DNA of 51,283 nucleotides from Acetobacteraceae bacterium (GTDB lineage: Bacteria > Pseudomonadota > Alphaproteobacteria > Acetobacterales > Acetobacteraceae), in assembly GCA_027488195.1 (NCBI GenBank), contig JAIYCD010000177.1:1-51283 (forward strand), read 5' to 3'. Below, piece after piece: positions 1-51,283 of this stretch. The translations under genes were made by a program, and so were the position numbers. The number at the start of each line of letters is the position of its first letter. Within the stretch, counting starts at the first letter, position 1. Under the pieces are notes generated by a model that was given only the letters and a program-made list of their open reading frames with translations, made no database searches and was not told where the DNA came from.

Positions 1-2709
1 ACCAACCCCGAGCATCCGCCTCTGTTTCTCTCGAACTACGTCACCATCAACATGCTCGACACTCTGCGCCGCCTGCCCGGCGTAGGCGATGTGCAGATGT
101 TCGGCGCGCAGGACTACTCGATGCGCGTCTGGTTCGAGGTGGACCGGCTGAACAACCTCAACGTCTCGCCTTCCGAGATCATCGCCGCGATCCAGGCGCA
201 GAACATCCAGGCGGCGGCGGGGCGCATCGGCGCCCGGCCCATTGGCGATGACCAGCAATTCCAGTTCAACATCCAGACCCAGGGCCGGCTGATCACGCCC
301 GAGGAATTCGGCGCCATCGTCATCCGCGCCAATCCGGACGGCTCGGTGCTGCGCGTGCGCGATGTGGCGCGGGTGGAGCTGGGTGCGGCCAGCATGGATG
401 TGGAGGCGCGGCTGAACGGGCGTGCCAGCATCACGATGGGCATCTACCTCTCGCCCGGCGCCAATGCGGTGCAGGTGGCGCAGCTTGTCACCCGCACGCT
501 GGCGACCATGGGCCAGCGCTTCCCCGAGGGGATGTCGAGCACCGTCATCTACGACACCTCCACCTTCGTGACCGATACGATTTATGAGGTGATCAAGACG
601 CTGATCGAGGCCTTCATCCTCGTCGTCATCGTGGTCTACCTGTTCCTGGGTTCGCTGCGGGCCACCATCATTCCCACCATCGCCGTCCCGGTCTCGCTGA
701 TCGGCACCTTCGCGGTGCTCTTCGCCCTGGGCTATTCGGCCAACACCATCTCGCTGCTCGCCATGGTGCTGGCCATCGGCATCGTGGTGGATGACGCGAT
801 CGTGGTGGTGGAAAACGTCGAGCGCGTGATGGAGGAGGAGCCCGACCTCACGCCGGCCGAGGCCACCAACAAGGCGATGGGCGAGATCACGGCGCCGATC
901 ATCGCCATCACGCTGGTGCTGCTCTCGGTCTTCGTGCCAATCGGCCTCATCTCCGGCGTCTCGGGCGTGCTCTTCCAACAATTCGCGGTGACGATCAGCG
1001 TCGCCATGATCATCTCGGCGATCAATGCGCTGACCTTGTCGCCCGCGCTCTGCGCCATCGTGCTGCGGCATGAGGGGGAGAAGCGCGGCCCCATCAAGTA
1101 TGTGCTGCGCGCCATCGACAAGGTGCGCGACGGCTATGCCTGGATCGTGGGCCGGCTGGTGCGCGTCGCCTTCCTCTCCATCATCCTGACCGGCGTCTTC
1201 GCCTGGGGCATCTTCTCGCTCGGCAGCCGCACGCCGCAGGGCTTCCTGCCGAATGAGGACCAGGGCGCCTTCTTCGTGCAGCTCCAGCTGCCGCAAGGTT
1301 CCTCGGTCGCCCGCACGCGCGAGGCGGCGATCCAGGTCGAGGCGTTCCTCCGCCAGAACCCGGCGATCGAGAACATCCTCGCCATCATCGGCTTCTCCTT
1401 CATCGATGGCGGCGCGCAGTCCAACTCGGCCTTCCTGGTCGCGCGCATGAAGCCCTTCGAGGATCGCAAGACGGTGGAGGCCAGCGTCTTCACCGGCATC
1501 CGCTCCATCTTCGGCTTCGCGGCGGGCTTCCGGGTGGCGAATGTGTTTGCCTTCAACGTGCCGCCCATCCTGGGCCTCGGCACCGGCGGCGGCTTCGAAT
1601 ACCAGCTGCAGGATTTCGAGGGGCGCGACCCCGTGCAACTGGGCGGCGCCATGATGGGCATGATGATCGCGGCCAACCAGGACCCGCGGCTGGTCAGCGT
1701 CTTCTCCACCTTCTCGCCCACCACGCCCTCGCTCTATCTCGATGTGGATCGCGACAAGGCGCAGGCGCTGGGGGTGCGCATCAGCGACATCTTCACGACG
1801 CTCCAGGCCTCGCTCGGCGGCTTCTACGTGAATGACTTCAACCTGTTCGGCCGCACCTGGCAGGTGAACATCCAGGCCGAGGCGGTGGACCGCGACGACA
1901 TCCCCGACATCTGGCGCCTGCAGATCCGCAATTCGCGCGGGCAGATGGTGCCGCTGCGGGCCGTGGCCGATGTGCGCGTCATCCTCGGGCCGCAGACCAT
2001 CCAGCGCTACAACAACGTCCGCAGCGTGACGCTGAACGGCCAGGGAAGGCCGGGCATTTCCTCAGGCGATGCCATGGCGGCGATGGAGGAGATCTCCGGC
2101 CGCGTGCTGCCCACCGGCTACAGCTTCGACTGGACGGGCACCGCCTATCAGGAGAAGCAGGCGGCGGGGCAGACCGGGGCGCTGATCGCGCTCGCGCTGC
2201 TCTTCGCCTATCTCTTCCTGGTCGCGCTCTATGAGAGCTGGACGATCCCGGTGCCGGTGCTGCTCTCGGTCGCGGTGGGGGGCTTGGGATCCTTCGGGGC
2301 GCTGGTCATCGCGGGGCTGCCGCTGAACGTCTATGCGCAGATCGGGCTGGTCGTGCTCATCGCGCTGGCGGCCAAGAACGGCATCCTGATCATCGAATTC
2401 GCGAAGGAGCAGCGCGAGAAGGGGCTTTCCATCCGCGAGGCCGCGGTGCTCGGCTCGAAGATGCGGTTCCGCGCGGTGATGATGACGAGCTTCGCCTTCA
2501 TCCTGGGCCTGGTGCCGCTGATCACGGCGACGGGTGCGGCCGCCCTCTCACGCCAGGCGGTGGGGCTGCCGGTGTTCGGCGGCATGCTGGCCGCCTCCAT
2601 CATCGGCATCTTCATGATCCCGATGCTCTATGTGGTGTTCCAGTCGCTGCGCGAGCGGGTGAAGGGCTGGCTCGGCGTGGGCAAGACGGAGGACGCGAAG
2701 GCGCATTGA
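1..2709 (+). CDS. RND (HAE1/AcrB-type) efflux pump permease, 5'-truncated by window edge
   Basis: Inner-membrane, proton-driven permease of a tripartite efflux pump that passes hydrophobic or toxic compounds to an outer-membrane channel. The frame is open from base 1, so the visible 902 residues lack roughly the first 140 of a normal protein of about 1,040. The paired aspartates of TM4 appear as [13 protein letters not shown] (fragment residues about 264-265). The TM10 lysine lies in [10 protein letters not shown] (about residue 792). Both are the proton-relay residues of the family. Two porter and docking blocks alternate with two membrane bundles as expected. The adaptor gene would lie upstream, outside the window. 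Substrate cannot be told from sequence. The family is clear; the true start is not visible. Confidence 0.95.
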
Positions 2710-2743
2710 GGGGAAGGGCGGCCCCAACTCCGCCGCCCGCGCA

Positions 2744-2833
2744 TGCTTCTCAGAACCACCCGGCCGCAAGGCGGCCGGCGCCGCCCAGCCGGACGTCTCA
2801 CCCAGCGCAACCGCCGCCCGGCGTCTGAGGGCG
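2744..2833 (-). repeat. Element A unit 1 (structured repeat 3' of the DUF2889 gene)
   Basis: Read on the minus strand, the unit starts two bases after the stop codon of the DUF2889 gene with CGCCCTCAGACGCCGGGCG and ends near GGTGGTTCTGA. It contains a perfect 8-bp hairpin (2760-2767 with 2771-2778, loop CTT on the minus strand), the same hairpin as in the units at 38.4 and 44.7 kb. The middle part carrying CTTGGCTTC is not recognisable here. It fills the gap between two convergent genes. Confidence 0.7.
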
Positions 2834-3427
2834 TTAAATCTGGCTCTCTTCGCGCTTTTCGGCGAGGTCGCTCCATTCCGGCCATTTCTTGCGCACCACC
2901 GGGCTGTCCGGCGCATAGGCGTGGCAGGTGCCGAGCAGCGCGGGGCGCTTGCGCGGCGCGCCCGTGGCCTCGGCCTGGCGCTGGGCGGCCTGGCGGCGGC
3001 TGCGCAGCGGCCACATGGTCTGGAAGGCGACGGTGCCCATCTGCGCCAGCACCTCGCGCAGATGGGTGCAGCCCAGCACGCCGCCCACGCGCTCATTCAC
3101 CGCGCGGTTGAAGCCGGGGCCGATGGACAGCCCCGCGAGATTGGCGAAGGCCGGCGTGGCCCCTGTGCAGACGGCGAAGGGCGTGTGGTCCGAGGCGGCC
3201 TCGCAGGCGATGATCAGCATGTCCTGGTTGATGGTCATGCGGATCCACATGCCGTGGATCGGGTCGCCCGGGCCGACCTGGCCGCGATGCTCGGAGGGGA
3301 AGCCATAAGTCTTGGTGTCGGTCAGATGGGCCTCGATGTCCACGAGACCGTCCTCGCGCACATAGCCGCGCAGCTGGATGTCGCGCAGATGTTCGAGCTT
3401 GCGGGGAGCGGGGGCGGAAAGGGGCAT
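2834..3427 (-). CDS. DUF2889 domain protein
   Basis: A 197-residue soluble protein with no signal peptide or membrane segment. It matches the general look of DUF2889 proteins, with a conserved core around RDIQLRGY, DTKTYGF and a C-terminal CTHLRE stretch. That family has no assigned activity that I know of. The start at 3427 (MPLSAPAPRK) was chosen because the upstream in-frame extension overlaps secB antisense and has no family-like sequence. It is divergent from secB with a 115-bp gap and convergent with the RND gene. A structured repeat (element A) follows its stop directly. Function unknown. Confidence 0.8.
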   Translation of the reverse strand: MPLSAPAPRKLEHLRDIQLRGYVREDGLVDIEAHLTDTKTYGFPSEHRGQVGPGDPIHGMWIRMTINQDMLIIACEAASDHTPFAVCTGATPAFANLAGLSIGPGFNRAVNERVGGVLGCTHLREVLAQMGTVAFQTMWPLRSRRQAAQRQAEATGAPRKRPALLGTCHAYAPDSPVVRKKWPEWSDLAEKREESQI

Positions 3428-3542
3428 CGGCCAGAGATAGGCGCTTGATGCGCGCGCGGAAAGGGCGGGCTGCCTTGCACGTCTGGCGGCACCCGCCTCC
3501 CCGTGGTAGCGCCCCCCATCCGCATTGACCAAAGGCGATCCC

Positions 3543-4022
3543 ATGTCCGACCAGCCCCTCCCCTCCGCGAATGGCAGCACCGGCCAGGAGCAGATGCCGA
3601 TCGTGCTCAACATCCAGTTCACCAAGGACCTCTCCTTCGAAGTGCCCGGCGCGCCGGGCATCTTCGCGACGCTGCGCGAGCAGCCGCGCGTGGACCTGGC
3701 GCTGGACGTCCAGGCCCGCCCGATCCAGGAGGGCGAGAATGTCTTCGAGGTCTCGCTGATGATCCGCGCCGACGCGAAGGTGGGCGAGACGCCCTGCTTC
3801 ATCGCGGAGCTCACCTATTGCGGCATCTTCACCATCAACGTCCCGCAGGAGCATCTGGAGCCGGTCCTCCTGGTGGAATGCCCGCGCCTGCTCTTCCCCT
3901 TCGCCCGCAACATCCTGGCCGATGTGACGCGCGAGGGTGGCTTCCCGCCGGTGATGCTGAACCCGATCGATTTCGTGCAGCTTTGGCAGAATCGCCGCGC
4001 CCAGCCCGTCGGCACGGCGTGA
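3543..4022 (+). CDS. secB: Protein-export chaperone SecB
   Basis: Cytosolic tetrameric chaperone that keeps preproteins unfolded and hands them to SecA. The 159 residues show the SecB core: NIQFTKDLSFEVP near the N-terminus, then ELTYCGIFTI and a C-terminal half with CPRLLFPFARNI and GGFPPVML. Length is normal for alphaproteobacterial SecB. Start 3543 follows an AAAGG stretch; the upstream in-frame ATG at 3525 lacks family sequence. The last codons and the stop are part of a 25-bp tandem array that continues past the gene. Confidence 0.96.
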   Translation: MSDQPLPSANGSTGQEQMPIVLNIQFTKDLSFEVPGAPGIFATLREQPRVDLALDVQARPIQEGENVFEVSLMIRADAKVGETPCFIAELTYCGIFTINVPQEHLEPVLLVECPRLLFPFARNILADVTREGGFPPVMLNPIDFVQLWQNRRAQPVGTA

Positions 4023-4100
4023 CGCCCAAAAAGGTTGCACGGCGTGACGCCTAACGAGGTTGCACGGCGTGACGCCCAACGAGGTTGCACGGCGTGAATT
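4012..4100 (+). repeat. 25-bp tandem array copying the secB 3' end
   Basis: Three 25-bp units (4012-4036, 4037-4061, 4062-4086) and a partial fourth (4087-4100). Each begins GCACGGCGTGACGCC. The first unit holds the last codons and TGA stop of secB, so every copy repeats the gene terminus with its stop codon. Units differ at two or three positions. Confidence 0.9.
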
Positions 4101-4103
4101 CTG

Positions 4104-4127
4104 TCCCGGCGGGCCGGCCCGCCGGGA
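4104..4127. other. 24-bp perfect palindrome, possible secB terminator
   Basis: TCCCGGCGGGCC is followed at once by its exact reverse complement, with no spacer. It is followed by AAAA rather than a T run. It could form a hairpin (with a few unpaired bases at the tip) that ends secB transcription, or it could be a protein-binding palindrome. Sequence alone does not decide. Confidence 0.55.
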
Positions 4128-4250
4128 AAACTGGATTTATGAATTTGGTCTGCCTTCGCAATCATAAATTTATAAAAAAAATACACGCAAGACTTGCACT
4201 CAGGTAAATTCACTCGCTCTAATTCAGCCAACGGTCACCAGGGTTACCGA
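4128..4250 (+). promoter_or_regulatory. AT-rich upstream region of the sugar operon with an inverted repeat
   Basis: About 100 bp of strongly AT-rich sequence in an otherwise GC-rich window. It contains an 8-bp inverted repeat, ATTTATGA (4135-4142) and TCATAAAT (4162-4169), separated by 19 bp. This is followed by TATAAAAAAAATAC, which could serve as a -10 or UP-type element. It lies directly before the DegT-glycosyltransferase operon. Its promoter role is inferred. Confidence 0.5.
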
Positions 4251-5438
4251 ATGGCTCCGATGCGCCTCGCTTCGCCGGCTCTACCGGTCCGGCCTTCGCC
4301 GACGGGCGCGGCAGTCGCACTTCCGCTCTCCCCACCGCATCTGGCGGGGAGTGAGCTGGACATGTTGCGTCTCTCCCTCGAATCCGGCTGGCTCGCCCCC
4401 GCAGGCCCCGATCTCCTGGCTTTCGAGGGCGAGATCGCCGCCGTGGCGCGCCTGCCGCATGCGCTCGCCACCAGCTCAGGCACGGCGGCGCTGCATCTGG
4501 GCTACCGCCTGCTCGGCGTGCAGCCGGGCGATGAGATCTGGGCGCCCAGCCTGACCTTCGTCGCCACCGTCGCGCCGGCCGTGCAGATGGGTGCCACGCC
4601 CCGCTTCCTCGACGTGGATTCCACCTCCTGGACGCTCGACCCCCATATGCTGCGCGAGGAGCTGGCCGCCGCCGCCCGGCGCGGCCGCCTGCCCCGCTGC
4701 GTGGTGCCGGCCGACCTCTACGGCCAGCCGGCCAACATGCCCGCCATCCGCGAGGCCTGCGACGCCTGGGGCGTGCCGATTCTCTCGGACAGCGCCTGCT
4801 CGCTCGGCGCCATGCAGCATGGCCACCCGGCCGGGCATGGGGCGAAGCTGATGGCGCTCAGCTTCAACGGAAACAAGATCGTGACCGCCGGCGGCGGCGG
4901 CGCGCTGCTCTCGGCGGATGCCGGGTTGATCGCCCAGGCGCGCGCGCTCGCCACCCAGGCGAAGGAGCCGACGGTCCATTACCAGCACGAGACGACGGGC
5001 TTCAACTACGCCATGAGCTCGCTGCTGGCCGCCGTCGGCCGCGCGCAATTGCCGAGCCTGGCCGAGCGCGTGACGGCCCGCCGCGCCAACTTCGCGCGCT
5101 ACGCCAAGGCGCTCGGCCCGCTGCCCGGCCTGAGTTTCATGCCCGAGCCCGCCTGGGCGCATTCCTCCCGCTGGCTGACGGCCATCCTGGTGGACCCCCG
5201 CGCCTTCGGCACGGATCGCGAGGCGCTGCGCCGCGCGCTGGCCGAGGAAGGCATCGAGAGCCGCCCGGTCTGGAAGCCGCTGCACCTCCAGCCCGCCTTC
5301 CGCGACGCGCCGGTGGTGGGTGGCACGGTGGCGGCGGCGCTGTTCGAGCAGGGGCTCTGCCTCCCCTCCGGCAGCGGCATGAGCCCGGCCGACCAGGCGC
5401 GCGTCATCGGCATCATCCACGCCCTGCACCAGCGGTGA
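4251..5438 (+). CDS. DegT/DnrJ/EryC1-type sugar aminotransferase
   Basis: PLP enzyme expected to transaminate a nucleotide-linked keto-sugar during surface polysaccharide synthesis. The 395 residues include SSGTAALHLGYRLL (cofactor phosphate region), a DSACSLGA aspartate motif, and SFNGNKIVTAGGGG with Lys209 as the Schiff-base lysine. The SFNGNK form resembles PglE/EpsN-like UDP-4-keto-6-deoxysugar aminotransferases, so that substrate class is my guess. Start 4251 has AGGG about ten bases upstream; a longer start at 4194 lies in the AT-rich leader and has no family sequence. It leads an operon with two glycosyltransferases (gap 9 bp, then a 4-bp overlap). Confidence 0.88.
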   Translation: MAPMRLASPALPVRPSPTGAAVALPLSPPHLAGSELDMLRLSLESGWLAPAGPDLLAFEGEIAAVARLPHALATSSGTAALHLGYRLLGVQPGDEIWAPSLTFVATVAPAVQMGATPRFLDVDSTSWTLDPHMLREELAAAARRGRLPRCVVPADLYGQPANMPAIREACDAWGVPILSDSACSLGAMQHGHPAGHGAKLMALSFNGNKIVTAGGGGALLSADAGLIAQARALATQAKEPTVHYQHETTGFNYAMSSLLAAVGRAQLPSLAERVTARRANFARYAKALGPLPGLSFMPEPAWAHSSRWLTAILVDPRAFGTDREALRRALAEEGIESRPVWKPLHLQPAFRDAPVVGGTVAAALFEQGLCLPSGSGMSPADQARVIGIIHALHQR

Positions 5439-5447
5439 CGCCACGGC

Positions 5448-6644
5448 TTGTCGCGGATTCTCTACCTCCACCAGCATTTCTCCACCCCCGCCGGCGCCAC
5501 CGCCACGCGCAGCCACGCCTTCGCGCGCGCCCTCGCCCAGGCCGGGCATGCGGTGACGCTGGCCTGCGGGCAATGGCAGGGCGCGGTGACGGGCCTCTCC
5601 GGCCCCTTCCGGCGCGGCGCGCGCCAGGGCCGCGTGGCCGGCTTCGAGGTGGTGGAATGGGCCATCCCCTGCGGCAATGCGATGGGCGAGGCGGCGCGCA
5701 TCGCGGCCTTCCTGCGCTATGCCATCCGCGCCACGCGGCTGGCCCGCCGCCCGGGGTGGGACCTCATCATCGCCAGCTCCACGCCGCTCACCGTGGCGCT
5801 GCCGGCCCTGCTGGCGCGCGGCACGCCCTTCCTCTTCGAGATCCGCGACCCCTGGCCCGAATTGCCGGCCGCGATGGGGCTGCGCCGGCCGCTCATGCTG
5901 CGGGGCATGGAACGCCTGGCCCGCGCCGCCTGCCGTGACGCCGCCGCCGTGGTGGCCCTGACCGAGGGCATGGGCGAGACGGCGCTCAAGCGCGGCACGC
6001 CCGCCGCACGGCTGCACATCATCGGCCAGGGCTGCGACCTCGACCTCTTCGGCCCGCAGATCCGCGCCTTCCGGCCCGATGCGGCCGGCCCCGGCGAGAT
6101 GCTGGCCGTCTATGCCGGCGCGCATGGCCGCGCCAATGGCCTGCATCACCTCCTGGAGGTGGCGAGCCTGCTCCAGGCCGAGCGCCGCATCCGCCTGCTG
6201 CTGGTGGGCGAGGGCAGCGAGAAGCCGGCCCTGATGGCGGAAGCGGCGGCGCGCGGGTTGCGCAACCTCACCTTCCTCGACCCCATGCCGAAGCCCGAAC
6301 TCGCGCGGCTGCTGGCCGGCAGCCAGGTGGGGCTGCTCTGCCTCGCCCCCGTGCCCGAATTCGCGGAATGGACCGCGCCGAACAAGCTGATGGATTATCT
6401 CGCGGCCGGGCGGCCCGTGCTCTCCAACGTGCCGGGCGAGGCGGCGCGGCTGCTGGCGGCGGGCGGCTGCGGCGAAACGCATGCGGCGGCGCAGGCCATG
6501 GCGGATGCACTCAGCCGCCTCTCGGCCCAGCCCACGCAACGCGAGGCGATGGGCCTGGCCGCCCGGCGTCTGGCCGAGCGGCGGCATGACCGGCGCCTGC
6601 TGGCGGCGCGCTTCGTCGCCACCGTGGAGGGCATGTTGGCATGA
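5448..6644 (+). CDS. Glycosyltransferase family 4 (WbuB-like)
   Basis: GT-B fold transferase that probably adds a sugar from a nucleotide donor to a lipid-linked or growing polysaccharide. The 398 residues begin ILYLHQHFSTPAGATATR, typical of WbuB-type enzymes. They continue with FLFEIRDPWPELP and a C-terminal donor-binding half containing AVYAGAHGRANGL and EFAEWTAPNKLMDYLAAGRP. The likely start is TTG at 5448, because the conserved N-terminus begins there and no in-frame ATG is close by. The stop overlaps the next gene by 4 bp, so the two are probably translationally coupled. Confidence 0.9.
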   Translation: MSRILYLHQHFSTPAGATATRSHAFARALAQAGHAVTLACGQWQGAVTGLSGPFRRGARQGRVAGFEVVEWAIPCGNAMGEAARIAAFLRYAIRATRLARRPGWDLIIASSTPLTVALPALLARGTPFLFEIRDPWPELPAAMGLRRPLMLRGMERLARAACRDAAAVVALTEGMGETALKRGTPAARLHIIGQGCDLDLFGPQIRAFRPDAAGPGEMLAVYAGAHGRANGLHHLLEVASLLQAERRIRLLLVGEGSEKPALMAEAAARGLRNLTFLDPMPKPELARLLAGSQVGLLCLAPVPEFAEWTAPNKLMDYLAAGRPVLSNVPGEAARLLAAGGCGETHAAAQAMADALSRLSAQPTQREAMGLAARRLAERRHDRRLLAARFVATVEGMLA

Positions 6645-7738
6645 TCCTCCTCCTCTCCGCCGCGCATACGAGCGACGACATGCGCGTGGTCCGCAAGGAG
6701 GGCGAAAGCCTCGCCGCGGCGGGCTGGGCGGTCACGCATCTCTCGCCCGCGCCGGCACGCCCCATCGGCGCCGTCGCGGTGGAGACGGTGCCCGGCGCGG
6801 CCCGCCGGCGCCGCTGGTGGGCGCTCTATGCGCGCGCCGTGGCGCTCAGCCCCCGCGTGATCCACGCCTCCGAGCCCGATGCCTGGATCATCGGCTGGCT
6901 CGCCGCCCGCCGCACCGGCGCCAGGCTCGTGCTGGATGTGCATGAGCATTATCCCTCGCGGCTCGATGCGCGGCTGCCACCCTGGCTGCGCCCCCTGGCG
7001 CAGGGCGCGATCCGCCGCGTGATGCGGGCGCTGGGCCGCCGCGCCGATGCCGTGGTGCTGGCGAAGGACGGCCTGGCGGAGGACTTCCCCGGCGCCCGCT
7101 GCGTGGCGGTCCGCAACCACGCGCTGGTGCCCGCGCGCCTGCCCCGCCGCCGCCATGGACCGGGCCCGGTCACGCTGCTGCATCTGGGCGCCATCGGCGT
7201 TGCGCGTGGCTGGCCCGTGCTGCTGGAGGCGCTGGCGCTCTGCCCGGAGGGGACGCGGCTGCTGGTGATCGGCGGCTTCACCGATGGCAGCGAGGCCGCC
7301 TTCCACGCGGCGGCCGAGGCGCGCGGCCTGTCGGGGCGCATCACCTGCACCGGCTGGCTGCCGGCGGAGGCGGCGATGGCCCGCGCGGCGATGGCCGATA
7401 TCAACCTGGTGCTCTTCCAGCCGGGCGAGGAAAACCACCGCCTTGCCTTGCCGCACAAGCTCTTCGACGGCATGGCGCTCGGCCTTCCCGTCATCGCGCC
7501 GCATTTCGCGACCGGTGTCGCCGCGATCGTGGAAGAGAGCGGCTGCGGCGTGCTGGTGGACGTGACGAACGCCCACGCCATCGCCGCCGCCGTGCGGGAA
7601 TTGGAAGACCCCGCGCGCCGCGCTTTCCTGGGCGAGGGCGGCTGGCAGGCCGCGCGCGGCCCCTGGGGCTGGCCCGCGGAAGCCGAGAAGCTCGTGGCGC
7701 TGTATCGCGACTTGCTGGACCAGAGCATGATGCGTTGA
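6641..7738 (+). CDS. Glycosyltransferase family 4
   Basis: Second GT-B transferase of the sugar operon, 365 residues. The N-terminus ILLLSAAHTSDDMRVVRKEG is the typical acceptor-domain start of exopolysaccharide GT4 enzymes. LVLDVHEHYPSR and the donor-site region around LPHKLFDGMALGLPVIAP support the call. Its ATG overlaps the previous stop (ATGA). Its own stop codon lies inside a palindromic repeat (element B). Acceptor and donor sugars cannot be told from sequence. With the DegT enzyme it probably makes or decorates a cell-surface glycan; no polymerase or flippase is visible nearby. Confidence 0.88.
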   Translation: MILLLSAAHTSDDMRVVRKEGESLAAAGWAVTHLSPAPARPIGAVAVETVPGAARRRRWWALYARAVALSPRVIHASEPDAWIIGWLAARRTGARLVLDVHEHYPSRLDARLPPWLRPLAQGAIRRVMRALGRRADAVVLAKDGLAEDFPGARCVAVRNHALVPARLPRRRHGPGPVTLLHLGAIGVARGWPVLLEALALCPEGTRLLVIGGFTDGSEAAFHAAAEARGLSGRITCTGWLPAEAAMARAAMADINLVLFQPGEENHRLALPHKLFDGMALGLPVIAPHFATGVAAIVEESGCGVLVDVTNAHAIAAAVRELEDPARRAFLGEGGWQAARGPWGWPAEAEKLVALYRDLLDQSMMR

Positions 7739-7772
7739 GGCGGAATCGCCGAAACGCTGAATCATCCTCTCA
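7725..7772 (+). repeat. Element B copy 1 (palindromic repeat at a gene 3' end)
   Basis: ATGAT (7727-7731) pairs with ATCAT (7761-7765), GCGTT (7732-7736) with AACGC (7753-7757), and an inner GGCG with CGCC. TGA forms a conserved bulge, and CCTCTCA follows. The stop codon of the upstream glycosyltransferase lies inside the first arm. The same architecture with different stem bases recurs at 12411. Confidence 0.75.
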
Positions 7773-7819
7773 GCAAAGGCTAGAGCTTGCGAAGTGAACG
7801 CATGTGAACGCAGCAGGCT

Positions 7820-8317
7820 CTAGGTGTTCCTGCGCCGAAGCGCGAGCCGCTTGGCCGGCTCGCCCGTCGCGCGGCCGGCCAGGATGTCGCGCACCGATTC
7901 CGGCCAGGGCGTGACCCGCCGAATGCCGAGGTCCACGCAGAGATACAGCACCTCATGCTCCGAGGCGGTCCAGCCTTCGGTGAAGTGGAACATGCGGTGC
8001 TTCACCAGCAGGCGCTTCTCATCGGCGGCCAGCACGGTGCTTTCCGCGCCGATCGGCATCGCCTCGGTCATTTCGCGCTGGTAGTCGAGCCAGGCCTCGG
8101 CCGCGAAAGTGCCGAGGCCGGCCTGCTTCAGCGCGGTGCCCAGCCCCAGATGCGGCCAGAGCCGGTCCGTCTGGAGGTCATAGGCGACGAGGTAGTAGCC
8201 CATGTTGAGATGGCGATACCCATCCACCCATTCGCGCTTCACCGCGACGAGCGGCGTGTCCCACCGGAACCAGCCACCCTCGATGCGCGGCGCCGGACCA
8301 TCCTCGACAAAGGGCAT
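7820..8317 (-). CDS. Hotdog-fold acyl-CoA thioesterase (4HBT-like)
   Basis: A 165-residue single-domain protein with the hotdog signature region WVDGYRHLNMGYYLVAYD near residue 30. The Asp/His-Asn pattern there is typical of 4HBT and carnitine-pathway thioesterases. These hydrolyse an acyl-CoA (or betainyl-CoA) to the free acid. No membrane segment. It is the second of two minus-strand genes after the RraA-like gene, 137 bp apart with an element A unit between them, so co-transcription is uncertain. Substrate unknown. Confidence 0.75.
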   Translation of the reverse strand: MPFVEDGPAPRIEGGWFRWDTPLVAVKREWVDGYRHLNMGYYLVAYDLQTDRLWPHLGLGTALKQAGLGTFAAEAWLDYQREMTEAMPIGAESTVLAADEKRLLVKHRMFHFTEGWTASEHEVLYLCVDLGIRRVTPWPESVRDILAGRATGEPAKRLALRRRNT

Positions 8318-8340
8318 TCAGCCTCCAACCAGACCAGAAG

Positions 8341-8454
8341 AGCAGAATCAGGACCGCCCTCCGAGAATCCGGGCCGAATAGGCCCGGCGGGATGCTTCAG
8401 CATCCAGAAGCCAAGCGCGCGGACGCGCGCGCCCGGCGTCTGAGGGCACCAAAA
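8341..8454 (-). repeat. Element A unit 2 (3' of the RraA-like gene)
   Basis: Begins just past the RraA stop on the minus strand. Order of parts: GCCCTCAGACGCCGGGCG, hairpin GCGCGC/GCGCGC, CTTGGCTTC, hairpin GGATGC-TGAA-GCATCC (8390-8405), a 7-bp hairpin (8369-8375 with 8381-8387), and the tail GGATTCTCGGAGGG. All three hairpins are perfect in their stems. Confidence 0.8.
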
Positions 8455-9159
8455 TCAGTGAATATCGTCAGACTTGCTCAGCGCCTCGCGCAGCTTGCCG
8501 ATGTCGAAATCGGGGCGCTTCGCCATCTCCAGGATCACGGCCTCCTTGCGGCTCAAGAGGTCGATCGCCTCCAGCAGGCCCTTCACCGCCTCGGCCGGGA
8601 TGGTGACGGCGCCGTGGCGGTCGGCATGGACCACCTCGTCATGCTGCACCTGCATGCCATGCACCGTGACCGGCCGGCCCCAATCCACCACATGCACATA
8701 GGCATGGCTCGGGTTGATGATGCCGAGCAGCTGGAAGCCGGGCGCCACCATGTCGAGATCGCGGATCGAGCCGTTGGTGACGCAGCCCAGCGCCTTCAGC
8801 CCCTTGTGGACATTGGTGTTCACCTCGCCCCAGAAGGCGCCGGTGCCGGGCACGTCATCCAGGTCCTGCAGGACGACCACGGTCGGCATGTCGGCATTCG
8901 CGACGTACTCGTACCAGCCGATGCGCGAGGCGCGGTCGGCCTCCTTCGTGCGGCCCGAGGGGAATTGCGCGCGGATGGTGCCGACGCGGGCGGGCCCGCA
9001 GATCGGCTTCATCGTGGGGTGGGCGCAATCAAAGGTGCGGACGGTGAAGCCATGGCCGCGGCGGGCGGGGACGACGAGTTCCAGCGCGTTGCAGATGGTG
9101 GGGGTGTCCCAGGCGCAGAGCGCGTCGAGATCGGCTTGGGTATAGGGGCGCGTGACCAT
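8455..9159 (-). CDS. RraA-family protein (demethylmenaquinone methyltransferase/HMG aldolase-like)
   Basis: A 234-residue protein of the RraA/4-hydroxy-4-methyl-2-oxoglutarate aldolase superfamily. TNGSIRDLD (Arg133, Asp134) matches the substrate and metal-binding G-x-R-D region. HADRHGAVTIP (Asp180) matches the second conserved block. Members either act as divalent-metal aldolases/decarboxylases on oxo-acids or bind RNase E. Soil-type alphaproteobacteria often carry several metabolic paralogues, which I consider likelier here than RNase regulation. The ATG at 9159 has AGGAGG seven bases upstream. It is divergent from the porin gene. Confidence 0.82.
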   Translation of the reverse strand: MVTRPYTQADLDALCAWDTPTICNALELVVPARRGHGFTVRTFDCAHPTMKPICGPARVGTIRAQFPSGRTKEADRASRIGWYEYVANADMPTVVVLQDLDDVPGTGAFWGEVNTNVHKGLKALGCVTNGSIRDLDMVAPGFQLLGIINPSHAYVHVVDWGRPVTVHGMQVQHDEVVHADRHGAVTIPAEAVKGLLEAIDLLSRKEAVILEMAKRPDFDIGKLREALSKSDDIH

Positions 9160-9276
9160 GTGTTCCTCCTGGCGTTGGGCGCAGTGTCGGGCGCTCTGGC
9201 GCGCGCGTCAAACCACCGGGGTGACAGTTTCATGATGCGGTGGACAGGGCGCGCGGGGCCGCTACAGCATCCCCGC

Positions 9277-10650
9277 ATGCGCGCCCTTCTCCTCCTGCTG
9301 CTGGTGCTGCCCGGCCTCGCCGCCGCGCAGACCGGCCGCTTCAACTCGGCCGGCACGCCCAATCTCGGCCCGCCGGAAGAGGCGATGATCCCCGAACTGG
9401 CCGCCAAGCAGGACCGGCTGGAGGAGCAGGGCTGGCTGATCCGCGGCCAGGCCACCTTCATCCTGCAGGGCAATGCGGGCTTCCGCTCGCCCTACCAGGG
9501 CGCGGCCAGCCTGCTGCCCGCGCCCCAGGCGCGCAACACGCTCTCGACGGACCTGATCCTCGGCCGCCGGCTCTGGCATGGGGCGGAGGTGATCGTGAAC
9601 CCCTCGGTCACGCGCGGCTTCGGCCTCTCCAACTCCACGGGTGTCGCGAGTTTCCCGAATGGCGAGGCGTTTCGCCTGGGCAGCAGCGATCCCGTGCTGT
9701 TCTTTCCGCGCATCTTCGTCCGCCAGACCATCGCGCTTTCGGAAGACACGGTCCCGCCCGACAATGACCCGCTGCGCTTCACCGAGCGCCTGCCGCGCGA
9801 GCGCATCACCATCACCCTCGGCAAATTCTCCGTCTGGGACATCTTCGACGACAACCGCTACGCGCATGATCCGCGCACGCAGTTCATGGCCTGGGCACTC
9901 GTGGGCGGCGGCGCCTTCGACTACGCGGCCGATGCGCGCGGCTACACGGAAGGCCTGGCCGTGGAGTGGGAGAACGGAAGCTGGGCCGTGCGCGGCGGCG
10001 CCTTCCGCGTGGCGCGCCAGGTGAATGGCCTCTACCTCGACCCCTCGATCACGCGCGGCTTCCAGCTCATCGCCTCGCTCGAACGCTTCTGGAAATGGGG
10101 TGAGCGCGAGGGCGCGCTGCGGCTGATCTATGGCTATTCCCGCGCGCGGCAATCGCGCTGGAACGAGCTGTTCAGCAACGGCTTCCAGACCTTCGACATC
10201 AACCCCCATGGCTACCGCGCGAAGAACAACGCGACCCTCTCCTTCGACCAGCAGGTGACGGAGGATTTCGGCGTCTTCGCGCGCCTCTCCTGGAATGACG
10301 GGCAGACGCAGAACTGGATGTTCACCGAGATGGACCGCGCCATCAGCCTGGGCGGCGCGCTCACCGGCAACCGCTGGGGCAGGCCCGCCGACACGATCGG
10401 GCTTGGCACCAATATCGGCTTCATCAGCGGCGGGCGGCGGCGCTACCTGGAGGATGGCGGCATCGGCTTCATCACCGGCGATGGGCGGCTGAACTACAGC
10501 CCGGAATGGGTGACGGAGGCCTATTACGACGCGCGCCTCGCCCCCGGCCTGCATGGGGCGCTCGGCTATGCCCTGGTGGTGAACCCGGCCTACAATGCCG
10601 ATCGTGGTCCCGTCTCCATCTTCACCGCCCGGATGCGCGTCGCCTTCTGA
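9277..10650 (+). CDS. Outer-membrane porin, OprB-like carbohydrate-selective family
   Basis: 457 residues with a clear Sec signal peptide (MRALLLLLLVLPGLAAA, cleavage before Gln-Thr). The rest is beta-rich with alternating aromatic and small residues and ends in ARMRVAF, a terminal Phe typical of outer-membrane barrels. Stretches such as TLGKFSVWDIFDDNRYAHDPR and QFMAWAL resemble OprB-like porins. It probably forms a passive channel for small solutes. The start was chosen at the Met directly before the hydrophobic signal. The downstream glycosylase ORF starts inside its last codons. Confidence 0.8.
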   Translation: MRALLLLLLVLPGLAAAQTGRFNSAGTPNLGPPEEAMIPELAAKQDRLEEQGWLIRGQATFILQGNAGFRSPYQGAASLLPAPQARNTLSTDLILGRRLWHGAEVIVNPSVTRGFGLSNSTGVASFPNGEAFRLGSSDPVLFFPRIFVRQTIALSEDTVPPDNDPLRFTERLPRERITITLGKFSVWDIFDDNRYAHDPRTQFMAWALVGGGAFDYAADARGYTEGLAVEWENGSWAVRGGAFRVARQVNGLYLDPSITRGFQLIASLERFWKWGEREGALRLIYGYSRARQSRWNELFSNGFQTFDINPHGYRAKNNATLSFDQQVTEDFGVFARLSWNDGQTQNWMFTEMDRAISLGGALTGNRWGRPADTIGLGTNIGFISGGRRRYLEDGGIGFITGDGRLNYSPEWVTEAYYDARLAPGLHGALGYALVVNPAYNADRGPVSIFTARMRVAF

Positions 10651-11260
10651 CCGCGCGGCCCTTTTCGCGGCCGAGCCACGCTTCGGGGCCATCGAGGCGC
10701 GCGCGGGGGAACTGCCCTGGCGCACGCGCCCGCGCGGCTTCGCGGGCCTCCTGCGGACCATCTGCGGCCAGCAGATCAGCAACCAGGCGGCGGGCGCCAT
10801 CTGGCGGCGCCTCTCGGCGCTGCCCGGCGCGCTGACGCCGGATGGGCTGCTCGGCATGGATGACGCGACGCTCTGTGGCATCGCCGGCCTCTCGCGCCCC
10901 AAGGCCGCGCATGCGCGCAGCCTCGCCACCGCCTGCCTCGACGGCACGCTGGATTTCGACCGCCTGGCGACGCTGCCCGATGCGGAAGCGGTCGGGATGC
11001 TGAGCGGCGTGAAGGGCCTCGGCCCCTGGACCTCAGAGGTGCATCTGCTCTTCGCCGAGGGCCGGCGCGACATCTTCCCTTCGGGCGACATCGCGCTGGC
11101 GAATTCCGCGCGTCATCTCCTCGCGCTGGAGGCACGGCCCACGCCGAAACTCCTGGCCCGCATGGCCGAGGCGTGGTCGCCCGCGCGTTCGCTCGCGGCC
11201 CGCCTGCTCTGGCATCATTGGCGGCATGAGACCGGCCGCCCGCTGATCGAGGATCCCTGA
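10595..11260 (+). CDS. DNA-3-methyladenine glycosylase II (AlkA-like, HhH-GPD)
   Basis: Base-excision repair enzyme that removes alkylated purines. The 221 residues show ICGQQISNQAAGAIWRRL, the helix-hairpin-helix LSGVKGLGPWTSE (about 137-148), and the catalytic aspartate in FPSGDIAL (Asp165). No iron-sulfur cysteines follow, which agrees with AlkA rather than Nth. The ATG at 10595 overlaps the porin gene by 56 bp; a GTG at 10604 is an alternative, and the conserved domain begins near residue 25. The stop overlaps the next start by 1 bp. Confidence 0.88.
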   Translation: MPIVVPSPSSPPGCASPSDRAALFAAEPRFGAIEARAGELPWRTRPRGFAGLLRTICGQQISNQAAGAIWRRLSALPGALTPDGLLGMDDATLCGIAGLSRPKAAHARSLATACLDGTLDFDRLATLPDAEAVGMLSGVKGLGPWTSEVHLLFAEGRRDIFPSGDIALANSARHLLALEARPTPKLLARMAEAWSPARSLAARLLWHHWRHETGRPLIEDP

Positions 11261-12408
11261 TGCGCTTCTCCCCCACCATCCTGGCGACGGCCGACCCCGC
11301 CATCCCCGCCGCCCGCGCCTGGGCGGCGCGCTACCAGGGCCAGCGCGGCCCGGCGCTCGACCTCACACAGGCGGTGCCGGGCTATCCGCCGCATCCGGAA
11401 TTGCTGGCGCGCCTGGGCGAGGCGGCGGGGCAACGGGCCGCGGCCAGCTACGGCCCCATCGCCGGCGACGAGGCGCTGCGCGCGGCCCTGGCCCTGGATG
11501 CGAGCGGCTTCTACGGCGCCGCCATCGGCCCAGAGCATGTCGCCATCACCGCCGGCTGCAACCTGGCCTTCGCCATGGCGATGAAGGTGCTGGCCGCCCC
11601 CGGCGACAATGTGCTGGTCCCCACCCCCTGGTATTTCAACCACGAGATGGCGCTGACCATGGCCGGCGTCGAAGCCCGCCCCCTGCCCTGCGAGGCCGCG
11701 CAGGGCTTCGTGCCCGATGTGGCGCGTGCCGCCACGCTGATCGACGCGCGCACCCGCGCCATCCTCCTCGTCAGCCCCAACAACCCGACCGGCGCGGTCT
11801 ATCCGGCCGAGGTGATCGCTGATTTCGCCGAACTCGCCCGCAGCCGCGGCATCGCGCTGGTGCTGGACGAGACCTATCGCGACTTCCTGCCCAACAGCGT
11901 GCCGCATCGCCTGTTCAGCGACCCGGATTGGGGCGATGTGCTGGTGCATCTCTACAGCTTCTCGAAGGCCTATTGCATTCCGGGCCACCGGCTCGGCGCC
12001 GTCATCGCGGGCGAGGCTTTCCAGCACCAATTGGCCAAGGCGCTGGACACCTTGCAGATCTGCCCGGCGCGGCCGGCGCAGCAGGTGGTGGCCTGGGCGA
12101 TCCCCGCGCTGCGCGACTGGCGCTCGGACAACCGGAAGATCATGCAGGCCCGCGCGAGCGCCTGCCGCGCCGCGCTCAACAGCGACTGGATAGACGCGAT
12201 GGGCAGCTACTTCGCCTATCTGCGCCTGCCCAATGGCGCGCCGGATGCGATGGCGGCCGCCGAATACCTGGCCGCCGAACAGGGCTTGATGACCCTGCCC
12301 GGCCCCTTCTTCGGCCCCGGCCAGGAGCGCCACCTGCGCCTCGCCTTCGCCAATGCGGAAGCCGAGCGCCTGGCGGAACTTCCGGCGCGGCTGGCGGGGT
12401 TGGGTTAG
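11260..12408 (+). CDS. PLP-dependent aminotransferase, class I/II
   Basis: 382-residue fold-type I aminotransferase. It shows the substrate and cofactor motifs ITAGCNLAFAMAM, SPNNPTGAVY, LDETYRDF and SFSKAYCIPGHRLG with Lys236 as the cofactor lysine. The ending LPGPFFGPGQERHLRLAFAN supplies the carboxylate-binding arginine. The amino donor and acceptor cannot be set from sequence; aspartate- or aromatic-type is possible. It starts on the last base of the glycosylase stop codon (TGATG). Convergent with the hydantoinase gene. Confidence 0.88.
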   Translation: MRFSPTILATADPAIPAARAWAARYQGQRGPALDLTQAVPGYPPHPELLARLGEAAGQRAAASYGPIAGDEALRAALALDASGFYGAAIGPEHVAITAGCNLAFAMAMKVLAAPGDNVLVPTPWYFNHEMALTMAGVEARPLPCEAAQGFVPDVARAATLIDARTRAILLVSPNNPTGAVYPAEVIADFAELARSRGIALVLDETYRDFLPNSVPHRLFSDPDWGDVLVHLYSFSKAYCIPGHRLGAVIAGEAFQHQLAKALDTLQICPARPAQQVVAWAIPALRDWRSDNRKIMQARASACRAALNSDWIDAMGSYFAYLRLPNGAPDAMAAAEYLAAEQGLMTLPGPFFGPGQERHLRLAFANAEAERLAELPARLAGLG

Positions 12409-12410
12409 AG

Positions 12411-12459
12411 CATGATCCGCTGAGGTGAAATCACCGAAGCGGTGAATCATCCTCTCAAC
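12411..12459 (+). repeat. Element B copy 2
   Basis: ATGAT (12412-12416) pairs with ATCAT (12446-12450), and CCGCT (12417-12421) with AGCGG (12438-12442). The inner GGTGA pairs with TCACC, and the TGA bulge and CCTCTCA tail are kept. Compared with copy 1 the stems differ by paired changes (G-C to C-G, T-A to C-G, C-G to T-A). It starts three bases after the aminotransferase stop. Confidence 0.78.
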
Positions 12460-12464
12460 CAATA

Positions 12465-12510
12465 GCTGGACGCTGATCCGCGCTTCTATCTGCGCGCATC
12501 AGGGTCCAGC
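12465..12510. terminator. Imperfect inverted repeat between convergent genes
   Basis: GCTGGACGCTGAT (12465-12477) pairs with ATCAGGGTCCAGC (12498-12510) with one mismatch, and CCGCGC/GCGCGC extends the stem. There is no T run. It sits between the convergent aminotransferase and hydantoinase genes, where a bidirectional terminator would be expected. Confidence 0.5.
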
Positions 12511-12514
12511 CGCG

Positions 12515-12556
12515 CCTCACAGCGGCGGAGCCGCCCCTCACAGTGGCGGCGCCGCG
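12515..12556 (-). repeat. 21-bp tandem duplication of the hydantoinase 3' end
   Basis: Two 21-bp units, 12515-12535 and 12536-12556, share CCTCACAG-GGCGG-GCCGC with three differences. The second unit contains the TGA stop and last codons of the hydantoinase-like gene, so the first is a displaced copy of the gene terminus. Confidence 0.7.
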
Positions 12557-13983
12557 TCGAAGCCATTCGCCAGAACGCCGCGCGGCTTCACCATGTCATA
12601 GGGCCCGCGCGGCAGGTATTGCGCCGTCCCCGGCTCGGCCTGCACCACGCCGTCGCGCATCACCACCTCGCCACGGCGGATGGTCATGACCGGCCAGCCC
12701 GTCACCTCCATCCCCTCATAGGGCGTGTAGTCGATCGCGTGCTGCATCAGCGCATTGGTGATGGTACGCTTGGCCTTCGGATCCCAGAGCGCCAGGTCGG
12801 CATCGGCGCCGATGGAAATGCTGCCCTTGCGCGGGGCCAGGCCCATCAGCCGCGCCGGGTTGGTCGCCGTCAGCCGCACGAATTCATCGAGCGAAATGCG
12901 GCCCTTGGAGACGCCCTCGCTGAACAGGATGGGCAGGCGGGCGGTGAGGCCAGGGATGCCGTTCGGGATGTCGCGGAAGCTCGCGTCGCGCCCGTTCTGC
13001 GCCTTGCCCTTGTCGCCCGCGAAGCTGAAGGCGCAATGGTCGGAGGAGACGACGTCGAGTACGCCGCGCCGGATCAGGTCCCAGATGCGGGCGTGCTCAT
13101 CCTGGTCGCGCGGGGCGGGGCTGCACATGAATTTCGCGCCCTCGAAACCGGGCTGGTCCATCTGGTCGGCGGTCAGCGCGATGTATTGCGGGCAGGTCTC
13201 TCCCCAGACCTTCACGCCGCGGCGCTGCGCGCGGGCGATCTCCTCCGCCGCTTCCGCGCAGCTGACATGGAACACCTGGATCGGCTGGTCCACCAGTTCG
13301 GCGAGTGCGATGGCGCGGTGCGTGGCCTCGCGCTCCACCACCGGCGGGCGGGACCAGGCGTGGTATTTCGGCGCGGTCAGGCCGGCCGCCAGCAGCGCCT
13401 CGGTGCGCCAGTTGATGGCGGCGTAATTCTCGCAATGCACGGTGACCAGGCAGCCATGCTTGCGCGCGGTGACCAGCACCTTGATGAAATCCGTGTCGCT
13501 GACATGCAGCGGCTCATAGGTGAGGAACACCTTCAGGCTGCGCACGCCCTGGGCCACGAGTTGCGGGATCTCGCGCTCCAGCACCTCTTCCGTCGCGTCG
13601 CTGATGATCTGGTGGAAGGCGTAGTCCACCATGCCCTTTTTCGCGCGGGCGGAGCTGTCGGCGAAGCGCTCCAGCACGCCACCCCCCTTCCATTGCGGCA
13701 CGAAGCAGACGACGGAGGTGGTGCCGCCGGCGAAGGCCGCGCGGCTGGCGCTCTCGAAGCTTTCCTCGTTCACGCCGGAGGGCGAGGGCTCCTCGATGTG
13801 GCAATGGCTGTCCACGCCGCCGGGCAGCACCAGCAGCCCCGACGCATCCACGCTGGCGCCGCCCGCTGGCAGTTGTTCCGCCAGCGCCACGATGCGCCCG
13901 CCCTTCACCCCGATGTCGCAGCGGGTCGTGCCGAAGCCCGTCGCCACCGCGCCGTTGCGCACCACCAGGTCGTAATCCGCCAT
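12538..13983 (-). CDS. Dihydropyrimidinase/hydantoinase-family amidohydrolase
   Basis: Binuclear-zinc cyclic amide hydrolase of 481 residues. All metal ligands are visible: DSHCHIEEP (His60, His62), the carbamylated lysine in SLKVFLTYEP (Lys151), VHCEN (His183), FHVSCAEA (His239) and SSDHCAF (Asp315). This set fits D-hydantoinase/dihydropyrimidinase better than dihydroorotase, but the ring substrate is unknown. The start at 13983 has AAAGGAGA at the right distance. It is divergent from hemN and convergent with the aminotransferase. A 21-bp duplication covers its stop codon. Confidence 0.88.
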   Translation of the reverse strand: MADYDLVVRNGAVATGFGTTRCDIGVKGGRIVALAEQLPAGGASVDASGLLVLPGGVDSHCHIEEPSPSGVNEESFESASRAAFAGGTTSVVCFVPQWKGGGVLERFADSSARAKKGMVDYAFHQIISDATEEVLEREIPQLVAQGVRSLKVFLTYEPLHVSDTDFIKVLVTARKHGCLVTVHCENYAAINWRTEALLAAGLTAPKYHAWSRPPVVEREATHRAIALAELVDQPIQVFHVSCAEAAEEIARAQRRGVKVWGETCPQYIALTADQMDQPGFEGAKFMCSPAPRDQDEHARIWDLIRRGVLDVVSSDHCAFSFAGDKGKAQNGRDASFRDIPNGIPGLTARLPILFSEGVSKGRISLDEFVRLTATNPARLMGLAPRKGSISIGADADLALWDPKAKRTITNALMQHAIDYTPYEGMEVTGWPVMTIRRGEVVMRDGVVQAEPGTAQYLPRGPYDMVKPRGVLANGFDAAPPL

Positions 13984-14025
13984 GAAGCCGTCTCTCCTTT
14001 TGCGCAAACAGCATGGCGCGGAGGG

Positions 14026-14039
14026 TTGATCCGGCGCAA
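14026..14039 (+). promoter_or_regulatory. Possible degenerate FNR/Anr site before hemN
   Basis: TTGAT-CCGG-CGCAA: one perfect half of the FNR-type palindrome (TTGAT-N4-ATCAA) and a second half with two mismatches, about 37 bp before the hemN start. hemN genes are often under oxygen-responsive control. The match is weak and is listed only as a candidate. Confidence 0.22.
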
Positions 14040-14075
14040 GGACAGGCGGGTGCGCCGCGCGCCACCCTCCCAGGC

Positions 14076-15416
14076 ATGGACACCCTCGCCCGCCCCGCCC
14101 CGCCTGCCGCCCTCTCCGCCAACCTGCCGCGGTACACGAGCTACCCCACCGCACCGCATTTCGGCCCGATGGAGGAGGGGCTCTACCGCGAATGGCTCAC
14201 CGCCATGCCGCCGCGCTCAGCGCTCTCGCTCTATGTGCATATCCCCTTCTGCCACGAGCTCTGCTGGTATTGCGGCTGCCACACCTCGGTGACGCGCAAC
14301 GATGCCCGCATCGCCCGCTACGCCGCCGCCCTGGAGCAGGAGGCCGGCACGCTGGCCCGCGCGCTGCCGGCCGATGGCCTGGTGCAGCACCTGCATCTGG
14401 GCGGCGGCACGCCGAGCGCGCTGGGGGGCGCGCGCCTCACGCGCCTCATGGCCCGGCTGCGCGCCCTCTTTCCCTTCGCGCGGGAGGCCGAGCTCTCGGT
14501 CGAGCTCGACCCGCGCACCCTCACGCAGGAGGTGGTGGATGCGCTGGCCACGGCCGGCTTCAACCGCGCCTCGCTCGGCCTGCAGGACGCGAACCCCGAG
14601 GTGCAGGAGCGCATGGGCCGCATCCAGCCGGCCGAGATGGTGGCCGCCGCCGTGACACGTCTGCGCGCCGCCGGCATCCGCCGCATCAACCTCGACATGA
14701 TGTACGGCCTGCCCGGCCAGGATTGCGACCATGTCCGCGCCACCGCGGCGCTGGCGGCCGAACTGGGCGCCGACCGTGTGGCCGTCTTCGGCTATGCCCA
14801 TGTGCCCTGGATGAAGCCCTCGCAAAAGGCGATCCGCCTGGAAGATCTGCCCGGCGCCGAGGCCCGGCTGGAGCAGGCGGAGGCGGCGGCCCAGGCACTG
14901 CGCGCGGCGGGCTTGGTCAGCATCGGCCTGGACCATTTCGCACGGCCGGGCGACTCCATGGCGCGCGCCAGCAAGGATGGCCGGCTGCGCCGCAACTTCC
15001 AGGGCTACACCACCGACCAGGCCGAATACCTGCTGGGCATCGGCGCCTCCTCCATCGGTGCGACACCGCACGGCTATGCCCAGAACATTCCCGATGAGCG
15101 CGGCTATCTGGCGGCGGTGGAAGCGGGCCGCCTGCCCATCGCCCGCGGCCTGACGCTCACGCCCGAGGACATCACCCGCCGTGCGGCCATCGAGCGCGTG
15201 ATGTGCGACCTGGCGCTCGACCTCGACGCGCTGCCGCCCGAGGTGCTCGCCACCGCCCGGCCGGGGCTGGAGGCGCTGGAAGCGCAGGGAATGCTGCGCC
15301 TCAGCCGCGCCTGGCTGACGGTGCCGGAGGAATCACGCCCCTTCCTGCGGCACGTGGCCGCCTGCTTCGACGCCTATCTGGGCCAGGGCAAGGGGCGCCA
15401 CAGCGCGGCGGTTTAG
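14076..15416 (+). CDS. hemN: Oxygen-independent coproporphyrinogen III dehydrogenase HemN
   Basis: Radical-SAM enzyme converting coproporphyrinogen III to protoporphyrinogen IX without oxygen. The 446 residues contain YVHIPFCHELCWYCGCH, giving the Cys59-x3-Cys63-x2-Cys66 cluster motif plus the extra Cys68 seen in true HemN. The N-terminus has the RYTSYPTAPHF motif, and the GGGTPSAL and NLDMMYGLPGQ blocks follow. These features separate it from the HemW-type chaperone. Start 14076 is the Met before the conserved N-terminus. Its stop overlaps the convergent hydrolase stop by 4 bp. Heme synthesis genes hemC and hemD lie 33 kb away. Confidence 0.93.
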   Translation: MDTLARPAPPAALSANLPRYTSYPTAPHFGPMEEGLYREWLTAMPPRSALSLYVHIPFCHELCWYCGCHTSVTRNDARIARYAAALEQEAGTLARALPADGLVQHLHLGGGTPSALGGARLTRLMARLRALFPFAREAELSVELDPRTLTQEVVDALATAGFNRASLGLQDANPEVQERMGRIQPAEMVAAAVTRLRAAGIRRINLDMMYGLPGQDCDHVRATAALAAELGADRVAVFGYAHVPWMKPSQKAIRLEDLPGAEARLEQAEAAAQALRAAGLVSIGLDHFARPGDSMARASKDGRLRRNFQGYTTDQAEYLLGIGASSIGATPHGYAQNIPDERGYLAAVEAGRLPIARGLTLTPEDITRRAAIERVMCDLALDLDALPPEVLATARPGLEALEAQGMLRLSRAWLTVPEESRPFLRHVAACFDAYLGQGKGRHSAAV

Positions 15417-16051
15417 CCTTGAAGAAAGGGATTGGAGCGCCGCTCCGTCCCGAAATCCGAGCCCGGCCCATGGCCGCAGACGAAGGCGATGTCATCGCCC
15501 AGCGGCAGCAGCTTCGTGGTGATGGCGTTGATCAGCGCGGCATGGTCGCCATAGGGGAAGTCGGTCCGGCCGATCGAGCCCTGGAACAGCACATCGCCCA
15601 CGAAGGCCACGCGCAACTCCTTGCTCACATAAACGAGGCTGCCCGGCGAATGGCCCGGGCAATGCAGCACGTCGAAGACCTCGCCGCCCAGGGTCACGCT
15701 CTCGCCCTCATCGAGCCAGCGGTCGGGCACGAGGTTGCGCGCACCCGCGATGTCATAGGCGCGGCCCTGCTGCTCCAGGTGGTCGAGCAGGATGGCATCC
15801 GCCCGGTGCGGGCCGGTGACGGGAATGCCGGTCTTCTCGCGCAGCTCATCCGCGCCGCCGGCGTGGTCGATATGGCCATGCGTGAGCAGGATCTGCGTGA
15901 GGGTCACGCCGCGGGCCGCGATCTCCGCCTCGATCCGCGCGACATCGCCGCCGGGGTCGATCACCGTGCCCTGCATGGTCTGGTCGTCCCAGACCAGCAC
16001 GCAATTCTGCTGGAAGGGCGTCACGGGAATGATGCTGGCCTTGAGCGGCAT
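15413..16051 (-). CDS. Metallo-beta-lactamase-fold hydrolase (glyoxalase II-like)
   Basis: A 212-residue single-domain MBL protein. The metal motif is THGHIDH (His58, His60, Asp62, His63). Further ligands follow in CPGHSPGS and FVGDVLF, with a last His in CGHGPGSD. The size and the start SIIPVTPFQQNC match the YcbL/GloB-like group, which hydrolyses thioesters such as S-lactoylglutathione; the substrate here is an inference. It is convergent with hemN, sharing a 4-bp stop overlap. A 25-bp array lies between its start and the kinase gene. Confidence 0.87.
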   Translation of the reverse strand: MPLKASIIPVTPFQQNCVLVWDDQTMQGTVIDPGGDVARIEAEIAARGVTLTQILLTHGHIDHAGGADELREKTGIPVTGPHRADAILLDHLEQQGRAYDIAGARNLVPDRWLDEGESVTLGGEVFDVLHCPGHSPGSLVYVSKELRVAFVGDVLFQGSIGRTDFPYGDHAALINAITTKLLPLGDDIAFVCGHGPGSDFGTERRSNPFLQG

Positions 16052-16080
16052 GGCGGGGCTCCTTGCTGGGGCGGGCTGTA

Positions 16081-16180
16081 TCACCCGGGCAGACGCGCGA
16101 CCACCCTATCCGGGCAGCCGAGCCACCACCCTATCCGGGCAGCCGAGCCACCACCCTATCCGGGCAGCCGAGCCACCACC
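16081..16180 (-). repeat. 25-bp tandem array copying the histidine-kinase 3' end
   Basis: Three identical 25-bp units (16106-16130, 16131-16155, 16156-16180) beginning CTATCCGGGCAGCC, and a degenerate fourth at 16081-16105. On the minus strand each intact unit reads VVARLPG-stop. The copy at 16156 is the real C-terminus of the kinase; the others lie beyond its stop. Confidence 0.92.
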
Positions 16181-17580
16181 CTCAACCCGCCGCCCTCGCG
16201 GTTCGAGAGCGTCACCTCGCCGCCATGCGCGCGCAGGATGCTGCGCGCGATGGTGAGGCCGAGGCCGGTACCGCCCGTCTCGCGGTTGCGGCTGCCCTCG
16301 ACGCGATGGAAGGGCTGGAACACCGCCTCCTGCTCCGTCTCGGGGATGCCGGGCCCGTCATCATCCACGGTCAGCACCGCGCCACGGTCGCGCTGCTCCA
16401 GCGTGAGCCGCGCCGCATCCCCGTACTTCAGCGCATTGCCGACAAGGTTTGCCAGCGCCCGCTTCATGGCCACGGGGCGCAATTGCAGCACCAGGTGCTC
16501 CGGCCCCGCATAGGCGATGCTGGAGGCGCGCTCTGGCGCCGCATCCCCCGCCTCATCCAGCACGGTGCGCACGAGGCTGGCCAGATCCACCGCACCCGCC
16601 GGCTCATTCGCCGCATCGTCGCGCGCGAAGGTCAGCGTGGCGGCGATCATCGCCTCCATCTCGGCGAGGTCCGCCAGCATCTTCGCGCGCTGCTCGTCAT
16701 CGTCGAGGAATTCGGCGCGCAGGCGCAGCCGCGTGATGGGCGTGCGCAGGTCGTGGCTGATGGCCGCCAGCATCTGCGTCCGGTCGGCCACGAAGCGGCG
16801 GATGTTGCTGGCCATGGTGTTGAAGGCCGCCGCCGCGGTCGCGACCTCGCGCGGGCCGTTCTCGGGCAAAGGCGGCGCATTCACGCCGCGGCCCAGCCGC
16901 TCGGCGGCGGCGGCGAGGTCCGTCACAGGCCGCGTCAGCCGCCGCACCGCCCACCAGGTCATCAGGGCCGCGGCGAGCGACATGGCGAGGAAGGCGACCA
17001 GGAAATTGTCGGAATGCCAGGGCCGGGGGGCCGGCATGCGGATGGTCAGGTTCAGCCAGCCCTGGTCCGGGAAGCGCATCGAGACGGCGAAGCTGCTGCG
17101 ATTGAGCGCGCCCGAATGCACCTCGATCGGCCGGAAGCGGCGGGGCGGCGGGGGCAGGCCACCGCCATCCAGGCGGAAGGCCCCTGGCGGGGGGCGCGGC
17201 GGCCCGTCGCCATCCGGCCGGGGCCGTGGCGGCGGGGGCGGCGGGGGCGGGGCGGCGTCCAGCCGGAACCAATTCGCCAGCGGCAGCGGCACAAGCGGCA
17301 GCCCAGGCGGCAGGGTCGAATGCGCGTCATAGGTGGCGCCGAGCGTGGAGGGCAGTTCAGCCTCGGCCAGGATGGCGGCCCGGCGCTCGGGCGGGGCCGT
17401 CACCAGCGCGCGCCACAGGCTGAAGACGCGCAGCGCCGTCTCCCGCGCCTCCGCCGCGCGCTGCAATTCCACGCGGTCGAAGGCATGGATGGTCAGCCCC
17501 ACCGCCTGCACCACCATCAGCCCGAGGATCAGGACCAGCGCGGTGCGGCCGGCGAGGCTGCACGGCCAGAGCCGCCTCAT
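16156..17580 (-). CDS. Sensor histidine kinase (EnvZ-like, HAMP) with proline-rich sensor region
   Basis: Membrane sensor kinase, 474 residues. TM1 is about 11-31 and TM2 about 193-212, followed by HAMP. The phosphorylated His276 lies in AISHDLRTPITRL. The N-box is NLVGNALKYG, with G1 DDDGPGIP and G2 GGTGLGL. The periplasmic part carries an unusual proline-rich stretch at about 109-151, including eight consecutive prolines, and it looks poorly conserved. Its start overlaps the regulator gene by 4 bp (ATGA), so the two form one operon. The signal is unknown. Confidence 0.93.
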   Translation of the reverse strand: MRRLWPCSLAGRTALVLILGLMVVQAVGLTIHAFDRVELQRAAEARETALRVFSLWRALVTAPPERRAAILAEAELPSTLGATYDAHSTLPPGLPLVPLPLANWFRLDAAPPPPPPPPRPRPDGDGPPRPPPGAFRLDGGGLPPPPRRFRPIEVHSGALNRSSFAVSMRFPDQGWLNLTIRMPAPRPWHSDNFLVAFLAMSLAAALMTWWAVRRLTRPVTDLAAAAERLGRGVNAPPLPENGPREVATAAAAFNTMASNIRRFVADRTQMLAAISHDLRTPITRLRLRAEFLDDDEQRAKMLADLAEMEAMIAATLTFARDDAANEPAGAVDLASLVRTVLDEAGDAAPERASSIAYAGPEHLVLQLRPVAMKRALANLVGNALKYGDAARLTLEQRDRGAVLTVDDDGPGIPETEQEAVFQPFHRVEGSRNRETGGTGLGLTIARSILRAHGGEVTLSNREGGGLRVVARLPG

Positions 17581-18329
17581 TCGGCGGCGCGCTCGGACGG
17601 GGTCGCGCCCCGTTCCACCGTGGCGGAGAGCACATAGCCGCCGCCGCGCACCGTCTTGATGACCGAGGGGTTGCGCCCGTCATCCTCCAGCTTGCGCCGG
17701 AGGCGTGAGACCGCGACGTCGATCGCGCGGTCGAAGGGGCCGGGCTGGCGGTTGTGCAGCAGGTCCATCAGCATGTCGCGCGTCAGCACGCGGTTCGGGC
17801 GCTCCAGCAGCGTGGTCAGCAACTCGTATTCGCCGCCGGTGAGCGGCACCTCGGCCCCTTGCGGGTTCACCAGGCGGCGGCGGGCGGGCTCCAGGAGCCA
17901 GCCGGCGAAGCTGATCTGGGCACTCGCATCCTCGCTGGTCTGGGCCGCCGCCTGCGCGCCTTCGGCGCGGCGCAGCACGGCGCGGATGCGGGCCAGCAAT
18001 TCGCGGGGGTTGAAGGGCTTGGCCATGTAGTCATCGGCGCCCAGCTCCAGGCCCACGATGCGGTCCGTCTCCTCGCCCATCGCCGTCAGCATGACGATCG
18101 GGATGTTCGACTGCCCGCGCAGCCAGCGCGCGACATCGAGCCCCGATTCCCCCGGCAGCATCAGGTCCAGCACCACCAGGCTGTAGCGCGCGAGCGGCCA
18201 GACCTTGCGCAATTCGCGCGCGTCCCGGGCGAGCGTGACGCGCAGGCCCTGCTTCTCCAGGAATTTCCCGAGAAGCTCCCGGATCTCACGGTCATCATCG
18301 AGGATAAGGATATGTGGTGCGGGTTCCAT
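17577..18329 (-). CDS. OmpR-family response regulator
   Basis: 250-residue regulator. The receiver domain has the acidic pair DDD (11-13), phospho-acceptor Asp55 in VVLDLMLPG and Lys104 in YMAKPFNP. It is followed by a winged-helix DNA-binding domain ending in VIKTVRGGGYVLSA. It is the first gene of the pair with the histidine kinase. No Shine-Dalgarno is visible; instead a TACAAT box ends 7 bases before the ATG, which suggests a leaderless transcript. An 8-bp direct repeat upstream could be an autoregulatory site. Confidence 0.95.
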   Translation of the reverse strand: MEPAPHILILDDDREIRELLGKFLEKQGLRVTLARDARELRKVWPLARYSLVVLDLMLPGESGLDVARWLRGQSNIPIVMLTAMGEETDRIVGLELGADDYMAKPFNPRELLARIRAVLRRAEGAQAAAQTSEDASAQISFAGWLLEPARRRLVNPQGAEVPLTGGEYELLTTLLERPNRVLTRDMLMDLLHNRQPGPFDRAIDVAVSRLRRKLEDDGRNPSVIKTVRGGGYVLSATVERGATPSERAAE

Positions 18330-18379
18330 GGCAGAGATTGTAACAGCCGCCCCCGTATCAGTCCGTCGCCAATTGTAAC
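18330..18379 (-). promoter_or_regulatory. Probable leaderless promoter and direct repeat upstream of the response regulator
   Basis: On the minus strand TACAAT ends 7 bases before the ATG, which would put the transcription start at the ATG. The octamer ATTGTAAC (plus strand) occurs at 18337-18344 and again at 18372-18379, 35 bp apart in the same direction. The upstream copy may be a regulator site or a second -10 box. Confidence 0.45.
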
Positions 18380-18400
18380 GGAACGGATATCGGCCCCGTC

Positions 18401-18482
18401 GTCGCGGCCCAAAGGGCCGAGCGCGCGACCGCGCGCCGCGGCGCATGCCGCGAAGCCAAGGCGGCCCGCCCGGCATCTGAGG
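18401..18482 (-). repeat. Element A unit 3 (3' of the SDR gene)
   Basis: Minus-strand reading gives CCCCTCAGATGCCGGGCGG, CTTGGCTTCG, hairpin CGCGGC-ATGC-GCCGCG (18437-18452), GCGCGC/GCGCGC (18421-18436) and GGCCC-TTT-GGGCC (18406-18418). The hairpin order differs slightly from other units, but the anchors and orientation are the same. A separate terminator-like hairpin lies between it and the SDR stop. Confidence 0.6.
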
Positions 18483-18507
18483 GGCACGAAGGCGCTTCCT
18501 TCGTGCC
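18483..18507 (-). terminator. Terminator-like hairpin after the SDR gene
   Basis: Perfect 10-bp stem GGCACGAAGG / CCTTCGTGCC with a 5-base loop, starting 8 bases past the SDR stop. It lacks a T run, so termination efficiency is uncertain. Confidence 0.6.
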
Positions 18508-18514
18508 GTCGGAA

Positions 18515-19267
18515 TCAGTGGGGGAAGCGCCTGGTCCCGCCATCCACATGGATCACCTGGCCCGTGATGTAATGCGCGAGCGGTGAGGCCAGGAAGGTCG
18601 CCAGCACCGCCAGGTCCCGCGCCTCTCCGATATAGCCGACGGGCACCTGGGCCTCCGCCCAGGCGCGGCGCGCCTCCTCATTGGGCAGGATCCGCTGGTC
18701 GATCTGCTCGGAGCGGATGCGCCCGGGCGGGATGGAATTGACCGTGATGCCGTCCCGCCCGAGCGTCCGGCTCAGCGCCTTGGCCCAGATATGCACGGCG
18801 CCATTGGGGGCATTGGCGGCATTGATCATCCAGGCCTCGTCCTGGCCGGTCAGGTTGATGATGCGGCCGAATTTCTCGGCCTGCATCATCGGCACCAATG
18901 CGTGGGTGATGCGGCGGCCGGCGTGGAAATTGATCTCCATCGCGTCCATCCAGGCCTCGTCCGAGCCCAGCCCCTCCTGCGGGCGTGAGGAGCCGGCATT
19001 GTTCACCAGGATGTCGCAGCGGCCGAAGCGGGCCTGCATGGCGTCCCGGATGCGCTCGCCCGCATCCTTCGCCGTGAAGTCCTGCTCGATGATGAGCGGC
19101 TCCGCACTCGCCGGCAGCTCGGCGGCGAGGCTCTCCAGCAGCGGGCGGCGGCGCGCGAGGATGGCGAGGCGGCAGCCCTCGGCCGCCAATTCCTTCGCGA
19201 TGGCGCGGCCGAGGCCCGCGGAAGCGCCGGTGACCAGCGCCACCTTGCCCTGCAATTGAAGATCCAT
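18515..19267 (-). CDS. SDR-family oxidoreductase with His in place of the catalytic Tyr
   Basis: 250-residue Rossmann-fold protein. TGASAGLG (13-20) binds the dinucleotide, NNAG (89-92) is present, and the C-terminus VIHVDGGTRRFPH is typical of classical SDRs. The YxxxK active site reads HIWAK: His159 replaces Tyr and Lys163 is kept. The usual Ser position is near Thr140, with a longer loop before the His. It may therefore be an inactive or altered-chemistry SDR. It lies downstream of the tctA-like terminator, so it is probably transcribed separately, but belongs to the same neighbourhood as the transporter genes. Confidence 0.85.
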   Translation of the reverse strand: MDLQLQGKVALVTGASAGLGRAIAKELAAEGCRLAILARRRPLLESLAAELPASAEPLIIEQDFTAKDAGERIRDAMQARFGRCDILVNNAGSSRPQEGLGSDEAWMDAMEINFHAGRRITHALVPMMQAEKFGRIINLTGQDEAWMINAANAPNGAVHIWAKALSRTLGRDGITVNSIPPGRIRSEQIDQRILPNEEARRAWAEAQVPVGYIGEARDLAVLATFLASPLAHYITGQVIHVDGGTRRFPH

Positions 19268-19285
19268 CCGGACGAACTCCCAAAA

Positions 19286-19319
19286 CGAAAAAACGCCGCG
19301 GAGGTTGCCCTCCGCGGCG
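19286..19319 (-). terminator. Rho-independent terminator of the TctB-TctA operon
   Basis: Perfect 11-bp GC stem (19294-19304 with 19309-19319, 4-base loop). On the minus strand it is followed by TTTTTTCG. It lies 40 bp past the tctA-like stop codon. Confidence 0.92.
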
Positions 19320-19359
19320 CGTTTCGGGAAGTGCGTCCCGCCTTACTCGGCCAGAGGCC

Positions 19360-20862
19360 CTACTCTGCGAGAGCCTTGTCCTTGCCCTTGCGGACGTTCG
19401 GCAGAAGCATCAGCGCCAGCGCGACGACCGCGATTCCCAGCATGGTCGCCGAGATCGGCCGCTGGATGAACACCGCCCAGTCGCCGCGCGAAAGCAGCAT
19501 GGCGCGGCGCAGGTGCTCCTCCATCATCGGGCCAAGCACGAAGCCGATCAGCAGCGGCGCCGGCTCCAGCTTCAGCTTCGAGCACATGTAGCCGAACACG
19601 GTGAACAGCACGGTCATGTACACGTCGAACACGTTGTTGTTCAGCGAGTAGACGCCGATGCAGCAGAACACCAGGATCGACGGATACAGGAAGCGGTAGG
19701 GCACCTGCAGCAGCTTCACCCACATGCCGATCATCGGCAGGTTGATGACGAGCAGCATGAGGTTGCCGATCCACATCGAGGCGATGAGGCCCCAGAACAG
19801 GTCGGGCTGCGCTTCCACCATGCGCGGGCCGGGCTGGATGCCCTGGATGATCAGCGCGCCCACCATCAGCGCCATCACGGCGTTGGAGGGGATGCCCAGC
19901 GTCAGCAGCGGGATGAAGCTGGTCTGCGCCGCGGCGTTGTTGGCGGCCTCGGGGCCGGCCACGCCTTCGATGGCGCCGGTGCCGAACAGGTGCCTGCCCT
20001 TCGACATCTTCCGCTCCATCATGTAGGAGCCGAAGGCCGCGAGCGAGGCGCCACCACCCGGCAGGATGCCGAGGAAGGAGCCGACGACGGTGCCGCGGAG
20101 CACGGCGGGCGTGGCCCGCTTGAACTCCTCCTTGGTCAGCCAGAGCGAGCCCACCTTGGAGCTGAGCACCGAGCGCGATTCCGGGCGCTCCAGGTTCAGG
20201 ATGATCTCGGCGATGCCGAACATGCCCATGGCGATGGGCACGAAGCCGATGCCGTCCGACAGTTCAGGAATGCCGAAGGTGAAGCGCTGCTGGCCGGTCT
20301 GCACGTCGGTGCCGACGAGACCCAGCGCCACGCCCAGCACCACCATGCCGACCGCCTTGATGATCGAGCCCTGCGCGAGCACGCAGGCGATGATCAGGCC
20401 TAGTAGCATGAGTGAGAAGTAATCCGCCGGACCGAAACTCAACGCCACCTGCGTCAGCAGCGGGCCCGAGGCGGCGACCAGGATGGTGGCGATCGAGCCC
20501 GCGAAGAAGGAGCCGAGTGCCGCGGTGGCGAGTGCCGCCCCCGCGCGCCCATTGCGCGCCATCTTGTAGCCTTCGAGCGTGGTGACGACCGATGACACCT
20601 CACCCGGCAGGTTCAGCAGGATGGCCGTGGTCGAGCCACCATACTGCGCGCCGTAGAAGATGCCCGCCAGCATGATGATGGCGGTGGTGGCCGGCAGGCC
20701 GAAGGTGATCGGCAGCAGCAGCGAGATCGTCGCCACCGGGCCGATGCCCGGCAGCACGCCGATGGCGGTGCCGATCAGCGCGCCCAGCAGCGCGAAGCTG
20801 ATGTTCTGCAGGGAGAGCGCAACGCCGAAGCCATGCGCGAGGTTGGTGAGAAGAAGTTCCAT
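19360..20862 (-). CDS. Tripartite tricarboxylate transporter, large permease (TctA family)
   Basis: Large membrane subunit of a solute-binding-protein-dependent secondary transporter for organic acids. 500 residues with about 12 hydrophobic segments. The duplicated family motifs are GVLPGIGPVATISLLLP with YGAQYGGSTTAILLNLPGE in the N-terminal half, and GILPGGGASLAAFGSY with LTLGIPSNAVMALMVGAL in the second half. It lies 23 bp after the TctB-like gene, with the Bug receptor next upstream, giving the order C-B-A in one direction. A strong terminator follows. The substrate is probably a carboxylate but is not evident. Confidence 0.95.
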   Translation of the reverse strand: MELLLTNLAHGFGVALSLQNISFALLGALIGTAIGVLPGIGPVATISLLLPITFGLPATTAIIMLAGIFYGAQYGGSTTAILLNLPGEVSSVVTTLEGYKMARNGRAGAALATAALGSFFAGSIATILVAASGPLLTQVALSFGPADYFSLMLLGLIIACVLAQGSIIKAVGMVVLGVALGLVGTDVQTGQQRFTFGIPELSDGIGFVPIAMGMFGIAEIILNLERPESRSVLSSKVGSLWLTKEEFKRATPAVLRGTVVGSFLGILPGGGASLAAFGSYMMERKMSKGRHLFGTGAIEGVAGPEAANNAAAQTSFIPLLTLGIPSNAVMALMVGALIIQGIQPGPRMVEAQPDLFWGLIASMWIGNLMLLVINLPMIGMWVKLLQVPYRFLYPSILVFCCIGVYSLNNNVFDVYMTVLFTVFGYMCSKLKLEPAPLLIGFVLGPMMEEHLRRAMLLSRGDWAVFIQRPISATMLGIAVVALALMLLPNVRKGKDKALAE

Positions 20863-20885
20863 GGTCGCTATTCCCTATCCCGTTC

Positions 20886-21488
20886 TCAGCTCTGCGGCCA
20901 CAGATTCACGCGGATATCCAATTCGTAGATGAAGACCCACCAGCACAGCACCAGCAGGAAGACCAAGAGCCCCGCCACGCCCTTCTTGGTGTGGGTGTGT
21001 TCGGCCGCGCAGGAGACGAGGATCACCGCGGTGAGCGCGGCGAAGAAGCCGCCCTTCTCCAGGATGAGGCCAAAGAGCGCGACGGCCGCGCAGATGATCG
21101 CCAGCAGCTTCCACCCGGCCGAGATCGCCATCACGAGGAAGCCCACGGTGATGCCGATGCCAACGGCGTTATAGGTCTGGCCGAAGAAGCCCCAGACGAG
21201 CGGGGAGAACTTCCAGGCGAGCGTGCCGGCCGCGATGCCCAGCACCAGCGCGCCGACATCCATGCCGGTCCATTTCTCGAGCGGGTCCGGCCCGCTGAAC
21301 AGGCTGAAGAAGACCACGAGCGCGCCAAGGCCCCCCTGGATGTAGAAGACCATCATCGGCATGTAGCCCGGGCCCATGCGCCGCGCCGAGCCGAGGCTGT
21401 GATCCTGGTTGAGATACAGCCCGACAAGCGCCACCAGCACCAGGAAGATGCCGGAAGCCAAGTCTTTGGCGTTGATCTTCACCTGCAT
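20886..21488 (-). CDS. Tripartite tricarboxylate transporter, small permease (TctB family)
   Basis: Small membrane subunit, 200 residues, with four to five hydrophobic segments. RRMGPGYMPM in the first loop is the typical TctB signature, and the C-terminus ends ELDIRVNLWPQS. Start 21488 (MQVKINAKD) follows GGGGAG eight bases upstream; the longer ORF start at 21545 has no family sequence. It is between the Bug receptor (91-bp gap) and the large permease (23 bp). Confidence 0.9.
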   Translation of the reverse strand: MQVKINAKDLASGIFLVLVALVGLYLNQDHSLGSARRMGPGYMPMMVFYIQGGLGALVVFFSLFSGPDPLEKWTGMDVGALVLGIAAGTLAWKFSPLVWGFFGQTYNAVGIGITVGFLVMAISAGWKLLAIICAAVALFGLILEKGGFFAALTAVILVSCAAEHTHTKKGVAGLLVFLLVLCWWVFIYELDIRVNLWPQS

Positions 21489-21579
21489 AAAGTCGAACTC
21501 CCCATCGTCTGCCCGGACCTTCCGGCATTTCGAACAAACTGCCAAGCGCCAAGCGCGCCCGAGATCATAGTCTTACGAA

Positions 21580-22554
21580 TCAGTCAGGTTGTGCGCCACT
21601 TTCGCGAACCAGCGCAGCCCAGCTGGAAACCTCCGCCATGACAAAAGCCGCATATTCCTCGGGCGAAAACTCGCCCGGCGTGCCGCCGATTTCAGCAAAG
21701 CGCGCACGGATCTCCGCCGAGGCCAGAATGGCCCGCACCTCGCGCGAGAGGCGCTCAACCACGGGTTGCGGCATCCGCGCCGGGCCGGAAAGCCCGAACC
21801 AGGAGCTGGTGACGAGGTCGTAACCCTGCTCGCGCAGCGTCGGCACATCGGGGAAGGAGGGGTGGCGCTCGGCACTGCTCATCGCCACCGCGCGCACGCT
21901 GCCCTGGCGGATATGCGAGGCGGCGGAGGGAAGGCTGTCGCTCATCAGCGGCACCTGGCCGCCGATCACGGCCGTCATCGCAGGCCCCGCGCCACGGAAG
22001 GGAATGTGGTTGATCTCGCGCCCCAGGATCTGCCCCATGCGAACGATCAGCAGGTGGTTCGAGCTGCCGGCGCCGCTGCTCGCCATGTCCAGCCCGCGCG
22101 GGCTCTGGCGATGGATGCGCGCGAAATCCGCCATGCTGGAAATGCCCGAGCGCGGGTTCGCGACAAACACCGAGGGGTTCAGCGTCAGCAGCGCGACATG
22201 GCTGAAATCGCGCACCGCGTCATAGCGCACATTCGTGTAGAGCGAGGGCGAGATGCCATGGCTCGCTATGTTCGAGAGCACGAGGGTATAGCCATCGGGT
22301 GCCGCCTGCGCCGCCATCAGGCTGCCCACCGTCGCACCCGCGCCGGGCCGGTTCTCGATGATGATGGGCTGGCCCAGCCGCTCCTGCAGGGGTGTCGCCA
22401 CCAGCCGCGCGATGAGGTCGGTCGTGCCGCCGGGCGCGAAGGGAACGATGAGGCGGATGGGCTGCGCCGGCCAGGCCTGCGCGAGCGCGGGCGTCGCCAT
22501 CGGCGACAGGCCCACGGCCATGAACGCATGGCGGCGCGACAGCTTCCCGAACAT
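21580..22554 (-). CDS. Bug-family periplasmic solute receptor (TctC type)
   Basis: 324-residue extracytoplasmic receptor, expected to bind the carboxylate or amide substrate for the TctAB-like permease. It has an N-terminal export signal (MFGKLSRRHAF to ATPALAQAWP). Family motifs are IRLIVPFAPGGTTD, GQPIIIENRPGAG and HIPFRGAGPAM. Start 22554 is the Met before the signal. It is divergent from the M20 hydrolase gene across 139 bp, which suggests shared regulation of uptake and breakdown. Confidence 0.93.
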   Translation of the reverse strand: MFGKLSRRHAFMAVGLSPMATPALAQAWPAQPIRLIVPFAPGGTTDLIARLVATPLQERLGQPIIIENRPGAGATVGSLMAAQAAPDGYTLVLSNIASHGISPSLYTNVRYDAVRDFSHVALLTLNPSVFVANPRSGISSMADFARIHRQSPRGLDMASSGAGSSNHLLIVRMGQILGREINHIPFRGAGPAMTAVIGGQVPLMSDSLPSAASHIRQGSVRAVAMSSAERHPSFPDVPTLREQGYDLVTSSWFGLSGPARMPQPVVERLSREVRAILASAEIRARFAEIGGTPGEFSPEEYAAFVMAEVSSWAALVRESGAQPD

Positions 22555-22693
22555 CCTGCACCCCCGCTTTGTGGCCTGATCAAGGCACATCGTTGACGGC
22601 GCTATGGCATGCGGCCCGGCCCCTCGCAAGTCGCATGGCTGGACAGCCCATGAGGCGGGATGGAGGATGCGGCACCGCAGCAAGGCGAGGCAC

Positions 22694-23869
22694 ATGCTCA
22701 CCAACGATCCCGAAACCCGCATCCGCGAACAGGCCGCCGCGCTCGAGCCCCGCCTGATCGAGCTCAGGCGCGACATCCACAGCCATCCCGAACTCGCCTT
22801 CGAGGAGGTGCGCACCGCCGGCATCGTCGCCGCCGAACTCACGCGCATGGGCATCTCGCACCGCACCGGCGTGGGCCGCACCGGCGTCGTCGGCGTGATC
22901 GAGGGCGCGCGCCCCGGCCCCACGCTGGCGCTGCGCGCCGACATGGACGCCCTGCCCATCCATGAGGAAACCGGCCAGCCCTTCGCGAGCAGGCTGGATG
23001 GCAAGATGCACGCCTGCGGGCATGACATCCACACCGTCACCCTGCTGGGCGCGGCCGAGATCCTGAACGGCCTGCGCGAGAACCTCGCCGGCCGCATCGT
23101 CCTGATCTTCCAGCCGGCGGAGGAGGTGCTGGAAGGTGCGCCGGCCATGATCGCCGATGGTGCCGCGGATGGCATCGACATGGCGATCGGCTTCCACAAC
23201 CACCCGGACAAGCCGGTCGGCACCTTCGGCTTCGTGCGCGGCCCCTCGCTGGCCGCCTCCGACCGCTTCGACATCATCCTGCGCGGCAAGTCGGGCCATG
23301 CGGCGCATCCCTACGCGGCGGTGGACCCGATCGTGGGCGCGGCCCACCTCATCACCCAGTTGCAGACGGTGGTGAGCCGCGAGCAGAAGCCGCTGCATCC
23401 CTGCGTCGTCACGGTCGGCATGTTCCAGGCCGGCACGACCTACAACATCATCCCCGAGCGCGTTCACCTGAAGGGCACTGTCCGCACCCTGCACGCCGAG
23501 GCGCGGGACGTGGCGGAAAATGCCATCCGCCGCCTGGTCGAGCACACCGCCGCCGCGATGCGCATGGAGGCCACCATCACCTATCGCCGCATGGTGGCGA
23601 GCCTGGTGAATGACGACCGCGTGCTGGAACCCGCCATCGCGGCCGTCCGCGCCCATTTCGGCGAGGTGGTGCATGAGGGCACGCCCTCCATGGGCGCTGA
23701 GGATTTTTCTGCGTTCGCCGAGCGGGTTCCGGCCTTCCACCTCGGCGTCGGCGCCGGCGCGCCGGGGCGCGACGACAAGCTGCACAATGCCAACTACCAG
23801 CCGGATGAGCGGTGCATCGCGCTCGGCGTGCAGGCGCTCTCCCGCATCGCCGTGGACATGCTGGCATGA
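22694..23869 (+). CDS. M20-family amidohydrolase (hippurate/N-acyl amino acid hydrolase-like)
   Basis: 391-residue metallohydrolase. Metal and catalytic motifs are LRADMDALPI (Asp84 to Leu88 region), MHACGHDIHT (Cys108, His110) and the general base pair PAEE (143-144). The dimerisation domain opens with GKSGHAAHPYAAVDP. These fit the ArgE/IAA-Leu/hippurate hydrolase group, which cuts N-acyl amino acids. Start 22694 has AAGGCGAGG just upstream. It is first in an operon with creatininase- and ketopantoate-reductase-like genes through 4-bp overlaps. Confidence 0.92.
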   Translation: MLTNDPETRIREQAAALEPRLIELRRDIHSHPELAFEEVRTAGIVAAELTRMGISHRTGVGRTGVVGVIEGARPGPTLALRADMDALPIHEETGQPFASRLDGKMHACGHDIHTVTLLGAAEILNGLRENLAGRIVLIFQPAEEVLEGAPAMIADGAADGIDMAIGFHNHPDKPVGTFGFVRGPSLAASDRFDIILRGKSGHAAHPYAAVDPIVGAAHLITQLQTVVSREQKPLHPCVVTVGMFQAGTTYNIIPERVHLKGTVRTLHAEARDVAENAIRRLVEHTAAAMRMEATITYRRMVASLVNDDRVLEPAIAAVRAHFGEVVHEGTPSMGAEDFSAFAERVPAFHLGVGAGAPGRDDKLHNANYQPDERCIALGVQALSRIAVDMLA

Positions 23870-24633
23870 GGATCGCGGAGCTTCCGGCGCCCGAGGTCGC
23901 GGCACGCCTCGCCGAGGGCCATGCCGTGCTGCTGCCGATGGGCAGCACCGAGACGCATGGCCCTGCGCTTCCGATGGGCGACTACCTGCTGGCCGAGGGG
24001 ATCGCGATGCGCATCGCGCGCTCCGCGGGGGAGGCGCTGGTGGCGCCACCCATCCCCTTCGGCGGCGCGGATTTCTTTCGCGGCGTGCCGGGCGGCGTGG
24101 CGCTCAGCACGCCCACGCTGACGGCCCTGGTCACGGAAATCCTGGTGGCGCTGCATGATGGCGGCGCGCGCCGCATCCTCATCGTCAACGGCCATGGCGG
24201 GAACATCCCGGCCATCGAGGATGCGCAGCGCACGCTGCGCCGCAGCCACGGCATCATCATCCCCGTGCTGCACCTCTGGAAGACAGCGGGCGCCTGGCAG
24301 GTGGAGCTGGGCGGCTCGGCCGACGCGCTGGGCCATGGCGGTGACCCTGTGGCCTCGGTGGCGCTGCATCTCCATCCCGAGCTTTGCCAGCCGGCCCTGC
24401 TGCGGATGCGCGCGGCCCCTTCGCCTTTTCTCGGCCTGCCGGTCAGCGGCTTCGGCACGGTCCAGGCGGAAGGCGTGGATTTCGGCATGCCCATCGAATT
24501 GCCGGAAATCGCGCCCGGCGGCGTGCAGGCGAAGGATCCCTCCGGCGCCAATCCGGAACTCGGCGCGCGCATTGTGGCGCGCCATGTCGCTGCTGCCACC
24601 GCGCTGCTGGCAGCCATGAAGAACCCCGCATGA
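23866..24633 (+). CDS. Creatininase-family protein
   Basis: 255-residue metal-dependent hydrolase of the creatininase/formamide amidohydrolase fold. GSTETHGPALPMGDY supplies Glu29, His31 and Asp39, and VNGHGGN supplies His110, matching the binuclear-site pattern. Members open creatinine-like lactams or hydrolyse other cyclic amides and formamides; the substrate here is unknown. The start overlaps the M20 stop (ATGA), and its own stop overlaps the next start, so translation is probably coupled. Confidence 0.88.
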   Translation: MRIAELPAPEVAARLAEGHAVLLPMGSTETHGPALPMGDYLLAEGIAMRIARSAGEALVAPPIPFGGADFFRGVPGGVALSTPTLTALVTEILVALHDGGARRILIVNGHGGNIPAIEDAQRTLRRSHGIIIPVLHLWKTAGAWQVELGGSADALGHGGDPVASVALHLHPELCQPALLRMRAAPSPFLGLPVSGFGTVQAEGVDFGMPIELPEIAPGGVQAKDPSGANPELGARIVARHVAAATALLAAMKNPA

Positions 24634-25571
24634 AGATCACCGTCTTCGGCGCCGGCGCCATCGGCAGCCATGTCGCCGCCCGGCTCGCGCAGCAGGGCCG
24701 CGCCGAGGTCAGCGTCATCGCACGCGGCCCGCAGCTGGCCGCGATCCAGGCCCGCGGCATCACGGTCGAGGCACCGGATGGCGGCTTCACCGTGCATCCC
24801 CGCGCCGAGCAGGAGGCCAGCGCCCTCGGTCCGCAGGATGCGGTGATCGTCACCGTGAAGGCGCCGGCCGTGACCAGCGTGGCGGAAGCGATCGGCCCGC
24901 TGCTGCGCCCGGACACCCCCGTCGTCTTCGTCATCAACGGCATCCCCTGGTGGTGGGGCGAGAACCTGCCCAGCCTCGACCCCGGCGGCGTGGTGCGCGC
25001 GCGCGTGGGCCTGCCGCGCAGCATCGGCGGCGTCGTCTGGTCCGCCTGCACCGTCACCGAGCCCGGCGTGGTGAAGGTGCAGAGCGCCAGCAGCCGCGTG
25101 ATCTTCGGCGAACTCGACAACGAGATGAGCCCGCGCATCCAGGCGCTGGCCGCGGCCCTGGACGGCCCCGGCATGGGCGGTGTGGCCACCACCGACATCC
25201 GCACGGCGATCTGGACCAAGCTGCTCAACAACCTGACCAACGGGCCGATCTGCCTGCTGACGCGCAACGACATGAAAACGACCTTCAGCGACCCGGCCGT
25301 GCTCGCCGCCGCCCGCGCCGTGATGCATGAGGGGCTCGCCATCGCCGCCGCCCTCGGCCACCCCGTGCCGGGCGACCCCGAGGCGCAGATCCTGCGGTCG
25401 GTGGTGATCGCGCACAAACCCTCCATCCTCCAGGATCTGGAGGCCGGACGGAGCCTGGAATTCGAGGCGCTGCTCAGCGTCCCGCTGCAATTGGCGCGCG
25501 AGGCGGGGGTGGCGACACCGATGTTCGAATTGCTCGTGACGCTCGCCCGGCAGGCGACGCGGTTCGGGTAG
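24630..25571 (+). CDS. Ketopantoate reductase-family (PanE/ApbA-like) dehydrogenase
   Basis: NAD(P)H-dependent 2-oxo-acid reductase fold, 313 residues. It has the nucleotide motif FGAGAIGSHVA (6-16) and the catalytic lysine block IWTKLLNNLTNGP (Lys197). Because it is the last gene of a coupled catabolic operon (M20 hydrolase, creatininase), I infer a pathway oxo-acid substrate instead of ketopantoate. A true pantothenate role cannot be excluded. Confidence 0.87.
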   Translation: MKITVFGAGAIGSHVAARLAQQGRAEVSVIARGPQLAAIQARGITVEAPDGGFTVHPRAEQEASALGPQDAVIVTVKAPAVTSVAEAIGPLLRPDTPVVFVINGIPWWWGENLPSLDPGGVVRARVGLPRSIGGVVWSACTVTEPGVVKVQSASSRVIFGELDNEMSPRIQALAAALDGPGMGGVATTDIRTAIWTKLLNNLTNGPICLLTRNDMKTTFSDPAVLAAARAVMHEGLAIAAALGHPVPGDPEAQILRSVVIAHKPSILQDLEAGRSLEFEALLSVPLQLAREAGVATPMFELLVTLARQATRFG

Positions 25572-25583
25572 CGACCGCGCCTT

Positions 25584-26051
25584 CTACCGCGCTTTCACGG
25601 GCCGGCTCGCGTGGCTGTCGGCCGGCACGCCGCGCGCCAGCGACATGTGGCTGTGCACCGCGATCCAGGGCTCGGCGCCCTCGCCCGGCACCAGGATCAG
25701 CGTGGTGCGGCCAGGCCGGTCGAAGCGCGCGCCATCGGGCGCGTAGCCGGTCGAGGTGAAGGGCGCGATGGCGACGGCCATCCTGCCATCCGGGCTCGCC
25801 AGCACGCGGCTCACATCCAGCCGGAAGGTGAAGTCGGTGGTCCTGGGCCAGACCGATTCCCATTGCCGGTCCCGGAACAGCTCCAGCCCCTCCACGATGG
25901 GCTGCACCGTGCCGAAGGCGATGATGCGCGGGTGCCAGAAGGGGTAGGCCGCGGCGTAATCCACCTCCCGCACCGTGGCCGAGAAGCGGGCCAGCCAATC
26001 CAGGATGGCGTCGCGGATGGCGGGCGGCGCTTCCGGGAGCGCCGGCGTCAC
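25584..26051 (-). CDS. NTF2/SnoaL-like protein
   Basis: 155-residue single-domain protein of the cone-shaped NTF2-like fold. It has an N-terminal helix pair (DAILDWLARFSATVREVDY), then strands with YPFWHPRIIAFGT and a C-terminal SHMSLARGVP. Similar proteins in this family act as small isomerases or binding proteins; no catalytic set is certain. The start is GTG and overlaps the stop of the preceding exported-protein gene (GTGA). No signal peptide is seen on this one. Confidence 0.7.
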   Translation of the reverse strand: MTPALPEAPPAIRDAILDWLARFSATVREVDYAAAYPFWHPRIIAFGTVQPIVEGLELFRDRQWESVWPRTTDFTFRLDVSRVLASPDGRMAVAIAPFTSTGYAPDGARFDRPGRTTLILVPGEGAEPWIAVHSHMSLARGVPADSHASRPVKAR

Positions 26052-26539
26052 GGACGCGCCCGCCGGGCCGGGGCGGGGCGGTTCAGCGCGGTCAGCGCGG
26101 CTTCCATCTCGGCCTGGGCCTTGGCGCGGTCATTGGCGAAGAGCGCCGCGCGGGCGGCCGCGATATGGCCGACCGGCCCGCTTGTCACCGGCTGCCCGGC
26201 CTGGACCGGGATGGTGCTGCGCGTCAGCAGGCGCGACTCGGCGCGCTCCAGGAATTCATTGGCCTGGCCGGCGCGGCCGGCGCGCAGCGCGGTGGTGGCG
26301 GCACGGATCTGCGCCGCCGCGTCATCCAGGCTCGCCGCATCCGCATCCGCCGCATCGCGCCGCTGTGCCTGCACGCCCGGGGGCACGTCCGGATTGCGGC
26401 GCTGGCGCTGCAATTCCTGGATCGAATCGGGCGTGCTCGCCTGCGCCATCAGGTTGGAGGCGGGGTGCGGCTCGTCATGATGGGCGAAAGCGGGCGCGGC
26501 CAGCAGCAGGGCGGCGGCGGCGAGTGACAGATGACGCAT
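26048..26539 (-). CDS. Small exported helical protein of unknown function
   Basis: 163 residues starting with a clear signal peptide (MRHLSLAAAALLLAAPAFAHH). The mature part is alanine-, arginine- and glutamate-rich, mostly helical, with an AQIRAATTALRAGRAGQANE stretch that looks TPR-like. I do not recognise a family with assigned function. The start 26539 begins the signal. It lies 11 bp after the kinase gene and overlaps the NTF2-like gene, so the three probably form one transcript. Confidence 0.72.
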   Translation of the reverse strand: MRHLSLAAAALLLAAPAFAHHDEPHPASNLMAQASTPDSIQELQRQRRNPDVPPGVQAQRRDAADADAASLDDAAAQIRAATTALRAGRAGQANEFLERAESRLLTRSTIPVQAGQPVTSGPVGHIAAARAALFANDRAKAQAEMEAALTALNRPAPARRARP

Positions 26540-26550
26540 GCGTGGAATTC

Positions 26551-27528
26551 CTATCCGACCAGCGCCTTGAGATCCGCCTGGGGCCGCGCCCCGTAATGGC
26601 TGATCACCTCGGCGGCGGCGATGCTGCCCCAACGCCCGGCCTCGGCCAAGGGCCGGCCCATCGTCCAGGCGGCGAGGAAGCCGGCGGCATAGGCATCGCC
26701 CGCGCCGGTCGTGTCCACCACCTTGGTCGGCTGGGCGGCCACCACATGGCGCTGCCCGCCCGAGAGGATCACCGAGCCATGCTCGCTGCGCGTCAGCGCC
26801 GCGATCTCGACATCCTGGGCGACGCGGGCGGCGGCCACCTCGAAGTCGTCCGTCTCGTAGAGCGCCAGGATCTCGGCCTCATTGGCGAAGAGGATGTCGC
26901 ATTCCTCCGCCACGAAGGCGCGGAAGGCGTCGCGGTGGCGGCCGACGCAGAAGGGGTCGGACAGGGTCAGCGCCACCTTGCGGCCGGCGGCATGGGCGGC
27001 GCTGGCGGCGGCGCGGAAGGCGGCCTGGGCGGCCGGCGGATCGAAGAGGTAGCCCTCCAGATAGACCACCTTGGCCCGCGCCACCTCGGCCGCGTCCACA
27101 TCTTCCGGCCCGAAGGTCACGCAGGCGCCGAGGAAGGTGTTCATGGTGCGCTGGCCATCCGGCGTCACCAGGATCAGGCAGCGGGCCGTGGGCGCGCCGG
27201 AAGCGAGCGGCGCCGTCGGGAAATGCACCCCCGCCGCCTTGATGTCATGGGCGAAGACCGTGCCCAGCTGGTCGGCCGCGACCTTGCCGAGGAAACCGAC
27301 CTTGGCGCCGAGTGCCGCCGCCACCGCGCAGGTATTGGCGGCCGAGCCGCCCGAGCTCTCCACGCCGGCCGGCATGGCGGCATAAAGCGCCTCGGCCTGG
27401 GTCGTGTCGATCAGCTGCATGCCGCCCTTGGGCAGGCCGCGGCCAGCGAGGAAGGCGTCATCGGTGGGGGCCAGAACATCCACGATGGCGTTGCCGATGC
27501 CGAGGATGTCGAGGGAGGTGAGGCTCAT
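26551..27528 (-). CDS. PfkB-family carbohydrate/adenosine kinase
   Basis: Ribokinase-fold sugar or nucleoside kinase, 325 residues. N-terminal GIGNAIVDVLAP and GGSAANTCAVAAALG are the typical adenosine-kinase-like forms. The anion hole and catalytic base lie in VVDTTGAGDAYAAGF (Asp279). It closely resembles alphaproteobacterial proteins annotated as adenosine kinase, which would return adenosine to AMP; substrate choice is an inference. Start 27528 is the Met before the conserved domain. A 20-bp duplication lies shortly upstream. Confidence 0.88.
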   Translation of the reverse strand: MSLTSLDILGIGNAIVDVLAPTDDAFLAGRGLPKGGMQLIDTTQAEALYAAMPAGVESSGGSAANTCAVAAALGAKVGFLGKVAADQLGTVFAHDIKAAGVHFPTAPLASGAPTARCLILVTPDGQRTMNTFLGACVTFGPEDVDAAEVARAKVVYLEGYLFDPPAAQAAFRAAASAAHAAGRKVALTLSDPFCVGRHRDAFRAFVAEECDILFANEAEILALYETDDFEVAAARVAQDVEIAALTRSEHGSVILSGGQRHVVAAQPTKVVDTTGAGDAYAAGFLAAWTMGRPLAEAGRWGSIAAAEVISHYGARPQADLKALVG

Positions 27529-27543
27529 GCGAGGGTTTCTTCC

Positions 27544-27583
27544 AGGTGGAGGCGAAGGCCCCCGGGTGGAGGCGAAGGCCCCC
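27544..27583. repeat. 20-bp tandem duplication upstream of the kinase
   Basis: GGTGGAGGCGAAGGCCCCCG occurs twice head to tail with no differences, about 16 bp upstream of the kinase start codon. It may affect the kinase leader. It is short and not clearly related to the 25-bp arrays. Confidence 0.8.
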
Positions 27584-27663
27584 GGATAGAGTTGGGCGAA
27601 GCACCCCGGTACCCTCCCGGAGCGCGAAATGCAAAGCGGCGACGAATTCTTCACACTCGGACG

Positions 27664-27691
27664 TTGCCCGGGCGCGGCGGGGCGTTATACA
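27664..27691 (+). promoter_or_regulatory. Candidate sigma-70-type promoter of the bactofilin gene
   Basis: TTGCCC, a 16-bp spacer and TATACA, ending 35 bp before the bactofilin ATG. GAAGGA then serves as the ribosome site. The -10 box stands out in a GC-rich background. Confidence 0.5.
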
Positions 27692-27726
27692 CGGCGTCTT
27701 CGCTCGGATCTTGAAGGATTGTCCGC

Positions 27727-28284
27727 ATGTCCATCTTCGGTCGCAAAAAAGATGAGAACGCCGATTCCAGCCCGGAAGGGACCAACGGGCCCGCGCCGCG
27801 TGATGCGGAACTGACCATGCCGAGCTATCGCGCGCCCGCCGCCAACAGCGCGCCCATGGGCATGCCGCCCAAGCCGGGCAATGCCCCGGTCCGCGCGGGC
27901 GTGCCCGCGCCCGCCGCCATGCCGGCCCGTGGCGGCCCGGTGACCACCGCGGGGACGGAGCGCCGCACGCTCATCGTCGGCCGTGGCATCAGCCTGCAGG
28001 GCACCGTCGCCGATGCCGAGCGCCTGGTGGTCGAGGGCACGGTGGAAAGCCAGATGATCCAGGCGGCCGAGCTCTCGGTCGCGCAGACCGGCGTGTTCCG
28101 CGGCGAAGTCCAGGTCGAGGACGCCGAGATCGCCGGCCTCTTCGACGGCACGGTCACCGCGCGCGGCAACCTGATCGTCCGCTCCACCGGCAAGATCAAG
28201 GGCATGGCGCGCTACAAGAAGCTCTCCGTCGAGGAAGGCGGCCAGATCGTCGGCACCATGGAAATGCTCCAGGGCGAGGGCTGA
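27727..28284 (+). CDS. Bactofilin (polymer-forming cytoskeletal protein)
   Basis: 185-residue bactofilin. A disordered Pro/Ala/Gly-rich N-terminus (about 1-75) precedes the right-handed beta-helix repeats. These start near RTLIVGRGISLQGTV, with GTV/GxV turns every 15-20 residues (VEGTVESQ, FRGEVQVED, FDGTVTARG). Bactofilins self-assemble into membrane-bound filaments that place cell-wall or polarity proteins. MSIFGRKK at the N-terminus is a likely membrane-targeting basic patch. GAAGGA lies ten bases upstream. A GC hairpin follows the stop, and a lipoprotein gene is 60 bp downstream. Confidence 0.93.
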   Translation: MSIFGRKKDENADSSPEGTNGPAPRDAELTMPSYRAPAANSAPMGMPPKPGNAPVRAGVPAPAAMPARGGPVTTAGTERRTLIVGRGISLQGTVADAERLVVEGTVESQMIQAAELSVAQTGVFRGEVQVEDAEIAGLFDGTVTARGNLIVRSTGKIKGMARYKKLSVEEGGQIVGTMEMLQGEG

Positions 28285-28296
28285 TCCACCCCCTGT

Positions 28297-28317
28297 CCCG
28301 CCGGCTTCCCCGGCGGG
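28297..28317 (+). terminator. Hairpin after the bactofilin gene
   Basis: CCCGCCGG (28297-28304) pairs with CCGGCGGG (28310-28317) over a 5-base loop. It is followed by TCTCTCTG, a weak pyrimidine tail. It could be a partial terminator before the lipoprotein gene. Confidence 0.6.
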
Positions 28318-28344
28318 TCTCTCTGACCGCGGGACGGGCCCGGC

Positions 28345-28845
28345 ATGGCGCGCTGCCTGATGCTCCTGTTGCTGGGACTCACCGCCTGTGCCGGCGGGCC
28401 GGAGGCTGAGCGCGACGCCGCCGAGGCACTGCTTGCCGCCCATCGGGCGAGCCTCCAGGCGCTCGGCACGCCGCCCCCCGCGCCACGCGAGCGCGCTGCC
28501 GCCCCCGGGCATCCCCAAAGCGCCGCCTCCCTGCTGGGTGCCACGCCCGAGGCGGTGCGCGCCACGCTCGGCGAACCCATGCTGCGCCGCGCCGAGGGGC
28601 CGGCGCAGGTCTGGCTCTATTCGGGCGGCGGCTGTCAGCTCGACATCGTGCTCTATGCCGGCGAGGCGGGGCCGCGCGTGGCGCATATCCAGGCCCGCGC
28701 CGGCGGGCTGGCGCAGCGCAGCGAGGCCTCCTGCCTGCGGGACATCTCCGCCCAGGCGGCCCATCCCCGCCCGGTCCCGCCGCCGGCTTCGACGCCCGGC
28801 TCCCCAGGCCTTCCCCTGCCCGATGAGGCCGGGGCGGACGCCTGA
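28345..28845 (+). CDS. Putative small lipoprotein with SmpA/OmlA-like domain
   Basis: 166 residues with a lipoprotein signal: MARCLMLLLLGLTAC gives a lipobox ending at Cys15. The middle part (LLGATPEAVRATLGEP to VWLYSGGGCQLDIVLY) resembles the BamE/SmpA-OmlA fold seen in small outer-membrane lipoproteins. The C-terminus is Pro-rich and probably disordered. Function unknown. The position 60 bp after bactofilin may be meaningful but is not proof of shared work. Confidence 0.72.
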   Translation: MARCLMLLLLGLTACAGGPEAERDAAEALLAAHRASLQALGTPPPAPRERAAAPGHPQSAASLLGATPEAVRATLGEPMLRRAEGPAQVWLYSGGGCQLDIVLYAGEAGPRVAHIQARAGGLAQRSEASCLRDISAQAAHPRPVPPPASTPGSPGLPLPDEAGADA

Positions 28846-28875
28846 CCCGGACCCAATGAGAGGGGATCAGGCGCG

Positions 28876-29802
28876 ATGATCGCCTATCTCGATGCCTTCA
28901 TCCCCGCCTTCGGCCTGCTGGCGCTGGGCGCGCTCCTCAAGCGCGGATTGCTGCGTGACGACGCCGTCTGGGCCGGGATCGAGCGGCTGATCTTCTGGGT
29001 GCTGCTGCCGGCCCTGCTGGTCGCCGCCATCGGCTCGGTCAAGCTCGGTGAATTGCCCGTGCTCGGCATGATGGCGGCGATCTGGACCGCGCTGGCCATC
29101 GGCACCGCGGCCTCCCTCGCCATCGCGCGCGGCTTCCGTCAGCCGCATGCCTCGATGACCAGCGTGCTGATGGGCGGCATCCGCTTCAACAATCTGATCG
29201 GATTCGCGGTGGCGGGCGCGCTGTTCGGAGCACCCGGCGTGGCACTCGGCGCCGTCGCCACCGGGCTGATCGTGCCCTTCGTGCAATTCGTGACCAACAC
29301 GGCCTTCGCAACCGGCGGCGGCCGCCGCTTCCAGCCCTGGCCCGTGCTGCGGCAGATCGCGCTCAACCCGCTGATGCTGGCCTGCGTCGTGGGCTTCGCG
29401 GTGGCCTGGCTGGGCGGGTTGCCGCCCGGGGTGAAGCCGCTGCTGGAAGCGCTGGGCCGCGCCTCGGTGGCGCTCGGGCTGCTGGCGGTGGGTGCCGCCC
29501 TTTCGGTCGGCGCCATGGCGGACCGGCTGCCGCTCCAGCTCGTCACCACCGCGCTCAAGCTCGTGGTGATGCCGGGGCTGACGCTGCTCTTCTGCCTCTG
29601 GCTCGGGCTTGATCCGCTCTCCACCGCCATGGCGGTGCTGTTCATGGCGCTGCCCACCGCCGCCACCTCCTATGTCATGGCGCGCGCCATGGGGGGCGAT
29701 GCGCCGCTCATGGCCGCCATCACCTCGACCGAGCATGTGCTCTCGGTCCTGAGCCTGCCGCTCTGGCTGCTGCTGGTGAAGCACCTGACCGGGTTGGGCT
29801 GA
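28876..29802 (+). CDS. AEC-family (auxin efflux carrier-like) permease
   Basis: 308-residue integral membrane protein with about ten hydrophobic segments in two halves. The first half begins FIPAFGLLALGALLKRG and has IRFNNLIGFAVAG; the second ends MALPTAATSYVMARAMGGD. This is the pattern of the AEC/malonate transporter family. The substrate is likely an organic anion but unknown. Start 28876 has GAGAGGGG upstream. A 25-bp tandem array follows the gene. Confidence 0.9.
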   Translation: MIAYLDAFIPAFGLLALGALLKRGLLRDDAVWAGIERLIFWVLLPALLVAAIGSVKLGELPVLGMMAAIWTALAIGTAASLAIARGFRQPHASMTSVLMGGIRFNNLIGFAVAGALFGAPGVALGAVATGLIVPFVQFVTNTAFATGGGRRFQPWPVLRQIALNPLMLACVVGFAVAWLGGLPPGVKPLLEALGRASVALGLLAVGAALSVGAMADRLPLQLVTTALKLVVMPGLTLLFCLWLGLDPLSTAMAVLFMALPTAATSYVMARAMGGDAPLMAAITSTEHVLSVLSLPLWLLLVKHLTGLG

Positions 29803-29820
29803 GACGGGCCGGCGGGCCCT

Positions 29821-29940
29821 ATCGCGTGCGCCTCCGGCGCGCCATATCGCGTGCGCCTCCGGCACGCCATATCGCGTGCGCCTCCGGCACGCCATATCGC
29901 GTGCGCCTCCGGCGCGCCATATCGCGTGCGCCTCCGGCGC
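29821..29940 (+). repeat. 25-bp tandem array between the AEC permease and diguanylate cyclase genes
   Basis: Four full 25-bp units (29821-29845, 29846-29870, 29871-29895, 29896-29920) and a 20-bp partial fifth. The consensus begins ATCGCGTGCGCCTCCGGC. Units differ only at a G/A in the GCGCGCC segment. Unlike the secB and kinase arrays, no gene end is copied. An ATG in the array opens a longer frame into the cyclase gene, but it lacks family sequence. Confidence 0.93.
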
Positions 29941-30002
29941 AACGCAATCTTCACCCCTTCCCCGATAGGAAGCTTGCGGAGAAGAGGACGTCGCCGCCGC
30001 TC

Positions 30003-31094
30003 ATGCAAAGCCCTGCAACCGCCCCCGCCCCCGGGGCCGCTCATGCGGCCGCCAGCCGCCCCGCGCCGCCCGCGCGCAAGGATCCCAACCTGCTCCATGC
30101 GCATGCCGCCATGGCCTCCATGCTGGAGCATGGCCTCTCGCCCACGCCGGGCAACTACCTCGTCTGGTTCAGCTTCCACGGCGATACGGCCCACGGCCTG
30201 CGCGCCGAAGTCGAGCGCCGGCGCGCCGTCCAGCCCCGCATGACCGAGGAGACGATGGAGGAGCTGCTCTTCCAGTTCTTCATGGCCGACCACGAGGCGC
30301 TGGCCCTGCGGCAGGTGGCGGCCCGGCTCGAGGGCGCGGTGACCGAAGCGATCGGGCTGGTGCAGGACACGCGGGACGATGCGCTGCGCTATGGCGGCAC
30401 GCTGGCCCAGGCCTCCGACCGCATGGGGACCGAGCCGGAATCGCTGAATGCCCTGCTGCGCCGCCTGGCCGCCGAGACGCTCGAGGTCTCCCGGCGGAGC
30501 GAGGTGACGGCCGCCAGGCTGGCCGAGACCGCGCGCAAGACGCAGGAGCTGCGCCATGAGCTGGCCGAGGCGCGCCGCCTCGCCAGCACCGACCCGCTGA
30601 CCGGCCTCGCCAACCGCCGGCAATTCGACGACGCCCTGCGCGACAAGCTGGCCGAGCGGCGCCCCTCGGCGCTGATCATGGTGGACCTCGATCACTTCAA
30701 GGCGGTGAACGACACCCATGGCCACCCGGTGGGCGACCAAGTGCTGTGCCACCTGGCCGAGATCATGCGGGAGACGGCGCCGGAGGGGGCGCTCGCCGCG
30801 CGCTTCGGGGGCGAGGAATTCAGCCTGCTGCTGCCCTGCGGCGTCCTGCGCGAGGCCGTGGCCGTGGCGGAGCGCATCCGCAACCGCCTCGGCCAATGCG
30901 CCGTGCAGCTGCCCCAGGAGGGGCCGCGCATCGCCGTCACCGCCTCGCTCGGCCTGGCCATGGCCGCGCCGGGGGAGAGCCCGGAGCAGCTCATCGCCCG
31001 GGCCGATGCCGCGCTCTACGATGCCAAGCGCGCCGGGCGCAACCGCGTCTGCAGCGATCCGCCGCTGCCCAAGGCCGAAAGCGTCTGGAGCTGA
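30003..31094 (+). CDS. Diguanylate cyclase (GGEEF)
   Basis: Cytosolic enzyme making cyclic-di-GMP from two GTP, 363 residues. An N-terminal helical region (about 25-185) looks like a sensing or dimerising coiled coil. The GGDEF domain then begins DPLTGLANRRQFD and has the active-site loop GGEEF (269-273). The RxxD inhibitory site before the loop is absent (PEGA instead), so product feedback is probably lost. Start 30003 was chosen because the upstream in-frame extension is only the 25-bp array. No strong ribosome site is visible. Confidence 0.88.
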   Translation: MQSPATAPAPGAAHAAASRPAPPARKDPNLLHAHAAMASMLEHGLSPTPGNYLVWFSFHGDTAHGLRAEVERRRAVQPRMTEETMEELLFQFFMADHEALALRQVAARLEGAVTEAIGLVQDTRDDALRYGGTLAQASDRMGTEPESLNALLRRLAAETLEVSRRSEVTAARLAETARKTQELRHELAEARRLASTDPLTGLANRRQFDDALRDKLAERRPSALIMVDLDHFKAVNDTHGHPVGDQVLCHLAEIMRETAPEGALAARFGGEEFSLLLPCGVLREAVAVAERIRNRLGQCAVQLPQEGPRIAVTASLGLAMAAPGESPEQLIARADAALYDAKRAGRNRVCSDPPLPKAESVWS

Positions 31095-31170
31095 CGGAAA
31101 CGCTCTTGGAAGTGCCAGCGGCGGGACGCATGATGCGGCCCCCGTCGCCCGCCGCATGAGAGAGCCCGCC

Positions 31171-32145
31171 ATGCCCCGCTTCACTCGCCGCCAATTCGCC
31201 CAAGCGGGCCTGGCGCTGCCGTTTGTTCCCACCGCCGCAGGGGCCCAGACCTTCCCGGACCGCCCGCTGCGCTGGGTGGTGGGCTATCCGCCCGGCGGCG
31301 CGTCAGACACCTTCGCCCGGCTGATCGGCGCACAGATGGCGGCCCGCCTTGGCCAGAATGTGGTGGTGGAGAACCGCCCGGGCGGCGGCGCCCTGCTGGC
31401 GAGCGAGGTCGTGGCCCGCTCCCCCGCCGATGGCCACACCTGGATGCATGTGGACAACGGCATCCTGACCTACAACCCGGCGCTGTTTTCCCGCATGCCG
31501 ATGAACCCGGACACGGATTTCACCGGGGTCGGCTTCATCGGCCGCTTCCCGCTCTACATCGTGGTACGGCCCGAGGGCGCGCCGCGCAGCTTCGCCGATT
31601 ACCTCACCGCCGCCCGCACCCGCGCGCCGACCTATGGCACGCCCGCCGTCGCTTCGCCGCATCACCTGGCGATGGAGCTGGTGAAGCGCCGCACCGGGCT
31701 GGATGCGACGCATGTGCCCTATCGCGGCGGGCCCGCCGCGATGCAGGACCTGCTGGCGGGGAATGTGGATTCGGTGGTGATCGACACCGCGACCGGCCTG
31801 CCCTTCCTGCGCGACGGCCGCGTGCGGGCACTCGCCGTGCTGAGCGACGCGCGCAGCCCGCAGGCGCCGGAGGTGCAGACCATGGCCGAACTCGGCCACG
31901 CCAACACCATCGCCTATGGGTGGCAGGGCATGTCGGTGCCGACGGGCACGCCGGCCCCGATCATCCAGCGCCTCTCGGCGGAGATGATCGCCGCCATCCA
32001 GTCGCCCGAGATCAGCGCGCGGATGACGACGCTCGGGATCGAATACCAGCCCTGGACGCCAGCGCAGTTCAACGCCTTCGTGCAGGCCGAGAATGCGCTC
32101 TGGCGCCCGCTGATCCGGGAGCTCGGCATCCGCCTCGACGGCTAG
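31171..32145 (+). CDS. Bug-family periplasmic solute receptor (orphan)
   Basis: 324-residue receptor like the one at 21.6 kb but not adjacent to TctA/TctB genes. The twin-arginine-type signal MPRFTRRQFAQAGLALPF is followed by a mature start near QTFPDRPLRW. Family motifs are VVGYPPGGASDTFARL, VVVENRPGGG and VPYRGGPAAMQDL. GAGAGAG lies about nine bases before the chosen ATG; an in-frame ATG at 31156 is possible. Orphan Bug receptors are common in Acetobacteraceae and may share a permease. Confidence 0.92.
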   Translation: MPRFTRRQFAQAGLALPFVPTAAGAQTFPDRPLRWVVGYPPGGASDTFARLIGAQMAARLGQNVVVENRPGGGALLASEVVARSPADGHTWMHVDNGILTYNPALFSRMPMNPDTDFTGVGFIGRFPLYIVVRPEGAPRSFADYLTAARTRAPTYGTPAVASPHHLAMELVKRRTGLDATHVPYRGGPAAMQDLLAGNVDSVVIDTATGLPFLRDGRVRALAVLSDARSPQAPEVQTMAELGHANTIAYGWQGMSVPTGTPAPIIQRLSAEMIAAIQSPEISARMTTLGIEYQPWTPAQFNAFVQAENALWRPLIRELGIRLDG

Positions 32146-32148
32146 GGT

Positions 32149-32187
32149 CTGATCGTCATTGGCGGCTTCGCCAATGACGTGAATCAG
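32149..32187 (+). repeat. Element B copy 3, strong hairpin at gene end
   Basis: CTGAT (32149-32153) and ATCAG (32183-32187) flank an 11-bp perfect stem CGTCATTGGCG/CGCCAATGACG with loop GCTT. The TGA bulge of element B is kept, and CCCCTCA follows. It lies 3 bases after the Bug receptor stop and between convergent genes, so it may work as a terminator for both. Confidence 0.75.
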
Positions 32188-32202
32188 CCCCTCAGCAGTT
32201 CC

Positions 32203-32925
32203 TCAGTACATGTGCTGGCCGCCATTGATGGACAGCGTGGAGCCGGTGATGAAATCGGCCTCGTCCGCGGTCAGGAACACCACGCCGCGCGCGATGTCCT
32301 GCGCGGTGCCGAGGCGCCCGCGCGGGATGCGGGCGATGATCTTCTCCAGCACGTCGGGCGGCACGGCGCGCACCATCTCGGTGTCCACATAGCCGGGCGC
32401 GATGGCGTTCACCGTGATCTGGTTGCGCGCACCCTCCTGGGCGAGCGCCTTGGTGAAGCCATGGATGCCGGATTTGGCGGCGGCGTAGTTCACCTGGCCA
32501 AGCTGCCCCGCCTGGCCGTTGACCGAGCCGATATTCACGATGCGGCCGAACTTGGCCGCACTCATCCCGTCCCACACGGCCTTGCACATGTTGTAGCAGG
32601 AGCCGAGGTTGGTATCGATCACGTCGTCCCACATCTGGCGCGTCAGCTTGCGCATCATCGCATCGCGCGTGATGCCGGTATTGTTCACCAGGATCTCGAT
32701 GGCGCCATGCTCTTCCTGGACCTTGGCGACGGCGGCCACGCAGGCCTCGAAATCGCCCACGTCGAACTTCACGCAGGGAATGCCGGTGCGCTCGGTGAAG
32801 GCGGCGGCGGCGGCGTCATTGCCGGCATAGCTGGCGACGACCTTTCGGCCGGCGGCCTTAAGCCCCTCGCTGATCGCAGCGCCAATGCCGCGTTGACCAC
32901 CCGTCACCAATGCAACTCGCGCCAT
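32203..32925 (-). CDS. phbB: Acetoacetyl-CoA reductase (PhbB)
   Basis: NADPH-dependent SDR that reduces acetoacetyl-CoA to (R)-3-hydroxybutyryl-CoA for polyhydroxybutyrate. 240 residues with cofactor motif GGQRGIG (9-15), NNTG (81-84), Ser134, Tyr147 and Lys151 (NYAAAKSG), and the typical PhbB C-terminus NGGQHMY. FabG of fatty-acid synthesis is the alternative, but NNTG and the C-terminal ending favour PhbB. GGGAGGG lies just before the start. No synthase gene is adjacent. Confidence 0.9.
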   Translation of the reverse strand: MARVALVTGGQRGIGAAISEGLKAAGRKVVASYAGNDAAAAAFTERTGIPCVKFDVGDFEACVAAVAKVQEEHGAIEILVNNTGITRDAMMRKLTRQMWDDVIDTNLGSCYNMCKAVWDGMSAAKFGRIVNIGSVNGQAGQLGQVNYAAAKSGIHGFTKALAQEGARNQITVNAIAPGYVDTEMVRAVPPDVLEKIIARIPRGRLGTAQDIARGVVFLTADEADFITGSTLSINGGQHMY

Positions 32926-33081
32926 ATGCAACCCTCCCTGGGATGTCTTTTGCTGTGACGGAAGAGTGGGCCGCCCGCCTTGATCTGTAACAAGCGGCGC
33001 GCGCCGGCGCCACAGAAACAAGCCGGGCTGAAGCTGAGAGACTGTTTCATGCCCCTGGCATCCGCCAAGGACGATCAGGCT

Positions 33082-33717
33082 CTATTTGCGCGTGAGCTGG
33101 AACAGTGCCTGTTGCCCGAACAAATTCGCGAGCCGCACCGAGCGCGTCCAGGGCGCCTTCAGCCCGCGCTCATCCACCGCGAGCCAGCGCTCGATCACAT
33201 AGCCCTCCATCTCGGCCAGGGCGAAGAAGTCGAGGATGGTGCAGGGATGGATGTTGGGCGTCTCGTACCAGGGGCGGGACCAGGTCTCGGTGTCCGGCAT
33301 GCGGCCGCCCAGCAGCAGCTTCCAGCGCACTTCCCAATGGCCGAAATTCGGGAAGCTCACGATCGCGTGATGGCCGATGCGCAGCATCTGCCGCAGCACC
33401 TCGCGCGGCTTCTCGACCGCCTGCAAGGTGCGGCTCAGCACCACATAGTCGAAGGCGCCATCCGGATAGAAAGCCAGGTCGTTATCGGCATCGCCATGGA
33501 TGACGGCGAGGCCCTGCGCCACGGCTTCCGTCGCCTCACGCATGTCGATCTCGATGCCGCGGGCATCCACATTCTTCTCGGCCGCCAGATGCGCCATCAA
33601 CGCGCCATCGCCGCATCCGATATCGAGCATGCGCGCCCCTTGCGGGATCATCTCGGCGATGAGGCGCAGGTCGAGGCGCATGTTCTTCGCGACATACTGG
33701 ATCGTGCCGTCGCGCAT
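33082..33717 (-). CDS. metW: Methionine biosynthesis methyltransferase-fold protein MetW
   Basis: 211-residue SAM-methyltransferase-fold protein with LDIGCGDGALM, IEIDMREA and FPNFGHWEVRWKLLLGGRMP, a stretch typical of MetW. In many proteobacteria MetW pairs with MetX and stimulates homoserine acylation. Last gene of the metX-dinB-metW chain, with a 1-bp overlap (TGATG). No terminator is seen downstream. Confidence 0.92.
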   Translation of the reverse strand: MRDGTIQYVAKNMRLDLRLIAEMIPQGARMLDIGCGDGALMAHLAAEKNVDARGIEIDMREATEAVAQGLAVIHGDADNDLAFYPDGAFDYVVLSRTLQAVEKPREVLRQMLRIGHHAIVSFPNFGHWEVRWKLLLGGRMPDTETWSRPWYETPNIHPCTILDFFALAEMEGYVIERWLAVDERGLKAPWTRSVRLANLFGQQALFQLTRK

Positions 33718-34271
33718 CAGCGTCGCTCCTGCCAGAGATCATCCTCGGACCAGCCGAGGGCGGCGAACTCGTCCCGCCGGAGCTCCGCCTCGCCCCGGCA
33801 GTAGAATTCATCGAGCTGCGGTGCCGCGCGGCCGAGCATGGCATGCGCCTGGCCGCGATGGTGGATCTGGTGCTGGAACATGTGCAGCAGCAGCCGGTCC
33901 GCCCGCTCGCGCTGGACGCGATGGCCGCGCTGCACCTCGATGATGCGAGAGAGGTCCTCGTCGCGCAGCGCCTCGCACCAGGCCATCAGGCGCCGGTCCA
34001 CCGCGGATTGCGCGGCCTGGAGGGACGCCACGTCCCGGCAGGGCTCGCGATCGGCCCAGGCGGCGGGGCCGAGGCTGCCGCCCTCCAGCGCATCCACATA
34101 GAAGTGGTCCACGATCAGGATGTGGTTCAGCGTGGCGCGCAGCGAGGGGAAGAAGCCCACGCGCTCCGCCTCGAATTCCGCCTGGGACAGCCCCGCGCAG
34201 AAGCCCAGCAGCCGGTGATTGGCCCAGGCATTGTTCCGCGCCTGCGCGCGCATGAGGAGTGCCGCGCTCAT
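33717..34271 (-). CDS. DinB-family metal-binding protein inside the metX-metW operon
   Basis: 184-residue four-helix DinB-like protein. The likely metal triad is visible: His50 in [10 protein letters not shown] and two later histidines in [10 protein letters not shown] (about 138 and 143). DinB-type proteins often act as metal-dependent hydrolases or thiol (mycothiol, bacillithiol, glutathione) transferases. Insertion between metX and metW is unusual; both flanking junctions overlap (4 bp and 1 bp), so it is translated from the same message. A thiol-related role is only an inference. Confidence 0.86.
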
Positions 34272-35416
34272 ACGCCGAGCGCGGCGGCCGCACCCGCGAG
34301 AAATCCGCCGAGTGCCCGATGAAATTCCGGCTCGTCCAGCAGGAAGGCGTCATGCCCCTTGTCGGTCGTGATCTCGACGAAGCTGACCCGCGCCGCCGCC
34401 GCGTTCAGCGCGCGCACCAAGGCGCGGCTCTCGCTGGTGGGGAAGAGCCAGTCGGAGGAGAAGCTCGCCACGAAGAAGCGCGTGGGCGTGCCCCGGAAGG
34501 CGTTGGCCACGCTGCCATGCTCATTCGCCAGGTCGAAATAATCCATGGCGCGGGTGATGGTCAGGTAGGAATTCGCATCGAAGCGGCGCACGAAGGTGCT
34601 GCCCTGGTGGCGCAGATAGCTCTCCACCTGGAACACATCCTCGAGGAAGGTGAGCGCGCTCGCCCCTTGCAGGCGGCGGCCGAATTTGCGCGTCAGCGCG
34701 GCCTCGCTCAGATAGGTGATGTGCGCCACCATGCGCGCGACCGAGAGGCCCTGCGCCGGGATGCGCCCATCCTCCCAGTAGCGGCCGCCCTTCCAGTCCG
34801 GGTCGGAATGGATGGCGGCACGCCCCACCTCATGGAAGGCGATGTTCTGGGCCGAGTGATGCGCGGCGGTCGCGATGGGCGCCGCGGCGAAGACGGCCTC
34901 CGGATAGGTCGCGGCCCATTCCAGCACCTGCATGCCGCCCATCGAGCCGCCGATCACCGCCAGCAGCCGCGTGATGCCCAGATGCTCGGTCAGCTGCTTC
35001 TGCGCGCGCACCATGTCGCGGATGGTGACGGTCGGGAAATCCGTGCCCCAGGGGCGGCCCTGCGGCGCCCCGTGCTCATCCGTCATCTCCTCGCGGGGCC
35101 CGGTCGAGCCCATGCAGCCGCCCAGCACATTGGCGCAGATGACGAAGAAGCGGTCGGTATCCACGGGCTTGCCCGGGCCGATGATCGCATCCCACCAGCC
35201 ATCCTTGCCGGTCACCGGCTGGCGCTCGGCCACATACTGGTCCCCGGTCAGGGCGTGGCAGACCAGGATCGCGTTGCTGCGCGCGGCGTTGAGCCGGCCA
35301 TAGCTGCGATAGGCGACGGCGAGCGGCCGGATCACGGCGCCGCAATCCAGCGTCAGGCCCTCGGGCAGGACCGCGCGCTGGTGCTGGACCTCCGGGAAGG
35401 GGGCGATTTCATTCAT
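34268..35416 (-). CDS. metX: Homoserine O-acyltransferase MetX
   Basis: Alpha/beta-hydrolase-fold enzyme making O-acetyl- (or O-succinyl-) homoserine in methionine synthesis. The 382 residues carry [12 protein letters not shown], nucleophile Ser158 in IGGSMGGMQ, Asp322 in SFSSDWLFP and His355 in DKGHDAFLL, all at family positions. Start 35416 ([10 protein letters not shown]) was chosen over the long upstream frame, which runs antisense to chorismate mutase. It is first in the chain, with a 4-bp overlap into dinB-like. Confidence 0.95.
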
Positions 35417-35479
35417 GGAGGGCCAGAGATAAGCCCTGCCTCCCTCTGGGGCAACTTGGCGCGCGGCCCCGGCACCGCT

Positions 35480-36274
35480 ATGGCTTCCGCACCCATGTCC
35501 GAACCAAAACCCGACCCCGACACGCTGGAGGCGCTGCGCGCCGAGATCAACAGCCTCGACGACGCGATGCATGACCTGCTGATGCGCCGCGCCGAGGTCG
35601 TGCACCGCCTGAGCGCCAGCCAGGCCAAGGCGCCGGGCACCGTGCTGCGCCCGGGGCGCGAAGCCGCGATCCTGCGCCGCCTGCTGCTGCGCCATTCCGG
35701 CCCCCTGCCCCGCGCCGCCCTGGTGCGCTTCTGGCGCGAGCTGTTTGCCAGCTCCATCGCGCAGCAGGGCAATTTCAGCGTGGCCCTGCCGGCCGACCCG
35801 GCGCTGGCCCGCCTGGCCGCCGAGCATTTCGGCGTGGCGACGCCGCAGCGCCAGCACCCCTCCCTCGGCGCGGCGCTGGCCGCACTCGGCACGCGCGAGG
35901 CGAGCATCGCCGTCCTCCCCTGGCCGCGCGAGAGCGACAATGCGGCCGAGGAATGGTGGACGCGCTTCGACGCCGCGCATCTCTCGGTCATCGCCCGCCT
36001 GCCCTTCGTCTCCGAGCGCGAGCCGCCGCTGGAGGCCGCCGTGATCGGCCTGCACCCGGCCGACCCCTCGGGCCGCGACGCGACCCTGATGCGCGTGGAG
36101 ATGCCGGGCGAGCCCAGCCGCTCCGCGCTGGCCGCCCATTGCGGTTCGGCCCGCGTGCTCATCATGCGGCGCCAGGCGGGCTTCACCCGCGCCTTGGTCG
36201 AGACGCTGGAAGCGCCGCCGGCCGGCGCCACCATCCTTGGCCGCTATGCCATTCCCGAACGAGGGACCAAGTAA
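35480..36274 (+). CDS. Chorismate mutase (AroQ type) with C-terminal degenerate prephenate-dehydratase-like domain
   Basis: 264 residues. Residues about 14-97 form an AroQ-type mutase that turns chorismate into prephenate. The expected residues are present: Arg20, Arg36/37, Lys50, Arg60-Glu61 and Gln95/96. The remaining 165 residues (from [13 protein letters not shown]) look like a reduced periplasmic-binding fold similar to prephenate dehydratase, but I cannot find a convincing catalytic Thr-Arg-Phe motif. An in-frame ATG at 35495 is an alternative start. It is followed by a hisC-like gene after 4 bp and prephenate dehydrogenase, a clear aromatic amino-acid cluster. Confidence 0.85.
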
Positions 36275-36278
36275 CGCC

Positions 36279-37373
36279 ATGAACGCCCTGCTGCCCCGCC
36301 CCTCCATCCTCTCGATCGAGCCTTATGTCGGCGGCGAATCGAAGATCCCCGGCGTGAACCGGATCATCAAGCTCTCCTCCAATGAGGGCGCCTTCGGCCC
36401 GCCGCCCCTGGCGCAGGAGGCGATCATCGCGTCCGCGCGCGACGCCCACCGCTACCCCGATGGCGGCGCCACCAGGCTGCGCGAGGCGATCGGTGCGAAA
36501 TTCGGCCTCGACCCCGCGCGGATCGTCTGCGGCAATGGCTCGGACGAACTGATCGCCTACCTGATCCTCGCCTATGGCGGCGAGGGGACCGAGCTCATCA
36601 TGCCGGCGCACGGCTTCGTCATGTATGACCTGACCGGCCGCTATGCCGGCTGCCGCGTCATCAAGGTGCCGGAGCGGAACCTGCTGGCCGATGTGGACGC
36701 CATGCTGGAAGCCGTCGGCCCGCGCACCAGGCTCGTCTGCCTCGTGAACCCCAACAACCCGACCGGCGCGCTGCTGCCGCAGAGCGAGGTGCGGCGCCTG
36801 CGCGCGGGCCTGCGCGACGACATCCTGCTCATCCTCGATTCCGCCTATGCCGAATACGTGACGGATCCCGATTACGACCCCGGCCAGGCGCTGGTGGATG
36901 CCTCGGGCAACACCGTCATGACGCGGACCTTCAGCAAGATCTTCGGCCTGGGCGGCCTGCGCCTCGGCTGGGCCTATATGCCGCCCGTGGTGGCCGATGT
37001 GCTGGCCCGCATCCGCGGCCCCTTCAACGTGAATGCGACGGCCATGGCCGCCGGCATCGCGGCGCTGGCCGAGCCCAACTGGATCGAGCGCAGCGTGGCG
37101 CACAACACGGAGTGGCGCGCCAAGACCGTGGCGGGCCTGCAGGCCGCGGGCATCAAGGTCTGGCCCAGCGCCTGCAACTTCATCCTGGCCGATTTCGAGG
37201 ATGCCGCGCGCGCGAAGGCCGCCGATGCCAGCCTGCGCGCGCGCGGCATCATCGTGCGCGGCGTGGGCGGCTACAGCCTGCCGACCTGCCTGCGCATCAC
37301 CATCGGCACGGCCGAGGAGTGCCAGATGGTGATCGAGGGGCTGACAGAGTTCATGCGTAGCGGGAATGGTTGA
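36279..37373 (+). CDS. hisC: HisC-family aminotransferase (histidinol-phosphate or aromatic)
   Basis: PLP enzyme of 364 residues. Motifs are [32 protein letters not shown], Asp187 in [10 protein letters not shown], and [14 protein letters not shown] with Lys220 as the cofactor lysine. In the histidine pathway it makes histidinol phosphate. Its place between chorismate mutase and prephenate dehydrogenase suggests it also, or mainly, serves tyrosine/phenylalanine synthesis, as known for HisC paralogues in other bacteria. Overlaps the next gene by 8 bp. Confidence 0.9.
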
Positions 37374-38274
37374 GCCCCGCGCCGATCAGGCAGAACCCCT
37401 TTTCGACCGCCTCTGCCTGATAGGTGCCGGCCTCATCGGCGGCTCCGTCGCGCGGCGCAACCGCGAGGGCCGTGCCCTGGCGCGCGAAGTCGTCGTCACC
37501 GCCCACAGCCAGGCCACGCGCGACCGCGTGCGCGAACTGGGCTTCGCCGACCGCGTCGAGGATGATCTCTCCGCCGCCGTCGCCGGGGCGGATTGCGTCA
37601 TCCTCTGCGTGCCCGTCGGTGTCTATGCGCAGGTGATGGCGAAGATCGCGCCGCATCTGAAGCCCGGCGCCATCCTCACCGATGTCGGCTCCACCAAGGG
37701 CTCCGTCATCCGCGACCTGACGCCGCTGCTGCCCGCGGGCGTGCATCTCGTCCCCGCGCACCCGATGGCCGGCACCGAGTATTCCGGCCCGGATTCCGGC
37801 TTCCCCACGCTCTTCGAGGGGCGCTACGTCATCGTCACGCCGACTGAGGGCACGGACCCGGCGGCGGTGGAGCGGGTCCGCGAATTCTGGCGCCGCTGCG
37901 GCTCCATGATCGAGAGCATGGACCCCGTCACCCATGACAAGGTGGTGGCCATCGTCTCGCATTTGCCGCACCTCATCGCCTTCACCATCTGCGGCACGGC
38001 CGATGACCTCAGCGAGGAAACCCGCGAGAGCGTGCTGAAATTCGCCGCCTCCGGCTTCCGCGACTTCACGCGCATCGCGGGCAGCGACGTGAACATGTGG
38101 CGCGACGTCTTCCTCAACAACCGCGAGGCGGTGCTGGAAATGCTGGCCCGCTTCACCGAGGACGCCCAGGCCTTCGGCCGCGCCATCCGCTGGGGCGAAG
38201 CGGGCTTCATCGAGGACCGCATCAAGCGCGGCCGCAAGATCCGCCACAGCCTGATCGAGCGGAAGCAGGCTTGA
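37366..38274 (+). CDS. Prephenate/arogenate dehydrogenase (TyrA/TyrC family)
   Basis: 302-residue NAD(P)-dependent dehydrogenase that makes 4-hydroxyphenylpyruvate from prephenate or tyrosine from arogenate. The nucleotide fold has [12 protein letters not shown] (19-30). [13 protein letters not shown] and SHLPHLIAF carry the family's active-site His and Gly positions. The C-terminal helical domain is present. No mutase or ACT domain is fused. It overlaps hisC by 8 bp. Element A units start directly after the stop codon. Confidence 0.92.
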
Positions 38275-38360
38275 TTTAGTGCCCTCAGTCGCCGGGCGCG
38301 CGCTCCGCGCGCTTGGCTTCGGATCGCTGAAGCGATCCGGCTCGGCTATTCGCCTCGCAT
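38275..38360 (+). repeat. Element A unit 4, shortened (3' of the prephenate dehydrogenase gene)
   Basis: GCCCTCAGTCGCCGGGCG starts a few bases after the TGA. Then comes a GCGCGC/GCGCGC hairpin, CTTGGCTTC and the hairpin GGATCGC-TGAA-GCGATCC (38321-38338). The last hairpin and tail are missing. The unit ends near TGTTTTTAG, where the next unit begins. Confidence 0.8.
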
Positions 38361-38367
38361 GTTTTTA

Positions 38368-38496
38368 GCGCCCTCAGGCGCCGGGCGCGGCCTCCGGCCG
38401 CTTGGCTTCGCCGCGCGACGGCTGCGCCAGGCCGGTCACTCAGTTGGGCGGCGCCGGCCGCTTCGCGGCCGGATTTTCGGAGGGTCGTGCCTGGTT
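38368..38496 (+). repeat. Element A unit 5, full length
   Basis: GCGCCCTCAGGCGCCGGGCG, hairpin CGGCC-TCC-GGCCG, CTTGGCTTC, a G/C-rich middle, then the 8-bp hairpin (38454-38461 with 38465-38472) and tail GGATTTTCGGAGGG. It runs up to the stop codon of the convergent GGDEF-EAL gene. Confidence 0.82.
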
Positions 38497-38498
38497 GG

Positions 38499-40673
38499 TC
38501 ACGCCCGCGCCAGCCGCTTCGGCCCCGGCGGCACCAGTTCCTCGGGCCGCATCGGCCGGCCGACCAGCCAGCCCTGGATGATATGGCAGCCCGCGCGGCG
38601 CAGCGCGAAGGCCTGGCCCTCGGTTTCCACACCCTCGCCGACCACCTCGATCCCCATGCCACGCGCCAGCGCCATGGTGGCGCGCAGCACAGCGTAGGAT
38701 TTCGGGTCGTCCGGCAGCCCCGCGGTGATCGAACGATCCAGCTTCAGCCGTTGCACCGGCAGGCGCACCACATGCGGCAGCCCCGAATGCCCGCCGCCGA
38801 AATCATCGAGCGAGAGCGGCACTCCCACCTCCCGCAGCGCGGCCAGCGTGCGGGCAACGGCCGGCAGGTCGCGGATGGCAAGGTCCTCCGGGATCTCGAT
38901 CTCCAGCCGCGATGCCTCCACCCCGGCCGCCTCCAACGCCGCCGCCACCTCCTGGGCGAAGCCCGGGTCATGCAGCGTGGCGATGGAGATGTTGATGCCA
39001 AGATGCGCGGGCGCATCCGGCCGCCCGCCCCATTGCGCCAGAAGTGCCACGGCGCGGCTGAGCACGAAGCGGTCCAGCTGGAGCGTCAGCCCGGCCTCCG
39101 CCGCCGCTGCCAGCAATTCATCGGGCGGCACCCAACGGCCCAGGCGCGCGCTCTGCCAGCGGATCAGCGCCTCGGCGCCGATCATGCGGCCCGTCTCCAG
39201 ATCCTGCTGCGGCTGGACATGCAGCGCCAGCTCGCCCGCCGCCAGCGCCGCGGCGAAAGCCTCGCGCAGCTCGGCCCGATGCTCGGCACGCTCGCGCAGC
39301 GCGGGCCGGAACAGCGCCACCGCGTTGCCGCCCTCACCGCGCGCCTCGTAGAGGGCGAGGTCGGCGGCGCGCAGGAGCTGGTCCGCCTCCTGCCCATGCT
39401 CGGGCGCGCAGGCCACGCCAAGACTGGCCGAGACCGGCACCTCGACCCCGCCGATCTCCAGGGTCCAGCGCAGCGATGCCCGCAGCCGCTCGGCGAGCAT
39501 CGCGGCACTCTCCGGCCCGGCCCCTAAGGCCAGGATGGCGAACTCGTCGCCCCCCAGGCGGCTCACCAGGTCGCTGGGGCGGACCGCGTCACGCAGCCGG
39601 CGCCCGGCCTCGATCAGCAGCTCATCGCCCAGCGCCTGGCCATGCCGGTCATTGGTCGCCTTGAAGCGGTCGAGGTCCACCAGCGCCAGCACCCCGGGCT
39701 GCCCGGCGGCGAGCATGCCCTCCAGCGCCGCTCGGAAATGGCCGCGATTGACCAGGTTGGTCAGCGGGTCACGCTCGGCCAGGTGCTCGATGCGCTCCTG
39801 CGCGGCCTTGAGCGGCGTGACGTCGAGCAGGGAGAGGACGCAGCCCCGCACCCCCTCCGCGCAGATCCAGGGCGAGGCCGTCACCCGCAGCCGGCGCTCG
39901 GTCGGCCCGGGCAAGGTGAGGCGCGCCTCGCTCTCCGCCGCCGTGCTGAAGCCGAAGGGCCCCTCCGGATCGGGCGCCGAGGTGAGCACGAGGCCGGAAT
40001 GCGCCAATGCCGGTGGCGCCTGCGCACCGAACAGCGCGATGAGGCGGCGATTGGCGAAGATGGTGCGGCCCTGCTCGTCCAGCTGCCAGATGCCGACCGG
40101 CGCCACCTCCAGCAGCGCGCGCAGCCTTCCCTCGGATTCCGCCAGCGCCAGCTCGCCGCGCTTCACGGCGGAGATGTCGACCGCGAAGATCGCCACCTCG
40201 CCGCCCGGCAGGCGCATCTGGCGCACGCGCTCCCAGGCGCCCTCGGCGGTCACAACCTCGAAGGGTTCGCCATTGGCGCGGGCGTGCCGCTCCAGGCGGC
40301 GTGCCATCTCGGCGGCGCGCTCGGCCGGCGGGAGATGGGCGACCAGCCCCTGCAACACGTCGGCCAGATGCGGCTCGGGACCGAGCGCCTCCACCCGGCG
40401 GGTCCAGGGCTGGCCCGGCCAGCCATTGTGCCAGGCCAGGCGCTGGTCCGGGCCGTAGATGGAGGTCCGATAGGGCGCCACCGCCATCAATCGCCGCCAG
40501 AGCGAGGCTTCGCGCCACAACCGGCAGACCCACCAGCCCACTACCGCCAGGGGGGGGACGAGCAGCGCGACCCAGGTGGGCAGCGGCAGCCAGAGCAAGA
40601 CCAGCGTGAGGGCGCCGGTCAGGGCGGCGCCGAGGCGGAGAAGCGGCAGGTTGAGGCGCGGCGGACGGGGCAT
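38499..40673 (-). CDS. Membrane GGDEF-EAL cyclic-di-GMP protein with PAS-like sensor regions
   Basis: 724 residues: one or two membrane segments (about 10-50), PAS-like regions (about 62-170 and 180-290), GGDEF domain and EAL domain. The cyclase site GGDEF (374-378) is intact and is preceded by the inhibitory-site motif RPSD (365-368). The phosphodiesterase site keeps EAL (501-503), NIS, a Glu in EIEIPED, and DDFG (623-626), though EIPED and GGHS differ from the common ITES and TGYS. Both activities are possible. It is convergent with the prephenate dehydrogenase gene. Confidence 0.9.
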   Translation of the reverse strand: MPRPPRLNLPLLRLGAALTGALTLVLLWLPLPTWVALLVPPLAVVGWWVCRLWREASLWRRLMAVAPYRTSIYGPDQRLAWHNGWPGQPWTRRVEALGPEPHLADVLQGLVAHLPPAERAAEMARRLERHARANGEPFEVVTAEGAWERVRQMRLPGGEVAIFAVDISAVKRGELALAESEGRLRALLEVAPVGIWQLDEQGRTIFANRRLIALFGAQAPPALAHSGLVLTSAPDPEGPFGFSTAAESEARLTLPGPTERRLRVTASPWICAEGVRGCVLSLLDVTPLKAAQERIEHLAERDPLTNLVNRGHFRAALEGMLAAGQPGVLALVDLDRFKATNDRHGQALGDELLIEAGRRLRDAVRPSDLVSRLGGDEFAILALGAGPESAAMLAERLRASLRWTLEIGGVEVPVSASLGVACAPEHGQEADQLLRAADLALYEARGEGGNAVALFRPALRERAEHRAELREAFAAALAAGELALHVQPQQDLETGRMIGAEALIRWQSARLGRWVPPDELLAAAAEAGLTLQLDRFVLSRAVALLAQWGGRPDAPAHLGINISIATLHDPGFAQEVAAALEAAGVEASRLEIEIPEDLAIRDLPAVARTLAALREVGVPLSLDDFGGGHSGLPHVVRLPVQRLKLDRSITAGLPDDPKSYAVLRATMALARGMGIEVVGEGVETEGQAFALRRAGCHIIQGWLVGRPMRPEELVPPGPKRLARA

Positions 40674-40764
40674 GGGACTCTCTTCCGCGCGAAGATATCC
40701 ACAAGGCCGGTTAAACCTTCCTTGCGCCGCCCGGCAACAGCCCGATTGAGATCAGCGCCCCAAC

Positions 40765-41499
40765 TCAGATCAGCGCGACAAGGGCCAGTGCGGCGAGCAC
40801 CCCGGCACCGCCCAGCAGCACCGCCCTGAGCACGCCCCCGGCCGCGATCTGCCCTTCGGCCCGCGCCAGCAGCCAGCCGGCCGGCACCACGCCGGCCAGT
40901 GTCAGCAGCAGGGGCGCCCAGGCACCGGGGGCGGCCAGGAGCATGAAGGGCAGCAAGGGCAAAAGCCCGCCCAGCGCCTGGCCGACGGCCAGCGCCGCCG
41001 CCTCTTGCGCCGCACGGGCCGGCTGCGGCTCGATCAGGTCGAGCTCGAAGCGCATCATGAAATCCACCCAGCGGCGCCGGTCGGCGGCGATCGCCTCCAC
41101 CGCGCGGGCCAGCGTGTCGCCGCGCAGGCCGTAGCGGTGCAGCACGGCCGCCACCTCCCAGCGCTCACGCTCGGGATAGGTCTCGGTCTCGATTGCCTCA
41201 CGCCGGCGCTCGGCGGCGTAGCGCTCGGTGGCCCCCAGCACGGCGAAGTAGCGGGCGAGGGCGGCAACGATGGCGCCGGCGGCGAGGGCGGCCAGCCCGC
41301 CGGCCAGCAGCGCCGGGCCGTTCACACCCACGGCCATCAGGCCGATCAGGACGGCGAGCGGCAGCACGGGCCCCTGCGCCAAACCTGTCAGGAAAGGCAC
41401 CTCGGACCGGCTCAGCAGCGCATGCTGCTCGCCCTCCGGGGGCCCCGGCGGTGCGGGCGGTAATCCGTCGCGATAGGGGTGGGGGGTGGGCTGGTCCAT
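40765..41499 (-). CDS. VIT1/CCC1-like membrane protein
   Basis: 244 residues with four to five hydrophobic segments. The arrangement resembles the iron/manganese transporter family VIT1/CCC1: a pair of TM helices, a long charged cytosolic helical hairpin (YAAERRREAIETETYPERE to RWVDFMMRFELDLIEP, about 112-165) that in this family binds metal, then small-residue-rich helices (ALAVGQALGGLLPLLPF). A divalent-metal role is an inference. It lies 91 bp upstream of the GGDEF-EAL gene in the same direction. Confidence 0.72.
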   Translation of the reverse strand: MDQPTPHPYRDGLPPAPPGPPEGEQHALLSRSEVPFLTGLAQGPVLPLAVLIGLMAVGVNGPALLAGGLAALAAGAIVAALARYFAVLGATERYAAERRREAIETETYPERERWEVAAVLHRYGLRGDTLARAVEAIAADRRRWVDFMMRFELDLIEPQPARAAQEAAALAVGQALGGLLPLLPFMLLAAPGAWAPLLLTLAGVVPAGWLLARAEGQIAAGGVLRAVLLGGAGVLAALALVALI

Positions 41500-41561
41500 G
41501 CGGGGGTTCTAGCCCATCCCGCCATCGCGGCGAAACCTTCGTCTGGCCCGCGCGCGCACAA

Positions 41562-41590
41562 CAAAAAAGGGCGCCCTTTGCGGGGCGCCC
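41562..41590 (-). terminator. Rho-independent terminator of the cold-shock gene
   Basis: 8-bp GC stem (41569-41576 with 41583-41590). On the minus strand it is followed by TTTTTTGTT, a textbook intrinsic terminator 33 bp past the csp stop. Confidence 0.95.
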
Positions 41591-41623
41591 TTCTCGTTCG
41601 ACGATCCCGAAGGACCGTCGAAT

Positions 41624-41827
41624 TCAGCTGGCCTTGAGGTTGACCGCGGACGTCTTGCCGCGCTCTTCCGCCAGTTCATAGGAAATCTGCTGACCATCCT
41701 TGAGGCCCTGAAGGCCCGCGGCCTGCACGGCGGTGATGTGCACGAACACATCGGAACCACCGCCAGCCGGCGAGATGAAGCCATAACCCTTGGTCGCGTT
41801 GAACCACTTCACGGTGCCAGAAGCCAT
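41624..41827 (-). CDS. Cold-shock domain protein (CspA family)
   Basis: 67-residue single cold-shock domain that binds single-stranded RNA/DNA. RNP1 is visible as KGYGFI and RNP2 as VFVHI, with the usual start GTVKWFNATKG. Start 41827 has GGAG nine bases upstream; the longer frame from 41848 adds MDMENKR, which is atypical. It has its own terminator and a long upstream region, as is common for csp messages that fold differently with temperature. Confidence 0.96.
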   Translation of the reverse strand: MASGTVKWFNATKGYGFISPAGGGSDVFVHITAVQAAGLQGLKDGQQISYELAEERGKTSAVNLKAS

Positions 41828-42101
41828 CCGCTTATTCTCCATATCCATGCGCGCGGGAATCTCCGGCGCATCTCACCCACTCCAGCCGGACTTCGCGGAA
41901 CACGCGCTTGACGCCCCGACCTTTCCCGGCGGGGGCACGCGTTGTCCAGCGGGTACACATCCAGCGGGTCTGAAGAGAGCTTCTGGGGTCGGCACGGCAA
42001 GACGAAGGTGAAAGCAAAGGCGCAGATCGCCCGCGCAAAGTCAAATTAAACCGGCTGGCATCCTGCCATGCGCTGCACGCGCGGCCCTGCATGCAACCGG
42101 C
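41828..42101 (-). promoter_or_regulatory. csp upstream region, probable long leader
   Basis: No supported gene in this part of the 335-bp gap. On the minus strand TTGACT (42044-42039) could be a -35 box, but no good -10 box lies at 16-18 bp. An AATTAAA stretch (42044-42050) stands out as AT-rich. The leader would be long, as in many cold-shock genes. Promoter position unproved. Confidence 0.3.
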
Positions 42102-42132
42102 AAAAAGAAAGGGCGGCCCTGGCGAGCCGCCC
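42102..42132 (-). terminator. Rho-independent terminator of groESL
   Basis: Stem GGGCGGC/GCCGCCC (42111-42117 with 42126-42132). On the minus strand it is followed by TTTCTTTTT. It lies 30 bp past the groEL stop codon. Confidence 0.95.
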
Positions 42133-42162
42133 TTCCCATTTCGCCAGGTGCGAAAGGACTTC

Positions 42163-43818
<1,656 letters not shown>

Positions 43819-43856
43819 TCATATTTGGTTGAGTGAGCGATGGTCGTTCGGGCCGA

Positions 43857-44147
43857 TCAGGCCTCGACGATGCCCATCACGTCGGATTCCTTCATGATCA
43901 GCAGCTCTTCGCCGTTGACCTTGACCTCGGTGCCGGACCACTTGCCGAACAGGATGCGGTCGCCCGCCTTCACGTCGAGCGGGCGGACCTTGCCCTCTTC
44001 ATTCACGGTGCCGGCGCCGACGGCGAGGACTTCGCCTTCCTGCGGCTTCTCCTTGGCGGTGTCGGGAATGATGATGCCGCCCGCGGTCTTTTCCTCAGCC
44101 GTGATGCGGCGAACGAGGACGCGGTCGTGCAAGGGACGAAACTTCAT
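43857..44147 (-). CDS. groES: Co-chaperonin GroES (10 kDa)
   Basis: 96-residue lid of the GroEL chamber. It has the N-terminal [12 protein letters not shown], the mobile loop around [12 protein letters not shown] and the C-terminal [25 protein letters not shown] lies about ten bases before the start codon. First gene of the operon; promoter and two CIRCE sites lie 60-150 bp upstream. Confidence 0.99.
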
Positions 44148-44205
44148 GTCGGTTCTTTCCTCCTGATGAGTCAGGCTATGGGAACCTCCCCGCGCGCGGC
44201 GCCTG

Positions 44206-44232
44206 TTGGCACTCGCTGGCGAGGAGTGCCAG
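44206..44232 (-). promoter_or_regulatory. CIRCE operator, promoter-proximal copy
   Basis: TTGGCACTC (44206-44214), 9-bp spacer, GAGTGCCAG (44224-44232). This is the HrcA operator pattern with one position changed in each arm of the consensus TTAGCACTC-N9-GAGTGCTAA and the arms still mostly paired. It lies at the expected transcription start, just downstream of the -10 box. Confidence 0.85.
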
Positions 44233-44233
44233 G

Positions 44234-44262
44234 GAGTTAGGCGCGCGCTGGATGAGAGTCAA
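44234..44262 (-). promoter_or_regulatory. groESL promoter
   Basis: On the minus strand TTGACT (44262-44257), a 17-bp spacer and TAACTC (44239-44234). Spacing is ideal. It sits exactly between two CIRCE operators. Confidence 0.75.
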
Positions 44263-44270
44263 GCCAAATG

Positions 44271-44297
44271 GCAGCACTCTCCGAGTGCGAGTGCTAA
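44271..44297 (-). promoter_or_regulatory. CIRCE operator, upstream copy
   Basis: GCAGCACTC (44271-44279), 9-bp spacer, GAGTGCTAA (44289-44297). The right arm is a perfect consensus arm; the left differs only in its first two bases. It lies upstream of the -35 box of the groESL promoter and also faces the usg gene. Confidence 0.9.
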
Positions 44298-44438
44298 TGA
44301 TCTGATTCAGTTGAAGATTTTTCTGGCGAAGCCGCTTCCGATCATGTCAGCCTGATGACGTGACCAGCCCGCCAACGGGCCGGCAGGAGGATCAGCCGGT
44401 CCCGCGGGTTGGAGTACGACCCTGACGGAGGCTGCCTG

Positions 44439-44711
44439 ATGCTGGATGTTCTCTCCCCCATGGTGCGCCAAAAGGACTGGCGCCTCACCACGGCGGAAAT
44501 CCTCTACCACCTGCCCGACCATCCCGGGCTGTTGCAGAGCTTCATCTGGCAGAAGCACGATTTGGCCCCGGCCTTCCCCGAACTCACCCGCTTCCTGGAC
44601 TTCTGGAAGCGCGAGATCGAAGGACCGCTCCACTCCGTTCGCGTGGCCAGCGCGGCGCTGATCAAGCCGGCCGACCTGAAATACGCGAACGGCGTATTTA
44701 TGCTTCATTAG
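44439..44711 (+). CDS. usg: Usg-family protein
   Basis: 90-residue protein with the Usg-family core: LTTAEILYHLPDHPGLLQSF, WQKHDLAPAFPEL, FLDFWKREIEGPLHSVRVA and the C-terminal NGVFMLH. The family is widespread in alphaproteobacteria, with no settled function that I know of. Start 44439 has GGAGG seven bases upstream; a TTG start at 44409 would add ten residues outside the family. It is divergent from groES, with the CIRCE-promoter region between. Two element A units follow its stop. Confidence 0.88.
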   Translation: MLDVLSPMVRQKDWRLTTAEILYHLPDHPGLLQSFIWQKHDLAPAFPELTRFLDFWKREIEGPLHSVRVASAALIKPADLKYANGVFMLH

Positions 44712-44842
44712 CGCCCTCAAGCGCCGGGCGCCGGCTCCGCCGGCTTGGCTTCGCCGCGCGACGGTCGCACCAGGCGGCTCGCCCGGTTGGGCGGCGCCGG
44801 CCGCCTTGCGGCCGGATTCTTGGGTGTTGGTCCTGATCCGAA
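44711..44842 (+). repeat. Element A unit 6, full length
   Basis: Starts on the last base of the usg stop codon: GCGCCCTCAAGCGCCGGGCG. Then hairpin CCGGC-TCC-GCCGG, CTTGGCTTC, the 8-bp hairpin (44797-44804 with 44808-44815), and tail GGATTCTTGGGTGTTGGTC. It is repeated head to tail after exactly 132 bp. Confidence 0.88.
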
Positions 44843-44975
44843 GCGCCCTCAAGCGCCGGGCGCCGGCTCCGCCGGCTTGGCTTCGCCGCGCGACGGTCGC
44901 ACCCGGCGGCATGTCCGGTTGGGCGGCGCCGGCCGCCTTGCGGCCGGATTCGCTGGGGTTCGGCCTGACCTGATG
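44843..44975 (+). repeat. Element A unit 7, tandem copy of unit 6
   Basis: Same order of anchors and hairpins as unit 6. Differences cluster in the spacer before the last hairpin and in the tail (GGATTCGCTGGGGTT). No gene is supported in the rest of the gap up to hemY at 44996. Confidence 0.88.
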
Positions 44976-44995
44976 TGTTCGGCGAGCTTGGGGGC

Positions 44996-46246
44996 TCAGC
45001 GCCCGGCCCCGCTCCAGGTGATCGCCCCCGCCGTGCCGCAGGCGCCACATAGCGGCTTCCATTCGGAATGCTCCGCCCCGCAATGCCCGCAGCGCCAAAC
45101 CGGCTCGACCGGCGCGGCCGCCGCCTCGCGCAGCCAGCCCGCCTCGCGCTCGCGCGCCGCGTCCGGGCCGTGCTCGGCGCGCTCCACCTCGCCCAGCAGG
45201 GCGTAGCAGCGCTGGTCGGCCTGGCCGGTCTCGCGCCAGAGGGTCAGTTCGTGCCGGGCACGGCCGGTCAGCCCGGCCTCCAGCGCGATCCGCGCGCGCA
45301 ACAGCCGGCTCTCGGGGTGGCCGGCCGTCTGCCGCGTCAGATCCTCCACCAGCCGCACCCGGCGGATGCGGTCGGTGTCCAGGCCCAGCAGCAATTCCGC
45401 GATGCCCGGATGCGGCGCCGCGTTCCAGCCCTGCTGCAGCACACCGCGCGCCCGGCGCGGATGGCCGGTGTCCAGCAGCCGATTCGCATGCGCGATCACG
45501 CCGGGCGCGAAGCCGGGCTCGGCCAGGAAGGCCTGGCGCTCCAGCTCGGCCGCGCGGAGCGGATCCGTCTCCTGCAAGGCGGCGGCGAGGCTGAGTGCCG
45601 CGCGCGGCGCATCCGCGCCCGAGAGTGCCAGCGCCTCGCCCCAATCCTGCCGGCGGCGCGCGACTTCCGATCGTTCGGCGCGCAGCCACTCGGCGCTGGG
45701 CTCGGCCGATTGCGCCTCGGCCGCGATCTCGCGCGCGGCATCCCAGTCGCCCCGCGCCTCGGCCTGGCGCAGCAGGCCGCGCAGGCCGAGGAAGCGCGCC
45801 TCCGGCAGCGCCGCCAGCGCCTCGAAGGCCTCGGTCGCCGCGGGCTCATCGCCTTCGGCACGGGCGGCCTCGGCGGCCAGCAGCAGCAATTGCGGGGTAT
45901 CGCCCACCAGGCGGCGGGCGCGCGCCACCTCCAGGCTCGCCGTCTCGGCCCGCCCGGCGGCCAGCGCGACCAGCGCGCGGGTCAGCGCCAAATCGCCCTC
46001 GCTCCGGTGCTGCCGCTCCAGCCGCAGGCGGCGCCGGGCAGGCCATCGCAGCAGCCAGGACCAGAGGCGCAGCAGGCCGTGCAGCGCCAGGAAACCCAGC
46101 ACCAGCAGCAGGATGGCGGCCGCCAGCGGCAACCCGATCCAGAGGTCGGCATGGCGGATCTCGACGCTGCCGCCCAGTTCCATCAGTCCCATCACGCCGG
46201 CGAAGCCCGCCAGCAGGACCAGCAGCAGCTTGAGGACCAGCCGCAT
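44996..46246 (-). CDS. hemY: HemY-like TPR membrane protein with C-terminal zinc ribbon
   Basis: 416 residues. Two N-terminal membrane segments (about 5-25 and 38-62) are followed by a HemY_N/TPR helical region rich in Ala, Glu and Arg. The C-terminus ends in a four-cysteine ribbon, CGHCG and CGACG. Despite its name it is not the oxygen-dependent protoporphyrinogen oxidase of Gram-positives; its precise task beside hemCD is not settled. The stop-start junction with the Mic60-like gene overlaps by 1 bp. Confidence 0.85.
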   Translation of the reverse strand: MRLVLKLLLVLLAGFAGVMGLMELGGSVEIRHADLWIGLPLAAAILLLVLGFLALHGLLRLWSWLLRWPARRRLRLERQHRSEGDLALTRALVALAAGRAETASLEVARARRLVGDTPQLLLLAAEAARAEGDEPAATEAFEALAALPEARFLGLRGLLRQAEARGDWDAAREIAAEAQSAEPSAEWLRAERSEVARRRQDWGEALALSGADAPRAALSLAAALQETDPLRAAELERQAFLAEPGFAPGVIAHANRLLDTGHPRRARGVLQQGWNAAPHPGIAELLLGLDTDRIRRVRLVEDLTRQTAGHPESRLLRARIALEAGLTGRARHELTLWRETGQADQRCYALLGEVERAEHGPDAAREREAGWLREAAAAPVEPVWRCGHCGAEHSEWKPLCGACGTAGAITWSGAGR

Positions 46247-47364
46247 CAGCCGCCGGCCAAAGCGCGCAGGGCGAAGCGCGCCTGGGCCAGGGCCTGGGCC
46301 TCCTCCAGCCAGGCGCGCATGCCCTGGCGCAGCGGCTCGGGCAGGCGGCCCAGATGCCCCAGCGCGCCCTCGACATCGCCGGCCTCCAGCGCGCGGCGGG
46401 CGCGTTCCACATTGGCCTCGGTCGCATCGCCCCAGATCACATCCTCGCCACGGCGGATGGTGAGCAGGCTGTTCAGCCGGGGCAGCGTGCCCTCCTGCGT
46501 GGCGGCCCGCGCCTGGCGCAGCGCCTCCTCGAAACCCAGGCGCAGCGCGGGTTCGGTCGGCGGGGCGGTGGTGGCGAAGCGCGCCAGCGCCGGCGGTGCC
46601 GGTCGCCCCAGCCGGGCCAGCGCCGGGGCGAGGGGCTGCCCGGCATCCAGCAACGCACGCAGCGCATCAATGCCCGCCAGCCGCTCCGTCCGCGCCTCGG
46701 CGGCGGAGAGGCGCTGCAAGGCCTGCTCGACCGGCGCGAGGCGCTGCGCCGCCAGCGCTTCCATCGCGGCCACGCGCTGCGCGACCAGCGCCTCCAGCGC
46801 GGCAAGGCGCTGCAACAACCCGGTTTCGAGATTGGTCACGCGCTGGCCGAGGCTCGCCTCGCCCGAGAGCCGCGCCTGGTCGAGCTGCGCCACGCGCGTA
46901 GCGAGCGCCTGTTCCGCCGCCTCGCGCCGCGCCGTGCCTTCGGCCATGCGGGCGGCAAGCGCGGCGGCCGCGGCCTCCACCGCCGCCGCGGCCTGCGCGA
47001 TGCGCGGCGCGAGGGCCGCCTCCAGCGCCGCGATCCGTTCCTGCAACGCCGCCTCGCTGGCGGCGCGGTTCGCCGCCACCTGCCGCTGCAGCGCGGCCAG
47101 CGCCACGGGGTCGCCGGCCGGGCGGTCGCCCAGCAGGCGGATGGTGGCCTCGGCGGCCGCGAGCCGCGCCAGCGCCGCTTCCAGCGCGGCGGTCTCCACC
47201 ACGGGCCGCGCGGCGAGCTGCGCGATCGCGGCCTCGGCCGCCGCCATGCGCGCATCATTCCGCGCGGGAGGCGTCCGCCCGCCCAGCAGCCAGAGGATCG
47301 CCAGCACCAGCAGCAGCACCGCCCCCAGCAGCGCCACCCAGGCGGGATCGAGCTTGCGGATCAT
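46246..47364 (-). CDS. Mitofilin/Mic60-like inner-membrane protein
   Basis: 372 residues. One N-terminal membrane helix (about 10-28) precedes a long Ala/Glu/Arg coiled coil (about 35-250). A conserved C-terminal part follows (FATTAPPTEPALRLGFEEA, IRRGEDVIWGDATEANVERA), consistent with the mitofilin signature region. In alphaproteobacteria Mic60 homologues lie beside heme-synthesis genes and shape intracytoplasmic membranes. It overlaps hemD by 4 bp and hemY by 1 bp. Family call from context plus architecture. Confidence 0.78.
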   Translation of the reverse strand: MIRKLDPAWVALLGAVLLLVLAILWLLGGRTPPARNDARMAAAEAAIAQLAARPVVETAALEAALARLAAAEATIRLLGDRPAGDPVALAALQRQVAANRAASEAALQERIAALEAALAPRIAQAAAAVEAAAAALAARMAEGTARREAAEQALATRVAQLDQARLSGEASLGQRVTNLETGLLQRLAALEALVAQRVAAMEALAAQRLAPVEQALQRLSAAEARTERLAGIDALRALLDAGQPLAPALARLGRPAPPALARFATTAPPTEPALRLGFEEALRQARAATQEGTLPRLNSLLTIRRGEDVIWGDATEANVERARRALEAGDVEGALGHLGRLPEPLRQGMRAWLEEAQALAQARFALRALAGG

Positions 47365-48050
47365 GGAAGCAACTCCAAGAGGTGGTCCTGGTCCGGCCGC
47401 CGCGCCACGCGGATGCGCCGCCAGGAGACCGCCTCCAGCGCCGCCGCCACGCGCGGGCTGATCGCCAGCGCCTCGATGCCCTCAAGCGTCGCGCCAAGCC
47501 CGGCACCGGAGAGCAGCGCCACGCTACACGCCGCACTGCGGGGCGAGAAGAACATCGCGTGGGACACTCCCCCGGCGGCGATGGCGGCCCGCGCCGCCTC
47601 CGGCAAGGCGGGCGCCTCGCGCGCCGCATAGACGACGCGGCGGATCACACGGAAACCCCGCGCGCGCAGCAAGGCCGTGAGGTCGAGCGAATAGGCCGCG
47701 CCCACCGCCAGCAGCAGCGGGCCATCCGCCGGGCGCAGCGTGGCGGTGCAGAGTTCCGCCAGGGCCGCCGCATCGCCATCCGCCGCGCGCACATCGGCGA
47801 AGCCCGCGGCCCGCGCAGCCTCGGCCGTGGCAGCGCCGACGGCCAGCACCGGAATGGGCCAGGCGGTCAGCGCGCGCGCGGCGGCGCGGCTGGTCAGCAG
47901 AAGCGCCTGGGCGCGGGCGGGGGGTGCCAAAGGGCGGGGCGCCAGCAGCAGCGCGGGCGCCAGGATGGGCATCCAGCCGAGTGCGGCGAGCCTCGTGGCG
48001 GTCTCGGCCGCCCCCGGCTCCGGCCGGGTGACGAGGACGCCAGTCGGCAT
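47361..48050 (-). CDS. hemD: Uroporphyrinogen-III synthase HemD
   Basis: 229 residues of the poorly conserved HemD fold, which closes and inverts ring D to make uroporphyrinogen III. The start VLVTRPEPGAAETATRLAALG and the late FFSPRSAACSVALL and AISPRVAAALE blocks are recognisable. It begins 1 bp after the hemC stop and overlaps the Mic60-like start by 4 bp, which fixes its identity more firmly than sequence alone. Confidence 0.9.
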   Translation of the reverse strand: MPTGVLVTRPEPGAAETATRLAALGWMPILAPALLLAPRPLAPPARAQALLLTSRAAARALTAWPIPVLAVGAATAEAARAAGFADVRAADGDAAALAELCTATLRPADGPLLLAVGAAYSLDLTALLRARGFRVIRRVVYAAREAPALPEAARAAIAAGGVSHAMFFSPRSAACSVALLSGAGLGATLEGIEALAISPRVAAALEAVSWRRIRVARRPDQDHLLELLP

Positions 48051-48051
48051 C

Positions 48052-49047
48052 TCAGCCGAAGATGTCGGCCGGGCTGTCCGCCCGCAATTCCTCGCCGAGC
48101 GTGGCGCCGAGGCGTGCGGCATCCTCGGCCGCGCCCTGGATCTCACGCTTGAGGAGGAAGCTGCCATCCTCCCGCGCCACCAGGCCGGTGAGGTGCAGCG
48201 TGCCATCGGGCAGCAGCCGCGCATGGCCGCCGATCGGCGTGCGGCAGGAACCGTCGAGTGCGGCCAGCAGCGCGCGCTCCGCCTTGGAGACGGCGGCCGC
48301 CTCGCGATCCTCGATGCCCGAGAGCAGCTCGCGCAGCTCCACATCATCGGCGCGGGTGGTGATGCCGACGATGCCCTGGCCGGCGGAGGGGACCATCACC
48401 TCGGGCGGCAGCGTCACGGCCGCGTGATCCTCCAGGCCCAGGCGCCGCAGCCCGGCCAGCGCCAGCAGCGTGGCCGCGACCTCGCCCCGCGCCACGCGGT
48501 CGAGCCGCGTCTGCACATTGCCGCGCAAGGTCACGACCTTGAGGTCCGGCCGCGCCGCCAGAAGCTGCGATTGCCGCCGCAGCGAGGATGAGCCGATGAC
48601 GGCGCCCTTGGGCAGGCAGGCATAGGGGTCGGCCGGGTCGGGCACGCCGCAGCCCGCGCCCAGCACCAGCACATCCCGCGCATCCTCGCGCCGCAGCGTG
48701 CAGGCCAGCACGATGCCGGGCGGCATCTCGGTCTCCAGGTCCTTCAGCGAATGCACCGCGAAATCCACGCGGCCATCCAGCAGCGCCTCATGGATTTCCT
48801 TGGCAAACAGGCCCTTGCCGCCGATCTCGGCCAGGCGGCGATGCTGCACGATGTCGCCCGTCGTCGCGATCGCGTGCTCCTCGAAGGCATTCACGCCGCG
48901 CAGCACCGGGCAGAAGCCGGTGATGATCTCGAGGAAGTGCCGCGTCTGCCACAAGGCGAGCGGCGAGGCGCGGGTGCCCACGCGCAGCGGGAGGGCGCGC
49001 ATGCGCGAATGCTTGGCGGGCTGCGGGGCGGACATGGCGGAAGACAT
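48052..49047 (-). CDS. hemC: Porphobilinogen deaminase (hydroxymethylbilane synthase) HemC
   Basis: Joins four porphobilinogen units into hydroxymethylbilane. The 331 residues contain [50 protein letters not shown] and the dipyrromethane-binding Cys268 in [10 protein letters not shown]. An in-frame start at 49035 is also possible; neither has a strong ribosome site. Its start is 25 bp from the divergent tsaD start, so their promoters must overlap or lie inside the genes. Confidence 0.96.
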
Positions 49048-49072
49048 CGGCGCGTCATATAGGGCGGGAGTG

Positions 49073-50104
49073 ATGAACGAAACCCGCCCGGATGCATTGC
49101 CGATCCTCGGAATCGAGAGCAGCTGCGACGAGACCGCCGCGGCCATCCTGGATGCGACCGGACAAATCATGGCCGAGGCGGTCTTCACCCAATCGGCCGA
49201 GCATGCGCGCTTCGGCGGCGTGGTGCCCGAGATCGCGGCCCGCGCCCACCTGCAAAGGCTGGAAGGCATGGTGCGCGGCGTGCTGGACCAGGCGGGCCTG
49301 ACCCCGCGCGACCTTGGCGCCGTGGCGGCGACGGCGGGGCCGGGCCTGATCGGCGGCCTCATCGTCGGCGCCAGCCTGGGCAAGGGCCTGGCGATGGGGG
49401 CGGGCATCCCCTTCATCGGCGTGAACCACCTGGAGGCGCATGCGCTGACGGCCCGCATGCCCGGCCTGTTCGAGACGCCGCCCGCCTACCCCTTCCTGCT
49501 GATCCTGGTCTCCGGCGGGCATTGCCAATGCGTGGCCGTCGAAGGGCTCGGCCGCTACCGCCGCCTCGGCACCACGCTGGATGACGCGGTGGGCGAGGCC
49601 TTCGACAAGGCGGCCAAGCTTCTGGGCCTGCCCTGGCCCGGCGGCGCGCATCTGGAGCGGCTGGCGGCCAGCGGCGATGCCAAGGCCGTGCCCCTGCCGC
49701 GCCCGCTGCTGCGCCGGCCTGGCTGCGATTTTTCCTTCAGTGGCCTCAAGACCGCCGTCGCCCAGGCGGTGGGCAAAGGTTTCCGGCGCGAGGATATCGC
49801 GGCGAGCTTCCAGGCCGCCGTCGCCGCCGTGTTGGCCGACCGCGCGCGGAACGCGGCCGCGATGCTGCCGGAGGCGACGGCGCTGGTGGTGGCCGGTGGG
49901 GTCGCCGCCAACCAGGCGGTGCGCGCGGCGCTGGCCGATGCCACCCCCCTGCCCCTGCTCGCCCCCCCACTGCGCCTCTGCGGCGACAATGCGGTGATGG
50001 TCGCCTGGGCCGGGCTGGAGCGGCTGCGCGCGGGCCAGCACGACGCCATGGCCCTCGCCCCCCGCCCGCGCTGGCCGCTGGGCGAGCTTGCGCCACCGGC
50101 ATGA
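49073..50104 (+). CDS. tsaD: tRNA N6-adenosine threonylcarbamoyltransferase TsaD
   Basis: Transfers threonylcarbamoyl to A37 of ANN-decoding tRNAs with TsaB and TsaE. 343 residues of the ASKHA fold with [14 protein letters not shown], metal ligands His119 and His123 in [15 protein letters not shown], and the C-terminal [10 protein letters not shown] and [10 protein letters not shown]. Start 49073 is the first Met before the conserved domain, inside a tight divergent junction with hemC. Confidence 0.97.
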
Positions 50105-50167
50105 AATGGCGTTAAGCCCGCGCCCTTTCGCATTGACGCAGCCCCCCGCCGCGCTCAGTTTCGGCCG

Positions 50168-51283
50168 ATGAGCGAAGCCACCCTGACCGCCCGCCGCGAC
50201 TATCAGATCTGCGCCCTGATCGGCACGGGCCACTTCCTCAGCCATTTCTACATGCTCTGCCTGCCGCCGATCTTCCTGCTCTGGCGGGCGGAGTTCGACG
50301 TCTCCTTCGCCATGCTCGGCGCCTCGCTCGCGCTGATGAGCGGGACCACGGCGCTGCTGCAGACGCCGGTCGGCTTCCTCGTGGACAAGCACGGCGCGCG
50401 GCGCTTCCTGGTGGGCGGCACGCTGCTGATGGCGCTTTCCATCAGCGCCATGGCCTTCGTCCAGGATTTCCGGCTGATCCTGGCGCTGGCCGTGCTCTCG
50501 GGGATCGGCAATTCGGTGATCCACCCGGCCGACTACGCCATCCTCGCCGGCTCCATCCGCAAGGAATTCGTGGGCCGCGCCTTCGCGCTGCACACCTTCA
50601 CCGGCAATCTGGGCTTCGCGCTCGCGCCGCCCGTCGTGGCACTCCTGCTGCTGGTGATGGATTGGCGGGGCGCCTTGCTGCTGGTGGGGCTGCTGGGCGT
50701 GCCGGTGGTCGGCCTCATTCTCTGGCAATCGCGCATCCTGAGCGATCAGCCGAAGGCGCGCGGCGCGAAGAAAGAGGGCGGCGTGCGGCTGCTCACCAGC
50801 AAGCCCATCCTCGCCTTCTTCGCCTTCTTCCTGCTCTCCTCCATGGCGGGTTCGGGCCTGACGGCGTTTCTCATCACGGTGCTGGGCAAGCTCTGGGGCA
50901 CGCCCATCGCCATCGCGTCCCTGGCCCTCACCGGCTACATGGTGGGGGCCACGGCCGGCACGCTGGTGGGCGGCTGGTGGGCCGACAAGAAGGGCGGGAA
51001 CCTGCTGGGCTTCGTCACCGTGCTGACGCTCTGCGCCATGGGGCTGATCCTCTCGCTCGGCTTCGTGCCCTACGCCGAATGGCTGCTGGCGCCCGTCGCG
51101 CTGGTGGCGGGGCTTTGCCTCGGCTCCTCGCGCACGCCGCGCGACGTGATGCTGAAGGAGGCCTGCCCGCCGGGTGAGATCGGCAAGGTCTTCGGCTTCG
51201 TCAGCGCCGGCCTGCCGCTGGGCGCGGCGGTGATGCCGGTGCCCATGGGGCTGCTGATCGATTTCGGCCTGACCTGGATGGTG
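50168..51283 (+). CDS. Major facilitator superfamily transporter, 3'-truncated by window edge
   Basis: The frame opens at ATG 50168 (MSEATLTARRDYQ) and stays open to the last base, giving 372 residues without a stop. About 11 hydrophobic segments are visible, with the MFS loop 2-3 motif as GFLVDKHGARRFLVGG and a central cytosolic loop around QPKARGAKKEGG. The second-half repeat is GGWWADKKGGN. The GHFLSHFYMLCLPPIF start resembles MFS groups near fosmidomycin-resistance proteins, but the substrate is unknown. It lies 63 bp after tsaD. Confidence 0.9.
   Translation, partial: MSEATLTARRDYQICALIGTGHFLSHFYMLCLPPIFLLWRAEFDVSFAMLGASLALMSGTTALLQTPVGFLVDKHGARRFLVGGTLLMALSISAMAFVQDFRLILALAVLSGIGNSVIHPADYAILAGSIRKEFVGRAFALHTFTGNLGFALAPPVVALLLLVMDWRGALLLVGLLGVPVVGLILWQSRILSDQPKARGAKKEGGVRLLTSKPILAFFAFFLLSSMAGSGLTAFLITVLGKLWGTPIAIASLALTGYMVGATAGTLVGGWWADKKGGNLLGFVTVLTLCAMGLILSLGFVPYAEWLLAPVALVAGLCLGSSRTPRDVMLKEACPPGEIGKVFGFVSAGLPLGAAVMPVPMGLLIDFGLTWMV

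Follow-up and report, generated by a model that had tools for sequence, protein, structure and literature searches.

Do the structured units that stand after stop codons at five loci of an Acetobacteraceae contig act as RNA at the ends of messages, or are they copies of a repeat that persists as DNA? The window, meaning the whole stretch of DNA analysed, comprises 51,283 nt of the forward strand of JAIYCD010000177.1 (GCA_027488195.1, Acetobacteraceae bacterium), and its source is a draft genome (G000) of 4,566,525 bases (4.57 Mb) in 346 contigs, 88% complete. A sequence-only reading of the window had described seven units of one family, termed Element A, as a gene-oriented, structured repeat that may be a transcribed element of 3' untranslated regions.

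Seven units in the window

The seven reported units share the core CCCTCANNNGCCGGGCG, which occurs with zero mismatches in all of them and nowhere else in the window. When up to three mismatches are allowed, the window contains 51 occurrences against a shuffle mean of 42.7, and 7 of 100 shuffles reach 51; mismatched forms are therefore near chance, and the exact form alone counts. The second motif ascribed to most units, CTTGGCTTC, is present in six of the seven, missing from the unit reported at 2744-2833, and its other occurrences in the window (21454, 43267 and 43408) adjoin no core. The genes named beside the units, DUF2889, RraA-like, SDR, prephenate dehydrogenase and Usg, were correct according to Pfam. 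In the list below, R1 denotes the type I covariance model described in the next section.

Unit 1, 2757..2840, minus strand: degenerate type I without CTTGGCTTC; core at 2831 (-); R1 match 2757-2833.
Unit 2, 8366..8455, minus strand: type II, directly 3' of the RraA-like stop codon; core at 8446 (-); R1 match 8366-8448.
Unit 3, 18401..18507, minus strand: short variant after the SDR gene; core at 18483 (-); no R1 match at E<=0.01.
Unit 4, 38273..38361, plus strand: type II, after prephenate dehydrogenase; core at 38282 (+); R1 match 38280-38361.
Unit 5, 38362..38475, plus strand: type I, head-to-tail with unit 4; core at 38371 (+); R1 match 38369-38475.
Unit 6, 44705..44818, plus strand: type I; core at 44714 (+); R1 match 44712-44818.
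Unit 7, 44837..44950, plus strand: type I; core at 44846 (+); R1 match 44844-44950.

The tip of unit 1 (TTTAACG) contains the stop codon TAA of the DUF2889 gene, and that of unit 6 (ATTAGCG) contains the stop codon TAG of usg. Unit 7 is a tandem copy of unit 6, the two forming a 132-nt direct repeat with a 132-bp period and 91% identity, while unit 3 has an additional hairpin, GGCACGAAGG..GCCTTCGTGC, on the 5' side of its core.

Other repeats are also present in the window. A second dispersed palindromic repeat, AGAGCATGAT..GAATCATCCTCTC, with GANTC sites, lies at 7722-7823 and 12407-12510, and pieces related to it have many occurrences in relatives. Three tandem arrays, unlike in sequence, all have a 25-bp period (4012-4097, 16085-16182 and 29784-29963).

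Copy number and distribution

The existence of a repeat family was borne out by a covariance-model search of the source genome and a core search of its relatives. Exact CCCTCANNNGCCGGGCG occurs 62 times in the draft genome and the reversed-pattern control 0 times; the 55 copies outside the window were retrieved with their flanks, and the script recovers 62 of 62. The R1 model, built from 25 type I copies, gives at least 74 matches in the draft genome at E<=0.01, a number that may be an undercount, as 150 of 17,613 first-look candidates were scored.

The core was searched in 147 genomes. All 20 other genomes of the genus carry it at 2 to 115 copies, some of these drafts being incomplete, with the maximum of 115 in G009. 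Six other genera of the family have 13 to 47 copies, and four genomes from other families of the class have 15, 16, 20 and 198 (the last in G131). Among the remaining genomes, four have 2 or 3 core copies and the others 0 or 1, the control level. In a scan of named genomes, 80 of at least 101 stretches fall mainly in Roseococcus, Roseomonas, Rubritepida, Falsiroseomonas and Neoroseomonas, with at least one match each in metagenome-assembled genomes that bear the labels Niveispirillum, Rhodospirillales and Hyphomicrobiales. In distant versions the core and the hairpin following it are retained, often with CTTGGCTTCG or a near form, and the outer hairpins differ.

In G131, which belongs to another family, at least 7 of the 19 copies examined (L194-L201) are of one highly uniform version, whose outer hairpin resembles CAGTGATCGG..CCGATCACTG; this uniformity suggests recent spread. 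In Roseococcus sp. SDR (L133, 1319-2003), a four-unit array with a 93-bp period starts about 30 nt past the tmRNA gene. A type I copy searched against 72,556 plasmid and 50,697 phage records was unmatched in both, and a G131 copy was unmatched among the plasmid records; the searches covered these two copies, and records very near the source genome are possibly absent from the collections.

Anatomy of Element A

Element A spans approximately 90-120 bp, its exact ends being inferred from conservation, and consists of a tip rich in T, a constant core, and palindromes in which the stem sequences vary and the pairing persists. The parts follow in a constant order: the tip, the core CCCTCARRCGCCGGGCG, a variable-stem hairpin with a TCC loop, CTTGGCTTCG, and type-specific hairpins ending in GGAT. 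In the source genome the tip has the consensus TTTTTRRYG, and T occupies positions -8 to -5 upstream of the core in 35 to 47 of the 62 copies. Across 188 distinct copies from several species, T makes up 49-69% at -9 to -5 and G 91% at -1, with the RR at -4 and -3 weaker than in the source genome. In the hairpin after the core, the G/C stem varies freely around the TCC loop.

Beyond CTTGGCTTCG the two types diverge. Type I runs on through CCGCGC, a variable segment of almost constant length and GGCGGCGCC to a CCGGCCGC..GCGGCCGG hairpin that closes with GGAT; type II carries two hairpins, the first of them resembling GGATC-GCTGAAGC-GATCC. The script resolved the end in 87 of the 188 distinct copies, the other 101 having no resolvable end; among these 87, type I ends 103-104 nt from the core start in 56 and type II at 79-80 nt in 14. 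On the 3' side of GGAT the sequence is G-rich, with a weak GGAGGGC that is complementary to the 5' GCCCTC.

Occupied, empty and otherwise filled sites in relatives

When orthologous gaps are compared between related species, they differ in whether a copy is present, of which type and how many, and both relics and head-to-tail arrays are found. All five window sites (5/5) are occupied in G009 and four of five in G016, with arrays at three and the site of unit 3 (18401) empty; by script, two window sites are alignable in G006, one in G005 and none in G015. The 2744 site has four matched units in G016 and no copy in G006. The 8341 site, that of unit 2, is occupied in G009, G016 (three units) and G006, and holds a different repeat in G005.

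Two junctions show the element between closely packed genes. hisC and tyrA (NCBIfam names) overlap in G000; in G009 a type II copy lies between them, HisC ending at the TGA of the tip (TTTGACG), and the G016 junction keeps a relic, TTTGACGCCCT. At G011:C1:917623, a copy splits the ATGA start-stop overlap of two genes, intact in G004, such that the upstream protein has the same end residues and the downstream reading frame is kept.

This last insert, compared with the empty G004 site at the ATGA overlap, is flanked by the 8-bp repeat CTCATGCC. Such a flank, together with the weakly complementary ends, fits a miniature inverted-repeat element (MITE) left by a DDE transposon, bounded by the short inverted ends GCCCTC/GAGGGC and duplicating 8 bp of its target, an origin that we regard as improbable. 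No general target-site duplication was found, however: 8 of 74 flank pairs share at least 8 nt, where about 8.5 are expected from shuffled pairs. The inverted end measures only about 6 bp, and the 3' half is weakly conserved.

In the window and the loci at hand, neighbouring pairs less than 260 nt apart are head-to-tail in 25 cases, have facing 3' ends in 2 and facing 5' ends in 0, and arrays in G009 are evenly spaced, for example at 93 and 117 nt.

A third palindromic repeat, GGCCTCCGGCGGCTGGGGCC..GGCCCCAGCCGCCGGAGGCC (L049 of G006; L050 and L086 of G005), fills gaps that hold Element A in relatives. In G005 it follows the RraA-like gene; it also stands behind prephenate dehydrogenase, in G006 and in part in G005, with other genes downstream there.

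An intrinsic or bidirectional transcription terminator between convergent genes, one of the roles that had been suggested, would be in keeping with the 24 of 51 sites in the source genome that lie in convergent gaps. It would also agree with the gaps in which something other than Element A stands: another palindromic repeat at the 8341 site of G005 and, in G006 and partly in G005, behind prephenate dehydrogenase, and an unrelated hairpin in G004 at the 1337218 site of G011. The base frequencies after GGAT and before the core nevertheless reveal no T-run after the hairpins in either direction, the T-run instead preceding the core, so a canonical intrinsic terminator is unlikely. Copies are, moreover, placed between closely packed co-directional genes, which may share a transcript, as at hisC/tyrA in G009, at the overlapping pair in G011 and at junctions where GAGGG precedes a start codon. 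Overall, the terminator reading is the least credible of those weighed here.

Gene context and orientation

Gene starts and stops were taken from a hexamer-based codon-model caller, not from curated annotation, and background gaps were those of at least 60 nt without a copy in the window and 44 further stretches (402,856 bases in all). The 62 copies of the source genome form 51 sites, apart from 4 contig-edge copies that were not classed, and no classed copy lies inside a gene. These sites comprise 24 convergent, 25 tandem and 2 divergent gaps, against 7, 83 and 55 among unoccupied gaps, so that convergent gaps are over-represented (p=5e-11) and divergent ones under-represented (p=6e-7). In the named set (80 of at least 101 loci; 72 sites and 14 edge copies), 14 convergent, 55 tandem and 3 divergent sites compare with 20, 109 and 68 unoccupied gaps; divergent depletion recurs (p=5e-8), and the convergent excess is not significant (p=0.06).

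At all five window loci, the 5' end of the element lies near a stop codon and reads in the direction of that gene, as had been described. Three of the five (2744, 38275 and 44711) are convergent, however, so either orientation would meet a stop-side rule there. Genome-wide, proximity to stop codons stands: the 5' end adjoins a stop at 39 of 50 single-orientation sites of the source genome and is at most 40 nt from it at 38 of them. Strict gene orientation is not supported, since the 5' end faces a start codon at the other 11 of 50, and tandem gaps contain 15 sense and 9 antisense copies among 24 single-orientation sites (p=0.31), with one further mixed site. In the named set, the 5' end adjoins a stop at 47 sites and a start at 24, and tandem gaps hold 34 sense and 21 antisense copies (p=0.10). 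Pooled, 49 are sense and 30 of 79 antisense (p=0.04), so that orientation relative to neighbouring genes, whose full randomness was to count against the sequence-only reading, is nearly but not fully random. Gene orientation is a tendency, and is automatic in convergent gaps. The original description of a gene-oriented 3' UTR element thus survives in part, as a structured, extragenic element with a stop-side tendency, and is not supported as a strict rule of orientation. The mild sense preference could also be explained by an RNA role, and for the favouring of the stop side over the start side (39 versus 11) purifying selection alone could suffice.

The gyrase-binding BIMEs are kept at the ends of transcription units. 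A comparable DNA site here, retained at such ends and bound by a protein of the chromosome (gyrase, a nucleoid protein or a cell-cycle methylase system), seems distinctly unlikely, even though the palindromes are strand-symmetric, convergent gaps, where positive supercoils meet, are preferred, and the core CCCTCARRCGCCGGGCG and CTTGGCTTC are conserved. A range of 2 to 115 copies across one genus, some genomes being incomplete, is loose for an essential site, and GANTC occurs in only 22 of 62 copies, compared with 17 of 87 background gaps.

Covariation of the stems

The units had been called structured, and the type I alignment confirms this with strong covariation, scoring 0.244 versus 0.057 in shuffles. 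In its 25 sequences and 24 pairs, 98.5% of cells pair, and both-side changes number 52 against 16.7 in shuffles.

Selection on RNA normally gives many G-U pairs and few A-C pairs. Over 233 distinct copies, with hairpin 1 resolved in 229, hairpin 2 in 27 and hairpin 3 in 115, the stems contain 2158 Watson-Crick, 12 G-T, 17 A-C and 60 other pairs; an earlier count on 214 copies gave 8 G-T and 11 A-C. G·T mispairs thus do not outnumber A·C, no RNA-strand signature is seen, and the covariation carries no sign of one strand being selected as RNA. RNA from both strands could in principle also yield this symmetry, which is conceivable since copies occur in both orientations and many lie in convergent gaps.

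At the 8341 site, the stem of the second hairpin reads GGATG in G000, GCAAA in G009, GGAGA in G016 and GGAAC in G006. This hairpin differs wholesale among the orthologous copies, with the neighbouring hairpins largely unchanged, a pattern that looks more like palindrome turnover than stepwise compensation.

These counts bear on the reading of Element A as a transcribed 3' UTR RNA, whose hairpins would shield the upstream mRNA from 3'-to-5' exonucleases or whose cleavage by RNase III would set its ends. The frequent proximity of a stop codon, at most 40 nt from the 5' end, the covariation itself, the strong convergent-gap preference in the source genome and the array past the Roseococcus tmRNA gene all agree with such a role. 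The lack of a strand signature, the 30 antisense copies among 79 single-orientation tandem sites, and the sites that are empty or filled by another repeat in relatives speak against it, as does the window, where no Rfam family matches at the gathering score. (In four other loci, tmRNA is the sole match type above that score.) The RNA role is a candidate that the covariation test does not favour and that is, on the whole, unlikely.

Tips at stop and start codons

A stop codon lies at most 8 nt from the core, and hence overlaps the conserved 9-nt tip, at 22 of 39 stop-adjacent sites in the source genome and 27 of 47 in the named set; the DUF2889 and usg sites of the window are not the only ones of this kind there. 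With all frames counted, 29 of the 62 own copies carry a stop triplet within the 9-nt tip, and 9 of 62 carry one within a control stretch lying further upstream; for all copies at hand the numbers are 90 and 31 of 251. At the exact TRR position, a stop triplet is seen in only 18 of the 62 own copies and 41 of the 251 at hand.

When a copy is antisense to the next gene, the complement of CCCTC in the core presents GAGGG to that gene. Twenty-five distinct genes have a start codon no more than 60 nt from an antisense core, and in 15 of them GAGGG stands 6-9 nt before the start codon, nine at exactly 9 nt. In 5 of the 25 the distance is 1-4 nt, too close for a Shine-Dalgarno sequence, and in the remaining 5 it is 12-49 nt. 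The spacing fits the supply of a putative Shine-Dalgarno sequence by the element in many antisense cases. As the tip can supply a stop codon and the reverse strand places GAGGG before starts, Element A may sit within operons without breaking them.

Comparison with described repeat families

In the broad sense of a REP, with many copies, extragenic location and a preference for convergent or co-directional gaps, Element A qualifies, with 62 copies and 24/25/2 convergent, tandem and divergent sites. Its pattern of location agrees with that reported for REPs as a whole (PMC3733652). A match to a known REP family, which would have told against the sequence-only reading, was not found among the RAYT-type and CGTC classes.

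RAYT-type REPs were rejected on two grounds. The consensus has no GTAG-like tag beside a 20-40 bp hairpin, its T-run is followed by CCCTCA, and its units are about 90-120 bp long; and a search for the Y1/RAYT transposase domain PF01797 gave no match in 20 of the 21 genus genomes, among them the source draft (88% complete) and the 115-copy G009. PF01797 is present in G017 (three matches) and, outside the genus, in G131 (198 copies) and G096 (one match each), all of which carry the repeat. GTAG-tagged REPs and BIMEs resemble Element A in lying outside genes, in forming hairpins and in tips that can give a stop codon, GTAG termini often providing TAG (PMC3733652, PMC2817692). Element A differs from them in that its consensus lacks the GTAG tag, its copies do not alternate in orientation, and no Y1 transposase was found in G000 or in 19 of the 20 other genus genomes.

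The CGTC-REPs of Alphaproteobacteria are extragenic, mostly in convergent or co-directional gaps and often less than 20 bp from 3' ends; no dedicated transposase is known for them, their spread across the class is uneven, and their tags vary to CCTC (PMC3733652). They are described as single hairpins of 8-9 bp with A-T first pairs, mostly a CCA tail and mainly head-to-head dimers, and are reported missing from Acetobacteraceae (PMC3733652). Element A shares the extragenic location and has a CCTC string inside its core, and is unlike these repeats in its length of about 90-120 bp, two or three hairpins, head-to-tail arrays and a consensus without the CCA tail. Membership was rejected, the consensus having no A-T-opened stem or CCA tail and the pairs being 25 head-to-tail against 2 facing.

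The Caulobacter CIR repeats are similar in their length of about 110 bp, their alphaproteobacterial host, their intergenic position and their two long palindromic arms, and are described as having a conserved GANTC exposed at the loop (PMC2229807). In Element A, unlike in CIRs so described, only 22 of 62 copies contain GANTC, in 19 cases within CGGATTC at a stem base, against 17 of 87 background gaps; membership was rejected, and a link to CcrM is weak.

RepRanger counts 1,369 REPs in Lichenicola cladoniae, an alphaproteobacterium (PMC12306157). Literature searches by sequence strings, by Acetobacteraceae with repeat terms and by Roseomonas with extragenic palindrome, largely in papers outside subscription, returned no description of Element A among the titles and abstract openings listed. 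Without the tag-stem-tail of GTAG- or CGTC-REPs and with head-to-tail arrays, it is filed as REP-like and not as a member of either class. The best reading is a new REP-like palindromic repeat family, set apart by their descriptions from CGTC-REPs, GTAG-REPs and CIRs, the three groups that the comparison covered.

Discussion

Element A is probably a family of non-coding, extragenic palindromic DNA repeats, REP-like and distinct from RAYT-type REPs. Such repeats would spread as DNA through some mobilising activity, their palindromes would be maintained at the DNA level, and they would be tolerated at gene junctions by virtue of a tip compatible with translation. In one direction the tip could hold the stop codon of the upstream gene; in the other, it could place GAGGG at Shine-Dalgarno distance from the next start codon. 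Effects exerted as RNA, for instance in protecting the 3' ends of mRNA, would have arisen as a by-product or been acquired later. A point against the DNA-repeat reading is that no transposase has been identified, PF01797 not being found in 20 of 21 genus genomes.

A bolder proposal, which we hold tentatively and on balance doubt, is that Element A is a mobile palindrome transparent to operons. Its tips would have evolved to suit start-stop junctions: on insertion there, the gene before it would retain or acquire a stop codon, and the gene after it would acquire a ribosome-binding site, GAGGG with a short spacer in the antisense reading. The element would hence be able to enter co-transcribed and even overlapping genes and leave them intact, and would spread across Alphaproteobacteria by a non-RAYT enzyme. 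The low count of exact TRR stops (41 of 251 copies) slightly lowers the standing of this proposal.

What is new is the family itself, the absence of RAYT in nearly all genus genomes, the head-to-tail growth, and the tips that often overlap stop codons or are spaced as ribosome-binding sites. Palindromic repeats outside genes abound in bacterial chromosomes and are little understood, and no mover is known for the CGTC class of Alphaproteobacteria (PMC3733652). Annotation is affected as well, as in G009 the tip alters where HisC ends, and tips may also alter gene starts. With dozens to about 200 copies in some genomes, empty and occupied sites in relatives, and tips seemingly matched to start and stop codons, Element A offers a tractable case of how a repeat spreads, piles up at gene ends and possibly shapes translation in operons.
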